64,000 bases of DNA, from contig BAXE01000013.1 in the NCBI GenBank assembly GCA_001310415.1, positions 62,001-126,000 of the forward strand, given 5' to 3'. The DNA comes from Enterovibrio sp. JCM 19048. Lineage in GTDB: Bacteria > Pseudomonadota > Gammaproteobacteria > Enterobacterales > Vibrionaceae. The position numbers and the translations under genes are program-made. This document shows, piece by piece, positions 1-64,000 of the stretch. Numbering within the stretch: the stretch's first letter is position 1; every line of letters begins with the position of its first letter. The notes under the pieces are model-generated. The model was given only the letters and a program-made list of their open reading frames with translations. It did not search any database and had not been told where the DNA came from.

Positions 1-186
1 GATGTACTGACCAAAGACATCGTGAAGAAAATGCGCGAGATGCAGCCGGATATGGCGGTGAATTATTATTTGGGCTGTGGGCACGCTCCCAACCTGTTTT
101 TCAAATCCTACCGTCAGGATGTCGAAAACTTCATTGAAGCCAACCCAATCTCCCCGATTAGCCATGCAAGGCGCAACGCGGGCTAA
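1..186 (+). CDS. alpha/beta hydrolase, C-terminal fragment
   Basis: The window opens inside this gene; 61 residues and a TAA stop are visible. The fragment runs SDVLTK-type sequence (here DVLTKDIVKKMREMQPDM) and then GCGHAPNLF. This is how many alpha/beta-hydrolase fold proteins end: the last acid residue (D near the start) followed by the catalytic His in a GHAP context. The substrate cannot be named from the fragment. A hairpin terminator follows 15 bases after the stop. Family assignment rests on these two short motifs only. Confidence 0.6.
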   Translation, partial: DVLTKDIVKKMREMQPDMAVNYYLGCGHAPNLFFKSYRQDVENFIEANPISPISHARRNAG

Positions 187-200
187 CCCGAAACAGCAAT

Positions 201-236
201 AAAAACGGCCTTTCTTTGAACAGAAAGGCCGTTTTT
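201..236. terminator. bidirectional intrinsic terminator
   Basis: AAAAACGGCCTTTCT and its reverse complement AGAAAGGCCGTTTTT flank a short loop. The A-run on one side and T-run on the other make it usable on both strands. It lies between two convergent genes, the hydrolase and agmatinase. Confidence 0.85.
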
Positions 237-255
237 GTATTTTCAGCTCAATGAT

Positions 256-1169
256 TTATTTGGATGCCCAGAGATGAAGCAACTCAACGGCGATGGTCGC
301 GCCGGCCAGCGACGTAATTTCCGCGCTGTCAAACGGCGGGCTTACTTCCACCACATCCATACCGACAATGTTGATACCGCGAAGTCCACGAAGTATGCGC
401 AGTGCTTTATCCGAGGTAATGCCGCCTATCACAGGCGTACCGGTACCCGGCGCATGGGCGGGGTCGAGGCAATCAATATCAAAGGTTACATAGGCAGGTT
501 TTGCACCGACCAGAGCTTTAATATGGTTGGCAATGTCATCGGCGGTCATGTCGTTAGCCGCTTCTGCACAAATCACATTGAATGGATGGTTGTCCCGGTC
601 GTAATCGGTGCGGATACCCACCTGCACCGAAACTGCCGGGTCAATTAGCCCTTCACGCGGTGCGTGGTAAAACATGGTGCCGTGGTCGTATTTGCTGCCC
701 TGGCTGTAGGTGTCTGTATGGGCATCAAAATGGATCAGTGCCATTTCCCCGTGTTTGGCGTGGTGCGCCCTGAGCAATGGCAGGGTGACAAAATGGTCAC
801 CGCCAAGGGTAAGCAGCGCCTTACCGGCAGCCAGGATCTGGTTAGCAGCGGCGGTTGCTGTGTTAAGGAAGTCTTCACTGTCGCCGCAGGTAAACACCAT
901 GTCTCCCGCATCGACAATATTGCACTTATCTTTCAGCGCGAAAGGCCAGGGGTAGCGCTGGCCTTCCCAAGCCAGATTAACCGATGCGCGGCGAACGGCA
1001 TCAGGCCCAAGACGCGCCCCGGAACGGCCGGTGGTTGCCATGTCGTAGGCATGCCCAGCACAACAATATCGGCTGCAGTATCAGTGGGATCTTTCACCAT
1101 CGGAAGACGGAGAAAAGAGTAAGAGTTGGCAAAGAGTGAATCGTCTTTACGCGAAAAAACATCTTCCAT
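256..1169 (-). CDS. speB: agmatinase (ureohydrolase), one frame break
   Basis: Hydrolyses agmatine to putrescine and urea in polyamine synthesis. The translation follows E. coli SpeB closely through its whole length. The Mn ligands are visible in [18 protein letters not shown] and [17 protein letters not shown], and the C-terminal [10 protein letters not shown] block is present. The start at 1169 ([10 protein letters not shown]) is chosen because AGG lies about 8 bases upstream; an ATG at 1181 is in the same frame but poorly placed. The first 42 residues are in a different frame from the rest. The break is near 1047, where VLGMP should continue as [10 protein letters not shown], and one missing base restores it. 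A monocistronic gene ending at a shared terminator. Confidence 0.9.
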
Positions 1170-1384
1170 AATCAGCCTCATAACCGTTAGCGGTAAACAC
1201 TATTTCTACAAGTTAGCAGTTGGCAGGGAATGCTATGTCTATTTTCTGCGGCACTAAGCAATTCGTTGAAAGCCCTGCAAGCCACTGTGCGTTCCTGTGA
1301 CCTCTTTCGATATGTTGGGGTGTGAACCAAATTCTTAACAAGTTTGCACAACTATCTGGTCTATATAACTTAAAGCCTCATGAC

Positions 1385-1414
1385 TGATGGTAATGGTGAT
1401 GGTGATGGTGATGG
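1385..1414. repeat. TGATGG hexamer tandem repeat upstream of patatin gene
   Basis: Five imperfect hexamers (TGATGG TAATGG TGATGG TGATGG TGATGG), then a degenerate unit, lie about 40 bases before the patatin start codon. The spacing puts them between a likely promoter and the ribosome-binding site. The rest of 1182-1452 is AT-rich and holds nothing else I can support. Confidence 0.8.
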
Positions 1415-1452
1415 GTGACGGGGAGTCAGTTTGAGATCAGGAGACAGAAAAC

Positions 1453-2572
1453 ATGGCAACGACGCGAAGCAAGAAAAAGCCACCGTGTGTTTAGTGCTGC
1501 AAGGCGGCGGCGCTTTGGGGGCGTACCATATTGGCGCTTATCAGGCATTGGAAGAAGCTGGCTTCACGCCAGACTGGTTCGCCGGGATCTCCATTGGCGC
1601 GTTGAACTCTGCCATTCTCGCCGGGAATAAACCCGAAGAACGGTTGCAAAAGCTGGAGCAGTTCTGGAACCGTATCTCCCGCCCTGAAACCGATGTTCCC
1701 ATGCCAGACAATATGGCGATGGCGTATAACACCTACAGCGCTTCGCAGGCGTTGATGTTTGGCCAGCCTGATTTCTTTGTCCCGCGTCCACTCAACCCTT
1801 GGCTGGCACCCGCAGGGGAAGCAGCGACCAGTTTTTACGATACCAGCCTCTGCTTACAACCTTGGCGGAGCTGGCAGATTTCGATTTGATTAACCAGAAC
1901 AAAGCAAGGCTGACGGTAGGGGCAACGCGAGTTACCGACGGCGAGCTGGTCTTTTTTGACAGCAAAACCGAGGATCTTGGACCCGAGCATGCGGTGGCAA
2001 GTGGCTCGCTGCCGCCGGGCTTTCCGGCTACAAAAATTGATGAAGACCATTACTGGGATGGCGGTGTCGTCTCCAATACCCCGGTAAATGGCTTGCTGGA
2101 TTTAGCTGGGCCATCAGAGGATCTGCTGATCTTTATGGTCGACTTGTGGGATTCGAAAGGGCCATTGCCCCAAACCATGAGTGAAGTGTTGTGGCGCGAA
2201 AAGGAAATCCGCTACGCGAGCCGCACCAGTGAACATATTGAAGCCTTGATGGCAAAAAGAAACCTGGACTATGTACTGGCAACCCATCCTGAGCTGGTTG
2301 ACAGTGAACAGGCACCGAAAACCACCAAGCTCCGATCTGGCAGAAAAGTCGATATCGTCCACATCACCTTTGAGCCGCTGAAAGGCCATATTCCGTTGAG
2401 CGATGCAGAGTTTTCACGCCGATCAATCCGGTTACGGCGCGAATGTGGTTATGAAGACATGAAACAAGCATTGGCGGAGTCACCGTGGACGCAACAGAAT
2501 GAAGGGTTGCCATGCCACTACTACAAACGGGGCTGTGAAGGACATTGGGATGATGCTAAAAAGCTCGAATAG
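1453..2572 (+). CDS. patatin-like phospholipase with DUF3734 tail, two frame breaks
   Basis: A serine lipid acyl hydrolase of the patatin fold. The oxyanion loop GGGALGAYHIG is followed by the nucleophile elbow GISIG, and the catalytic Asp lies in DGGVVSNTPV. The C-terminal third resembles the DUF3734 extension found on cytoplasmic bacterial patatins; no signal peptide is seen. The best start is ATG 1453, with AGGAG eight bases upstream. It reads MATTRSKKK and must change frame in the A-run near 1478 to reach ATVCLVLQGGG. A second break near 1848 joins FYDTS to LLTTLAELADFD. Each break is repaired by one added base. The polar-lipid or other ester substrate is unknown. Confidence 0.85.
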
Positions 2573-2787
2573 GGCGGATTGATGCCAGACGCTAGTGAAA
2601 AATCGTTTCGAAAGCTAAAAAGTTTGGAAGCAAAAGGTTAACGGTGGATGAACAGTTTCGAACCTTAAGGAAACAAAGGAAAGAAACCGGAAAAAACTTA
2701 TGTGATTAATCGGGAAACCTATAGGCGGCAAGGGGCGATTAGTTTAGACTACGCCCTCTTTACCCATCCCCATCCGAGGTAATCATC

Positions 2788-3123
2788 ATGTCTTTACCAA
2801 ATTGCCCAAAATGTAACTCTGAATACACTTACGAAGACGGCGCACTGTACGTATGCCCTGAGTGTGGTCACGAGTGGTCTCAAGATGCATCTGCAGATGC
2901 AGAAGAGACAAAAGTCATCAAAGACTCTAACGGCAATGTACTGCAAGACGGTGACACTGTTACTGTTATTAAAGACCTGAAAGTGAAAGGCTCTTCTCTG
3001 GTCGTTAAAGTGGGTACTAAGGTTAAGAACATCCGTCTGGTAGACGGTGACCACGATATCGATTGTAAAATCGACGGTATCGGTGCGATGAAACTGAAAT
3101 CAGAATTCGTTAAGAAAGTGTGA
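2788..3123 (+). CDS. yjdM: YjdM (PhnA) family zinc-ribbon protein
   Basis: An intact 111-residue protein. The N-terminus carries a four-cysteine zinc ribbon (CPKC and CPECGHEW), followed by the conserved all-beta PhnA domain ([32 protein letters not shown]). The protein was once called alkylphosphonate uptake protein, but no enzymatic role is established for the YjdM family. GAGGTAAT sits just before the ATG and a strong terminator follows the stop, so it is a single-gene transcript. The 215-base spacer upstream (2573-2787) shows no other gene. Confidence 0.93.
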
Positions 3124-3138
3124 TTCAGTCTTAACCGC

Positions 3139-3169
3139 AAAAAAGCCGCGCTCCAAAGCGCGGTTTTTT
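3139..3169 (+). terminator. intrinsic terminator of yjdM
   Basis: A GC-rich stem AAAAAGCCGCGCT / AGCGCGGTTTTTT with a short loop and a six-base T-run follows 16 bases after the yjdM stop. Confidence 0.9.
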
Positions 3170-3324
3170 GTGCCTGTAGAACTGGACTCTATGCCCGTTT
3201 GCTGCGTATAAACTTACTAAGCCCGAGGTCAACAGACCCTAAGATCTGAAGATGCTCAGTCAATCTCGCTGAATTCTGCATCTTCAGGATGTTTGGGTAT
3301 AAACACAGTGGAGGGGAGCGCGCA

Positions 3325-4676
3325 GTGGCAGACAGCAAAGACGGCAAGAAAGTCCCAAGTAACCGACTCAGCAGGGTTGGCATGTTTGGTTCAGTGGTCA
3401 CCAAAGTGGCGACCAATATGGCTGCAGAGGGCGCAAAACAGTGGATGTCTGGCAAACGCCCGAGCAAAAAAGACCTACTTCTTACGCCGAAAAATATCGC
3501 CAATATCACAGATCAACTGGCGCAGCTTCGTGGTGCAGCCATGAAAGTCGGGCAGCTACTCAGTATGGATGCCGGAGACAGCCTTCCCAAAGAGCTGACG
3601 GATATCCTCGCTAAGTTACGTTCTGATGCATCGCCAATGCCGGCCAAGCAACTGGCAGCTGTTCTCAGCAATGAATGGGGTAGTGACTGGCAAAAGCACT
3701 TTATCTCGTTCAACTTCAAGCCGATCGCGGCGGCGTCGATTGGTCAGGTGCACTTTGCCTATGCGGACGATGCGTCGGAACTGGCCGTTAAAGTGCAGTA
3801 TCCCGGCATAAAGAAAAGTATCAGCAGCGACGTGGACAATGTGGTGACGTTACTGCGTATTACGGGTCTTATCCCGAAAGAAGTGGACTACAAGCACCTG
3901 TTGGAAGAAGCCAAGAAGCAGCTTCATGATGAAGCCGACTATGCCTTGAAGCCTCGATGGCAGACAGGTTTTACAACCTGTTGCGTGACGATCCGCGCTT
4001 TGTGGTGCCTAAAATCAGACCCGAACTGACTACCCCTTCCATCCTAGCTATGAGTTATGAGCAGGGTGAACCCATCGAAACGTTGCAGGCACTGCCCCAG
4101 GCTGAAAGAAATACCCTGATTGAAAACCTGTTTGAACTGCTTTTCCGCGAAGTGTTTGAATTTCGCCTGGTGCAGACAGACCCCAATTTTGCCAATTACC
4201 TCTACCAGCGAGACAGCCAGAAGATAGTGTTGCTGGATTTTGGCGCAACTCGGGAGTATTCCGAAACCATCGGTGAGGGTTACCGCCAGTTATTGACGGC
4301 AGCAATGCACCGCGACGAAGCACGTCTGGCTGATGCGATGTCGCAAATCGGTTTTTTCAGCGACCACATTTTCCCCGAGCAGAAAGCGGCCGTAGTGAAC
4401 ATGGTGATGACGGCGTGTGAACCGTTAAGTTGTGGTGACACTTATGATTTTGGTAACACTGACCTTGGCAGCCGGTTACACGATGCTGGCATGGCATTAA
4501 GCATGGAACAAGGTTACTGGCATACGCCGCCAGCTGCGGCCTTGTTTTTGCACCGGAAAATTGGCGGTTTGTATTTGCTGGCAGCAAGGTTGGGGGCGAA
4601 GGTGAATCTGTCTGAACTCTTTGCACCGTTCCAGCTTTCTGCCGGAGAAAACTACCCTGAGCGCGTGGCGAATTGA
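3325..4676 (+). CDS. ABC1/AarF (UbiB-related) atypical kinase, one frame break
   Basis: A protein-kinase-like fold ATPase of the ABC1/ADCK/UbiB family, about 450 residues. Family hallmarks are all present: KVGQLLSMD (the KxGQ motif), the Ala-rich loop AAASIGQVH, AVKVQYPG with the nucleotide-binding Lys, an ExD-like segment DEADY, DPNFANY and the metal-binding LDFGATRE. It is shorter than UbiB and has no C-terminal membrane helices, so it is a soluble paralogue rather than the ubiquinone-synthesis protein. GTG 3325 is preferred over the in-frame ATG 3289 because GAGGGGAG lies six to seven bases upstream. The frame breaks near 3949, where ALEASMADRF needs one extra G. Confidence 0.87.
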
Positions 4677-4760
4677 TAAAAGCCACCCGGTATATCAAAT
4701 AACTGCCACAAATGGCCTGTTAATATGGGCAAACAGGCAATGGCATGCAGGAAACAGAAT

Positions 4761-5387
4761 ATGTCCGCACGATTATTCCAGCATCTGGAAACCATATGGA
4801 ACTACCAGTTAATGGGTCACCAGTTAGAGGCAGCCGACTGCCTGTTCGTACTATGCAGTAACGATTTACGCGTCGCTGAATATGCTGCGCAGCTTTATAA
4901 GCAGGGATTAGCACCTTATGTGATGGTATCAGGTGGCAAAGGGCGCTTTACGGAAGACTTTGATCAGTCTGAAGCTGAAACCTTTGCGACGTGTTGATGG
5001 ATGAAGGGGTACCGGCATCGGCATTGTTACTTGAAACCGAGGCAACGAACACTGGCGAAAACGTGACACTGTCACACGGTGTGATGATTCAAAAAGGGCT
5101 GCACTTTTCCCGTTTCATTCTGGTGCAGAAGCCGTTTATGGAAAGACGTGCGTATGCGACATTCCTTAAACAGTGGCCGGGTGAACAGGAAAGCGTGATT
5201 TGTACCTCGCCGCCGATCGCTTTATCGATTACCCCAACGATTCTCTGCCTTTCGACCATGTTGTTGAGGCGACACTGGCTGATTTTGAGCGGTACGTGAT
5301 TACCCTGCGCTTGGGTATCAAATCCCACAAGCCATTCCCGAACATGTACTCGAAGCGTATTCGGAACTCAAAAAACAGGGGCTGTGA
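4761..5387 (+). CDS. YdcF-like DUF218 protein, three frame breaks
   Basis: A cytosolic DUF218 protein of the YdcF type. Pieces in order are a start MSARLFQHLETIW, a Rossmann-like first strand ADCLFVLCSNDLRVAEYAAQL, VMVSGGKGRFTEDF, an ETEATNTGENV motif typical of the family, and VQKPFMERRAYATF. Breaks lie near 4990, 5217 and 5303; after repair the protein ends ALGYQIPQAIPEHVLEAYSELKKQGL. ATG 4761 has AGGA eight bases upstream. E. coli YdcF binds S-adenosylmethionine, but no reaction is known. It follows the ABC1 gene by 84 bases and may be cotranscribed with it. Confidence 0.8.
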
Positions 5388-5396
5388 CAGCCCCTG
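5370..5396 (-). terminator. terminator of the chemoreceptor gene
   Basis: Read on the minus strand, CAGGGGCTG and CAGCCCCTG form a 9-bp stem with a three-base loop, followed by TTTTTT. It overlaps the stop codon of the convergent ydcF-like gene. Confidence 0.8.
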
Positions 5397-5412
5397 ACTT
5401 ATTTGCACAGAC

Positions 5413-8408
5413 TTAGTAGCTAAATCGCCCAATCATGGTGTTCAGGTTTTCCGCCTGCTCACTCACCCCGTCCATGTTGTCGTTAATCCGGTTAAGGATC
5501 CGCGAGCATTGCTGGATATTCTGGCCGACATTGCTCACGCCATCTGAGGCATCCCTGACCCGGTCAAACTGCGCCTTGATGGACACATTTACCCGGTCGA
5601 AGTTGGCACAGACTTCCTTACTGGAATCGGTGATTTTGCTCAGCAAATCGCCGGAGATGTTGACCTTTTCAGCCCCAACAGTAATGCGCTCGTCCGATTC
5701 TTTAATCAGGGCTGAAATCTCTTTCGCCGCTTCCGCACTGCGTTGGGCGAGGCTGCGTACTTCACCGGCCACGACCGAGAACCCGCGTCCCTGCTCACCG
5801 GCACGGGCGGCCTCAACACTGGCGTTCAGTGCCAACAGACTGGTCTGGAATGCAATACCTTCAATGGTACTGATGATTTGCTGCATCTTGCGGCTTGAGT
5901 CGGTAATCGACATCATGGCGGATTCGATTTCTTTCACCAGCACCTCACTTTCGTGGGCATGATCCAGCGCTTTCTGCGATACACCGACAGAAACTTTGGA
6001 ATGATCCAGTGTTTCCTCGATATTGCTGCGCATGGCTTTCATCAGCAGTGAAACATCCTTGAGCTGCTTAACCTGAGTATCCAGCTGCTCATTCAGGTCG
6101 GAGACCTCAACGTTGGTTTCTTCCGAGGTGTTGGTGAGGTTGCCGGCGGAAGACTGGATTTCGCGCATCATTTCAGCAAGGGCGGCTAGGGTTTCATTGA
6201 TACCCGCTTTGAGCTTTTTATAGTCGCCGGAAACGTCAAGCGTGAAGCTGTCGGTAAGATCGCCTTTGGAAAGCTTATCCAGCACTTCACGGGTGTGGGT
6301 GAGGGTGTCGTCGATATTCTCGGCGGTTTGGTTAACGGTTTTCGACAGTGCCAGCAAATCGCCGGAAACATCCTTAGTTTTGCAGCGGGCAGAAAAGTCG
6401 CCGTCGGACACTTTACCGAGCACGGTGCCAATGTTGCCCAATACGCCGTAGATGGATATGGACGCCTGGTTGACTGCCCGCTTCATTTCGTTGAGCTTGC
6501 CTTTTGCTTCCACGTTCACTGTGCCACCAAATTGGCCGTCACTGAGAGAATGCATCACTTCGCAGATCTCAACGACCACGCGCTCGGTGTCGGCAATCGA
6601 CTGGTTCATCAGCTCTTTTAACGAAGCCAGATCACCGGCTGCTGGCGCAGTCACACGCTGGCTGTAGTCGCCACTGGCAAGGGCAGACATGGTTTTCTTG
6701 GCATCATTGATAAATGCGGCGGTGGTTTTCGCAGAAGTATTGACCTGGTTTTTCAGCGTTTCCAGCTGACCTTTGGCGTTGGTGCTTACCTGACTGCTGA
6801 AATCACCCTGTTCGATTTTTGCCATCACGTCGCCAATGCCGGTTACGGTGGCTTCAATTTCGCTGGCGAACTGGTTAATGCTGAGTTTGAGCTTTTGCAA
6901 ATCGCCCGTCATGTCAGAGGTGACGCGCTGGGAGAAATCGCCTTCTGAAAGGCCATTCATGGTGGAAGAGATATTGACGACCGCCCCTTCAAGAGACGCC
7001 AGCATGGTGTTGAGCGCTTCGGCCGCCTGCCCGGTTTCGTCTTTGCTGTGAACGACAGCGCGATCTGAAAAATGCCAGTTTTGGCGCAGTTTGAGGATAA
7101 AGGCGGACAAATCCTGGATCGGCTTGGCAATCAACTGGCCGACATGACGGGCAGAGAGGATCACCAGCCCGACCAAAATAACGGCCATGATGAGGTACAC
7201 CACTTTCAGGTAAAACGCTGCGGCAAGGGCTTCACCTACTTCCTGCTCAACCACCACAATCCAACTGGTGTCATCGCCAATTTGCATTCGGTTGAACACA
7301 GTGAACACGTCCTTGTCGCGGTAGTTCTCGCCATGGAAAGCAACAGGGGAGAAGGGAGCGCCGCTTTCCAGTGCATAATCAATGGCCTCTGAATTCAGCG
7401 TGAGGTTATTGCGAAAGGAGTTCACCACCGTCATTGTGTCGCTGCGGAAGGTGTCAGAGCGCAGCTTGCGGTCGGTTCCGATAATGTAGGATTCCCCGGA
7501 GCGCCCCAGGCCGTAGTCTTTGTTCATCACTGCACTGATTTGATCCAACGGCAACTGGATGATGAGCACTGCTTTGGGAACACCGTTAATGTAAACAGGC
7601 GTTGCTGCAAACCCTGCCGGAGAATCATACGAAGGCAGATACTGGCATAGTCGTTAAATACCGTTTCGACCTCTTCACCGGCTTGGATCTTTTGTTTCAG
7701 GGTGCCAAATACCTTACCCAGCCCAGACTGCGCATAGGGACCGTCTTCCAGGTTGGAAGCAAAATCAATCTCCTTAAACACGGAATAGACCACATTGCCG
7801 GACGCCAAATCGACCAGAAAGATATCGTAGAAGCCGAAATTGGAAACGTATTGCCGGAAATTGGCGTGGTACTCCTTGTGCACCAGATCGTAATTGGTCG
7901 TGCCTGCCTGACGCAGCTGGTCTTTTTGGCCGACCGGATAATGGTTGTTGGAGATGTAAGCGTTTTGCAATGCAATGGAAGTTGGATTTGCGCCGTCCAG
8001 CAACAGACCCGTATCAATGTCTGACCCGGTCTGGGCTTTGTAGCTGGTGGCAAAAACATTGTCGTAAAAAGCAGACAGGGACTGCATCTTGGTCTGCATC
8101 TGTGTGGCACCGTCGTAACGGTTAAAAGCGTCGATAAAGCGGGGGGTCGCCTCAATGGTGGCTGGGTTAGTAGCTATGCTTTTCAGGATGGATTTGGAGT
8201 TATCGAAATAGTTTTTCAGTGAGTCTGATTTGAGCTGCGCAATGGCAAGTAATGCCTCGCTTTTCTGCTCCTCCAGGGAACTTGAAGAGTTATACAGGCC
8301 AATCAGGGCTGTAAGGACAGTGGGAACAAGACCTATAACACACAGAATAACGGTCATTTTTTTTACGAGAGGATAATCCTCAAATTTCTGTATCCAGGTC
8401 TCGAGCAC
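5413..8408 (-). CDS. methyl-accepting chemotaxis protein with about seven HAMP units, one frame break
   Basis: A membrane chemoreceptor of about 998 residues. Order: short cytoplasmic start, TM1 ([20 protein letters not shown]), a large periplasmic dCache-like sensor, TM2 ([18 protein letters not shown]), and one canonical HAMP. At least six tandem HAMP-like units then carry the repeated motif (L/I)xxGDF ([60 protein letters not shown]). The signalling hairpin contains the tip-like [30 protein letters not shown] 8408 is chosen as the start because GGAGGAG lies seven bases upstream; an in-frame TTG at 8423 overlaps that site. The frame breaks near 7641 (NDYAS to [10 protein letters not shown]). 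No C-terminal CheR-binding pentapeptide is seen. The ligand is unknown. Confidence 0.92.
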
Positions 8409-8555
8409 GAGTAACTCCTCCAAAGATAGAAGTGTCTTATTGTTAAGAGTGTAGGTGGGATTTTTGTTTTTGGGGAATGTGCCAGCCTTATCCTCTGGCG
8501 GATTTTCAGTAACATACCCATCAATGTTAAAAGACCCAATGGATGAGGAAATTGT

Positions 8556-8979
8556 GTGACTGGATCACGCCAAAACCCACAGCCTAACTACGCTGAACTT
8601 AACAAGGCGCTCGCTTTTGTGATTCTTATGCTCGGCGTGGCGTTTGGCATTATGAATTTGCAATTGGCCTTTTCGGACGAGCACCAGAGCATATGGCTGG
8701 GAGCGCTGTACGGCTTTTTTAGGCTTTATCGGGATTTTCGTTGCGATATTTTGGGTGTTTGATTCCTACAACACGGAAGTCACCGCAAACCATGTCGCCA
8801 AAGGGAAAACCCAGATCCGGTGGGAAGAGGTCACTGACGCAAAATCAAACGACTTCTCGATGGTGATTCTAAGTGGTGACACGAAGGTAGTGATTAACTA
8901 TTACGCCTATCGGGAGCCGGAAACGCTTCGGGAGAAGATTCCCCAACTTATCGCTTCACACAGGCAAAGTGCGCCGTAG
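8556..8979 (+). CDS. small membrane protein with bPH-like C-terminus, one frame break
   Basis: After repair of a break in the T-run near 8716, this is a protein of about 141 residues. Two membrane helices (ALAFVILMLGVAFGIMNLQL and GFIGIFVAIFWVF) are followed by a soluble region. The pattern there (TQIRWEEVTDAKSND, MVILSGDTKVVINYYAY, LREKIPQLIA) resembles bacterial PH-like domains. The GTG start has GAGGA seven bases upstream. It is divergent from the chemoreceptor and convergent with the sugar ABC operon. I do not recognise a named family. Confidence 0.65.
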
Positions 8980-8996
8980 CGGATTTACTTTTCCTG

Positions 8997-9017
8997 CCGC
9001 CCTCAATGGGCGGTTAT
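8997..9017. terminator. hairpin between convergent genes
   Basis: CCGCCC and GGGCGG form a six-bp stem with a TCAAT loop, followed on the plus strand by TTATTGATT. It sits between the small membrane protein and the end of the sugar ABC operon. The T-tract is weak. Confidence 0.5.
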
Positions 9018-10132
9018 TGATTGGATGCAGGGCGCACGGTTTTTTTGCCCAAAGGGCGGTCTGCACTGATCCGCATTCCGCCATATTCAAACAGGTGGCT
9101 TGTCGCGAGTTTGCCGTACACTGGAATGGTGTCGCCTATTGCCACTTCGACATCTTCACCGCATTTCAATACCAATTCCCGGTCATTCGCGTAGAGATAG
9201 AGGAAACTTTCACTCCCCATTTTCTCGACCGCGAAGACTTTCCCACGGATCTCGTAATCGGCATTTTCCGGTGAAAGCGAAAGGTGTTCAGGACGTACCC
9301 CCAGATACATTTTGTTTGAGGTTCGTGCCCGTGCCTTTAATGGCATGGTCAAGGTGTGGCTGCCTAGTATGAAATGATCTTTGTTTCCGACCGTGGCCTG
9401 TTCAACGCGCAGGAAGTTCATGGCGGGCGTACCAATAAAACTGGCGACAAAGCGGTTGACCGGGTTGTGGAACAACTCCATGGGCGAGCCTGTTGCTCAA
9501 TTTTGCCTTTGTTCAGCACCACAATGCGGTCTGCCAGCGTCATGGCTTCCGTCTGGTCGTGAGTAACATAAATCATGGTGGACTTGAGCCGCTGTTTGAG
9601 CTTGATCAGCTCCAACCTCATGCCTACCCGGAGAGCGGCATCTAGGTTGGACAGTGGCTCATCAAGCAGGAACAGTTTTGGATCGCGGCTGATGGCGCGT
9701 CCAATGGCAACGCGCTGGCGCTGGCCGCCGGAAAGCTCGCGGGGTTTGCGGTTCAGCAGGTGGCCTATTTGCAACGCTTCTGCAGTGCGGCGCACGGTTT
9801 GCTGGATTTCGTCTTTCGGTAAACCGGCGATTTCGAGCCCGAAGCCAATATTCCGCTCTACCGTCATATGTGGGTAAAGCGCATAGGACTGAAACACCAT
9901 GCAATGCCGCGGTCAGCGGGTTCGCCCTGGGTAACGTCATCGTCATCAATATAAATGCGGCCAGTCGTGACCTTCTCCAACCCGGCGATAATACGCAGCA
10001 GGGTGGATTTCCCGCACCCGGAAGGGCCAACCAAAACACAGAATTCCCCATCGGAATATCGAGGTTCAAAGGCAGGATCACCCGCTGGTTACCGAAAGAT
10101 TTACTGACATTGTCTAATTGCAAAGTCGCCAT
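9014..10132 (-). CDS. sugar ABC transporter ATPase (MalK/UgpC type), three frame breaks
   Basis: The nucleotide-binding subunit of a carbohydrate ABC importer (CUT1 class). After repair it has Walker [11 protein letters not shown]-loop [13 protein letters not shown], signature [14 protein letters not shown], Walker [13 protein letters not shown] and the H-loop THDQTEAM. The C-terminal regulatory OB domain starts near [10 protein letters not shown]. Breaks lie near 10050 (before [11 protein letters not shown]), 9900 (RGIA to MVFQSY) and 9497 (KIEQQ to SPMELFHNP). GGAGAAG precedes ATG 10132. It is the last gene of the operon that starts with the RpiR regulator at 17473 and would energise the two permeases at 11590-13377. 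Confidence 0.9.
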
Positions 10133-10144
10133 AATTCTTCTCCG

Positions 10145-11571
10145 TTAGCGGGTTGGGGATCGCATTGCCATAGCCCGGTGTTGGTGCCATTGCCCGCGGT
10201 AGGCTTCGGATAGCGCTTTCACCGTCGATGACGGCACCTCAGACATGGAAAGCACGGCGCGGTTATCTGGAATAAGGGCATCCGCTGCCAGCAAAGCCGC
10301 GCGACGGCGCTGGCATCTGCACTGTCTGAAACAAAACAGGGAATCGCGGTCACCTCAGCATGATGTGCAACAGCGGTTGGATATGTGTGCCGCCGCCGGA
10401 AAAGTGCAGGCTGATACTTCCACACCGCAGGTTTTTGCCTGATCGACAATGTGGGCAAACTCCAGTGCAATGCCGTTAAATGCCGCCCTGACCAAATCCA
10501 GGCTGCTTGAGTGAACGGTGAGGTTTCCCCAGCTGGCCGTTATTTTATGATTGGGCTCGGGGGCGCCAGTGCCGGATAAAAAGGGCAGGAAGAGTACCGC
10601 TGTCTCGTGCCCAAGCGCTTTCCCACTCAGGGCGATAAACGCCTCCCGGCTCAGGTTAAGCGTGCGTTGTAACCACAGAAGGGTCGGGCCCAAAGCGGGA
10701 ATGGTGCCGATAACCTGAAGGTGTTCACCAAACCCAAAGGGAAACAGATGAAAGTCGCCCGTCCAGTCAGACGAGAGGTTTTCTTTCCTCAGCGGAAATG
10801 AAAGCACACCGGATGTCCCTAAAGAAACGGAAACAATGCCTGAGCGGTAACCGCCCACGGCGCGCGCTGCAGTTGCCTGATCTCCAGCACCGGTAACAAG
10901 CAGGATAGGGTCGCCGCGATGGTCTTTAGGTGTATAGACTCCGCTGATGGCTGTGGCGTCGTCCAGTTGCGGTAGAGCAGACGGGGGAATGTCCGCCATT
11001 TCCAGAATGCCGCTTTCCCAAGCGTCGGTGATGGCGTTGTAACACTGCATACCGGCGGCTTCATTTCTGTCAGTAACAAAACGGGCAGAAGGGTCGATAA
11101 GGTGTCGCAGGTAATCCTTGGCGCAATACAGGCGCGAGATATGGCGGGGAAGTGCAGGATTCTGCTCTTTCGCCCACAGCCATTTCGCCAGGGTAAAATC
11201 CGGCAGCGGAATGTTGCCTGTTTGGCGACCCACTCGGATTGCGTGAGGGGAAAGCGGGCGAGCGCGGCATCGCCATCCATATCCAGCCAGAGTTTAACCG
11301 GTGCAATCAATTGCTTTTTGTCATCTACCGCGAGCAGGGTGTGCATCTGTCCGCTAAAACCGATGGCTTCAGGCAGCGCTATGCTGACCATTTCATCCAG
11401 CAATATATTGGCGACGCGCCACCACTGCGCCGGGCTCCGCTCCGGTGCGCCTTCATCGTTGTAAGCCTGTGTCGATGACCAAACCAGGCGGCAATGGTCA
11501 CCTTCCACTTCAACCAAAACGGCTTTCATGGATGATGTGCCTAAATCAATGCCGCCGAAAACCTGTGTCAT
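10145..11571 (-). CDS. FGGY-family carbohydrate kinase (xylulokinase-like), four frame breaks
   Basis: An ATP-dependent sugar or polyol kinase. The N-terminal actin-like phosphate loop is GGIDLGTSSMKAVLVEV, the substrate-side GFSGQMHTLL and WLDMDG resemble xylulokinases, and the second domain has VTGAGDQATAARAVGG and SLGTSGVLSFP. After repair the adenosine-site SGGGTHIQPLLHIM is also present. Breaks lie near 11231, 10420, 10365 and 10300, which leaves only the C-terminal 140 residues heavily scrambled. It lies between the permease and ATPase genes of the same operon. It should phosphorylate whatever the ABC importer brings in; the neighbouring transketolase suggests a ketose 5-phosphate product. 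The exact sugar is not deducible. Confidence 0.85.
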
Positions 11572-11589
11572 GGAATACTCCTTATTCCG

Positions 11590-12440
11590 TTAACCTTTCA
11601 CCGCACCCGCTGTCAGGCCGCGCACAAAGGCGCGCTGAACCGCGACATAAAGCAGAATGAGCGGGATTGCGATGATCACCAGAATGGCAAACAGCGCGCC
11701 GGGGTTTGCCATGTAAAAGCCGGAATACTGCATGGGAATAATGGTGAGGGTTTTCATTTCCGTTTCGGTCATGATCACCAGGGCGAGAAAGAACTCATTC
11801 CAGGTGGTGATGAACTGCCAGATAGCCACGAAGACCAGCGCAGGGCGGATAAGAGGCAGGGCGATATGCCAGTAAACCTGGAAGGTGGTGCAGCCATCAA
11901 TCCTTCCGGCGTCAAACAGCTCTTGCGGGGAGTCTTCCAGAAAGCCTTTAAGTATCACGACCGCAAAAGGCACGCCGAGGGCAATGTAAGGCAGGATAAG
12001 TCCAGCGTACTTGTTCACCCAGCCAAAGGTTTTAAGCAAGATAGCGAGCGGCAGCACCAGAGATGCGATAGGCACCATCAGGGTGGTCAGCAGAATGGCA
12101 TACAGAAGCAAGGAGCCAGGCAGGCGCAAAATGGTAATGGCGAAAGCGAATAGGGATGAGAGCGCTAGCACCGCCACCACAGTCGCCAGCGTGACAATCA
12201 GGCTGTTGATGAAAAAAACGTAAAGCGGGTTGTCCGAAATGACCGTAATAAAGTTGTCGAAGGTGATCGGCCAGACAAACAGTTGGGGGTCAAACACCTG
12301 AGCCGGAGAGCGTACCGCATGGTGAACATGTAGACTTCCGGGATCATCCAGATCATCAGCACAACCAGCAAAACCAGATGGATGATGATGCGTCGGCGTC
12401 CGGCCGGGTCAGCAAGGGCATTGATAAAAGAGTGGATCAT
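11590..12440 (-). CDS. sugar ABC permease, MalG type, one frame break
   Basis: The inner-membrane permease subunit of the CUT1 importer, with about six hydrophobic helices. The ATPase-docking EAA loop is seen as ELFDAGRIDGCTTFQVYWHIALPL. It begins MIHSFINALADPAGRRR, and ATG 12440 overlaps the stop of the MalF-type gene (ATGA). The frame breaks near 12315, where EVYMFTM should run on to VRSPAQVFDPQLFVWP. It pairs with the permease upstream and the ATPase at 9014-10132. Confidence 0.9.
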
Positions 12441-13377
12441 GCGCTTTTCCTCCCGCCGCTGCCTAACTGACTGCCGAGGAACAGGATTTGCATCACAGAC
12501 AGCACGAAAGCGATAAGCAGGACAATCACTGACAGTGCAGCCCCGGTGCCGAGATCGCCCAAAACAAAGGATTGCTTGAAGATATAAGTGCCGAAAATTT
12601 CACTGGCATGGTTGGGGCCGCCGTTGGTCATCAAAAACACAATCGGGAAAGTCTGCAAGGTACCGATAATGCCGAGCAATAGCAGGGATTTGGTGACGTT
12701 GGACAACATGGGAATGATCACGGACACCGCAAGGCGGTAGCCCCGTGCCCCGTCAACCCGTGCGGCTTCCAGTATCTCTTTCGGCAAGTTGGTTAAACCG
12801 GCGATATACATCAGCATGGAAAACCCTGTCCACTGCCAGATATTCACCACAATCAGCGCGTAAATGGCGCTGTCCGGATCCCCGAGGGGCGACGTAGAAA
12901 GCGTGAGCCCAATTAGTTTGAGATATTCCTGACCAATGCCGTAGTAAGGGGCATAGATTTGCAGCCAAATCAGGCTGACAACAGAAACGGAAGTGACAAC
13001 GGGCAGGAAATACATAGTGCGGAAGAAGGTGCGCCAGCTGTCGGTATAGAACTCAATAAAGTAGGCGATGCTGCCCCCAATCAACATCTGTACCGGTATG
13101 GTGATCAGCGCCCAGAGGAACATGTTTTTCATCACCGTCCAGAACACAGGGTCGGTCAGCACGGCAAAGTAGTTGTCGATACCGACAAACTGCGAATTGG
13201 CGGCACTGGTGCCGGTAAACAGCTTTCGACGCTTACCCAGGCAATGGGATAGGCAATGAACGCCATAAACACGACAGTCGCGGGAACCAGAAACAGGTAA
13301 CTGCTGAGTCCGCGCAACCAGGCGAAGGAATGAAGCCGGGTAGTCGGCGTCTTTACGTGTCGATAGTTCGGCTTCAT
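12437..13377 (-). CDS. sugar ABC permease, MalF/UgpA type, one frame break
   Basis: The other permease subunit of the importer. Helices include YLFLVPATVVFMAFIAYPIAWV near the start and five more; the EAA loop is EILEAARVDGARGYRLAVSVIIPML. ATG 13377 is supported by AGGAGCCCTA directly upstream. A break near 13228 must be repaired to join IAWVSVES to LFTGTSAANSQFVG. It is separated from the binding-protein gene by a 63-base spacer with a hairpin. Confidence 0.9.
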
Positions 13378-13407
13378 TAGGGCTCCTTACATAGGGACGC
13401 CTGAAGG

Positions 13408-13431
13408 CGGGCACCTGAAACCAGATGCCCG
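13408..13431 (-). promoter_or_regulatory. intercistronic hairpin after the binding-protein gene
   Basis: CGGGCA and TGCCCG pair with a partly paired inner arm (CTG/CAG). There is no T-run on the minus strand, so it is more likely an mRNA-stabilising or processing hairpin than a terminator. Such hairpins between binding-protein and permease genes commonly keep the binding protein in excess. Confidence 0.5.
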
Positions 13432-13440
13432 ATAGCTCGG

Positions 13441-14720
13441 CTATTTAGCAAGCACCTTGTCCGTGGCCTGCTGCATTTTCTCCGCGCCTTGTTGCGGTGT
13501 CATGCTGCCCGCAGCAACACCGGACAGTACATTTTCCAGCGCATCAGAAATCGCGGGTTCTGCAAAACGCTGGTTTTCTGCAACGGCCAGATCTTTCATG
13601 AACCGTGCAGACATGTCTTTAACATGATCGCTGATATCACCCTGTGGCGAATGGCCTTCAAAGGCAGGCAAATCGTTCAGGTCGTTGAGTGCCTGTTGCA
13701 ATCCCGCACCGTTCACCAGCGAAGCAAGGAATTTCCACGCTGCCGGATTGTCTTTGCCGTTTTGCGTCAGGCCATAACCGATATCAATGCCGCCAACCGG
13801 TGGCGAAGCCCGTTCGGAGTCCGGCATCGCTGGCAGCTGGAAGAAATCGAAGCCATCCATGTTCTGAACATACTCAGAGAGAGGAGGCGGGAATTACTTT
13901 CCTGCATCCACCAGGAGCCGAGTGCCATCATGCCAACCCGTCCCTGTGCAAACAGCTGCGCGCCAGTGGGGTAGGCATGCGCGCCCAGTGCGCCTTTCTG
14001 GAATACGCCATCATCAAACAGCTTTTTCCAGGCAGCCAATGCGTTGACCATGGCAGGGTCTGTCCACTTAGCGTCACCATACTGGGCTTTCTCAGCCATG
14101 CCGGGCGCATATTGGTTGGCAAGCATCAGGAAGACATTCACGTTCTGCCAACCGTCTGCAGCGCCCTGAAACATGGGGATGAGCCCGTTTTCAGACAGCG
14201 TATTTGCGGCAGACACTAATTGTTTATAGTCGGTAGGCACCGTAATACCGAATTTTTCAAACAATTTGCGGTTGTACCACACTGCCAGCACCTGTGATTC
14301 CTGCGGCAAAATATAGTAGTTACTGTCGCCTTCCGGGTTACCCATCCGCATTTGTTTTACGTTGATTGGGAAAATGGATTTAATCCAGTCTTCGCCCCAT
14401 TCGCTGGCGGCCAGCGTATTCAGTGGCGTCAGGTTATCGCGGTAACGCTGCGTAAATGCGCCGGGCTGCAAGCCAATCACATCCGGTAAACCACCGGAAA
14501 CCGCGGCGGCTTTCAGCGCGGTCAGGTACTCGGGCGAATAGTTGTAGTAGGTGTATTTCACGTCGATATCGGGGTTTTCTTTTTCAAAAGCCGCAATGGA
14601 TTTTTCCATCGTGCTCTGGATAAACCACGACCAGACAGTGACCGTTTCCTTTGCGTAAACGGGTTGGGTCAGGCCTGCCAGTATCAGTGCACTGGCGGCA
14701 AATTTCAGTCCTGTTTTCAT
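13441..14720 (-). CDS. periplasmic sugar-binding protein (family 1), one frame break
   Basis: The extracytoplasmic solute-binding protein of the importer. The signal peptide MKTGLKFAASALILAGL...VYA has a clear A-x-A cleavage site. The mature protein starts KETVTVWSWF, typical of MalE/UgpB-type family 1 binding proteins, and continues through PDVIGLQPGAF, YNRKLFEKFGI and GSWWMQESN. A break near 13890 shifts the last 140 residues (EYVQNMDGFDFFQLPAM onward). AGGAGTAAACAG precedes ATG 14720. It decides the substrate of the system, but family 1 membership does not reveal which sugar. Confidence 0.9.
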
Positions 14721-14768
14721 CTGTTTACTCCTGTTTTTCAGGCGTTATAGCTGCCTGTTCAGAATGAT

Positions 14769-15748
14769 TCAGGCGGCACCTTTCTCGGTGCAAAGCGATG
14801 TAAGCCGCTCTACAAGTGGCGAGCCTGCCAAGCCAAATGACTCCATGAGCGCATCCGGATGACCGGATTCACCAAACCTGTCGTTGATCCCGATTCGGTG
14901 GATCAAGTGAGGCATGGCGTGTTCGTCCAGCAAGAAGCTGACTGCATCGGCAAGGCCACCGTGCACGGAGTGCTCTTCCACCACGGCGACGGGTGTGTCC
15001 CATTTCGCCAGCGAGGCAGCGAGTTCCCTGCCAAGGGGTTTGATGCGGGTAACGGCGATAACCCGTGCTTCGAGTCCCCGTTGCGCCATGACATCTGCCG
15101 CAGCAAGCACTTTCGCGGTCAATGTGCCGGTGGTGAGTACCGTGACGTCACTGCCTTCGCGCATGACACGGAATGCCGGGGTGCCATTTTCAGGGCGGGA
15201 TTCCGGTGCCAGCAGGGTTGGCGAAGGGAAGCGCGAAAGCCGCACATAGGTTGGCCCTTGATACGCGAGGATCTCTTCGGTTACCCAGGCAAGATCATTG
15301 GCATCAATCGGGGAGTAGACGCGGATATTGGGAATCGCACGCATGATGGCGATATCTTCCACTGCCTGTTGGGTTGCGCCATCTTCACCGAGATTGATAC
15401 CGCCGTGGAAGCCGAAAAACTTCACGTTCAGTTTGGGGTAGGCCACAGAGATAGCAATCTGGTCGCAGGCGCGGCGGGTTAGGAAGGCCGCGAAGGTATT
15501 CACCAGCGGGATTTTGTTCATGGTGGCAAGCCCGGCGGCAATGCCGACCATGTTCTGTTCAGCGATCCCGATATTCATATGCCGTTCAGGCACTTGTCAG
15601 CAAAGCCGGAGGATTTGGTCGACTTGGACAAGTCAGCATCCAGCATCATGACATCAGGCTGGGATTCACCCACTGCCATCACAATGCGCGCGTAGGCATC
15701 GCGCAGTGAAATGGGTGTCAGGTGTTCAAAAATCGCAGTGTGGCTCAT
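14769..15748 (-). CDS. transketolase, C-terminal subunit, one frame break
   Basis: The pyrimidine-binding and C-terminal half of transketolase as a separate polypeptide of about 326 residues. Visible are MLDADLSKST near the N-terminus, ERHMNIGIAEQNMVGIAAGLA with the catalytic Glu that activates thiamine diphosphate, FFGFHGGINLGEDGATQQ, and a C-terminal domain with VAVVEEHSVHGGLADAV. The strong site GGAGGTGAT lies three bases before ATG 15748, whose ATGA overlaps the stop of the N-terminal subunit. The frame breaks near 15594 (ADK to PERHMN). Works only with the partner encoded upstream. Confidence 0.9.
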
Positions 15749-16574
15749 TGCATCACCTCCTCACAGGCTTTTTGGTATTCCTCGTCACTCAAGGCGTGGC
15801 TGTGCCACTCCACTTTGTTTTCCATAAAGGAAACCCCAGCACCTTTGGTGGTGTGCGCCAGTATGCAGCGAGGGCGGTCTCCCGGTGCGTCACAGGTTGC
15901 CCAGTCAATGGCATCAACCACTTCTTTCATGTCCTGGCCGTTGATTTCAGTGACCGCCCAGCCGAACGCATTCAGCTTGGGGATGTAAGGAGTAATGTTC
16001 TGGATATCTTCCACCCGTCCGTCATTCTGGATGCCGTTGGCATCGATAATCGCAACGACCTGACGGCACTGGTGGCTGCCTGCATACGCAATGGCTTCCC
16101 AGACCTGACCAGAGTTCAACTCGCCGTCGCCCAAAATGACGAAGGAAAAATGATCCCGGCCAAGGGTTTGAAGGATTTGCGCCTGGCCAATGCCCACGGA
16201 GAGCCCTTGCCCCAGGGAGCCGGTCGACATTTCCACTTCGGCCAAGCGGCTTCTGTCGGGATGACCCTGCAAGCGGCTGCGAGGTGCCTCAGTGTTTTCA
16301 GCTCTTCTTCGGGGATCAGGTCACACAGTGCCAACACCGAGTAAAGTGCAGGAACAGCATGGCCTTTTGACAGGATGACGTGGTCGCGGTCGATGCACGA
16401 AATCCACGCTTTATCGGGTTTAATCCGTCCAAGGTAGAGCGCAACCAGAACATCGATACAAGACAGACTGCCGCCGGGGTGACCGGAGCCTGAGGCGTAT
16501 ATCTGGTCGAAAACATACTTTCGTGCCTGCTTTGCTGAAGCCTGCAGGGGTTTTATGGCGGTGCTTTCTGTCAT
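15745..16574 (-). CDS. transketolase, N-terminal (TPP-binding) subunit, one frame break
   Basis: The diphosphate-binding half of transketolase. SGHPGGSLSCIDVLVALYL and DRDHVILSKGHAVPALY are standard, as is the Mg-TPP motif GDGELNSGQVWEAIAYAG ending in DANGIQNDG. A break near 16280 must be repaired before GHPDRSRLAEVEMSTGSLGQG. Its ATG overlaps the RpiR stop and its stop overlaps the C-terminal subunit, so the three are tightly coupled. Split transketolases of this type usually serve a dedicated pathway rather than the housekeeping pentose phosphate cycle. It probably cleaves or rearranges the phosphorylated ketose made by the operon's kinase. Confidence 0.9.
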
Positions 16575-17473
16575 TGTCTGATCCTTTTGGTTTCGTTGAA
16601 CAACTTGCCCCGATCGAGCGCGCTATCAACCTGAGCGGATATCTCGAGCATGTCCGGCGAATCGATAACCAGACATTGATAAATCACTTCGTTAAACATG
16701 ATTTGCATCAGCCGGTTCATGGCCGCATCCATGCCGTAAAGCCCGGTTCCCGGCGGCATAAGCAACGTAAGGTCGGCTAAATCATTCAGTTCGGAATGGG
16801 TTTTGGCGGTAACGACCATCAGCTTGGCGCCGCGCTCTTTGATGGTTTGGGCAACGCCGATCATTTCCCGGGTCATGCCGGAGTAGGAGATAACAATGCC
16901 CAGGTCGTCTGCGGTCATCAGGGATGCCTGAACCAGTTGGGTGTGGCAATCAAGGTCAAAACTGATGGGCATGCCGATGCGTAAAAGGCGTTGATATAAA
17001 TCCAGCGCAGCAATGGAAGATTGCCCTGCGCCAAACGCAATGATGCGTCGCGCCTTACGGATTTGGGTGAGTATCTCTTCCAGTACATTGGATTGGGCGA
17101 GGATGTCTGAAAAGCGCAATGAACGCACAGAGGCATTTTGTAAGATCTTCTCAGCAATCACGGATGGGGTATCGTCGGCAGAAATGTCAGGGCCATTGCC
17201 TGGATTGGCATCCACTTTGGCTTTCATTGCACGGCTGGCTTTAAGCAGTTCTGCCCTCAGCTCCTTTTGCCCTGAACAGCCAAAGCGTTTGGCAAGTCGA
17301 CCGATGGTGGCGCGGCTGGCGTTGGCCTGTTCGCATATCTTGTCCGTGCTGAGCGTGGCGAGCTGATACTCAGACAGTGAAAGTAACAGGGCGACCAAGC
17401 GTTTTTCTGCCGGGTTCAGTTCGGCCTGTGACATTTCACTGATCAGGTTTTGTTTGTTGGTTGAGGTGTCCAT
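16571..17473 (-). CDS. RpiR/MurR family transcription regulator
   Basis: An intact 300-residue regulator. An N-terminal helix-turn-helix of the HTH_6 type (STDKICEQANASRATIGRLAKRFGCSGQKELR) is followed by a C-terminal SIS phosphosugar-binding domain (RRIIAFGAGQSSIAALDL; DLGIVISYSGMTREMI; MVVTAKTHSELNDLADLTL). TGAGGAAAA precedes ATG 17473. It is the first gene of the sugar operon, so it very likely controls it in response to a sugar phosphate intermediate, and it regulates itself. Confidence 0.92.
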   Translation of the reverse strand: MDTSTNKQNLISEMSQAELNPAEKRLVALLLSLSEYQLATLSTDKICEQANASRATIGRLAKRFGCSGQKELRAELLKASRAMKAKVDANPGNGPDISADDTPSVIAEKILQNASVRSLRFSDILAQSNVLEEILTQIRKARRIIAFGAGQSSIAALDLYQRLLRIGMPISFDLDCHTQLVQASLMTADDLGIVISYSGMTREMIGVAQTIKERGAKLMVVTAKTHSELNDLADLTLLMPPGTGLYGMDAAMNRLMQIMFNEVIYQCLVIDSPDMLEISAQVDSALDRGKLFNETKRIRQ

Positions 17474-17501
17474 TTTTCCTCACTCACTGGCGTACTTCTC
17501 G

Positions 17502-17518
17502 TGAGTCAAATTGATTCA
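17502..17518. promoter_or_regulatory. candidate RpiR operator
   Basis: An inverted repeat TGAGTCA-AAT-TGATTCA (six of seven positions symmetrical) lies 29 bases upstream of the RpiR start. Position and symmetry suit the operator of the sugar operon, but this is inference. Confidence 0.45.
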
Positions 17519-18258
17519 TATGTGGCGAATAAATAACCTGAGTGAGTTATGGCGCATCATTGTGGGCTGATGTGTATCAGATCGTGGAAAACGACGTTTT
17601 ACCGTCTGGCATACCACGTCAGAGGATGTCTTACCGATTGATTAGATGAAGGAAAGCGGAAACAAATAAATTTCGGTGAGTTTTTTCAGCGGAAATGGCA
17701 ATGCGGTTAGCCATTGTTTTTGGCATAGCTTGAGGATGTGAACAGGGATTTTATACGCGATATGCTTCAAATGCCTGTTTCGCTGTCAAACCTTGCCCAG
17801 GTGAGGATGCGACAAAAATCCTCTGATGCGGCCTAATGAAACAGAGTGTAGAGAAATCGCTTTCGTTGATTCCTTTATATTCAAGGTCACAAAATCGGAT
17901 GCATCATTGTGGTGCATCCCTATGCCAAAGCGGTATTCCTTTCTTTAATATGAAGTTAGTCAGTAGAGATATTGATTTTATTTCCAATGAATCTGTTAAA
18001 AAAACCAATTTGGTGCGTGTTTGTTCTCAAGGGCGAAAAAATAACCTTCGACTACAGTTGTAGACGAAAAATCCTGACTACGCTGTTTTAGATATGAGAC
18101 TGATGTATTTCCGGTGAGTGAGACGTCCGAATGATTAGTCGTTTGCACTGAAAAATATTCGATAAATCAGTATGAAATGTCGATTTTGCTCACGTTCGAT
18201 TGAATAAAACACAGGTAATGTTTGCGGTGTGGATCGCAAAAAACAAGGACGGACAGCC
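17519..18258. other. 740-base intergenic region between divergent operons
   Basis: Separates the minus-strand sugar operon from the plus-strand ATP-grasp locus. It is AT-rich in the second half and must hold both promoters. A short plus-strand frame at 17836-18063 lacks a ribosome-binding site and any recognisable motif, and I do not call it. One notable inverted repeat lies at 17897-17919. Confidence 0.6.
17897..17919. repeat. inverted repeat, possible operator
   Basis: GGATGCA and TGCATCC are perfect inverted arms around a nine-base centre, extendable to ten bases per side with one mismatch. A related but unpaired CATCATTGTGG also occurs at about 17553. It may be a regulator site for either flanking operon. 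Confidence 0.4.
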
Positions 18259-19716
18259 ATGAGTGATTTATTGGAAAATTACGAGAGCGGAGAGTTCTTC
18301 GATGAGCTGGTAGACAGCGAGGGGAATTGCCGTGTTTCGTCGGGAAGGCTGATTCGTTATCTCGAAGAGTTGCCGGAAGATGAACTGGAGCGGCGAAAGC
18401 AAGCCGCTGAGTCGACAATCCAGGATATGGGGATCAGCTTTACCGTCTATACCGACGAAGGAAACATCGACAGAGCTTGGCCATTCGACATTATCCCCAG
18501 AACGATTGATGCCGACGAATGGGCAGTTGCAGAGAAAGGATTGAAGCAGCGACTGACCGCTCTGAACCGCTTTATCGACGACCTCTACCACGATCAAAAC
18601 TGCATCAAAGACGGCATCATTCCCGCCCATATCATCAAAGACTCCAAGAACTTTCGCCCCGAATGCGTGGGTGTTTCGCCCCCTTACGGCGTTTGGGCGC
18701 ACATTTGCGGTACGGATTTAGTCCGTGCGGGAGATGGTCAGTTCTATGTGCTGGAAGATAACCTGCGGGTGCCATCAGGCGTTTCCTACATGCTGGAAAA
18801 CCGTGCCATCACCAAACGGGTATTGCCGGAGCTGTTTGAAAATGACGATATCCAGCCGGTGGATGCCTATACCTCTGAGCTGTTTAACACCCTTAAAGCT
18901 TTGTCTCCGCGAAAGATCAAGCAACCGGAAATTGTGGTGCTGACACCGGGCATTTTTAACTCCGCCTATTTTGAGCACGCCTTCCTCGCGCAACAAATGG
19001 GGGCTGAGCTTGTTGAAGGGCAGGACTTGTTTGTCGACGACAACGACTGCGTGTACATGAAAACCATCTTTGGCCCTGAACGCGTGGACGTGATTTACCG
19101 TCGCATTGACGATGCCTTCATTGACCCGGAAGTGTTCAACCCGGATTCCATGCTGGGCGTACCTGGTTTGATGCGCGCCTGGAAAGCGGGCAATGTCGCG
19201 CTTGCCAATGCACCGGGTGCCGGTGTGGCCGATGATAAAGTGGTATACGCCTATGTGCCTGCTTTGATCCGCTACTACCTCGATGAAGATCCTATCTTGC
19301 CGAATGTGGAAACCTTCTTGTGTGAAGATGCCGAACAACGCGAATACGTGCTCGCCAACCTCGACAAACTGGTTGTGAAACCAGCCAATGAATCCGGTGG
19401 CTACGGTATGTTGGTTGGCCCTCATTCCACCAAAAAAGATCAGGAAATGTTCGCCAAACTTATTCAGGAAAACCCGCGCAACTACATTGCGCAACCCACA
19501 CTGAAACTCTCGACGGCACCGACGCTGGTAGCGCGTGGCAAACTGGAACCGCGCCATCTCGACTTGCGGCCGTTCATTCTCCAAAGCAACAAGACGTACG
19601 TGACTGCTGGTGGCTTAACCCGCGTTGCCATGAAAAAGGGCTCGTTGGTGGTTAACTCCTCACAAGGTGGTGGCAGTAAAGATACGTGGATAGTTAAAAC
19701 GAAAGGAGCGAAGTGA
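18259..19716 (+). CDS. circularly permuted ATP-grasp protein
   Basis: An intact protein of 485 residues from the circularly permuted ATP-grasp family (Pfam PF04174/DUF404-DUF407 group). These are predicted to join an amine and a carboxylate with ATP. Recognisable blocks are RAWPFDIIPRTIDADEW, FRPECVGVSPPYG, YVLEDNLRVPSGVSYMLENR, a central LTPGIFNSAYFEHAFLAQQMG, VIYRRIDDAFIDPEVF and VVKPANESGGYGMLVG. The last of these is the nucleotide-contacting Lys/Gly loop. ATG 18259 is preferred, with AGGACGG upstream; an in-frame GTG at 18229 is the alternative. Its stop overlaps the start of the alpha-E protein. No substrate has been established for this family. Confidence 0.9.
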   Translation: MSDLLENYESGEFFDELVDSEGNCRVSSGRLIRYLEELPEDELERRKQAAESTIQDMGISFTVYTDEGNIDRAWPFDIIPRTIDADEWAVAEKGLKQRLTALNRFIDDLYHDQNCIKDGIIPAHIIKDSKNFRPECVGVSPPYGVWAHICGTDLVRAGDGQFYVLEDNLRVPSGVSYMLENRAITKRVLPELFENDDIQPVDAYTSELFNTLKALSPRKIKQPEIVVLTPGIFNSAYFEHAFLAQQMGAELVEGQDLFVDDNDCVYMKTIFGPERVDVIYRRIDDAFIDPEVFNPDSMLGVPGLMRAWKAGNVALANAPGAGVADDKVVYAYVPALIRYYLDEDPILPNVETFLCEDAEQREYVLANLDKLVVKPANESGGYGMLVGPHSTKKDQEMFAKLIQENPRNYIAQPTLKLSTAPTLVARGKLEPRHLDLRPFILQSNKTYVTAGGLTRVAMKKGSLVVNSSQGGGSKDTWIVKTKGAK

Positions 19717-20660
19717 TGTTATCGAGAGTCGCAGAACGCCTGTTTTGGAGTGCGCGTTATCTGGAACGCGTAGAAAACACCGCTCGCCTGGTGAGTGTTT
19801 ATGATGAGCTGCTGTTTGACCTGCCACGGGATGTGAAGGTCACCTGGTTCAACCTGATCGAAATTAACGGCTGTGTGGAAGAGTTCACCAACATCTACAA
19901 AGATCACGGCGAAAAGAATGTCATGCGCTTCCTGCTGGCAAAAGAGGACAACCCAAGCTCGCTGCTCAATTCGCTGATGATGGTGCGTGAAAATATCCGC
20001 ACCACCCGCGATGTGGTGCCGGAAGAAATGTGGGAGCTTATCAATGAGCTTTGTATGTATGCCCGTAACCAAATCCAACAGGGGATTAACCGTTCAAACC
20101 GCTACGCCTACCTCAATGCCGTGATTGAGAGCTGCCAGAAAATTAATGGCCTGCTGACCAATACCATGAGCCGCGATGAAGGCTGGAGTTTTGTGATGCT
20201 GGGGCGCTATGTTGAGCGCGCGGACATGAACACCCGTATTCTGGATTCTGCCGCTACCCTGAAAAGCAGCACCACAGATGAAGAGCTGAGTCTGCTCAAT
20301 CAGGTTATCTGGGCGAAAGTGCTCAAATCCCAAAGTGCCTACCTCAGTTTCCAGCGCACCATGCGTTCAGAAATTGACGGCGTCAGCACCTGCCAGTTCC
20401 TGTTAACGGACGAAGCGTTTCCGCGCACCCTGGTGTATTGCCTCAAGCAAATCAAGAATGCAGCGAGCTATTTGCCACGCCATGAAGGCGTCGTGGTCGC
20501 CGTGGATAAAATTCTGGCGAACACCTATTCGATGGAAACAGACGACGATATCAACCGCGATTTCAGCGGCTATCTCAATGATATCCAGTTGGCGCTGATA
20601 GAGATGCAAAACGAGATCCGTGAAACCTGGTTCCACTTCAAACGCGGAGATGCAGCATGA
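19716..20660 (+). CDS. alpha-E domain protein (DUF403)
   Basis: An intact helical protein of 314 residues. It starts MLSRVAERLFWSARYLERVENTARL, containing the conserved Glu-Arg (ER) motif; a second copy, GRYVERADMNTRIL, lies in the centre. The family (Pfam PF04168) is found almost only next to permuted ATP-grasp and transglutaminase-like proteins and is thought to be their partner or scaffold. Its ATG shares bases with the stop of the ATP-grasp gene, and its own stop overlaps the next ATG, so the three genes are translationally coupled. Confidence 0.92.
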   Translation: MLSRVAERLFWSARYLERVENTARLVSVYDELLFDLPRDVKVTWFNLIEINGCVEEFTNIYKDHGEKNVMRFLLAKEDNPSSLLNSLMMVRENIRTTRDVVPEEMWELINELCMYARNQIQQGINRSNRYAYLNAVIESCQKINGLLTNTMSRDEGWSFVMLGRYVERADMNTRILDSAATLKSSTTDEELSLLNQVIWAKVLKSQSAYLSFQRTMRSEIDGVSTCQFLLTDEAFPRTLVYCLKQIKNAASYLPRHEGVVVAVDKILANTYSMETDDDINRDFSGYLNDIQLALIEMQNEIRETWFHFKRGDAA

Positions 20661-23600
20661 CTATCCGCGTAGCGATCCTGCACAAAACCTCTTACGAGTT
20701 TGACCGTGATGTGAATGTCTCGCCGCATATACTGCGGCTGAGACCCGCACCCCATTCACGCACTCACATTCACGCTTACTCCTTAAAGGTGACGCCGGAC
20801 GATCATTTATCAACTGGCAACAGGATCCGTTTGGTAACTATCAAGCGCGTCTGGTGTTTCCGGAAAAGACGCGCAAGCTGGAATTTGAGGTGGAAGTGAT
20901 TGCCGATATGACGGTGATCAACCCGTTCGATTTCTTTATTGAGGAATACGCCGAACACTTCCCGTTCAATTACACCAAACACCTGAAAGAGGAGTTGGCG
21001 CCATACCTCTGTGTGGCAGAAGAAAGCGAGGCGCTGGATAAATATGTCGCAGGTATCTCCCGCGAAAAAGAAGCGATCGTTAACTTTCTGGTCGACATTA
21101 ACAGCAAACTGGCGAATGAAATCCAGTACGGTATCCGTCTTGAGCCGGGTGTGCAAACCTGCGAAGAAACCCTGTCCCTGAAAAAGGGTCGTGCCGTGAC
21201 ACTGCCTGGTTGCTGGTGCAAATCCTGCGCAAGCTGGGATTAGCGGCGAGATTTGCCTCCGGTTATCTGGTGCAGTTAACCGCGGATGTCAAAGCGCTGG
21301 ATGGCCCGTCAGGCCCAGAGCAGGATTTCACTGATCTCCATGCCTGGTGTGAAGTCTATTTGCCCGGCGCAGGCTGGATTGGGCTTGACCCGACAAGTGG
21401 CCTGTTGGCTGGGGAAGGGCATATCCCGCTGGCGTGTACTGCAGACCCTGTCTCTGCCGCGCCAATCACCGGCGGTACAGATAAATGTGAAGTCACCTTC
21501 GATTACAGCAATACGGTGATCCGCATTCATGAAGATCCGCGCGTGACCAAACCCTACAGCGATGATGAATGGGAAAACATCAAAGCCCTTGGCAACGCGG
21601 TCGACAAAGAGCTGGAAGAAAACGATGTTCGCCTGACCATGGGCGGTGAGCCGACGTTTGTTTCTATCGATGATATGGACTCGGCGCAATGGAACACCAA
21701 AGCGCTGGGGGCTGACAAACTGCGTCTGGCAAAAGATCTGCTGGTGCGTTTGAAAGAAGAGTTCGGCAGCCATGCCTTGCTGCATTACGGGCAGGGGAAA
21801 TGGTATCCCGGTGAAGAGCTTCCTCGCTGGGCGCTGGGTTGTTTCTGGCGTAAAGACGGTGAAGCGCTGTGGCAAGAACCTTCGCTGTTGGCAAGGGTCG
21901 ACAAAGATTACGGTCACACGGTAGAAAATGCCGAAACCTTCAGCAAAACCTGTGCCAGTCACTGGGTTTGTCAACGGTATTTGTCCAGCCCGCTTATGAA
22001 GATGCGCTCTATTACATGTGGCTGGAAAGGCAATTGCCTGATGGAGTAAACCCGAAAAAAGCCAAGTTGAGTGATGACCTAGAACGTCGCAGGCTGGCGG
22101 CGGTGCTGAGCCGTGGTCTGGATACGGCATCAGGCTTCATTCTTCCTATCGCTCATTCTGGAAATGGCTGGTACAGCTCTCCGTGGCCAATGCGATCGGA
22201 CGTGATCACCTTGATCCCGGGCGACAGCCCAATGGGATTCCGTCTGCCGTTGGCTCATTGCCGCCGGTTGCGCAGGAAGAAGTGATCCCTGAACGCGATC
22301 CGTTTGAACCGCGTGAACCTTTGCCAGTTTACGGTTTGGATGAAACAGTACCCGCTTCAGCGCAACAGCAGGTTGAACAACAACCGGAGGCATCTGGCGC
22401 GTTGGTAGACGTGGTGCGCACTGCCATTTGTATCGAACCGCGCCAAGGCAAGCTGCATGTGTTTATGCCGCCGATGAATACCCTGGAAGAGTATGTTGCG
22501 CTGATTCATCACGTGGAAATGACAACGCGTACGCTTTCCATGCCGGTAGTGATTGAAGGCTATGAGCCGCCGAAAGATCATCGTCTGCAAAAGTTCCTGA
22601 TAACGCCGGATCCTGGGGTTATCGAGGTCAACATCCATCCTGCAAAAAACTGGCCGGAACTGGTCAACAACACGGAAACCCTTTACCAGGCTGCCCACGA
22701 ATGTCGCCTTGGCACCGAGAAATTCATGCTCGATGGCCGACACACTGGCACTGGTGGCGGTAACCACATCACGCTAGGTGGCTCAACACCTGCGGACAGT
22801 CCGTTCCTTCGCCGTCCGGATTTGCTGCGCAGTTTTGTCAACTACTGGCAGCACCATCCGGGGCTCTCGTACCTGTTCTCCGGCATGTTTATCGGCCCGA
22901 CAAGTCAGGCGCCGCGTGCAGATGAAGGGCGGGATGAAGCCCTGTACGAACTGGAAATTGCATTCCAGAACTTCCCTGAAGGCGAAGTGGATCAGCTTGG
23001 CTGATCGACAGGCTGATGCGCAACCTGCTGGTGGATATTACCGGCAACACCCACCGTTCAGAATTCTGTATCGACAAGCTCTATGCGGCGGGGTCGGCGA
23101 GTGGCAGGCAGGGGCTGTTGGAATTCCGCGGTTTTGAAATGCCGCCCCATGCGCGTATGTCGCTGGTGCAAACCCTGTTAATCCGCTGTCTGGTCGCGCG
23201 GTTCTGGAAATCGCCGTATCACAAGCCACTGGTGCGCTGGGGAACCTCACTCCACGACAAATTTATGATGCCTTTCTATGTGTGGGAAGACATCAAAGAG
23301 GTGGTGGATGACCTGCAGCGTCATGGCTTGCCATTCAAGCTGGAATGCTGGCGCCGTTCGAGGAGTTCAGGTTCCCGCATTACGGCAGGTTGCAACTGGA
23401 CGATATCGAACTGGAAGTGCGCTGGGCGATAGAACTGGCACGTGCTGGGCGAAGAAATCACTCAATCCGGCACCAGCCGCTATGTGGATTCCTCCGTGGA
23501 GCGTATTCAGGTGCGGCTAAGCGGCCTGACCGAAAACCGCTACGTGCTTTCCTGTAACGGCCGTCAAGTGCCGCTCAGAGCCACGGGAAGGCAGGGCGAA

Positions 23601-23988
23601 TATGTCGCCGCCGTGAGATACCGTGCCTGGGCTCCGCCTTCGGCGTTGCACCCGACACTCGGGATTAATGCGCCCTTGGTGTTCGACCTTATTGATAGCT
23701 GGAATGGCATGTCGATTGGCGGATGTACTATCATGTCAGCCATCCTGGTGGGCGGAACTACGATACCTTCCCGGTAAATGCCAATGAAGCGGAAGGACGT
23801 CGGGTCAGCCGTTTCAGTGATACCGGATTTACGCAGGGCCATTGATGCCACCGCCTGCATTTGATGCGCTACGTCAGTTCTATCCAAATGAGGATGTGCC
23901 GAAACCAATGTCGCCGCCGAAAGAAGAGGTGAGTATGGAATACCCCAACACCTTAGATTTGAGAAAGCAGCGCGCAGGGTTGGTATAA
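20657..23988 (+). CDS. transglutaminase-like plus DUF2126 amidoligase fusion, about nine frame breaks
   Basis: A long fusion of about 1,110 residues. The N-terminal Bact_transglu_N domain ([20 protein letters not shown]) precedes a papain-like transglutaminase core. Its catalytic triad is seen in [12 protein letters not shown] (Cys), [10 protein letters not shown] (His) and IGLDPTSG (Asp). From [14 protein letters not shown] onward it is DUF2126, a putative amidoligase. Landmarks are [62 protein letters not shown] and the ending YPNTLDLRK. Breaks lie near 20807, 21190, 21950, 22252, 22998, 23345, 23430 (two bases), 23735 and 23842; every segment is otherwise well conserved. It is the catalytic giant of the locus and presumably makes or cleaves isopeptide-type bonds. 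Confidence 0.88.
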
Positions 23989-24054
23989 ATCCGATACTGG
24001 GTTGTTAACATGATGTATCCTTCTCGCTAAGGCCATGAAGGTATAAAACCAATA

Positions 24055-26620
24055 ATGACGAATCACTCAGGTTCTGAACCAAAAGCGGCGAACACTGTAT
24101 CGCCGCTCTCTTATCCTCATCAGATGCATGGAAACGCTTATGACGAGGTTTACGACGAAGACAATAGCGTTAAGCCGCACTGGCAATCGATATTGTCTTA
24201 TTTCTCCTCATTACGCGCTGAGCGGTTGGATGAACTCCAACGCCTGGCGCAGCGTATTTTGCGCGACGACGGCGCAACCTACGATCTGAAAAATGACCCA
24301 CTGCTTCCCAAGGTCTGGTCGTTGGATATCATTCCCAACACCATAGACATTGCAAAATGGCAGACCCTTGAAACCGGGCTTGTGCAGCGTGCAGAGTTGT
24401 TTAACCTCATCTTGCAGGATATTTACGGTGAACAACGGCTGATCCGTGAAGGCATCGTTCCGCCGGAAATCATCTTTAACCATCCGGATTTCCTGCGCCA
24501 GTGTGTTGGTATAAACATGCCCGGGCTAAAACACCTGACACTGCATGCCACGGATCTGGTGCGGGATAGAAACGGCGAATTCATTGCCATCGGGGATCAA
24601 ACCCAGACACCGGCAGGCCTCGGTTTTGCGCTTGAAAACCGCACCGTGATCTCCCGTGTGCATTCCTCCCTGTTCCGCCACAGTTACGTAAAGCGTCTGT
24701 CAGGGTTCTTCCATACCCTGCGTAACACGCTGACCGAACTTGCCGCGCACAAAACAGACGATCCGAAAATCGTGCTGTTGACGCCTGGGTCATCCAGCAG
24801 CAGTTATTTTGAGCATACTTACCTTGCTAACTACCTCGGCTATCCGCTGGTAAAAGGGGGCGATCTGACGGTAAGAAACGGCAAAGTGTGGCTAAAATCG
24901 ATTAACGGGCTTTCTCCGGTCGATGTCATCCTTCGCCGTACAGGCGACAATGACTGCGATCAGTCGAGCTGAGTGCCAATTCGCTGCACGGCGTTCCAGG
25001 ACTGCTGGAAGCGGCCAGAAGCGGGAATGTCATCATCGCCAACCCGCTGGGCAGTGCGGTGCTGGAATCGCCCGCACTGATGGCGTTTATGCCGCAAATC
25101 TGTCATTTCTTCCTGGGTGAGCCGCTTGTCTTGCCAAACGTTAACACCCTGTGGTGTGGCGACCCAACCAGCCTGGCGTTTGTTGAAAGCAATCTGGCGA
25201 CGTTGATCATCAAGCCGCTTATCGACGCTCGCAGGTCAATCCATTTACGGACATATGCTAAGCGATGCTGAAAAGCAGACGACATTAAAGAAAATCCGCG
25301 CCAACCCGGTGGGTACGTCGCACAAAGTTATGTTCCCGGATCTTTGGTTCCTGTGTGGGCGAATGGCTCGTTGGAAAGCCGCCCAAGCCTGCTGAAAGCC
25401 TTTACCGTGGCCGATGGCGAAAGTTACGCCGTGATGCCCGGTGGTCTGAACCGCGTGGCAGACACGCCGGATGATTATGTGGTGACTTACCTCTCCGGCG
25501 CGCGCAGCAAAGATTTTTGGGTCACGGCGGACAGCCCGGATTTAACCCACCAATCTATGCTCGATCGCACTGCGTTCGAGATGGTGCAGGAAGGCAATCT
25601 GCCAAGCCGCGTGGTCGACAACTTCTTCTGGTTCGGGCGTTATGCCGAACGCGCTGAGATGAGCCTTCGCCTTATCCGTGTCGTGTTCAAACAGCTTAAT
25701 GGCATTGAACTGATGGAGCCGGAAAGCCAGCAAACCCTGCTTCGCGCTATTTCGCTGCAAACCAAATGCTTGCCGGGATTCACTGAAGGCAAACCTGACT
25801 TGTTTGAGGAGCCGGAAGAGGAGCTTGCCGATCTGGTCACCAACGCCAAACGGGTAGGTTCAATCAAAGCCAATTTACTTGCCATGCTGGCCTGTGGTGA
25901 GCAGGTGAGGGAACGGCTTTCTGCGGATACCCGGATTATCTTAAACCGCCTTCGTGATCGCCTGAGCGAAATTGACCGTGCCTATGAAAACGGCTTACCG
26001 GAAGCACCGGAAGAGTCGCTGGACGGCTTGGTTACCTCACTGCTTGCCCTGTCGGGTTTGAGCAATGAAAGTATGTTACGCGGGCATGACTGGTTGTTTT
26101 TGCGTATGGGACAGCGTACTGAACGGGCAATCCAGACCATCACCCTGCTAAAATCGACGCTGGTTAACCCGCTGCCGGAACTTGCCCAACAGCAGGTGTT
26201 GGAATCGGTATTGCTGAGCGTGGAAGCCTGATCTCTTTCCGGCGCCGTTACCGTACCAAAGCCCGGGTCGCCTTTGGTCTGGATTTGCTGATGATAGACC
26301 GTACTAACCCGCGCGCGCTGGTTTACCAGATGGAAAAACTGCGGGAGTATCTGGACAGGTTGCCAACGCCGCATACTTATGTGCCCGGTGGTTTGTCGCC
26401 GGAATACAAGCTGGTGATGAAAACGCTCACTGACATTCAACTGGTCGACCTAGAAGCGGTTTCCGAGGAAAGCGAGGGTAAACGTGAAGCGCTTGAGTTG
26501 TTACTGAACACCTTGAGTGAGCAACTTGAACAGTTCACATCACTGGTTGCTGATAAGTACTTCGACCACACAGCAGGCCCGCAGCAGCTGATCAAACCCA
26601 AATGGAAATTGGATGTATGA
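24055..26620 (+). CDS. fused permuted ATP-grasp and alpha-E protein, five frame breaks
   Basis: A second copy of the ATP-grasp/alpha-E pair, here as one polypeptide of about 857 residues. The ATP-grasp half has VWSLDIIPNTIDIAKW, FLRQCVGINMPG, AIGDQTQTPAGLGFALENR, LTPGSSSSSYFEHTYLANYLG and, after repair, SIYGHMLSDAEK. The alpha-E half begins VVDNFFWFGRYAERAEMSLRL with the ER motif and repeats GLVTSLLALSGLSNESMLRGHDWLFLRMGQRTER-like sequence in two blocks. Breaks lie near 24960, 25219, 25235, 25315 and 26227. The ribosome-binding site is poor (AAGG 17 bases upstream), so the start is uncertain. Its stop overlaps the next transglutaminase gene. Confidence 0.88.
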
Positions 26621-27498
26621 AATTTAAAATCCAGCATACAACGACCTATTCCTACAGCGCACCAGTGATGCTCTGCTATAACATGGCGCATCTGGTGCCG
26701 AGGGAAACAGAAAACCAGCGCTGTTTCAGCAGCCTGATTTCGGTTTCGCCGGAGCCGGTTTACCAGAATGAAGGTGAAGACTATTTCGGCAACCGCACCT
26801 TCTACTTTTCCATCCAGTCCCCGCACAAAGTGCTGACGATTGATGTGGTGAGTTATCTGGACGTGCAGCCAACTCCATGGGCGGCGCAAATCGATACCCA
26901 CACGCTGACCTGCGGCGAACTGCGGCAAATGCTCAAAGAGGGCACCACAGAAGAAGCCAGAATGGCGAGCGAATACTGCCTCGATTCGTTGCAAATCAAA
27001 CGCTCACCCAAACTGGCGGCTTTTGTGCAGGAGCTTTTCAGCGATGAAAAACCCGTGCTAAAGGCGGCCATGACGCTGACCAGCAAGATATTCAAAGAGT
27101 TCACGTTTGACCCAACGGCAACAGATGTCACTACGCCGCCCGAAGAGGTCTTGGAGCAAAAGCGCGGCGTGTGTCAGGACTACGCTCAATTGGCGATTGG
27201 ATGCCTGCGTTCAGTTGGATTAGCTGCCCGCTACATGAGTGGCTACATTGAAACCCTGCCACCTCCGGGACAAGAAAAATTGGTGGGGGCGGATGCCTCC
27301 CACGCTTGGTTTTCCCTGTTCGTTCCCGATTTGGGTTGGGTAGAATTCGACCCTACCAACAACCTCATCGCCAGCGATCAACACATCGTGACAGGGTGGG
27401 GAAGGGACTACGCCGACATCACGCCACTACAAGGCGTAGTGTTCGAAGGTGGCGACACACACAGTCTGAGTGTGTCGGTGGATGTGGCACGTATTTAG
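26617..27498 (+). CDS. transglutaminase-like cysteine peptidase
   Basis: An intact 293-residue protein. An N-terminal Bact_transglu_N beta domain (FKIQHTTTYSYSAPVMLCYN) is followed by a transglutaminase-like core. The Cys is in KRGVCQDYAQLAIG, the His in ASHAWFSLFVP and the Asp in VEFDPTNN. The ATGA overlap with the fused ATP-grasp gene indicates cotranslation. No signal peptide is seen, so the protein acts in the cytoplasm. In this setting it probably hydrolyses or transfers an amide made by the ATP-grasp partner. It is the last gene before a hairpin terminator. Confidence 0.92.
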   Translation: MKFKIQHTTTYSYSAPVMLCYNMAHLVPRETENQRCFSSLISVSPEPVYQNEGEDYFGNRTFYFSIQSPHKVLTIDVVSYLDVQPTPWAAQIDTHTLTCGELRQMLKEGTTEEARMASEYCLDSLQIKRSPKLAAFVQELFSDEKPVLKAAMTLTSKIFKEFTFDPTATDVTTPPEEVLEQKRGVCQDYAQLAIGCLRSVGLAARYMSGYIETLPPPGQEKLVGADASHAWFSLFVPDLGWVEFDPTNNLIASDQHIVTGWGRDYADITPLQGVVFEGGDTHSLSVSVDVARI

Positions 27499-27550
27499 CC
27501 CGTATTTAGACTCATGTTCCGCACAATCCGATAATCTGTTTTCTTTGAAA

Positions 27551-27585
27551 AGGGTGGAATTATCCACCCTGAAATTTCTTCTTTC
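27551..27585 (+). terminator. terminator after the ATP-grasp/transglutaminase locus
   Basis: AGGGTGGA-ATTA-TCCACCCT is a perfect 8-bp stem with a four-base loop, followed by a T-rich tail (GAAATTTCTTCTTTC). It lies 50 bases after the transglutaminase stop. Confidence 0.75.
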
Positions 27586-27896
27586 GCGTAGCCTGAAAAG
27601 ATGGCGCTTCCGTTTTTTTCTATTCAAATTCCGAATTATTCGTAAAAAATACAGATTTTTCCGCCTTCATTAATTTCCTTTCATATCAACCAGATAAGAT
27701 GGATTTTTGCGTGTGGATAATCCTGCTTATCCCATCTAATTTTAAAATTTTGTGAAATTTAAAATTTCCGTGTGAGGTCTGATTAGGCGGTTGGACAAGT
27801 GTCTGTACCTGAATTTGTCGGAGCTCTGAAATTACTCTTTGAGCGCCCACAATGGTTATTAAGATTCTCACCAAATTGGATATTGGAGAACGGAAC
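27586..27896 (+). other. AT-rich leader before bufA
   Basis: About 310 bases without a gene. The region is strongly AT-rich at 27600-27760 and should hold the bufferin promoter. I could not identify a convincing sigma-factor or metal-regulator site by eye. Confidence 0.5.
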
Positions 27897-28181
27897 ATGA
27901 ACAAGACTGAAAAAGGCGCCACTTTTGCTTCTCTCGCTTTGGCTGTTGCAATGAGCTCTGCGGCGTTTGCTGCTGAAGCCCCAGCCGGTAGCTCTGGCGC
28001 GGCTATTGGTGCAGGCGACAAAGTACACTGCTACGGCGTTCATTCTTGCAAAGGTAACTCCGACTGCAAAACCGCTGAAAACGCCTGTAAAGGTCAAAAC
28101 GTTTGTGCTGGCCATGGCTTTAAAGCGATGGACGCAAAAGCATGCCTTGATGACGGTGGCGTGATCGGCGACATCAAATAA
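27897..28181 (+). CDS. bufA: bufferin precursor (BufA2-like, six cysteines)
   Basis: An intact 94-residue peptide with a Sec signal (MNKTEKGATFASLALAVA...AFA) and a short Gly/Ala/Ser linker. The core holds six cysteines: CYGVHSC, SDC, NAC, NVC and KAC. This spacing matches bufferin precursors, in which the MNIO enzyme turns cysteines into copper-binding thiooxazole groups; the mature peptide acts in the periplasm as a copper buffer. GGAG lies eight bases before the ATG. The gene is followed at once by bufB and bufC, its known maturation partners. Assignment to the A2 subtype is from memory of the CYGV-x-SCKG pattern and is less certain than the family. Confidence 0.85.
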   Translation: MNKTEKGATFASLALAVAMSSAAFAAEAPAGSSGAAIGAGDKVHCYGVHSCKGNSDCKTAENACKGQNVCAGHGFKAMDAKACLDDGGVIGDIK

Positions 28182-28197
28182 GTAAAGGAGTACAGAG

Positions 28198-29036
28198 ATG
28201 ACGTTAAGTTTTGGTCTGGGGCTTCGCACTCAGCATTACAATGATTTCCTGACCGCACCACAGCCCGTTGACTGGCTTGAGGTCATTTCTGACAACTATA
28301 TGGTCGATGGCGGTAAGCATTGACCATGCTTGACCGCATTCGCGCTGACTACCCAATGACCATGCACGGTGTTTCGATGTCGATTGGTTCAATCAATGGG
28401 TTGGACGAAGACTACCTGAAGAAGCTCAAAAAGCTGGAACAACGCATCGAACCTATGTGGGTGTCTGATCACCTTTGCTGGACGGGTTGCCACGGTAAAA
28501 AGCTGCACGATTTAATGCCACTGCCCTTTACCCGTGAAGCGATTGACGTGGTGGTTCGCAATGTCCAGCAGGCTCAGGAAGTCTTGCAACGCCCACTGGT
28601 GTTGGAAAACGTCTCCAGTTATGTCGAATTCACCAGCTCGGAGATGACCGAATGGGAGTTTCTTTCTGAGGTGTGTGAAAGGGCAGGAAGCGAGTTACTG
28701 TTGGATATCAACAATATCTATGTGAGTGCGGTCAATCATGGTTTCAAAGCCGAGGATTTTATCAATGGTGTGCCTGCTGACCGTGTCCGTCAGTTCCATT
28801 TGGCGGGTCACCAGAATAATGGGGATTACTTGATTGATACCCATGACCACCCTGTATGTGGCGATGTGTGGGATTTGTATACCTTTGCGCTGAAACGCTT
28901 TGGTGAAACCCCGACCATGATAGAGCGCGACGCCAATATTCCCCCATTGGAAGAACTGCTTGCTGAGCTGGATCAGGCAAGACACCTGGCGTACAGCGTG
29001 TTCCCCAAAAACGTCCCACTCGCAAAAGGTGCCTAA
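28198..29036 (+). CDS. bufB: DUF692 (MNIO) multinuclear iron enzyme of the bufferin operon, one frame break
   Basis: A TIM-barrel, iron-dependent oxidative enzyme that modifies cysteines of BufA. Family blocks are [94 protein letters not shown] and [10 protein letters not shown]. These contain the His, Asp, Asn and Glu metal ligands. AAAGGAG precedes ATG 28198. The frame breaks near 28317, where DGGK should run to [12 protein letters not shown]. Its stop overlaps the bufC start (TAATG). Confidence 0.92.
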
Positions 29037-29806
29037 TGAAGCTGCAGGATATTCAAAGCGACTTTCAGCGCATCGTGCTGGAAAAAGAGTGCTCAGACGC
29101 GAGTTGGGTGAGCGGGAAAGCATCGAACCTTTCGACGAAAGACAGGCTCAGGATCTATCACAATGCCTATCGTGTGCGTTTGGTAGAAGTGATGGAAGAC
29201 ACCTTTGAGCACACCAAGGTGTACCTGGGCGATGAGTGGTTTGACCGTCTGGCAAATGCTTATGTGCAATCCCATCCCTCAAGCTTTAACAACATCGGGC
29301 TCTATGGCGCTGAGTTTGGTGCTTTTCTGGCAAAACAACTACCAGATGACGGCGATGTTGCCGAGCTTGCGACTATGGACTGGGTGCTTCGCCGCGCATT
29401 TGATGGGGCAGATTCTGACGTGATGACGTTGGAGGATTTGCAGCAGCTCGCCATGCAATCACCGGAGGGTTGCTGTCTGAACTTTGTGCCGACGCTTACC
29501 CGTGTGACGCATCTTTTCAATACCCTGGATATCTGGCATGCGATCGATCAGGACAATACACCTCCTGCCGCCGAGAGATTCTCTGTGCCAGTGGACGTGT
29601 TGGTCTGGCGTAAAGGACACTCACCGCACTTTCGCAGCATCTCGCCTATTGAATCAGCGGCGATTGATTGCGTGTTAGCGGGGCAAACCTTAGATCACAT
29701 CGGCGCAAGCCTGCAAAACCAGTTTCCGGAGGCTGATATCGCCACCGAGTTTGGTGTGATGATCCAGCGCTGGATAGGTGATGAGGTGTTAGCGCTCGAC
29801 AATTAA
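29036..29806 (+). CDS. bufC: DUF2063 bufferin partner protein
   Basis: An intact protein of 256 residues. The N-terminal DUF2063 domain (LQDIQSDFQRIVLE; RLRIYHNAYRVRLVEVMEDTFEHTKVYLGDEWF) is the usual partner of DUF692 enzymes and resembles substrate-presenting domains. The C-terminal half contains the extended helical or beta region usual for BufC. It is coupled to bufB by a one-base overlap. No DoxX-type bufD, ECF sigma factor or anti-sigma factor follows, so this is a minimal three-gene version of the operon. Confidence 0.9.
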   Translation: MKLQDIQSDFQRIVLEKECSDASWVSGKASNLSTKDRLRIYHNAYRVRLVEVMEDTFEHTKVYLGDEWFDRLANAYVQSHPSSFNNIGLYGAEFGAFLAKQLPDDGDVAELATMDWVLRRAFDGADSDVMTLEDLQQLAMQSPEGCCLNFVPTLTRVTHLFNTLDIWHAIDQDNTPPAAERFSVPVDVLVWRKGHSPHFRSISPIESAAIDCVLAGQTLDHIGASLQNQFPEADIATEFGVMIQRWIGDEVLALDN

Positions 29807-29822
29807 TGCGTTCCCATTTTGA

Positions 29823-29850
29823 AAAGGGGGCTGATGTTTGCGCTCCCTTT
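29823..29850 (+). terminator. hairpin after bufC
   Basis: AAAGGGGGC pairs with GCTCCCTTT (one G-T pair) around a ten-base loop, 17 bases after the bufC stop. The T-tract is short, so its efficiency as a terminator is uncertain. Confidence 0.5.
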
Positions 29851-29939
29851 GAATACCTCCCTTTGCCGTATATCGCCATCTAACCTATTCTGGTTTCATC
29901 TTTGTTCGTCCTGAACAGGAGCGGTGACGGAGGAAACGC

Positions 29940-30299
29940 ATGGTGAAAGGATCCTGTCATTGCGGAAATGTGCAGTTGTCAGTTCAGAAACTGACAGAGA
30001 CCGCGACGAAGTGTAACTGCTCGATTTGCTCCCGCTATGCCGCAATCTGGGGTTATTTTACTGAATCGGACGTTGTCGTATCTGTTGGCTCTAAAGGGAT
30101 CAGCGCCTATTGCCACGGTGATAAAACCATCAACTTCAACCGCTGCAATGAGTGCGGATGTGTCACGCATTACACCTCAACAACGCCTTCGCCGGGGGCG
30201 CGGTTAGCGGTCAACTACCGAATGTTTCCGGATTTCTTCAATTCCCAGGTAAAAATCAGGCGATTTGATGGTGCGGACACATGGCAGTATCTGGATTAA
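29940..30299 (+). CDS. GFA/CENP-V family zinc protein
   Basis: An intact 119-residue protein of the glutathione-dependent formaldehyde-activating (GFA) family. Zinc-binding cysteines occur in GSCHCGNVQLSV, KCNCSICSRY and CNECGCVTHY, the family's standard layout. GGAGG sits seven bases before the ATG. The original Gfa adds formaldehyde to glutathione, but most small relatives have no proven activity, so only the family is claimed. It is a single gene between the bufferin operon and the sulfonate cluster. Confidence 0.88.
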   Translation: MVKGSCHCGNVQLSVQKLTETATKCNCSICSRYAAIWGYFTESDVVVSVGSKGISAYCHGDKTINFNRCNECGCVTHYTSTTPSPGARLAVNYRMFPDFFNSQVKIRRFDGADTWQYLD

Positions 30300-30404
30300 A
30301 CGCAGCGGTACTTTCCCAATCCTGACGTCATTGGGCTGCGTTTGAACGTCACTTATTCTAGTGATCTATACACGCGCCAAAAATGTCCGCAACCATGCTT
30401 GTTC

Positions 30405-31435
30405 CTAGCCTAGCAGGTAGATACCCAAGAGTACCCACAGCGCAATCGCGACGGTTTCGATAACCACCATCAGGATGGGTTCATAGCCGATGGTGAACAG
30501 TTTTTTCACCGAGGTTTTAACCCCCAAAGCCGCGACTGCGGAGACCAGCGCCCACGAAGATAACCCTGACAGGGATTCGGTAACGGCGACTGGCAATAAC
30601 TCTAAGCTGTTGATAGCCACACACACGCAAAAGCCAATCACGAAAAAGGGCAGCAACGGAATATCGCTTTTTTCGCCGTCATCGCCTGCCTGACGCCTGA
30701 AGTAGAGGGAAAGCACAAGTATCACGGGAACAAGCAAAGCCACACGCAGCAGTTTGGTGATCGTGGCAAACTCTCCAGCCTGGGGGGAAATGGAGTAACC
30801 GGCACCGACCACCTGCGCGACATCATGGATGGTGCCGCCGATAAAAATCCCGGCCAGCACATCATCCAGCCCCAGCAATTTTACGAATATTGGGTAGATG
30901 ATCATGGCGATGGTGCTGAACGTGGTCACGGCGATCACCGTGAATAAGGTGTTGCGCTCGCTGTAGGGATGCTTGGGAAGGATGGCAGATATCGCCAGCG
31001 CGGCAGACGCACCGCAGATTGCCACTGAACCGCCGGTTAGGACACCGAACTGGATGCGGCGTCCGAGCAATTTTGCCACCAACATACCAATGCCGATGGT
31101 GAGTGCGATACCGCAAGCAACCCAGAGTAACAGCTCCCAGCCGAGTGAAGACATCTCTTCAACCGTGATTCTTAGCCCAAGCAATGCGACGCCAAAGCGC
31201 AGGACTTTTTTGGCTGCAAATTCTACACCGGCTGGCATTTGCCATCTTCGGCGAGAAAGTGGAAAGCAATACCCAACAAGAGGGCGAACAGCATTTGTGG
31301 TGCGCCGTAATGGGCAGATAAAAATGACGCCGCAGCGGCAACGGTGACAGACAGGAGAAGGCCTGGCGCAAGCAGGCGGATGTTTTTACCCAGTTCTGAC
31401 CAGTTTGGTAAACGGGGTTTGGTCTGAAGTTGCAT
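30405..31435 (-). CDS. YeiH/UPF0324 putative sulfate (sulfite) exporter, one frame break
   Basis: A polytopic membrane protein of about 344 residues of the PSE family (Cons_hypoth698), which includes the SuyZ/TauZ-type exporters of sulfonate degraders. Landmarks are PGLLLSVTVAAAASFLSAHYGAP, MLFALLLGIAFHFL, LLGLRITVEEM, GGSVAICGASAALAISAIL, IFIGGTIHDVAQVVGAGYSI and ALGVKTSVKKLF. Starts at ATG 31435, with a TTG six bases further upstream as an alternative. The frame breaks near 31236 (GKCQ to AGVEFAAKK). It lies immediately downstream of suyBA on the same strand, where an exporter is needed to remove the sulfite or sulfate released from the sulfonate. Confidence 0.85.
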
Positions 31436-31566
31436 ATCCAAGATTCCATATCGTTATGGGTAGCCTAAACGCTGAATCCTTCAGCGGGCCTTGATGACGA
31501 AACCGGTGCGAAATGACGGGGATGGCGCATCGGGCTAACTAAAACATGAATGCAGAAATGAAAGCA

Positions 31567-31587
31567 GACGCTGGGAGACCCAGCGTC
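31567..31587 (-). terminator. hairpin after suyB
   Basis: GACGCTGGG-AGA-CCCAGCGTC is a perfect 9-bp stem with a three-base loop, 18 bases beyond the suyB stop. The minus-strand tail TGCTTTCATTTC is only partly T-rich, so some read-through into the exporter gene is plausible. Confidence 0.65.
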
Positions 31588-31605
31588 GACGGTTAACGAT
31601 ATAAA

Positions 31606-32774
31606 TTACGCACTGCGATAAAGCTTGGTCAGTACAAACTCGCGGTGACCCAGTGCTTCCGCGGCAGTTGCACGGCCGTTCGCTGTGCGAAGGGTCATGT
31701 CAATCAACATGTCGCCTGCGGTATCCAGATTCAGCTCGCGGCGCAGAATGCCAGACACATCCACATCCACGTGCTCGCCCATGGTACGCACGGTACGTGG
31801 GTTCGCGGTGATCTTGATAACCGGCACAATTGGGTTACCAATCACGTTACCTTGCCCGGTAGGAAACAGGTGAACCGCGAAACCTGCGGCGGCTTGCAGC
31901 GTGACACATTCTGCCGCTGCTGATGAGGTATCCATGAAATAGAGACCCGGGCCCGCTTCAGGGCGCTCTGCCGGTTTCAACACATCAACGAACTGGGTGG
32001 TTTTACCGATTTTCTGGTAGTTACCGAACGCCTTTTCTTCGATGGTGGTCAGGCCGCCTTCGATGTTGCCTTTGGTTGGCTGGCTGTCAGACAAGTCTGA
32101 GGTTTTAAACGGCTCGATAACTTCGTCCATGTAAGCCTGCCAGGTATCGAGGAACTTCTGGCCAATCTCTGGGCTAACCGCGCGGGTTTTACAGATTTGC
32201 TCTGCACCGGTCAGCTCGGAGGTTTCACCGAAACAGAGTGTTGCACCTTTGGCTGAGAATTTGTCACACAGGTTGCCCACTGTTGGGTTGGCCGCAAGGC
32301 CGGAGGTGGTGTCTGATTCGCCACACTTCATAGAAACCCAAAGCTCGCTCACGTCGCATTCTTCGCGGGTTAGCTCACTGGCGTAATGGACATACTCTTT
32401 GGCAACACGGGATGCTGCGGCAATGGTGTTGATGTCACCGTTTTGCTCAATGGCGAAACCCTGCACAGGTTTGCCTGATGCCTTGATGCCTTCCACCACA
32501 CGGTTTGTCCACGCTGGTTCAATACCGATCACGACAACCGCTGCGACGTTCGGGTTGCAACCGGTGCCAATCAGGGTGCGGAAATGCAGCTCCAAATCTT
32601 CACCGAATTGCAGGCGCCATAAGGGTGGGGCAGCGCCAGCGTGCCTTTGATGTTGTTGGCAACCGCTTCACACGCGGCGTTGGAAAGGTCATCCAAAGGC
32701 AGGATGATCACATGGTTACGCACACCGACACGGCCATTTTCGCGGCGGTAGCCCATAAATTTGTATTCGCTCAT
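31606..32774 (-). CDS. suyB: sulfolactate sulfo-lyase large subunit (UxaA family), one frame break
   Basis: The large catalytic subunit of a UxaA-type lyase, about 390 residues. Family motifs are [85 protein letters not shown] and [23 protein letters not shown]. It could in principle be an altronate or galactarate dehydratase. Separation from its SAF-domain subunit (next gene) and an HpsN-like dehydrogenase and exporter alongside favour SuyB, which releases sulfite from 3-sulfolactate to give pyruvate. GAGGTGG precedes ATG 32774. The frame breaks near 32620. Confidence 0.78.
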
Positions 32775-32776
32775 GG

Positions 32777-33064
32777 TTACCACCTCTTGGTTTTCACATT
32801 GTGGACGTGTACATGGCCGCCTTTTTTGATGTCTGCGACCGCTTTGCCGATGTCGTTGTCATACTTGATGATGGTGTCGCCGTTACTGATATCGTTCAGC
32901 GCCACCTTGTGACCAAGAGGGATTGCATCTAACGCGAGAACTTCGATGGTTTCATCGGTGTCCATCACCCATCCTGTGAGGGTCTTACCGGCTTCAAGAC
33001 CCTCAACCACGATCACGCCGACGGTGTCAGACGAATCGTGGACGAGAAAATCCGGTGCTTGCAT
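32777..33064 (-). CDS. suyA: sulfolactate sulfo-lyase small subunit (SAF domain)
   Basis: A small SAF-domain protein of 95 residues ([48 protein letters not shown]). In altronate dehydratases this domain is fused to the front of the large subunit; as a free protein ending two bases before the large subunit it matches SuyA. AGGAG lies six bases before ATG 33064, so that start is chosen over the in-frame ATG at 33070. The protein has no frame defect. Confidence 0.8.
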
Positions 33065-33115
33065 TTTCATCTCCTTGTGAAAGTAGGTATTGCGTTTTTT
33101 CGTTCCGTTTAAGGC

Positions 33116-34130
33116 TTACTCATTGGGCTTCAAGACCACCTTGGCGGCGGCAATACGTCCGTTAAGTAAATCGTCAAAAGCGTTCGCACCATCGCTGAGC
33201 GGGCGCTCCTGAATCCAGTCCAGTGCGCCAAGCGCACCGTAATGCATGGCTTCGAGCGTGGCTCGGAAGTCTTGCATGGTGTAGGTGTAACTGCCTGCAA
33301 AGGTCACCTCCTGAAGCGTGAACTTGCGGACATCCAACCCTTCGAGGCTGTCTTGCAACCCGACATGCACAATCACGCCGCCGGGTTTTACCGCTTGTGA
33401 CGCACCCAGGCGGGTGTGCTGGTTGCCGACACAATCAATCACGAGATCAACGGTGTTGGCTCCGACAAGCGGGTTAGTGGTTGGGTCGAATACGGTTGCG
33501 ACCTGTTGCTGCTCCACGGTGTCGCGGCGCAGTGCATTGGTTTCCGCCAGATAGATCTGTTGGCAACCCTGGGCGCGAAGGGACAGTGCCGCCGCCAGCC
33601 CCACAGCGCCACCGCCATAAACCAGCGCGCGGTTTTCGGTCAGCGGACGTTTGCTAAGCTCTGCTCCTTTGGTGACCGCATGCCAGGCGGTAGCAATGGG
33701 TTCAACCAACGAGGCTTTTGCCAGCGACATGCCTCCGGCACTAACACCAGGTTGCGTTTTGGGATTGCCACAAACTCGGCAAATGCCCCTTCACGTGGTG
33801 GCAGGGAAATGATCTGGCGTGATGGACACTGGTTCACAAAGCCTGTGGTGCAGTAATCGCAGACACCGCAGCTCACCAGTGGGTTAATGGCCACTGCCTG
33901 ACCGTCCATGTCACCGCCGCGCACGTAACCTGCACCCTCGTGGCCGAGGATCAGGGCGCCGGGCGGCGTTCGTCATGCCCGAGAAAAGCATGCAGATCAG
34001 AGCCGCAAATCCCGACAGCGCCGATTTGCACCAGCACTTCGCCCTCCTTGGGAACCGGCATCTCGGCTTGCTGGAATTGCATGGCTTTGGGGCCGGTGTA
34101 TACCAGCGCATTCATGTGTGTTTGATTCAT
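33116..34130 (-). CDS. zinc-dependent medium-chain alcohol dehydrogenase, two frame breaks
   Basis: An NAD-dependent medium-chain dehydrogenase. Visible are the catalytic-zinc site GAVGICGSDLHAFLGH, GHEGAGYV after repair, a structural-zinc segment (CGVCDYCTTGFVNQC), and the Rossmann motif YGGGAVGLAAALSLRAQG. Breaks lie near 33960 (RRPA to ALILGHEG) and 33740 (LVLVP to GMSLAKASLVEP). The start at 34130 follows TGAGG; an ATG at 34142 overlaps the SDR stop. In dihydroxypropanesulfonate clusters two extra dehydrogenases (HpsO, HpsP) interconvert the enantiomers, and this gene with the SDR next to it could fill those roles. That role is inferred from position. Confidence 0.82.
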
Positions 34131-34138
34131 CTCAGGCC

Positions 34139-34913
34139 TCATTTTGCGGTGTACCCTCCATCGAGCGAGATCATCTGGCCGCTGATGTAGTCCGATGCGC
34201 GGGAGGCAAGGAATACCGTCAGTCCGTCAAAATCACTCAGCTCACCGTTTCGCCCAATCGCAGTCATCGAAGCGTGGTGTTGGGATAACTCCTCATCACG
34301 GAACACTTTCTCAGTCAGCGGGGTCTGGAAAAATCCCGGTGCAATGGCATTGGTGGTGATTCCTTCTTTCGACCAAGCTTCAGCCATTGCCCGGGTCAGC
34401 TGCGCTACACCGCCTTTTGATGCGCCATAGGGGATGGAGTTGGCGAATGCGCGGTAAGACTGTAGCGAGCCGATGTTGATGATCTTGCCGCGACCAATTT
34501 CCCGCATCCCCGGCAGGCAAGCTTTGGCAAGAAAAAAGGGCACCGACAGGTTGAGATTCAACGTGGTGTCCCAAGTCTCCAGTGTAATTTCATCAGCAGG
34601 TTGGCGAAGGTTCACTCCTGCGGCATTCACTAAAATATTGGGAGCACCGAAATGGGTGGATGCCTTTTCCACGAAAGCGGGCAAGGTTTCCCGCTTGAGA
34701 AGATCGACCGTTTCAATGGCCGCATCGCCGCCTTCACTGGCAATGGCCACAGCGGTTTTTGCCAGTGTTTCAGCGTGGCGTCCGGCAAGCACCACCTGCA
34801 CCCGCTTTAGCGAGTGCATAGGCCATGCGTTGCCCAATGCCCGTGCCTGCACCGGTCACCAGTGCGACTTGGCCATCAAGGCAGAAAAGGTTGTCAATCA
34901 TGGTGCCTGTCAT
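34139..34913 (-). CDS. short-chain dehydrogenase, one frame break
   Basis: A classical SDR. The dinucleotide motif VALVTGAGTGIGQRMAYALA is followed by NAAGVNLRQPADEI, the active-site IPYGASKGG (YxxxK), and the family-type ending ASDYISGQMISLDGGYTAK. ATG 34913 is preferred (AGGAAGTGAG upstream); an in-frame ATG follows at 34901. The frame breaks near 34801 (AKAGA to QVVLAGRH). It sits between the Zn-dehydrogenase and the HpsN-like gene. It probably takes part in dihydroxypropanesulfonate stereoisomer conversion, but no residue identifies its substrate. Confidence 0.82.
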
Positions 34914-34940
34914 CGGTCTCACTTCCTCTTGCATCGTGGA

Positions 34941-36241
<1,301 letters not shown>

Positions 36242-36327
36242 GTCGAAAAATTCCTCGTTAAATTTTGGGCGCAACTTTCCTGTCTGGCTCATCGTGGACA
36301 AGCCAGCTAGGGGTTAAATACGTTGGG

Positions 36328-37637
36328 TTAGTCGAGAGCCCAGAGCGACAGTTCGGGTATAAATGCCAGCAGCAATACCACGGTTAACATGGATATCACG
36401 TAGGGCCCCGATCGCGCGGCAATCTTAAGTACCGAGGTCCCCGTTAATCCGGATACAACAAATAAATTCAGCCAAGTGGTGGGGTAATAAACCCGACGCC
36501 AAGTGCTGTCACCATCATGATGCAGAACTGAATGTCTTCCATGCCGATCTCCCTCGCCAGTGGCAGCAGGATAGGGGAGAGGATCAGGATGTTCGGTGTG
36601 GTTTCCATAAAACAGCCCGCAATGATCAGAATGCCAATCATGATAAGGATCAGTGCAGTGCGGCTGTCGGTCAGCGATGTCATGGTTTCCACAAAAGCCT
36701 GTGGCACTTCCAGCGCGGCCAGCGTTTGTGCCAGGGGCAGGCTGAGCGCGATGATGGGCAGAATCACGCCGTTGACCTTGGCAGAACTTTCCAGCATCTT
36801 CGGGAAGTCGCTGACTTTCAATGTGCCCTGGAAAAGGCCAATGATGATGGTGATGACCACGGCGACGGCAGCGGCTTCTGTTGGCGTAAACACCCCGGAA
36901 TAAATACCGCCGAGAATAATGACCGGCACCAGCAGGGCGTAGCGCGCATCAATTACCACGGAAATCCAGCGTTTGAATGAAAATCCCTGACGCGCGTTTT
37001 CGTAGCCATAAATGCGGTTCATCACCACGTTGGTCAGCATGATAGCCATCATCACCATCACCCCAGGTACGGCTGCTGCCAGGAATAGGGTGGAGGCGGA
37101 AATACCCAGCACCAGACCGATAATGATGTACGCGATAGAAGGCGGGATAAGGATGCCGGTACAGGCACCTGCTGCCACCAGTGCGCAGGCATAGGGTTTT
37201 GGGTAGCCTTGTTTGACCAGGCGATCGATGGTCATGCGACCCACCGCGGCTGCACCTGCGGCGTCCGAGCCTGAGATACAGGCGAAGAAGCCACAGCCCA
37301 GCACAGTGGCACTGCCGAACCCCGCCCGTGCACCGCCCACACTGGCCTCAGCGACATCGAGCAGTTTGTTTGACAGGCCTGTGCGTACCAGAACGTCACC
37401 GGTCAGGATAAACAGTGGCACGGCAATCAGAGCAAAGGCATCAATACCATCGAACAGGGATTCACCGAACAACGAAAGGGGCAATACTTCGGTGATGTAA
37501 AGCAGCGCAATAGAGCCAATCCCCAGCGAAACCCAGACCGGCACGGCCAGTGCAATCAACACCAACATGGCGATCACTGGCCCATAGAATTCCCAGCCCA
37601 GTTCGACAGCGGTTTGTTGTACGTAATAATTCAGCAC
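36328..37637 (-). CDS. TRAP transporter large permease (DctM), one frame break
   Basis: The large membrane subunit of a TRAP importer, about 436 residues and some 12 helices. Typical blocks are LFDGIDAFALIAVPLFILTGDVL, FGSATVLGCGFFACISGSDAAGAAAVG, GACTGILIPPSIAYIIIGLV, GGIYSGVFTPTEAAAVAVV and FMETTPNILILSPILLPLA. GTG 37637 with AGGGGG upstream is the likely start. The last 47 residues (LNLFVVSGLTGTSVLK onward) follow a break near 36475. It is encoded with DctQ and DctP subunits, probably to import a three-carbon sulfonate. Confidence 0.92.
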
Positions 37638-37645
37638 AGTGCCCC

Positions 37646-38160
37646 CTAATCGAACAGCTTGTTGCCTTCAAACACAGGAGTGTTCTGTGTCAGGCTTTTG
37701 ATATCGCGGTACATAGACTGTCCAAGGCGGAAGATCATCAGTGAAAATCCGAGGGGAACCGCAGCGAGAAACCAGGCCTGGCTGATACCCAAACCGTGGG
37801 TGACAGAGCCAAACTTGAGTGAGATGTCGATAGGGTGAAGCGACCAGTAGAGGCAAACAGCGCCACAATCAGGGTACAGATATCGCCAAACAGGTAGATG
37901 GCAGCTTTGCCACGGTTTGGCAGGTAATGAAGCAAGACATCAATCCGGATATGGGCACGTTCTTTCACGGCAGCCGACGCACCCACCCAGGCAAGATAGA
38001 TAAAAGCATAGCGAGCGACTTCCTCTCCCCAGATTGAGGAGTAGCTGAACACAAAGCGTCGCAGCACTTCCATAGCGATAGTGATGACGATGGTGGTGTA
38101 GAAAAACAGCAGTAGCCATCTTTCTCCATTTTCATCAATTTGTTTTAGAAAAGGTTTCAT
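37646..38160 (-). CDS. TRAP transporter small permease (DctQ), one frame break
   Basis: The small four-helix subunit of the TRAP importer. GERWLLLFFYTTIVITIAMEVLRRF and the family-typical WGEEVARYAFIYLAWVGASAAVKERAHIRID are clear. After a break near 37850 it continues FGSVTHGLGISQAWFLAAVPLGFSLMIFRLGQ. ATG 38160 is used; a TTG twelve bases upstream is also in frame. It ends nine bases before the DctM start. Confidence 0.9.
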
Positions 38161-38253
38161 CGGATATTCCAACGTCCGTTTTGGAAGAAGGCAGAAAGTG
38201 CCGCTTGAGTGACTAAAAAGGAGGCGATGCCACCCAAACGGCGGTTTTTTCAG

Positions 38254-39406
38254 CTATACATCGTGGACAAATGGACCGTCGTGGTCGTTTGCCGCATCCA
38301 GCAGTTTATTGAATGCCGCTTTTGAGCCCGCCAGTTCAGTTTTGAACGAATCCCACTCAGGCAATTGGTGACCCGCTTTGGCAGACCACAACGCCATTTC
38401 ATCGTCGTTCGGTGCGTAGAACTCGACGCCCGCCTGACGAAGTTCTGCCATGGCGTAGGCACGGGCAGCCGGTACTTTTGCCAGGTTCTGCAGTGAGGTC
38501 ACTTCGCTCGCGAACTCAATCCCTTCCTGAATGTGCGGCGGCAGGCTCTTGAACCATTCGAGGTTACAGGAGAAAACCTGTGAATCCGGCACAGCGCGGT
38601 TGAAAGTCACCCAGGAAAGTACATCTTTAAAGCCGAAGACATTTAGCGCTTCAACAGAAGGGTCGAGCGCATCGGCCACGCCTTGTTTAATCGCAGAAGG
38701 GGTTTCACCCCAGGCAACCGGCGTTGGGTTTGCGCCCAGCAAACGGTAGAACTGTTGCAGGATTTTCGAACCCGGTACGCGGAACTTTATGCCTGACATT
38801 TGATCCGGCGTTTTGATGGGGCCTTCCAGCCTTTACGCAGGGCAACCACGCGAGGTCAATCACCACATACCAAAGAGGCTTGAAGCCTTTGGCTTCCACT
38901 TTCGGGTGGATTTCCTGCTTCCATGCGTCTGATGTCACGAGGTTGATGAATTTTTGGTTTTCACCACACCAGTAAGGAATGTTGATGAGATCAACCGCCG
39001 GTGCGAACGGCGCAAAGTTGGACAGTGAATGCTGCGCCGCCTGGATAGTGCCTGCCTGCACTTTTTGCGCCAGTGCACCGCCAGCACCCAACTGACCACC
39101 CGGAGCGAGTTTCACGTAGACTTCGCCGTTGGTCATGTTCTGGATGTTTTCTTTAAAATCGAGCTGCATGATCGGGTAGCTGCGGGACGCACCAATGATG
39201 TAGGCGGTCGCAATTGTCATGGTGTACTTGGCGCGTTTTTGTCGTTCTTTTTCTTCGTTGACTGCCGCTTGTGCGGTGGTTGAGGTCAACAATGCTCCCG
39301 ACGACGCGGCAACGATAGCTGCTGTGAAGCCCGCTTTCTTGGCGATTTCAAGGAAACGGCGACGCTCTGCGTTTTGTGGGGAGTCATCCTTATTGTGAAC
39401 AGACAT
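38254..39406 (-). CDS. TRAP solute-binding protein (DctP) with Tat-type signal, two frame breaks
   Basis: The periplasmic binding protein of the TRAP importer. The N-terminus carries a twin-arginine signal (RRRFLEIAKKAGF, a hydrophobic stretch, then AQA), so it is probably exported folded. The mature part has YTMTIATAYIIGASRSYPI, KLAPGGQLGAGGALAQKVQAG, IPYWCGENQKFINL, WKAPIKTPDQMSGIKFRV, WGETPSAIKQGVADALDPS and a helical tail. Breaks lie near 38860 and 38822. AGGAAG stands before ATG 39406. It is promoter-proximal and would set substrate choice for the sulfonate cluster. Confidence 0.9.
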
Positions 39407-39425
39407 ATCTACTTCCTTTCTGCGT

Positions 39426-39647
39426 TTATCGTAAATCTGCCGACTTGCTGTCTGCCTCTTTTTCGGCAAGCAACATGGCGACGACGAAAGTCAGCGAGGC
39501 GAGGAGAAGCAAAACAAACTCCCCAACATCACCCACGCGAACAATGGATTTAGCACCCGAAGCAATCTGAATCTTGGTGGCGATTACGTTGGCAAAATAA
39601 AGAACAAAGAACACCAGCGGTAAGAGGTAGCGTCGTTTAAGCGTCAT
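39426..39647 (-). CDS. small two-helix membrane protein at the head of the TRAP operon
   Basis: A 73-residue protein with two membrane helices (LLPLVFFVLYFANVIA and FVLLLLASLTFVVAMLLA) and a charged tail. GAGGC is eight bases before the ATG. It is the first gene of the minus-strand cluster, 19 bases before the binding-protein start, so it is probably cotranscribed with the TRAP genes. I do not recognise the family; it could be an accessory subunit. Confidence 0.65.
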   Translation of the reverse strand: MTLKRRYLLPLVFFVLYFANVIATKIQIASGAKSIVRVGDVGEFVLLLLASLTFVVAMLLAEKEADSKSADLR

Positions 39648-39740
39648 CGTGTCATGCCTCGCTTTCGTCTGCTTGCTGGCGGGAATCGCCGTTTAGGATT
39701 TTTTATTTATAGCACCCACATCGAATGTAAAATGAATGTT

Positions 39741-39760
39741 AAATGTAAGCGCTTACATTT
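39741..39760. promoter_or_regulatory. LacI-type operator, perfect palindrome
   Basis: AAATGTAAGCGCTTACATTT is a perfect 20-bp palindrome with the central CG of LacI-family sites. It sits in the divergent promoter region, about 94 bases before the minus-strand cluster and 120 bases before the regulator gene. Confidence 0.85.
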
Positions 39761-39881
39761 GAAGGGTAGAAGCGAGGTCGGAAAACTGTCAAGGAAATAA
39801 CGGATAAATTTTGTACGGTAACTATAATCAGGTAAGTTCTGGTGAAGATTTCCCATTAATGAGTCAAAGAGAACGTCAGGT

Positions 39882-40940
39882 TTGGAAAAAGAGAGACAAG
39901 CATCACGTAAGCGCTTACAAAAAAGGGCAGGAGACACCCCAACAGCAGAGGATGTTGCTGTTGCAGCAGGGGTTTCTACCGCCACGGTGTCCCGCTATCT
40001 TGCTAACCCTACTTCGGTGAGTGAAAAGCGCGGCACGCTGATCCGGATGGCCATTGAGAGTCTGGGTTATATTCCGCACGGTGCCGCGCAGGCGCTGGCT
40101 TCTCAACGTTCACGAACCATCGGCGTGATTGTTCCGACGCTGGATAACGCCATATTTGCTGAGGGCATTCAGGCATTCCAGTGGCGTTTGCAGGAAAAGG
40201 GTTACACCCTGTTTATTGCCAGTTCTGACTATTCGGTGGATGAAGAGCTTGCGCAGGCCGAGCGCCTTGTCTCCCGTGGCGTAGAGGGGCTAATGCTGGT
40301 GGGCGCAGAACACCATCCCAGCCTGTTTGAACTGCTGGAGAAAAAGCAAATCCCGTATCTCTATACCTGGTCATTCAAACCTGGGATCGATCACCCATGT
40401 ATCGGTTTCGACAACTACCGCGCTTCTGCGAAACTGACCCAATTTCTCATTGATCTCGGCCACAAACAGTTTGCGGCTATTCCGGGTATTACCCGCCTTA
40501 ATGACCGAACCAAAGACCGCCTTGCCGGTTGCCTTGATACGCTGGAAAAGCAGGGGATTAGCCTGACCGCGGACAGAATCATTGAGTGCAGATACGATCT
40601 GGCGGAGAGCCGTCAGGCGCTGCGAAAGTTGATGAAAGCGGAGCCCAAACCGACGGCCATCGTGTGTGGTAATGACATCATCGCCATGGGTGCATTGCTG
40701 GAAGCGCAGGCGCTGGGCATTCGTGTACCGGAAGATCTCTCCATCGTCGGCTTTGATGACGTCGCGATGGCTTCGCATATTCACCCTGCTTTGACGACAA
40801 TGCAGGTTCCTTCGCGGGAGATGGGCACAAAAGCCGCCGATTATTTGCTGTCACGGCTGAATGAGGATCCGGTTGCGGATCATCTTGAGCTTGAAGCCAA
40901 ACTGGTGGTCAGGGAGACTACGGCAGGTGTCTCTCACTGA
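39882..40940 (+). CDS. LacI-family regulator of the sulfonate cluster
   Basis: A regulator of about 350 residues. The helix-turn-helix is TAEDVAVAAGVSTATVSRYLANP with hinge SLGYIPHGAAQALASQ, followed by a periplasmic-binding-protein-like effector domain (TIGVIVPTLDNAIFAEGI; AIVCGNDIIAMGALLEAQALGIRVPEDLSIVGFDD). The start is unclear. TTG 39882 opens the frame but has a poor site. ATG 39859 reads MSQRERQVWKK and would join this frame if one A were missing from the A-run near 39890. Divergent from the sulfonate genes and flanked by two matching palindromes, so it most likely represses them and itself until a pathway intermediate binds. Confidence 0.88.
   Translation: MEKERQASRKRLQKRAGDTPTAEDVAVAAGVSTATVSRYLANPTSVSEKRGTLIRMAIESLGYIPHGAAQALASQRSRTIGVIVPTLDNAIFAEGIQAFQWRLQEKGYTLFIASSDYSVDEELAQAERLVSRGVEGLMLVGAEHHPSLFELLEKKQIPYLYTWSFKPGIDHPCIGFDNYRASAKLTQFLIDLGHKQFAAIPGITRLNDRTKDRLAGCLDTLEKQGISLTADRIIECRYDLAESRQALRKLMKAEPKPTAIVCGNDIIAMGALLEAQALGIRVPEDLSIVGFDDVAMASHIHPALTTMQVPSREMGTKAADYLLSRLNEDPVADHLELEAKLVVRETTAGVSH
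39907..39918. promoter_or_regulatory. second LacI-type operator inside the regulator's 5' end
   Basis: GTAAGCGCTTAC repeats the core of the palindrome at 39741, 166 bases away centre to centre. It lies within the first codons of the regulator gene, suiting repression by looping or by a roadblock. Confidence 0.75.
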
Positions 40941-40952
40941 TATCCCAAGAAG

Positions 40953-40977
40953 AAAAAAAAGGGCGGAGAGCCCGCCC
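40953..40977 (-). terminator. terminator of the lipoprotein/LruC operon
   Basis: On the minus strand GGGCGG and CCGCCC form a six-bp stem with a five-base loop, followed by eight T. It lies between the convergent LacI and lipoprotein genes. Confidence 0.85.
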
Positions 40978-40998
40978 AAATCCTCCAAAGTGAAACCG

Positions 40999-41538
40999 TT
41001 ACCAAATCCAACTGGTCTGTTGGTTGTTAATGCGGGTCTGGATCGGCGTGCTGCCATCATAGAAGTAGACTTCTGCCAGCATGTAATACTGCGAATCAGC
41101 CAAGGGATAGCTCAAGTCGGCTAACCCTGCTTCAACGGTTGCCGAAGTGATCCGGCTGTTGTAGTCCGCACTGTAGGAACCATCGGCATTTTGTTCAAAT
41201 GCCCCGTAAATGGACACGTATCCTTTTGCCAGACTGTAGCCGCGAATATCAACACTGAGGTTTTGAATATCAACGCCGTTGTAGTTGAAGTCTGAAGGCA
41301 CAGATACTTCAGACATCATGGTTGCGCTGCTGGTGACATTTGGCGGGATAGTGACACTCAAACCCGTGGACGTCAGCATAGTGGCAGACGCTGTATTGCC
41401 TGTCGTCTGGCCAACCTCCTGCGTGGCACTGTCCACAATCACTTCTGAATCCGGTGAGGCTGAGGGGGACGAATCGCCACCTCCGCCACAGGCAGTGACA
41501 AAACCAATCAGAGAAATACTCAGGAATTTACGTTTCAT
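40999..41538 (-). CDS. lipoprotein of unknown function
   Basis: An intact 179-residue protein. The lipobox IGFVTAC is followed by a Gly/Ser-rich linker (GGGGDSSPSASPDSE), typical of outer-membrane lipoproteins. The rest is a Ser/Thr-rich beta domain (SVDIRGYSLAKGYVSIYGAFEQN). ATG 41538 has GGAGTG six bases upstream. It begins six bases after the LruC gene's stop, so both are probably one transcript. Vibrio-type LruC proteins often have such a small lipoprotein partner, but I cannot name this one. Confidence 0.75.
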   Translation of the reverse strand: MKRKFLSISLIGFVTACGGGGDSSPSASPDSEVIVDSATQEVGQTTGNTASATMLTSTGLSVTIPPNVTSSATMMSEVSVPSDFNYNGVDIQNLSVDIRGYSLAKGYVSIYGAFEQNADGSYSADYNSRITSATVEAGLADLSYPLADSQYYMLAEVYFYDGSTPIQTRINNQQTSWIW

Positions 41539-41543
41539 CGTGA

Positions 41544-43656
41544 TCACTCCTCTGGCAGGTAGTAGGTGTCGGCAACGGCGTTCTCTTCCGTATACCAGGT
41601 GGTGTTTACCGCGCCTGCATTTTCTGCATAACCGGCGAACAGGGGATAGGCGCTGATGAGGTCAATGTGCTCCTGCGGCCATTTCCACACATCGGTGATC
41701 AGCAATGCCCAGGGCAGGTTAGTCGATGTTTTGTAATAGCGCCCTTCTGCGGGCACGCTGTCATCATCTTGCAGCCGTAAAGGAAGGTATCGAACTGCTC
41801 CGTCGGTGCTTGATCAGGAAGGTGAACTTCCAGGCCGCGACCGGGGTTGTACCAGATCCCATCACGCACATAAGCACCAGGCGTGGAGAAGATAAACGGG
41901 TCGTAAGGCATGTCTGCCAATCCATAGGTGTTAGTGCCTTCAACCGTGCGGATATCCAGTTCAAACTCCCAGGCAATTTCCTGCTGGCAATATTGCGCCG
42001 TGCGATAGAAGTTGCATTCACTGGCAGGCACTGTGGCTTTCAAATCTTCTGAGATGATGAAGATCGCTTCATCTGATTCTGCCTCCAGTCCATTGCTTTG
42101 CTGAAGCACGGCATTGTGTTTGAGCTTGGTCGTGACGCTTTGTATATCCGACCTGTTCAGACCGGGAAGACGGAACGCAAAACCATTGTGGTAGCCTGCA
42201 CCATAGGCAGCGAGATATCCCTGGATGAGAATGCGCGTGGCGTGGTTGTTCTCATCAAGGGTTTCGGTCATACGAAAACGGATGACCACGTCGTTCATGT
42301 CGTAGTCGCCTTCTTTCGGCCAGTTATCCTCAAAGGCGAGGGTGGCGTAGCCTTGCTCGCTGGGGTAGTGCACCAGTGTCGTACCGGTTTTAAGTACTGT
42401 GATCGGGTGGTCTTCCACCTCACCGGTAGTGGCACCACCGAAGTAGTCAAGGCCGGATTGCTCGGCAAAACGGAAGCGGCTGAATGTTGAGCCAATCGCG
42501 GCGTCGACGGGAACGTTGATTATCAAGGTATTGGTGCCGCCACTTAACAGCGAATCGCTGATGATCTTCTCATTGCTGTCAGCAAAATCACCGTCCTGGT
42601 TCCAGTCAATCCACGCGGAAAGATAGCCAGAGCGTGATGCCTGTACAGAGACAATCGCCACCTCACCGGCTTCAAGCGCGGTGACAAAGCCTACACCGTC
42701 TTCATCGGCAAGGCCTGCTTTGTTGTCATCAAGTGGGGAAATCAGGCCATCGCCTTCGCTGTCCGGTGCGACAGAACCCAGATAGTAGTCGCTGCCAATT
42801 TGGTGGCGTGGGCCGTTAGAGGCCAGCAAAGTCAGATAGCTATCAGGCGCATCACCGAAGTCGATGGTGGAGTCTTCATCAATCACAGGAGCATTGGCAC
42901 AGCGGCACCGTCGTTCTGGTTAGAGCTTGGGCCATCAGCAAACTTCACGGCGGTTACATCACCATCATCGCCGTAATCGGATAAATCGATGCGGAAGATA
43001 TCCCCGTCGCTGTTGCGGGAGATGTAGTAGTAGCCGTTCACATCAAAATAGCCTGCACCAAATGTGCCGGTCACACCAATGTTGCCGATGTAAGTGGTGT
43101 CGCCGTTATCGGTGCTGAACAGGAACAAATCACCGGTGCGGTTATCGACACCGTACAAACCGCCGTTGCCGGGGTGAAACGCAAAATCCGTCAGGGAGAC
43201 GGAAGCGGAAGTGGTGATACGTTCAACTACCAAGGTTGCGCTGGGGTCGCTGTCCAGCGGTGTGAGGTCAATTTTGAACAGGCCTTTTCCTTGCCTGTAG
43301 AGGTAATAGGTGTGGTCGTAAACGTCACCGACGTAGAAAGTGTGGTCAGTTGGGAGGCCTGTCGTGTTTAACACCTCTGCCTGAAACTCCTGTCCAAGCC
43401 TGACAATCTGTTTGTTCGAGGTGTCATAGCCATAGATATACCTGTCCTCGAAATCAAAGCCGACACCGTTGATGTTGGCATTCAGTCCTGTATCAGACTG
43501 CAAAAGTGCCGTTTCGCCAGTGACCAGATTAACGCCATAGACCTGTACCGGGCTGGACTGAAAAAGGTAAGCCTTGCTCGGACAAGTATCAAAAGGTGAT
43601 GCTGTCGCAAATGGCGATGTCAGAGCCAGCGCAAGAGGGATAGCAAAGCGAGACAT
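41544..43656 (-). CDS. secreted LruC/GEVED domain protein, two frame breaks
   Basis: An extracellular or surface protein of about 704 residues with a Sec signal peptide (MSRFAIPLALALTSPFATA). The N-terminal half is beta-propeller-like (VYGVNLVTGETALLQ, GVGFDFEDRYIYGYDTSNKQIVRLG, LYGVDNRTGDLFLFSTDNGDTTYIG). A GEVED-type domain follows (FGDAPDSY, WIDWNQDGDFADSNEK, GEVEDHPI) and then a C-terminal LruC domain (FEDNWPKEGDYDMNDVVIRFRM). Breaks lie near 42893 and 41768. GAAAGGAGA precedes the ATG. LruC proteins are calcium-binding-like surface proteins of marine bacteria; the role is unknown. Confidence 0.82.
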
Positions 43657-44002
43657 AGTGCTCTCCTTTCTACTCAGAATGAATTTGCTACTACAAGCAC
43701 TGTGCCAGTTTTAATTGTATGAAATTAAACGTTTTTTCATTGTGAAAATCAGTTTGGGAGAGCGTTTTTTCTCAGATTGACTGTCAGATGTGGGATTAGA
43801 ACGTTGGGTTTCTCAATATGAGAAAAATCAGGTGGTGCTGGCGATTGAAATATTAAACAAAGTAAAGAGGGGTGTATTCTCAAAGAAAAACAGAAAATCA
43901 TTCTTGTTGAAGGCTAATTATCAATGAAGTGGGTAGTCATAAAATCAGGCACATCATTCGAGCGCAGCTTCGGCTGAAAAACGACAAGGAAAAGCACACC
44001 TC
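43657..44002. other. 346-base divergent spacer
   Basis: Lies between the minus-strand LruC gene and the plus-strand SDR. It is AT-rich and must carry both promoters. I see no gene or clear regulator site in it. Confidence 0.5.
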
Positions 44003-44806
44003 ATGACAAAAACCATTCTTATCACCGGCTCAACTGACGGTATCGGGTTGGCAACGGCAAAGCAGTTGGCAGCGCAAGGTCACAGTATCCTGCTTCATGG
44101 CCGCAGTGCAGACAAACTTGAACGTGCCAAATCCGACGTGCAGGACGTGAAGGGTTCAGCCATTGTCGAAACCTATCTCGCGGATCTTTCCAATCTCAAA
44201 GAGGTTGAACAACTCGCCGACGCAGTAAAAGCAAAACACGAAACGCTGGATGTACTGATCAATAACGCGGGCATTTTCCGGGTTGCCAATCCGGTCACAG
44301 ACGACGGTCAGGATGTCCGCTTTGTGGTTAACACCCTTGCGCCTTACCTTTTAACCCACAGGCTTCTGCCGTTGTTAGGCAATGAAGGGCGGGTTGTGAA
44401 CCTGTCTTCTGCTGCGCAGGCACCAGTCAATATTGCTGCGCTGAAAGGCGAAGTGAACGTTGGCGGTGATTTCTCCGCCTATGCCCAAAGCAAACTGGCA
44501 CTCACCATGTGGACAGAGCAAATGGCAGAAGAGTTGGGAGCCAATGGCCCGGTACTGGTGGCGATTAACCCCGGCTCCATGCTTGGCAGCAAGATGGTGA
44601 CGGAAGGATTTGGTGTTGCGGGCGGCGACATCGGTATCGGCGCAGACATTCTTTCCCGGGCAGCATTGAGCGATGAGTTCGCTGATGCCTCAGGTAAATA
44701 CTTCGACAACGACTCCCAGCGTTTTGCCGCGCCGCATCCATTCGCAGCAGACAAAGGAAATGTGGAAGCTGTTGTAGTGGCAATTAAGTCAATAGTGGCT
44801 GTTTAA
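44003..44806 (+). CDS. short-chain dehydrogenase/reductase
   Basis: An intact 267-residue SDR. It has the cofactor motif TILITGSTDGIGLATAKQLA, HGRSADKLERA (Arg at the ribose position favours NADP), LINNAG, VVNLSSAAQAPV and the catalytic SAYAQSKLALT. AAGGAA lies eleven bases before the ATG. Its closest overall pattern is the retinol-dehydrogenase-like or WW-domain-oxidoreductase-like SDR group. The substrate is unknown; it stands alone between two unrelated operons. Confidence 0.88.
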   Translation: MTKTILITGSTDGIGLATAKQLAAQGHSILLHGRSADKLERAKSDVQDVKGSAIVETYLADLSNLKEVEQLADAVKAKHETLDVLINNAGIFRVANPVTDDGQDVRFVVNTLAPYLLTHRLLPLLGNEGRVVNLSSAAQAPVNIAALKGEVNVGGDFSAYAQSKLALTMWTEQMAEELGANGPVLVAINPGSMLGSKMVTEGFGVAGGDIGIGADILSRAALSDEFADASGKYFDNDSQRFAAPHPFAADKGNVEAVVVAIKSIVAV

Positions 44807-44828
44807 CCTTACCTTTCGGAATATAAAT

Positions 44829-44860
44829 CAGTGCCAGAAACTTGTCCGGCACTGTGTTTT
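44829..44860 (+). terminator. hairpin after the SDR gene
   Basis: CAGTGCC pairs with GGCACTG around a 12-base loop and is followed by TGTTTT. It lies 22 bases beyond the SDR stop. Confidence 0.5.
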
Positions 44861-45071
44861 GAGGCACTAAATTTACGCAACCTCTGCCTTTCTCGCTCAT
44901 GAATCAGACACCTGTAAAAAGTTCTGTTTGAGGATGTCATATCTCTTGTAGGGGTTTGAATTTTGTTGACCTGTGTTTGTACTCTTTTCATACATTGCTT
45001 GTAAAAGCGCCTGACAATGGATGTCTCTGAATTTTGCCTGTGAACTAAACGGCAGATTAAAAGGAATTACT

Positions 45072-45673
45072 ATGAAAAGTTGTCTTATCAAACTCGGTAC
45101 GCTCACTCTGTTGCTCCTGCTTGGAGGGTGTTCGAGCACGCTTAAACCTACCACGCTCAAGGAAGATGGATACTTTGACACAAGCTCCACGCTGAGACCG
45201 GAAGGTGTCATCATTGAGCAACCGTTCAAGCCTGAATATCGCAAAATGCTTTATGTGAAGACGGGAGATGAAAAGAACGAACGATACAAAGAGTTTTATC
45301 TGACGTCTTTTAAAAACATGAACGCTTTCGACAAGGTGGTTGACCAAAGTGAGCTTGAATCCCTGGTTATTGAACAAGGCCTGACTGACAAGGTTTCTAA
45401 TATCTCCGACAAGATTGGCCTGCATCATCTACAAAAAGAAATGGGCAGCTTTTTGGTTGTTGAACCCTACGTTGAATGGAATGGGGGCTATGACTATGTT
45501 GCAAACCTCAAAGCCTACGATCCCGAGTCTGGCAAGGTAGTGCTCCATATCGAAAAAGAGGCTTTCAACTGGGCGGGACTGGATGACCCACTTTTCTATC
45601 CCCTGCTAAACGGGTTTGTTGAGTGGACTCGGGGCGAAAAAATTTCAACCAAGCTGCACCCAACAAGAAGTAA
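45072..45673 (+). CDS. lipoprotein of unknown function, probable frame break near its end
   Basis: A lipoprotein with signal MKSCLIKLGTLTLLLLLGGC (lipobox LGGC). The mature part is mixed alpha/beta (PEYRKMLYVKTGDEKN, FLVVEPYVEWNGGYDYVANLKAYDPESGKVVLHIE). AAGGAA stands before ATG 45072. The open frame continues to 45794, straight through a strong terminator, which is implausible. Adding one A to the A-run near 45640 gives a natural ending EWTRGEKNFNQAAPNKK with TAA at 45671. I do not recognise the family. Confidence 0.65.
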
Positions 45674-45707
45674 TTTGAATTCTGACCGTTTCTACGTCGT
45701 GATAAAC

Positions 45708-45735
45708 AAAGAACCCCGAAGTAGCGGGGTTCTTT
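45708..45735. terminator. bidirectional terminator
   Basis: AAAGAACCCCG and CGGGGTTCTTT form an 11-bp stem with a six-base loop. It lies between the convergent lipoprotein and SSS symporter genes. A near-identical hairpin ends the LacI gene at 51004. Confidence 0.9.
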
Positions 45736-45773
45736 GTTTGATACCAATGCGTTCGTTTAATCACATTACAAAG

Positions 45774-47486
45774 CTACACGCTTTCCAGTGCTGAAACCTT
45801 GGATTGCTGTTTGCGCTTGATGAAATAGTTCGAGACCACACCGACAATCAGAACCAGACCACAGAATCCGTATACCTGCATGATGGTCGGATCGTTCGAG
45901 ACAAAGCCCGCGTCCGAAAACATGATGTAAGCGCCAAGTACCATGTAGATGATCACGGCAGAAGCTTCAAAACGGAAAGCCCACGGCGTGACGTCGATGC
46001 TCTCATTGACTGGCATCACGTAATCTTCTTTGCGTGGCATAAAGTGGCCAATGACGAACATCAGCGCGGTACATACTACAAACAAAATGGCGAGCTGGTG
46101 CAGGAAGTGAATCGGGGTGTCGAACACCAGTTGCATCGCAGCGTAGGAGGAGACAAATACCACCAGCGCAACCTTTGCCGCAACCGCAGGAACCCGTTTA
46201 GAAATGTAACCCACGAAGACGATGGTGAAGATAGGCACACTGAAAAAGCCTGCTACCATCTGAAGGTATTGGAACAGACCTTCCGGTGCGTACATGATAA
46301 AGGGAGCAATACAGACCGAAATGATGGCAATGACGATACCGAAGATCTGGCCGCCACTGACCAATTCTTCGTCAGACTTTCCTTTGCCAAACAGAGGCTT
46401 GTATACGTTCAGCGCAAACAGGGTGGTTGAGCTGTTTAGCACGCCGTTGAAAGTACTCAGGATGGCACCAAACATGACCGCCACGAAAAAGCCGACCAGC
46501 GGTTTTGGTAGCACTTCATTCACCAGTCGCGTGTACATGGTGTCCGGGTTGCCTGCATCTGCACCGAACATGTGGAAAGCGATGATGCCGGGAATGATCA
46601 GGAACAGGGGTGAAATCACTTTGATCGCACCGGCCAGGATAACGCCTTTCTGACCCTCTTTCAGGTTCTTGGCGCCCAGTGCGCGTTGGATGATGGACTG
46701 ATCGGTCCCCCAGTAATACAGGTTCACCAACAGCAAACCGGTAAACAGAGTGGAGAATGGCAGGGGATCAGTTTCCTTGCCTACCGATTGCAGCTTTTCA
46801 GGTGCGGCGGTTAACAGCACATCCAGCCCGCCCATAAAGCTGCCTGAACCCAGAGCCATTAAGCCAAATACCGGGATCATCAAACCGCCGATGATCAGGC
46901 CAACACCGTTGATGGTATCGGCGATGACCACGGCTTTCAGACCACCGTAAATGGCATAGAAAAAGCCGAGCAACCCAATGGTGGCTGAGATAAGTGCTAT
47001 TGCACTGAATTCAGAAATTCCCAGCAACCCTTTCACATCGAAGATTTCACCCAGTACGACGGCACCGGCATAAAGTGTGGTTGGAAGGATATTGATGACG
47101 TATTGGCACAAGAACAACAGCGTCACGAACTTTTTCACCGACATGTCATAACGGCTTTCCAGAAAATCAGGAATGGTGGTGATACCTTGCTTGAGATAGC
47201 GCGGTACCAACAACAGCGCAATGATGACTAAGGTGACGCCGGAAGCGACTTCCCAGCCCATTACGCTCATATTGTGGGTGTAAGACTGGGCGCTCATGCC
47301 AACAAAGCTGGTGGCACTGAGGTTTGTCAGGATCAGGGAGCTGGCAATGAGGCCACCAGTCAGGCTTCGTCCACCGAGGAAAAAGCCATCCTGAGAGTTG
47401 TTTTTGTCGTTTTTGACTTTGTTGTAGGTGAATACCACCACAAAGCCCGTAAAGAGCAAAAATGAAAATAGAACGGTGATCGACAT
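45774..47486 (-). CDS. sodium:solute symporter (SSS/SGLT family)
   Basis: An intact 570-residue Na+-coupled symporter with about 14 helices. Family features include GFFLGGRSLTGGLIASSLILTNLSATSFVGMSA, VPRYLKQGITTIPDFLESRYD, YGGLKAVVIADTINGVGLIIGG and NLYYWGTDQSIIQRALGAKNLKEGQKG. These follow the vSGLT galactose transporter pattern. AAGGAAACAAA precedes ATG 47486. It lies 126 bases downstream of the alpha-galactosidase gene on the same strand, so it most likely brings in galactose or an alpha-galactoside for that enzyme. Confidence 0.92.
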   Translation of the reverse strand: MSITVLFSFLLFTGFVVVFTYNKVKNDKNNSQDGFFLGGRSLTGGLIASSLILTNLSATSFVGMSAQSYTHNMSVMGWEVASGVTLVIIALLLVPRYLKQGITTIPDFLESRYDMSVKKFVTLLFLCQYVINILPTTLYAGAVVLGEIFDVKGLLGISEFSAIALISATIGLLGFFYAIYGGLKAVVIADTINGVGLIIGGLMIPVFGLMALGSGSFMGGLDVLLTAAPEKLQSVGKETDPLPFSTLFTGLLLVNLYYWGTDQSIIQRALGAKNLKEGQKGVILAGAIKVISPLFLIIPGIIAFHMFGADAGNPDTMYTRLVNEVLPKPLVGFFVAVMFGAILSTFNGVLNSSTTLFALNVYKPLFGKGKSDEELVSGGQIFGIVIAIISVCIAPFIMYAPEGLFQYLQMVAGFFSVPIFTIVFVGYISKRVPAVAAKVALVVFVSSYAAMQLVFDTPIHFLHQLAILFVVCTALMFVIGHFMPRKEDYVMPVNESIDVTPWAFRFEASAVIIYMVLGAYIMFSDAGFVSNDPTIMQVYGFCGLVLIVGVVSNYFIKRKQQSKVSALESV

Positions 47487-47612
47487 TTTGTTTCCTTACC
47501 AAATCAGGCAACAAGCGGTGCCCTTGAGTTGTAGGGTGTCCCTCCAGCGAGTTCTGGAGTGTGTTATCAGGCAAGGGTGGTTGCTCTGACGCTGGAGGGA
47601 ACGGTTTGGTTT

Positions 47613-49711
47613 TTATCGTTTTTTCAGGTGAACAATCAGTGCAGATTCCGGGTCGAGTATTGGCAAAGTGACACCGATTTCCTTCAGGTTGTCGCCGCTC
47701 AGTGTCAGGGTTTTATCCAGCCATTGGGGGCGTTGCTTCATCAGCTGGAAGCTGGTCTTTGGCATCTCGATAATCTTTACGTCATAGCGGGCGTTTTCTT
47801 CGGCACAGCTGACGCGCAGTGGGGCTGGCAACGCGTGGCTGGGCATTGCCAACTGACAGACGGTGATCAACATTTCGTCGCCGTTTTCGACCCCGTAAAT
47901 GTTCTGGTTCCTGTCGGCGGGATCGATACGGAACGTGCGGCCGGAATGCAGCAAATCGCGGTATTGCTTGTGCAGTTGAATGTAGTGGCAAATGCCTGCT
48001 TTTCTTCCGGGCTCTCTTTTACCGGGTCAAGCTCCACGCCCATGTGGCCGCTCAGTGCTGTCACGCCGCGCATATTGATGGCATGGCGACGGTTGGTGGA
48101 ATGACACTCCGCCGGACCAATGTGAGCGCCCATCACTTCTGGCGGGAAGAAGTAGCTCATGCCGCGCTGGATAGCCTGTCGTTCCAAAGCGTCATTGCAG
48201 TCTGATGCCAGAACCGCTGAGTACGTTTAAGAATTTCAAAATCGATACGGCCACCGCCGGACGAGCAGGATTCAATTTCCACATTTGGGTGGGCAGCCTG
48301 AAGATCATCCAGCAAACGGTAGAGCGCTTTGGTTTGGCCGTGAACAGCAGCCTGTCCCTGATGCCCCGGCTGAACCAGTTCGCGGTTCATATCCCACTTG
48401 AGATAGCCGATGTTGTAGCTGCTCAGCAAATCATTGAGGCGTTCAAAAAGGTAGTTAAAACACTCGCCGTTTTGCAGATCCAACACATACTGCCAGCGGC
48501 CGGAAGGTTGATGGTATCCCTGCAAGCCCAGCACCCAGTCTGGATGTTGGCGGTACAGGTTTGAATCCTTGCTGACCATTTCCGGTTCCACCCAAAGACC
48601 AAACTCCATGCCCAATTCATTAACGTGGGCAATCACAGGCTCAAGGCCGTTCGGGTACTTGTTGGTGTCCAAATACCAGTCGCCGAGCGCAGCGCGTTCC
48701 CCGGTGCGGCCAACAAACCAACCGTCATCAATGATAAAGCGCTCAACGCCCATCTGTGCTGCCTCGGTGGCCATTTGCATGATGTATTCAGGGTTGTGGT
48801 CAAAGTAGATCCCTTCCCAAGTATTGAGGTGAACCGGGCGCGGCTTATTGGATGGAAACTTCACGATCTGTGCGCGCACAAAAGCATGGAAGCGTTCTGA
48901 AATACCATTCAGACCGGTATTGCTATAGGTGGCATACAGCCAAGGGGATTGATATTCCTCACCGCTTTGCAGGCGTTTCTCGCCGGACAACAGCAGTTCA
49001 CCGGCCTGGACAAAACGTCGGCCATCACTTCTTACATCGGCGCGTAGCTGGTGGTTACCGCTCCAGCCAAGGTGGAAGCCCCACACTTGACCCAGTTGTT
49101 CGCTAAAGCCTGTGTGCCGGCAAACAGGCCGGGGAAGTTTTCGTGTGAGGTACGGCCACGGCGGTTTTCCTGCATAAAACCGCCGTGTTCGAACTTCAGG
49201 CGCTGGGTCTGGAACTCGTGACACCAACGCCCGTGAAAGGTCATCAGTTCATGAGCATGGTTTGGGAGAGGCAGGGTCGCCGAGAGTTTGCCCAGACAAT
49301 ATTCGCCTGCCGACAGGTTTTCACTGAGATACGTTTTTGCACCACATCGCTTTCTGCATCCAGTTTTATTTCGATAAACAACTCAAGCTGGGCGACAGGA
49401 TCCTGCAAAGTAAAGGTGGCGCTGCAATCGTCATGATCTATGGCTGTGATTTCAAACACCGGTGCCCAGTCTTCACCGTGACGGTGACCCTCTATACCCG
49501 GCGCATTGAAATGACCGCTTCCTAATTCGGGGCAGAGCGAAAGGGGGACATCCACATCCAGCCGTGCCTGAGAAATAGGGCGTTCCGTCGACAGCATTAA
49601 ATCCGGGTCGATTTGCGCGATTTTGGCACCCCAGTGGAGGATTTCCGGCACACGATCCACTTTGATGATCAGGCTGTGATTTTTGGATTTCAGGTGAATG
49701 ATTTTTTGCAT
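47613..49711 (-). CDS. GH36 alpha-galactosidase, four frame breaks
   Basis: A cytoplasmic GH36 alpha-galactosidase of about 700 residues; no signal peptide is seen. The N-terminal beta-sandwich (MQKIIHLKSKNHSL, FNAPGIEGHRHGEDWAP) leads to the barrel, with GVERFIIDDGWFVGR, EFGLWVEPEMVS, the nucleophile Asp in YLKWDMNREL and IESCSSGGGRID. After repair, the acid/base Asp sits in ASDCNDALERQ. Breaks lie near 49322, 49110, 48190 and 47975. It hydrolyses terminal alpha-galactose from melibiose- or raffinose-type oligosaccharides. Divergent from a LacI regulator with two operator-like sites between them. Confidence 0.92.
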
Positions 49712-49721
49712 ATTACATCTC

Positions 49722-49735
49722 TGTTTTCGTAAACA
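49722..49735. promoter_or_regulatory. operator-like site 1 of the galactoside module
   Basis: TGTTTTCGTAAACA, an inverted repeat of TGTTT and AAACA, lies just upstream of the alpha-galactosidase start. It matches the second site at 49843 in 13 of 14 positions. Confidence 0.75.
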
Positions 49736-49842
49736 TTAACTCTGTGCGTAATCATGCGTTCAATGCCTCATGAATGGATTTAATAGCCTATAAATGTGAT
49801 TTAAAGTGGGTTTCAAAATCTGTATTTGTGGTTTGGATCTTC

Positions 49843-49856
49843 TGTTTTCGGAAACA
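49843..49856. promoter_or_regulatory. operator-like site 2 of the galactoside module
   Basis: TGTTTTCGGAAACA has the same arms as the site at 49722, 121 bases away, and lies 87 bases before the regulator start. The pair brackets the divergent promoters and is the obvious binding target of the LacI protein. Confidence 0.75.
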
Positions 49857-49942
49857 TTTATTGATGTTTTTAAGACATGATTCACGGGAGGGACGGCTTT
49901 GTTCTGATAGATTTATCTGCGGACAAAGAGGGAGAGAATAGA

Positions 49943-51004
49943 GTGGCTGTCACATTCAAAGATGTTGCCCGTTTGGCGGGTGTGTCGACACAAACGGTAT
50001 CAAGGGTGACAAACGGTGCTGACAATGTGGCCGAGGAAACCCGCAAGCGAGTTAACCATGCGATTAAAAAGCTGGGCTACGTGCCAAACAAAGGGGCACA
50101 AATGCTCAGCAGGGCAAAGTCCCGCATTGTCGGTATTGTGTCTCTGGATATCTCCCTGCATGGCGTCGCCTTGATTGCCAATGGTATCCGCAACCAGGCA
50201 CATGAAATGGACTACGCCACTGCGTTGGCGGTGCTGGCCGATAACACCATTGAAGAATTCAGGGGCGCGATTCGTGAGCTGATCGCCCAGCAAGTGGACG
50301 CGATTATTATCAATGCGCCGGTCTCGCGGGAAATGGCTGAAACTCTGATTGATCAGTTCAGTCACCTCACGCTGGTGTTTATTGATGTGCCGGAGGGAAC
50401 GCCGGTGAATCACATCAGCTGTGACCACCTGGCGGGGGCACGCATGGCGGCATTACATTTGATTGGACTAAACTGCGATGCCTTTATTTGTATTTCCGGA
50501 CCTGCCGTTTCAACGGCGTCGTCGATTCGCTACAACGAGTGGCAGAATCAAATCAGTCAGCGTGGAATAAAGGAAATTGCCCGCTACGAGGGGGATTGGC
50601 AAGCCGCATCGGGCTACAACGCCATCAAGGATGCGCTGCTGAAAGGGCTGCATTTTGATGCTGTGCTGGTCGCCAATGACCAGATGGCGCTGGGTGTGCT
50701 GTGTGCATTGTCTGAAGCCGGTATCTGTGTGCCGAAAACGGCGTCTGTCGTCGGCTTTGATGGTATTCAGGACAGCCAGTTTTTCTCACCGCCCCTGACG
50801 ACCGTAAAACAGGACTTCAATGAGCTGGGCAGACAGGCGGTGATCCTCGCATTAAGCCAGGTGTCGAAGCCCGGACAACCACAAGCCAAAGTCTTGCCCG
50901 TCCATTTGGTGGAGCGGCACAGTACTGCGATGAAAAGCGATACCCACTATGACAAGCAGGAAATCCTCTCGCATCTGGAAAATATCCGCCGCTTGTTGCC
51001 GTAA
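49943..51004 (+). CDS. LacI/GalR-family regulator of the galactoside module
   Basis: A regulator of 353 residues. It begins VAVTFKDVARLAGVSTQTVSRVTNG (helix-turn-helix), with hinge LGYVPNKGAQMLSRAKS and an effector domain (RIVGIVSLDISLHGVALIANGI; VLVANDQMALGVLCALSEAG; VVGFDGIQDSQFFSPPLTTV). GTG 49943 is chosen because GAGGGAGAG is placed before it and the LacI fold starts there; an in-frame ATG at 49877 would add 22 atypical residues. It very probably represses the alpha-galactosidase and symporter genes in the absence of galactosides. Confidence 0.92.
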   Translation: MAVTFKDVARLAGVSTQTVSRVTNGADNVAEETRKRVNHAIKKLGYVPNKGAQMLSRAKSRIVGIVSLDISLHGVALIANGIRNQAHEMDYATALAVLADNTIEEFRGAIRELIAQQVDAIIINAPVSREMAETLIDQFSHLTLVFIDVPEGTPVNHISCDHLAGARMAALHLIGLNCDAFICISGPAVSTASSIRYNEWQNQISQRGIKEIARYEGDWQAASGYNAIKDALLKGLHFDAVLVANDQMALGVLCALSEAGICVPKTASVVGFDGIQDSQFFSPPLTTVKQDFNELGRQAVILALSQVSKPGQPQAKVLPVHLVERHSTAMKSDTHYDKQEILSHLENIRRLLP

Positions 51005-51032
51005 AAAGAACCCCGCAATTGCGGGGTTCTTT
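51005..51032. terminator. bidirectional terminator
   Basis: AAAGAACCCCGCAA and TTGCGGGGTTCTTT form a perfect stem of up to 12 pairs. It serves the LacI gene and the converging efflux operon. Confidence 0.92.
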
Positions 51033-51039
51033 GTTCCAG

Positions 51040-52142
51040 TTAATCCATTTTTCTCGATTTGGTGAATACCAAGCCAAGCATAAACAGCAGTGCCAGCACC
51101 CAAAGATGGACAAGGTGACCGGCCTGGCTTTGCAGCGTCGCGCCCATCTGGTTGAGTTGGATGGTGGAGAGAATCGCCGGTGTGGATGGCGCAAGCTGTG
51201 CCAATGCGTTCATCCAGTCTGGCATTGCGCTCGCAGGCCAGACAAAACCTGAGGTAAACAGCAATGGCATGGAGCTTAACAAGATGATCAGTGTGATGAT
51301 CTCCGGTCTTTTAATGAAGCGACCAATCAGACTTCCGCAGGCGAAAGTCGCCAGCAAAAACGGCAACATCATCATGGCGAGATTTACCGGATCAGCCAGT
51401 CGGTTGATGCCGTTAATCGAGAAGCTCGCACCAAGGTAGTACATCGCCATCACGGTATAGATGCCGAGCAGGATAACACCGCGGGCAACCAAGTTACGGC
51501 GACGGGGCGCACTGTCTGCACAGGCCAGCAAGCCGGACGCAATCAGCAGGGTTTGCTGCAGGATCAGGATAAACACCCCCGGCACCACGTAATTGCCGTA
51601 TCCGGTGGTCGGGTTAAACACAGGCACCAGATTCAGGGTGAACGGCGAATATTGTTTGGCTGCCAGTTCCATTGGGGTGTTGTGCATCATGGCACGGGTG
51701 ACTTTCACCTGCGCGCCCAAAGTACCGCCTGCGTTCACTACGCCTTCCGCATGGTGCCGTAGGTGAGGAAAAATGAGGCATCACCACCCACAGAAACCAC
51801 CGGGCTTTTGCCAAGCAATAAATCGCGGTAGAAGTGCTCCGGGATCACCACCACGCCTTCAATGTCGCCTGCCGCAATTTTGCTGCTTGCTTCATGCTCT
51901 GCGCCCAATTGCTCTGTAATCGCCAGTTGAGGCGTGGCATTCAGCATGCGCACAAAGGTGCGGCTTTGCTGGCTGTTGTCATGGTCAACCACGGCCACAC
52001 GCAGTTCACGTGGCAGTTGGTTTTGGTAAGGCAGCGGGTAGAGCAGTGAATAAATCACAATGCCGCCAAACACGGTAAACACCACGGCAGGGTTGGAGAA
52101 CAGTGCTTTCAATTCTTGGAGAAACAGGTCGCGCCAATTCAT
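51040..52142 (-). CDS. ABC-2 type permease (YbhR/YhhJ-like), one frame break
   Basis: An inner-membrane ABC-2 permease of about 367 residues. A first helix (FTVFGGIVIYSLLYPLPY) is followed by a large periplasmic loop (VAVVDHDNSQQSRTFVRML; IAAGDIEGVVVIPEHFYRDLL) and five further helices (FILILQQTLLIASGLL, MPLLFTSGFVWPASAMPDWM). The frame breaks near 51748 (YGTM to EGVVNAGGTLG). It overlaps the upstream permease by ATGA. Such pairs normally form an export channel with an ATPase subunit, which is missing here. Confidence 0.88.
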
Positions 52143-53302
52143 GCTGCCACCTCCTGTTTATCGGCTGGAGCTGCAATGCGGCGAAGCTTCAGCGCGACCA
52201 AGCCCCAAATCAGGCTAAAAGCAGACAATGCCAGAAATGCGGGCGTTGCATCTTTCAAAGCTGCGCCATAATTGAACTGGCCGATTTGCAGTGTGATGTA
52301 ATGGCTCACCGGCAGCAGCGCACGCCAGCATTGCGCCAGAAATGGCATATCACTGGCAGGAAAACTCACGCCCATAAAGGCAAATGCGGGCGCGGTAAAA
52401 CCTGCCACCAGGCTCATGGCGCGGGTGGCGTTGCGTGTGCCCAGATAAAGCAGTGAGCCTACCGCCAAACCTGCCAGCACCATTAACGCCTGCGCTGCAA
52501 ACACAATCGACCAACTGCCGTTCATCGGCCAACCGAGGGAGAAGTGCATCACGGTTGCGAATACCACGCCAAGCAACCAAAGCGGAACAAACAGGCTGAT
52601 GATCTTCGCGACCAGCGCTTTAGCAACCGACGGGCGGAACTGTTGCTCAAGGCCAATGCGTTTGTCGGTCAGCGCCATAGAGAGCATGCCGCTGGCGACA
52701 ATCACGATTTGCCAAAGGGCAGGCACAATCGCTGAAACCAGAAACTGTGCGTAGTTGGTGCCGGTGTTAAACAGTGGCACCAACTGGAAGCGCAATGGCA
52801 CGGACAAACCTGCCGCCTGCGATGTGACCGTCGTGCCTTTCAGCATCTTGCCCTTGGTTTCGACCATGGCGGCAAAGGTGCTCTGGCTTTGGTTGAGTGC
52901 CGCATTAGCCAGTTTGCCGATCAGGATGTATTGGCTGTTGTAAAACGCCGTCACCTCCGGCGATTCGCCGCGCATTGTCGATTTTTCAAAACCCACAGGG
53001 ATGATCACCGTGCCATAGGTTTTGCCGCTATTCAGCGCAGACGATGCGGCCTCAACATCCTCAAAAGCCTGTGACTGAAGCGTCGGGCTGGCATCGTAGT
53101 AACGGATCAACTGACGTGACAGGCTGCTGTTGTCGAGGTCGACCACACCCACAGGCAAGTCACGGCCTGTGCCTGCGGAAAAGATCGCCCACATCAACAC
53201 AAACAGTGTCAGCGGTAACAGGCCGAGCAGGGCAGTGAGCCAGCGGTCGGTCAGGATCAACCGCCACTCGCTCAATACACCTGCCATCAAAGAGTTCTTC
53301 AT
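52139..53302 (-). CDS. ABC-2 type permease (YbhS-like)
   Basis: An intact 387-residue second permease of the pair. It has a first helix (LLGLLPLTLFVLMWAIF), a periplasmic loop with PVGVVDLDNSSLSRQLIRYYDA and GKTYGTVIIPVGFEKS, and five C-terminal helices ending in the family-type GFTAPAFAFMGVSFPASDMPF. It starts six bases after the HlyD gene. It probably dimerises with the other permease to move a drug or hydrophobic compound to the HlyD-TolC conduit. Confidence 0.9.
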   Translation of the reverse strand: MKNSLMAGVLSEWRLILTDRWLTALLGLLPLTLFVLMWAIFSAGTGRDLPVGVVDLDNSSLSRQLIRYYDASPTLQSQAFEDVEAASSALNSGKTYGTVIIPVGFEKSTMRGESPEVTAFYNSQYILIGKLANAALNQSQSTFAAMVETKGKMLKGTTVTSQAAGLSVPLRFQLVPLFNTGTNYAQFLVSAIVPALWQIVIVASGMLSMALTDKRIGLEQQFRPSVAKALVAKIISLFVPLWLLGVVFATVMHFSLGWPMNGSWSIVFAAQALMVLAGLAVGSLLYLGTRNATRAMSLVAGFTAPAFAFMGVSFPASDMPFLAQCWRALLPVSHYITLQIGQFNYGAALKDATPAFLALSAFSLIWGLVALKLRRIAAPADKQEVAA

Positions 53303-53307
53303 TGCGA

Positions 53308-54297
53308 TTAACCCTGATTTGGCTGTTCAGTCACCAACACGCTCATGCCTGCGCGAAGCCCTTCAATCGGTGATACCGGACGCGCTTCAATTTCAAACGT
53401 GCGCATGTCGTAACCTTGCTGACTGTTGGTTGCACGCCAGGTAGCGAAATCGCCCATCGCCGCCACATGGGTTACTTCAAAACGGTATGCCTTGTCGCCC
53501 AGGGCTGGGATGGTCGCATCGAATTCAGCGCCTTTTGCAAACTGGCGCAGCTTGTCTTCGCGAATGTTGAAGACCGCCCACGCATCATTCAGATCAATCA
53601 CTGTTACCACTGGGAAACCTTGTGGTGCCAATTCGCCTGGATGAAGCAGGATTTGGCTGACTTCGCTTGATACCAGCTGTGGATTTGGGTGTCTTTGGCG
53701 TAGGCTTCCACTTCTGCAACCGCACCGGCAGCCATGCGCACTTTTTCCTGAGCCGCACGTTTGGTTTCCGTGCGCGCACCGGCTTTTGCCAGCTCATACA
53801 TTTGCAGCGCTGCGTTTTCGGTGTATTTCGCTGCCTGCCACTGTATAGGCTTCATCGCGTTTTTGCTCTGCCGCTACACCTTCTTTGTATAAGGCATTCA
53901 CTCGGTGATAGGTTTTCTCTGCCAGTTGTGCCGCCGCGCGGGCTTTTTGCCACTGGTCACGGGAAGCATTGATTTCCTGCGTGCGTGCGCCGCTTTCAGC
54001 TTGCTCTGCCATGGCACTGGCTGCTTCTTCGCCTGCTTTGGCTTGCTCAAGTTTGGCATCCAGTTCTGGGCTATACAGGGTAAAAATCAGGTCGCCCGGC
54101 TTCACTTGTTCGCCTTTGTGTACCAGCACTTCATCAATGCGGCCGGCTACTTTGGAAGAAATGCTGTATTGCTGCGCTTCAATCTGACCCTGAAAACGTT
54201 CCGGTTGCGGCAGGTAAGCCTGATAGAAACTGTAACCAATCCAACCCAGCACAGCCGCCGCGGGCAAAACCAAAGCCGCAGATTTCAATTTACTCAT
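53308..54297 (-). CDS. HlyD-type membrane fusion protein, two frame breaks
   Basis: The periplasmic adaptor of an efflux complex, about 330 residues. It has an N-terminal anchor (LVLPAAAVLGWIGYSFYQAYL), a lipoyl half-motif (YSISSKVAGRIDEVLVHKGEQVKPGDLIFTLYSPEL), a coiled-coil region (LDAKLEQAKAGEEAASAMAEQ onward), then the second lipoyl half and beta-barrel (LLHPGELAPQGFPVVTVIDLNDAWAVFNIRED). Breaks lie near 53850 (two bases or one insertion) and 53680. It resembles E. coli YhiI and YbhG. It connects the ABC-2 permeases with the TolC-like protein encoded just upstream. Confidence 0.88.
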
Positions 54298-54302
54298 GTT
54301 CG

Positions 54303-55767
54303 TTACTCCTGTGGTGCGGGTTGAAAGACGTTAAGGGCGGCAGACTGGAATTCTGCAAAGCGGTCGGTTTCGCCGCTGACAGCAAGCAGGCGTGACAGAG
54401 AAAGCACGTACTGGTACGCCGCTGCCAGTTGCTGGGTTTTGATGCTGGCGAGGTAAAGCTCGGCATCGACCACATCAAGGGACGTTGACAGCCCTTGCGC
54501 GAACGCTTTTCACGCAGATGCAGGTTTTCTTCCGCCAGTGCGATGCTCGAAGACAAGCCTGATACTCTTCCAATGCCTGTCCTGCCTCGCGCCAGGTTTT
54601 CTCAACCAGCAGCGACAAGTCCTGCTCCGCCTGCGCGCGCAGATAGTTCACCTGCACCGCGGTACTGTGGGCCGCTTTCACTTTGTCTGAGCGGCCGCCG
54701 TTATCAATCAGCGGAATGCTCACGCCGACGCCTACCGCCCAGTCCGGGGTGAGGGATGCAGTCAGCGAGTCACCTTCGTACAGGTTGTAGTTACCGTACA
54801 AAAAGACCTGCGGGTAGTATTTGCCTTTTTCCAAATCAACCAGACCATCCGCCTGTTTGCGTTTGGCATCCAGCACTTTCAGGCCTGGGTAAGTCGCCAG
54901 CGTCTGATCAAGGAACGGCGACATGGCAGGCACTTTGTCCTGCGTGAACAGGTCACTGCTTGGTTCAACCGGGGTATCGCTTTTCACCAACGTTTGCAGG
55001 GCGGCCTGTGCAATTTCCAGATCGCGTTCGGCTTTGCGGCGCTCAGTCTTGGCTTTGTCATAGGAGACCTCGGCCTGCAGGCGTTCAACGCGGGCGATTT
55101 GACCCTGAGCTTCCATCTTCTTTGCGTGATCCAGGTGTTTCGCCAGACCTTGCTCTACTTCCACACGGGTTTGTAGCACTTGCTCAGCGAGGACGGTGGC
55201 AAAGTAAACCTTGGCCAAGTCTTCGAATTTTGCCTGTTGCGCCATTTGCAGCAGGTAGCTCGCTTCATCCTGTTGCGCATTGGCGATGTCTTCCGCCGCC
55301 AGGATGCGACCACCGGTGAAAATCGGCCAGATAGCGCGGATAGAGCTGGTGTAGATGTCGCGATCCGCGAGGGTTGTGGTGGCAATATTGTCGAGATTGC
55401 CAAGAATTGCGCCTAGGTTGGGTGGCAGAGAGCCCGCCAGTTGCCCCAGCGCATCACCGCCGTTCATATGGTGCGCCAACTCAGAAGGTTTGAGCTCGAC
55501 GTTTTTGTCCAGTCGGGTGTAGTTACCGCTTAGGGTGACAGTTGGCAGGTGATGGGCAAACGCCGCATTTTTCATGTGCTCAGCGCGGTCGACATTGGCG
55601 CGCTGCGCGGCAATGCTATCGTTGCGCTCTAACACTGCCTGCCATGCTTCGGAGAATGACATGGATTGAGCATTCGCCAGCGGTGACAGCGCCATGGCGC
55701 AGCACAGGCTTAGAGCACGCAGTGAGAGTGATTTGTGGGTCTTTTTGATAAACATCCGATTTACCAT
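54303..55767 (-). CDS. TolC-family outer membrane efflux protein, two frame breaks
   Basis: An outer-membrane channel protein of about 488 residues with a signal peptide ending NAQS. It has the two-fold repeated helical hairpins of the family (FSEAWQAVLERNDSIAAQRANVDRAEHMKNAAFAHHLP; TYPGLKVLDAKRKQADGLVDLEKGKYYPQVFLYGNY). The C-terminal arm (QGLSTSLDVVDAELYLASIKTQQLAAAYQYVLSLSRLLAVSGE) is recovered after breaks near 54550 and 54500. No good ribosome-binding site is seen; ATG 55767 or ATG 55755 could be the start. It is the first gene of the efflux operon. Confidence 0.88.
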
Positions 55768-55904
55768 CAAAAGAGAAGATACGGATATTCTAGAGTTATT
55801 GCTCTAATTTGCCAAATGGTAATTTGTACACCGTTTTTTGATGTCTGTGACGATGTTGCTTCAATGCGCGAAAAAAGGTTTTGATTTAACTGTTGAGGTG
55901 TTTA

Positions 55905-56152
55905 GAATTGCGCCCGATCCCGTCCGGGATCCCCTTGCCGTTTAGGTGACCTTACACGAAGTAATCATAGTCAGGTTACGTCGTGGGAATATCGCCCCGA
56001 TATTCTTAGAGCTGGACTCAATTCTGACCCTCCCAGTCTGTACAGTGGTGATCCCTGTTCCAGACACTGCAAATCTCTCTATCGCGCCTGATGCTTTTTG
56101 TGTTGATTTCACCAACATTCTGTTTTTGGCGCACCGTTTTCAAAGGATAACC
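55905..56152 (+). other. structured leader upstream of the MFS pump gene
   Basis: A 250-base GC-richer stretch between the TolC promoter and the Bcr-type gene. Two tight hairpins stand out: GATCCCG/CGGGATC at 55916-55931 and GAATATC/GATATTC at 55987-56005. No gene is found. It could be a regulatory 5' untranslated region, but I do not recognise a known riboswitch class. Confidence 0.4.
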
Positions 56153-57362
56153 ATGCCTACGAGTAGGATGAGCGAGCGTACGATTCGCTTTTTGATTTTG
56201 ATGATTTTCCTCGCTGCTGCGATGGAAACCGACATCTATCTTCCGGCATTTCCGGACATGATGGCGGCATTTAATACCGATGAAACCATGATTCAGCGTG
56301 TGCTGAGTTTCAATTTCCTGGGTATCTGTCTCGCGTCGCTGATTTATGGCCCGCTGTCGGATGCGATTGGGCGTCGCAAAGTATTAAACATTGGCTATGG
56401 CTTCTTTATCGCCGGTAGCCTTGGCTGCGTGTTTGCAGACACCATAGAAATGCTGATTTTCTGGCGCTTCTTGCAAGGGTTCGGCAGTGCAGCCTGTATG
56501 ATCATCGGCGCTGCGATGGTGTTTGACCTTTATAAAGAGGAAAAAGCGGCGGAAATCGTCTCTGATCTGAATAGCCTTGTGGTCAGCATCATTGCGTTCG
56601 CGCCAATGCTGGGCGGCTGGATTAACTACCAGTTGGATACACCTACAACTTTGTGTTTATTGCCGTACTTACCGTCGCGACGGGGCTTATCTGCTTCTTT
56701 AAACTGCCGGAATCTCTTCCTGTAGAAAAACGCAAAGCCCTGTCGTTGAAGGGAGTAGGAAGCGATTACCTGACTGTGCTGAAAAACGGTGAGTTTTGGG
56801 CCAATGTGCTTATTACCACCGCGATATTCGCAGGTTACATGATCTTCATTTCCAACATGCCGCTGGTATTTGTGAATCACCTTGCGTGGATGTCGCCGTG
56901 TTCCCGTTTTATCAGGTCAGCTTGCTGGTGGCATTCGTCATCGCGAGCCTCAATGCCGGGCGTATGATCAAATGGTTTGGTCTCACGCGCATGCGCCGCT
57001 TGGGCTTTGGCATGATTGCTCTGGCGGTACTGGTGATGTTCGTGATGCCAACGGCTTGGCAACAAACGCCTATCGTTGTTACCGGCATCATGCTGGGTTA
57101 CTCGCTGGGGGCAGGTATTTGCATTGGCATTTTCTTCGCACGCTCAATGGAAGCCGTGCCGGATCAAACCGGTGTGAGCGCTTCGCTGGTCACGGCGATT
57201 CGCCTGGCGTTGGTGGCACTATTGATTGATATCAGTGGTGGCTTGTTCGATGGCACCATGACATCAGCGATTAATCTGATTGCCGCCTGTACCTTACTGA
57301 GCTGTGTTATCTATATCGCGGATGAGCTTCGCGCCAAAAGAAGCCGTAAACTTACCGCTTAA
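56153..57362 (+). CDS. Bcr/CflA-type MFS drug transporter, two frame breaks
   Basis: A 12-helix major facilitator pump of about 404 residues. The N-terminus has the Bcr/CflA hallmark AAAMETDIYLPAFPDM, the MFS motif A region LIYGPLSDAIGRRKVLN, and the motif C-like LQGFGSAACMIIGAAM. The second half has FFARSMEAVPDQTGVSASL. Breaks lie near 56640 (INYQ to FVFIAVLTV) and 56884 (VNHL to VDVAVFPFYQ). AGGA stands six bases before ATG 56153. The family exports chloramphenicol, bicyclomycin, sulfonamides or small peptides; the natural substrate is unknown. Confidence 0.88.
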
Positions 57363-57367
57363 ACAAC

Positions 57368-57390
57368 AAGGGCGTGCATTGCACGCCCTT
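57368..57390. terminator. bidirectional terminator
   Basis: AAGGGCGTGCA and TGCACGCCCTT form a perfect 11-bp stem with almost no loop. It lies between the convergent MFS and ribB genes. The T-tract is weak on the plus strand. Confidence 0.75.
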
Positions 57391-57415
57391 GCCTTATCTG
57401 TTCCCGAAATCGCGG

Positions 57416-58078
57416 TTACGCGATTTTCTCAGCCTGGGACAGACGGTATTGCACCATATCTTCAATGGTCAGCACTGGCATGTTGTGTTTCTTACCGAAT
57501 GCGACGATTTCCGGTGTTTTTGCCATTGAGCCATCTTCGTTCTGCACTTCGCACAGAACACCCGCAGGGGACAAACCTGCCATTTGCATCAGGTCGATGG
57601 TGCCTTCGGTGTGACCACGACGGGTCAATACACCGCCTTTGCGTGCGCGCAGTGGGAACACGTGGCCTGGACGTGCCAGATCAGAAGGCACAGCATTCGG
57701 GTTAGACGCCGTTTTGATGGTGGTGACGCGGTCTGCGGCGGAAACGCCAGTCGTCACGCCCACTTTCGCTTCAATGGAAACGGTGAAAGCGGTTTGGTTG
57801 GCGCTGTTGTTGTTTGCCACCATAGGTTGCAGTTCAAGGCGATCAGCTTGTTCTTCCGGCAGGCACAGGCAAACAATGCCTGAACATTCACGGATCATCA
57901 GCGCCATTTGCTGGGTGGTCAGGTGGTCAACAGAGTAGATGATGTCGCCTTCGTTCTCGCGATCTTCATCATCAAGCAGTAGAACGCCGCGGCCTTCGCG
58001 CAGTGCTTCAAGCGCTGCTTCAACGCGTTCAAATGGGGTGCCGAATTCGGCCAACAAAGACGTGTGGGTCTGATTCAT
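57416..58078 (-). CDS. ribB: 3,4-dihydroxy-2-butanone 4-phosphate synthase
   Basis: An intact 220-residue enzyme that converts ribulose 5-phosphate to the four-carbon precursor of riboflavin. Signature sequences are [13 protein letters not shown] (acidic loop with metal-binding Glu), [61 protein letters not shown] and [14 protein letters not shown]. There is no GTP cyclohydrolase II domain, so it is a stand-alone RibB. The FMN riboswitch directly upstream shows that it responds to flavin level. Confidence 0.96.
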
Positions 58079-58193
58079 GGTAGCTCCTTCAATTAAATAC
58101 CAGAATCAGGGCATAGATGAGCGCAGACTGCAGGCGCAGCCAGACGCAATACACCAACATACGGCAGGATCGCCGTTTAACCGGTGCATTCTT

Positions 58194-58345
58194 ATCATCC
58201 TCTTTCATCCGGACTTTAACCGTCGGCCTTGGCATCTCACCAAGTCTGCTGACCCCAAACCATGTTTGCGCTCGCGGGCTCGTCAATCTTACAAAATGTG
58301 TGCTGACATACCGCCGGTGGGGAATTTCGCCCCGCCCTGAGAATA
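58194..58345 (-). promoter_or_regulatory. FMN riboswitch (RFN element) of ribB
   Basis: On the minus strand the conserved RFN segments appear in order: TCTCAGGGCGGGGCGAAATT, CCCCACCGGCGGTA, GCCCGCGAGCGC, CAGCAGACTTGGTGAGATGC, CCAAGGCCGACGGT and AGTCCGGATGAAAGAGGATG. They start about 270 bases and end about 115 bases upstream of ribB. Flavin mononucleotide binding would reduce expression. The rest of 58079-58539 shows no gene. Confidence 0.96.
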
Positions 58346-58539
58346 ATGTGCTCACTGTGAGCAGCGAAATACTACTGCGTTTTCAATCAAAAAGGGAAGG
58401 GGATAGGGTCAAAAAGCGGTTGCGGTTGTTTCGAATGCCCAAACTTTGCGCGGTAGAAAAGGCGAATCTTGCCATTGTGACGAATTGAGAGTATTCCTTC
58501 GACCATGATTTAGAAGTCTGAAAACAGTGAATAGAGTTA

Positions 58540-59009
58540 ATGGAAAAAGAACCCAAGGCGCTTAGATTGATTGCGGCGCTGGAAGCTCGAAAGGTATTCT
58601 GGCATTGATTGTGGGCTTTACGTTGCATGAGTTGGGTAGTGTCGAAATCCAGAAGCTTTTTGTCGAGCTGGTATCGCACCTGCACCTGAACCCTTCCAGC
58701 CAACTGCCGGGCGCGATTTATCACGCCATCCATGAGGTGAATAACAACAATATCACGTTGATCGCCGCAGGCACTGTGCTGTATGCCAGCGTTCGCATGG
58801 TGGAAGCCTATGGCCTGTGGCACGCTTTTGCCTGGACCGAATGGTTTGCCATGGCAAGCGGCGCAATTTACTTCCCGTTTGAAATTGACGCGGTGATCAC
58901 CCGCGGACATTGGTTGGATTGGGCGGCCCTGCTGATCAACCTTGTGGTTGTTGCCTACATGGCCACCCTGATTTTGAACCGCCGTAAGGCGAAGAAGTTG
59001 GGGGTTTAG
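58540..59009 (+). CDS. DUF2127 membrane protein, one frame break
   Basis: A four-helix membrane protein of about 156 residues in the DUF2127 family. It begins MEKEPKALRLIAALEARK and continues after a break near 58593 with ILALIVGFTLHELGS. Further helices are ITLIAAGTVLYASVRMVEAYGLW (with the family's YxxxRxxEAxGLW), EWFAMASGAIYFPFEI and WAALLINLVVVAYMATLIL. The site before ATG 58540 is weak. The function of the family is unknown. Its stop codon overlaps the convergent chloride-transporter stop by four bases. Confidence 0.8.
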
Positions 59010-60421
59010 CTTTCAGCGGTCGGCGCAGACTCTGCCTGCGCCGCTTTTTGCTTACTCAGCGTGCGCTGCAACAATTGGGCATAAAGTGGTTTGCCGCCAA
59101 GCGCTTGGGCAGTCATGGTTGCGCCAACCGTGGTGATAAGCAAGGGTAGGATCAGCTCGTATTTATGGGTTAGCTCAATCACCAACAGAATTCCCGTCAT
59201 CGGGGCGCGCACCGTTGCTGCGAATAATGCCCCCATACCCGCCACTGCAAACATGCCTACCGATAATTTCATTTCCGGAAAAAGCACCATACACAAAGCG
59301 CCAAACGCAGTGCCAAACAGGGTGCCGAGCGCCAGCATTGGGGCGAATACGCCACCCGGAGCGCCGGAGGAGAAACAGGCCAGCGTCGTCAGGGTGCGCA
59401 TCAAAAACAGCATCATCAGCAGCGACAAAGAGAACACGCCGTTGACGGAGTCCGGTATTAATTCGACCCCTTCGCCGGTAATTTTGGGAATGATCAGGGT
59501 CAGTGCGCCGAAGGTGGCACCCAATATTGCGCCCAGCGCGACATAGCGCTTGGTTTCATGGCGGTGAATGCGCTCGAACTGATCCATCGAAAAAATGACC
59601 AAGCGGTTAAACATCACACCAATCCCGCCAAAAATCAGCCCCAGAACAAGAAACAGGGTCAGTGCCTGCAGCGGGACGTCGTCATGTGCGGGCAGGGGGA
59701 TCATTGCCCCTTGCCCCTGAAAATAGCGATAGGTGATGGTGGCGCAAATGGATGCAATCATCACCGCCTTGATGGATATCAGGTTGTATTTGAACTGTGG
59801 GCGCATCTCTTCAACGACGAACATAATGCCCGCCATCGGAGCGTTAAACGCCGCAGCTAAACCTGCCGCCGCACCGGATGCGACAAGGGTGTGACGGCTC
59901 TCGTCGTTGTCGAAACGGAAAGTGTCAGACAGCATCCTGCCCACGCTTGCACCCATCTGTACCGACGGGCCTTCCCGGCCGAGTACCAGTCCAGAACCAA
60001 TCGCGCCAATCCCGCCAAAGAACTTCACCGGAATGACCCGCCACCAACGCACGGGGCGCACGCCATCCAACGCACCTTCAATTTCCGGAATGCCAGAACC
60101 TGCGGCTTCCGGTGCAATGCGAATGACCAGGAAAAAACCAAATGCTGCTAGCAAAGTGCTGCTGCCGATCACCAGCAGGATCGTTGAAATATCCAGCCCG
60201 GATTTGGCATCCAACAAGGTTTCTCGCTGGTGGATCACCCAGTCAATGGCGATATCGAAAAAGGTACACAGCAACCCGGCTAACAGGCCGACAAATGCCG
60301 ACAAAATAAGGATATGGAGAGGGCTTCGGTGCACGGCCATAAAACGCCGCATGACACCCGAAGGTGGCTTTCTTTCGGGGAGATCTTGAATCGGCGTTTC
60401 TTCGGCAGGTTCGGTTGTCAT
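59006..60421 (-). CDS. clcA: CLC chloride/proton exchanger
   Basis: An intact CLC transporter of about 471 residues. The selectivity motifs are all present: GSGIPEIEG (central Ser), GREGPSVQMGASVGR (with the gating Glu) and GAPGGVFAPMLALG. The N-terminus is cytoplasmic and acidic (EPAEETPIQDLPE). It resembles the E. coli ClcA two-for-one Cl-/H+ antiporter used in acid resistance; the symbol is by similarity. ATG 60421 is taken as start; an in-frame ATG at 60430 and an upstream frame to 60511 are alternatives. Confidence 0.9.
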   Translation of the reverse strand: MTTEPAEETPIQDLPERKPPSGVMRRFMAVHRSPLHILILSAFVGLLAGLLCTFFDIAIDWVIHQRETLLDAKSGLDISTILLVIGSSTLLAAFGFFLVIRIAPEAAGSGIPEIEGALDGVRPVRWWRVIPVKFFGGIGAIGSGLVLGREGPSVQMGASVGRMLSDTFRFDNDESRHTLVASGAAAGLAAAFNAPMAGIMFVVEEMRPQFKYNLISIKAVMIASICATITYRYFQGQGAMIPLPAHDDVPLQALTLFLVLGLIFGGIGVMFNRLVIFSMDQFERIHRHETKRYVALGAILGATFGALTLIIPKITGEGVELIPDSVNGVFSLSLLMMLFLMRTLTTLACFSSGAPGGVFAPMLALGTLFGTAFGALCMVLFPEMKLSVGMFAVAGMGALFAATVRAPMTGILLVIELTHKYELILPLLITTVGATMTAQALGGKPLYAQLLQRTLSKQKAAQAESAPTAES

Positions 60422-60685
60422 ACGTCTCATTACCGTGCAGGAATTGATGCTACTCAACAGCATAGAGCAGTTGCTGCGTCTGGGTATTCTTCGTAAATGA
60501 TACAGATGCAAAACAGCAGGTTATGCCATCGAAAGGGGACGGAAAAATAGCGCTGCAAAAATTAGATGTCTAATCAAATTGGATGAAAAATAAATTTGCG
60601 GATTTTTTGGCTTGCATCACCAGTTATGTCGCGGTCTGCATTGAAATGTCTTTGTGTCGGAAATGTTTACAGCATTCATCTTGTT

Positions 60686-60738
60686 TTGACATCGAACGAA
60701 TAATTTGTAAGTCTATTTTTAATTGAACGTTCAATTAA
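60686..60738 (+). promoter_or_regulatory. bet operon promoter and BetI operator
   Basis: TTAATTGAACGTTCAATTAA (60719-60738) is a perfect 20-bp palindrome with the ATTGAACGTTCAAT-type core of BetI sites, 42 bases before the betI start. A TTGACA at 60686 can serve as the -35 element, which places the palindrome over the start-point region. The remaining bases of 60422-60685 show no gene. Confidence 0.85.
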
Positions 60739-60780
60739 GAAACATTTACGCTACATTTTTGTTCAATCAAGGAGGGTTGA

Positions 60781-61375
60781 ATGCCAAAAGTAGGAATGCC
60801 CGAAATCCGGCGACCACAACTGGTTGCTGCCACCATGTCGGCGATTGACGAAGTCGGTCTTGCCGGTGCCAGCGTGGCCTTGATCAGCCGCAAAGCCGGT
60901 GTCTCCGCGGGCATCATTAACCACTACTTTGGCGGCAAACATGGCCTGCTTGAAGAAACCATGCGCTCCGTATTGCGTGAATTGTCGCGCGGTGTGCAGA
61001 TGAGGCTGAATGTCACACACGCCGATGATGCCAAAGCCCGCATCATGGCGATTGTGGATGGCAACTTCGACCCTAACCAGGTCAACAGTAAAGTCACCAA
61101 AACCTGGCTGGCATTCTGGTCTCACGCCATGCATGACCCAGCCCTTTTCAGGTTGCAGCGCGTGAATGAAAAGCGCCTTCTTTCCCACCTTCGCATTGAA
61201 CTGAAAAACTGATGCCTGCTGAACAGGCGAAATTTGTTGCCCAAGGGATCGCTGCACTGGTTGACGGCATTTGGCTGCGTGGCGCCTGAGGCCAAGCGGC
61301 ATCGACCCGCAAATGGCAGTGGCAACGATTGAAGATTATCTCGAGCGCCAGCTCTCACCATCCGTCCATATCTAA
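60781..61375 (+). CDS. betI: BetI TetR-family repressor, two frame breaks
   Basis: A choline-responsive TetR-type repressor of the betaine operon, 198 residues. It begins [19 protein letters not shown] with a helix-turn-helix [31 protein letters not shown], and has the BetI-typical [27 protein letters not shown]. The ending ([31 protein letters not shown]) needs repairs near 61212 and 61288. GGAGG lies five bases before the ATG. The operator just upstream shows autoregulation of the operon. Confidence 0.93.
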
Positions 61376-61388
61376 AAGGCAAAACTAA

Positions 61389-62849
61389 ATGGATATTAAG
61401 CAGTTATATATTCACGGAAAGTACGTTAGCGCGACATCCGGGGAGACGTTTCCAACCCTGAACCCAGCGACTGGAGAAACCCTGGCTGAGGTACAGCAAG
61501 CCAGTCAGGCTGATGTGGATGCTGCAGTTGCGTCTGCATGGGAAGGCTTTCAGGTTTGGTCAGCCATGAGCGGGGCAGAGCGCCGCACTATTCTGAACCG
61601 CGCGGTTGCTATTTTGCGTGAACGCAACGACGAACTGGCCGCGTTGGAAGTGCTGGATACCGGCAAGCCGATGCAGGAAGCCCAGTATGTAGACGTGGTG
61701 ACCGGTGCAGACGTGATCGAATACTACGCAGGCTTGGCGGTTGCCATTCAGGGTGAGCAACAAAACCTGAGCGAAAACCAGTTCTTTTACACCCGCAAAG
61801 AGCCTCTGGGCGTGTGCGCAGGAATTGGCGCGTGGAATTACCCCATCCAGATTGCGATGTGGAAAGCAGGCCCAGCGCTGGCAGCGGGCAATGCCATGGT
61901 GTTTAAACCGTCGGAAGAAACACCGCTGACCGCACTGAAACTGGCGGAGATCTTCACCGAAGCAGGCTTGCCAGATGGCGTGTTCAACGTGGTGCAAGGT
62001 GATTACCGCGTGGGGCAAATGCTGTCGCGCCATGAAAACATCGTCAAAGTGTCGTTTACCGGTGAGTGCGGTACAGGCAAAAAAGTGATGGCAGATGCTG
62101 CAGGCACATTAAAGCCTGTGACTATGGAGCTTGGCGGTAAATCACCCTTGATTGTGTTTGACGATGCCGACATCGATAACGCTGTCTCCGGGGCCATGAT
62201 CGCCAACTTTTACACCCAGGGTGAAGTTTGTACCCACGGCACCCGCGTGTTTGTTCATGACACTGTTTACGACACCTTTATTGAGAAGCTCAAAGCACGC
62301 ACTGAAAAGCTGGTGGTGGGTGATCCGACGGATCCTGAAACCCAGATCGGCGCACTGATCTCCAAAGATCATCTTTCAAAAGTGCTGGGCTTTATTGAAG
62401 CAGGTAAAGCAAGTGGCGCGACGTTGCTGTGTGGCGGCTATCTGGTGACAGAAGGCGAACTGGCGAAAGGCAACTTTGTTGCGCCAACAGTCTTTGCCGA
62501 TTGCACCGACGATATGCCACACGTGCAAAACGAAATCTTTGGCCCGGTGATGTCCGTGCTGCGTTTCAGCGACGAGCAAGAAGTAATTTCCCGCGCCAAT
62601 GAGACAAAATACGGTCTTGCTGCCGGTGTGTTTACGACTAATTTCTCCCGTGCCCATCGCATGATTGCCAAGCTTCAGGCTGGCATTTGCTGGATCAACA
62701 ACTGGGGCGCATCGCCAGCAGAAATGCCGGTTGGCGGCTACAAGCAATCCGGCATTGGCCGTGAAAACGGACTCCAAACTCTCAACAGCTACACGCAAAC
62801 CAAGAGTGTTTACGTCGAATTGGGCGATGTAGACAGTCCTTATGCGTAA
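61389..62849 (+). CDS. betB: betaine aldehyde dehydrogenase
   Basis: An intact 486-residue NAD(P)-dependent aldehyde dehydrogenase that oxidises betaine aldehyde to glycine betaine. Motifs are [30 protein letters not shown] (cofactor binding), [24 protein letters not shown] (general-base Glu), [13 protein letters not shown] (catalytic Cys) and EIFGPVMSV. It follows betI by 13 bases. In most BetB proteins the catalytic segment reads GQVCTNGTRVF; the two changes here do not touch the Cys. Confidence 0.95.
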
Positions 62850-62866
62850 TGGAAATGGGAGTCGCA

Positions 62867-64000
62867 ATGTCTAAGCAAGAGTTTGATTACATCATCATTG
62901 GAGCAGGTTCGGCAGGCTGTGTGCTAGCAGATCGCCTGACTGAATCCGGCGAGCACAAGGTGCTGATCCTTGAAGCGGGTGGCACAGACAAAAGCATTTT
63001 TATCCAGATGCCAACGGCGCTTTCCTACCCAATGAATACGGAAAAGTACGCCTGGCAATTTGAGACTAAGGAAGAAGCAGGGCTAGATGGCCGTAAGCTT
63101 CACTGTCCGCGAGGCAAAGTGCTGGGTGGCAGCTCATCCATCAATGGCATGGTGTATGTGCGCGGTCACGCCTGTGATTTTGATGAATGGGAAGAAAACG
63201 GCGCAGCAGGCTGGAATTACCAGAACTGTCTGCCGTATTTCAAACGCGCTGAAACCTGGGTGCGTGGCGCAGACGATTACCGCGGCGGGAATGGCCCGGT
63301 TGGTACCTGCAACGGCAATGATATGGCGCTGAATCCGCTGTATCGCGCCTTTATCGACGCAGGTGAACAGGCGGGTTATCCGGTCACTGAAGACTATAAC
63401 GGCTACCAACAGGAAGGCTTTGGCCCGATGCACATGACGGTAGATGGTGGGGTTCGTGCTTCCACATCCAACGCTTATCTGCGCCGCGCGCTTAAGCGTT
63501 CAAACCTCACGCTGATCAAAGGCGTGACGGTGAAAAAGATCCTGATTGAAAACCTGACGGCAACAGGCGTGGTCTACGAAAAAGACGCTCAGCAGTTTGA
63601 AGCAAAAGCGCGTAAAGAAGTCATCAGCGCCGCAGGTTCGATTGGGTCACCGCAACTCCTTCAGGTTTCCGGTGTAGGCCCCAAAGCTGTGTTGGAAAAA
63701 GCGGGCGTGGAAGTGAAACACGACCTGCCGGGGGTGGGCGAAAACCTGCAAGACCACCTTGAAGTTTACTTCCAGTATTACTGCAAACAGCCGATCACCT
63801 TGAACGGCAAACTTGGCCTGATCAGCAAAGGGTTGATCGGTGCGCGCTGGATTTTGTTTAAAGACGGCTTGGGTGCGACCAATCATTTTGAGTCCTGCGC
63901 CTTTATCCGCAGCCGCGCCGGGATCAAGTGGCCGAACATTCAATACCACTTCCTGCCTGCGGCGATCCGCTATGACGGAAAATCGGCCGTCAAAGGGCAT
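62867..64000 (+). CDS. betA: choline dehydrogenase, N-terminal part (runs off the window)
   Basis: A GMC-family flavoprotein that oxidises choline to betaine aldehyde, third gene of the bet operon. The FAD-binding start is [20 protein letters not shown], followed by ILEAGG, the GMC signature [20 protein letters not shown] and the second signature [16 protein letters not shown]. Some 378 codons are open to the window end with no break. The catalytic His region lies beyond the window. ATG 62867 is 18 bases after the betB stop, with GGGAG upstream. Confidence 0.94.

Follow-up and report, generated by a model that had tools for sequence, protein, structure and literature searches.

A Buf2-type bufferin operon in an Enterovibrio genome and a predicted ECF regulon joining it to periplasmic methionine repair

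We have analyzed a stretch of 64,000 nucleotides of Enterovibrio sp. JCM 19048 (the window, on contig C13), a genome that is a member of the Enterovibrio/Grimontia group, and found that it contains a Buf2-type bufferin operon, bufA2-bufB-bufC, which by its profile matches and gene order is ordinary for its kind. What is new and useful is the prediction of an ECF regulon in which Buf2 would be joined to periplasmic methionine repair, together with an ECF-like promoter predicted before bufA2, GAAA[T/G]-N17-GGTCT. With good confidence we read the locus as a Buf2 operon for a copper-holding BufA2, the break in its bufB as an assembly error, and its transcription as probably driven in trans by an ECF sigma factor, for which the one linked to a DUF3379 gene is the best candidate. 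The features are the following:

27754..27780, + strand: predicted promoter of the ECF type, GAAAT-N17-GGTCT, lying 116 bases upstream of the bufA start codon
27897..28181, + strand: bufA2, Buf2 bufferin precursor, 94 amino acids, six Cys, likely Sec signal peptide
28198..28323, + strand: 5' part of bufB (DUF692/MNIO gene), closed by a TGA stop; matches PF05114 positions 2-37 (E 2.5e-9) and NF050167 MNIO_BufB (E 9.4e-12)
28320..29036, + strand: remaining and longer part of bufB, read in a different frame; matches PF05114 positions 41-261 (E 2.1e-96) and NF050167 MNIO_BufB (327 bits, cut-off 310)
29036..29806, + strand: bufC, DUF2063 partner protein, 256 amino acids; its start overlaps the bufB stop
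Contig C22, L001:1136-3414: Buf1 operon of the same genome, with DUF2282 precursor, MNIO, DUF2063 and DoxX genes in this order

The initial annotation had claimed a bufferin operon, and the profile matches of BufA2, BufB and BufC bear this out and place it in the Buf2 family. Specifically, the family search that had been suggested as a check of the BufA subtype assigned the precursor to the NCBIfam equivalog model NF050166 Cu_RiPP_BufA2 (99.3 bits, cut-off 60, E 1.1e-28), while a Pfam search of the same protein matched no family at E up to 1. BufA is without the DUF2282 domain with four Cys that is the trait of Buf1, and the sole DUF2282 match of the genome is located on contig C22. BufC matches DUF2063 (PF09836, E 1.1e-19, 71 bits, cut-off 27.2). 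A BufA2 match was found in 12 of 18 genus genomes (the window's own and 11 others), and the order bufA2-bufB-bufC was kept in all of the 11 others; these E-values and the conserved gene order are more than chance. The operon is flanked by a transglutaminase-like gene upstream and by a GFA-domain gene downstream.

The precursor had been described as a signal-bearing peptide with six regularly spaced cysteines. By eye, its N-terminus is indeed signal-peptide-like, with a basic start, a hydrophobic stretch and an AFA/AE end, and the six Cys are there, at residues 45, 51, 57, 64, 70 and 83, in identical places in the five relatives (of 11) whose protein was extracted. The regular spacing holds for the first five only, which are 5 or 6 residues apart; the sixth comes after 12. 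With its three Cys-Lys pairs the peptide is compatible with the precursor group called 'Cys-Lys' (PMC12668002; papers are cited here from excerpts), although the BufB Asp reported in that paper is replaced by Ala here. As to the DUF692 and DUF2063 genes said to follow bufA, the second is confirmed by the BufC match and the first is present but not intact, with bufB lying in two frames.

Starting from the ATG at 28198, bufB runs for 41 codons and ends in a TGA at 28321-28323; comparison with a relative located the change of frame between 28317 and 28320, so that the break is at about 28,318. In all of the 11 other genus genomes with BufA2, bufB is one open frame of 280-312 codons. Besides, similar breaks are common in the window's own assembly. 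The genes hemC, uvrD, lysA and ggt, picked for a frame test after being noticed in the ORF list, were each split over two frames (4/4 tested; for example hemC at L016:18987-19933 and uvrD at L016:6213-8398). Where proteins of relatives matched the assembly, 8 of the 15 places were broken, three intact and four mixed, these 15 including a few likely antisense matches, and in an 11-kb stretch of contig C8 the broken places were seven out of eight, one of the seven probably antisense. The completeness of the assembly was 87.5%, against 98-100% for 17 genus relatives. Since bufB is intact in 11 other genomes and its own assembly has many similar breaks, an assembly or sequencing error rather than gene loss is the most likely cause, as judged from one assembly.

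Other causes of the break were considered. The sequence as given, which stops early and offers no single open frame, could belong to a true and recent pseudogene, in a strain making unmodified BufA2 or none, and the second bufferin operon present elsewhere in the genome, Buf1, might cover the function. We consider this improbable: the bufB of that Buf1 operon also seems to shift frame near its start and is open in 15/15 other genomes, the four genes of the frame test are split too, and the long piece of bufB shows no sign of relaxed selection. Actually, when this long piece was compared with 11 relatives, pN was 0.15-0.19 with pS saturated, a purifying type of substitution, and these pN values are within or slightly above the range found between more distant relatives (0.14-0.17). 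The same values led us to set aside a long-term decay of the gene. Programmed frameshifting was also set aside, because all of the 11 relatives have a single bufB frame. In the columns that are invariant in 31 relatives, no H, D or E of BufB was changed; three other invariant columns, located away from the break, differ from the 31 relatives and were counted against our reading. Frame breaks are thus frequent in this assembly, housekeeping genes included, and other 'broken' or 'split' genes of the window need care; its 'broken' or 'minimal' clusters should not be taken as biology.

One residue of BufB deserves a separate mention. The long piece (28320-29036) reads ERDA, with Ala after the ERD motif, where 11/11 genus relatives have Asp; in a wider set, ERDD appears in 68 of 80 relatives and Ala in the remaining 12. 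The Asp at this place has been tied to recognition of the substrate Lys (PMC12668002), and the Ala was likewise counted against our reading.

Our analysis also agrees with the observation that no DoxX or sigma gene is found beside the bufA2 operon. A whole-genome search gave one DoxX match, on contig C22, and none of the 14 Sigma70_r4_2 matches of the genome is located on C13 or C22. The lack of both genes is normal for Buf2. DoxX adjoins the MNIO gene of Buf1 in 16/16 genus genomes with Buf1 and adjoins Buf2 in 0/12. In the wider set of 80 loci, a DoxX match was found in 37, and L018-L037, 20 loci of which several had short flanks, gave none, these counts coming from a profile grown from one seed without a Pfam check. 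Nine of the 80 are Enterovibrio/Grimontia records, which are not independent of the genus set because at least some are the same genomes. According to the excerpts of a published survey, sigma and NrsF genes occur with Buf1 clusters and are lacking from those of Buf2 (PMC12452194). Given that a three-gene bufferin operon without a regulator of its own is already known in Caulobacter, the missing genes are no sign of unusual control. The proposal that control 'may therefore differ' is then not implied by an absence that is the norm for Buf2, and it holds in one respect relative to Caulobacter, that NrsF (PF06532) was found in 0/18 genus genomes by a search that was positive in its Caulobacter control.

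The alignment of the 400 bases upstream of bufA2 in the 12 genus genomes revealed only one strongly conserved block, GAAAT (GAAAG in one genome) followed by 17 bases and GGTCT, present in 12/12. Outside the genus the motif is uncommon. Among the 76 Buf2 loci that were scanned (80 minus L020, L025, L085 and L093, which had no BufA start assigned), it was found at nine, eight of the genus plus L023, a gammaproteobacterial genome, and it was absent at 67, which include most of the non-genus loci.

The same kind of boxes pointed to a possible regulator. Three genomes had 50 Sigma70_r4_2 matches, 30 of them with loci that were scanned, and boxes of the GGTCT type appeared among these only at an ECF gene that precedes a DUF3379 gene, and did so in each of the three genomes. 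This ECF (at least 70% identity) is found in 16 of the 18 genus genomes, the copy of the window's genome being in two pieces, and the boxes are at the same place at the start of the gene in 15 of the 16. Because its own gene starts with the boxes found before bufA2, we infer that the DUF3379-linked ECF is the best candidate driver of the bufA2 operon. The two genomes without it say little, as they are small (2.1 and 2.6 Mb) and also without both bufferins. We would give some room, tentatively, to the alternative that the boxes are real and read by another ECF, the copy at the DUF3379-linked gene being a coding coincidence. This copy falls inside the longest reading frame, within its first 20 codons, and the conservation of third positions, good at the boxes and weaker over most of the spacer, is good also outside the boxes, in codons 23-30; besides, just 30 of the 50 sigma matches had loci to scan. 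The constancy of the place in 15 of 16 genomes speaks against a coincidence, as do two distant genomes with 46% identical ECFs, in which one-mismatch forms of the boxes lie 7-8 bases before an ATG (by eye), a layout with a single occurrence in 1.77 Mb of further DNA, at a locus that had itself been retrieved with this motif. Of the two genomes, G018 is that of L023, where the motif precedes bufA2; G020 (locus L028) is without the motif before bufA2, which speaks against a general link between this ECF and Buf2.

It seems unlikely to us that a single ECF controls Buf1 and Buf2 alike in this genome. Both promoters have GAAA, a 17-base spacer and a TC at matching positions of the second box, and in Caulobacter SigF does drive both operons (PMC3511200, PMC8224329). 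Against this, the Buf1 promoters, with GAAAG or GAAAT followed by TTTT, have TATCC or TATCT as second box in 16/16 cases and the Buf2 promoters GGTCT in 12/12. Fifteen of the 18 genus genomes have a single copy of the Buf1 form each (14 at Buf1, one elsewhere), and none was seen at an ECF gene in the 30 loci scanned. The initial annotation had also raised the case of a distant bufD and regulator under the same control. Half of it was found, namely a distant Buf1 operon with DoxX and a predicted regulator in trans; as to common control, the differing second box of the Buf1 promoter speaks against it.

Returning to the DUF3379-linked ECF as the candidate, its partner looks like an anti-sigma family. 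In three lineages (L187, L262, L263) the gene for DUF3379 is preceded by that of an ECF sigma factor, and the DUF3379 proteins have weak, sub-cut-off matches to anti-sigma profiles. The pattern HxxxCxxC, a trait of zinc-binding anti-sigma factors, is found near the start of two distant DUF3379 proteins and is lacking in the genus copy. A literature search on DUF3379 found no paper naming it; in another, on MNIO, Vibrio, sigma factor and methionine sulfoxide, the link was absent among the matches listed, and a third, on bufferins in Enterovibrio, found nothing relevant.

To delimit the regulon, strict match counts were rejected as a genome-wide finder, since over 18 genomes the promoter pattern gave 62 matches and its reversed control 40; we relied instead on whether the boxes recur upstream of the same genes and on a check in the own genome. 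In 30 motif loci that were fetched, the boxes were found before bufA2 (three), msrB (three), a gene for a MASE10-HD protein (three, one of them, L159, with a visible start 317 bases away and a protein named by likeness to L175), a DUF1223 gene (two) and msrP (one), and the remaining 18 had none of these genes. The MASE10-HD membrane protein behind the same boxes in relatives (L155:6-1460, L175:1-1449) is, we assume, possibly a c-di-GMP phosphodiesterase. In the own genome, of which 2.1 Mb were scanned, there were 11 exact motifs against about eight expected from simple base counting, four of them at bufA2, msrP, the DUF1223 gene and the DUF3379-linked ECF gene. The exact boxes start 80 bases before msrP and 91 before the DUF1223 gene (estimated starts), this msrP orthologue having 77-90% identity and being itself split in the assembly. 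As a background, one of 2424 ORF starts had an exact match within 200 bases (possibly one of msrP or DUF1223) and 29 had a match with at most one mismatch. In the same 2.1 Mb, no boxes were found before the own relatives of msrB (43% identity) and MASE10-HD (48%). The product of msrP acts in periplasmic methionine sulfoxide repair. These recurrences suggest that Buf2 is probably controlled by an oxidative or metal envelope-stress regulon like that of SigF in Caulobacter.

The mechanism that we propose combines both lines of evidence, with family membership coming from sequence and the modification and copper binding of BufA2 inferred from relatives. BufA2 would be made with a Sec signal and handled by BufC; BufB, an MNIO iron enzyme, would oxidise its Cys, probably to thiooxazoles, and the peptide would then be exported to the periplasm, holding excess copper. 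The conversion of Cys to thiooxazole, periplasmic copper sequestration and ECF control have been described in relatives (PMC12452194, PMC12668002, PMC8224329, PMC3511200, PMC7907618; see also PMC12538549). Transcription would probably start from the GAAA[T/G]-N17-GGTCT promoter by an ECF in trans, whose predicted regulon would include msrP and the DUF1223 gene in the own genome and msrB and the MASE10-HD gene in relatives. With such a shared regulon, oxidative or metal stress would induce Buf2 and the repair of periplasmic proteins at the same time.

A wider proposal, which could equally well prove right or wrong, is that an undescribed ECF with DUF3379 as an unrecognised anti-sigma family acts in these marine bacteria as master regulator of the periplasmic response to metal and oxidation stress, switching on Buf2, MsrP, MsrB, DUF1223 and MASE10-HD, while Buf1 answers another signal. 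If true, one more kind of ECF/anti-sigma pair would link a copper-buffering peptide with the repair of methionine in the periplasm. The excerpted bufferin literature does not state how Buf2 is switched on outside Caulobacter, and the shared promoter makes its control directly testable. The operon is then one more Buf2 cluster of a known kind, and the regulator a testable lead.

Among the known systems, the Caulobacter operon CC2907-CC2905, whose product CC2907 we take to be a Buf2 precursor, resembles the one described here in consisting of precursor, DUF692 and DUF2063 genes, with neither DoxX nor a sigma gene among them. SigF controls this three-gene operon CC2907-CC2906-CC2905 (CCNA_03001-02999) in trans, apart from sigF and DoxX, and also controls a four-gene DUF2282/DUF692/DUF2063/DoxX operon and yedY/msrP (PMC3511200, PMC8224329), CC2907 being labelled DUF2282 in the first of these papers (PMC3511200). 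The Caulobacter SigF regulon and the one predicted here thus have in common an ECF in trans and the inclusion of msrP/yedY. They differ in that SigF works with NrsF, whereas in the genus, where NrsF is absent, the candidate pair is ECF-DUF3379.

Like the Buf2 (BUF_6/12Cys) bufferins, the operon has a precursor with six Cys and a likely signal peptide, an MNIO gene (here in two frames) and a DUF2063 partner; their clusters are in the excerpts without sigma or NrsF genes (PMC12452194), and nothing distinct was found here except the Ala replacing the usual Asp after the ERD motif of BufB. The Buf1 operon of the own genome has, like the bufA2 operon, an MNIO gene and a DUF2063 partner in the same order; it differs in its DUF2282 precursor, its DoxX gene and its second promoter box. 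The precursor of Haemophilus influenzae is presumably the one named EGKCG-type. Its repeats have been described (PMC12668002), and the ECF RpoE2 of this microbe offers a parallel, driving an MNIO/DUF2063/DoxX cluster along with methionine sulfoxide reductases; RpoE2 belongs to another ECF group and its anti-sigma is HrsE, of 67 residues, instead of DUF3379 (PMC7907618). The GIG operon of Legionella and its homologues again include relatives with and without the DoxX gene, the three-gene homologue H3 being described in the excerpts as lacking lpg2105 (DoxX); the GIG promoter responds to copper and gold, and RpoS has been suggested there as an influence (PMC5413113).
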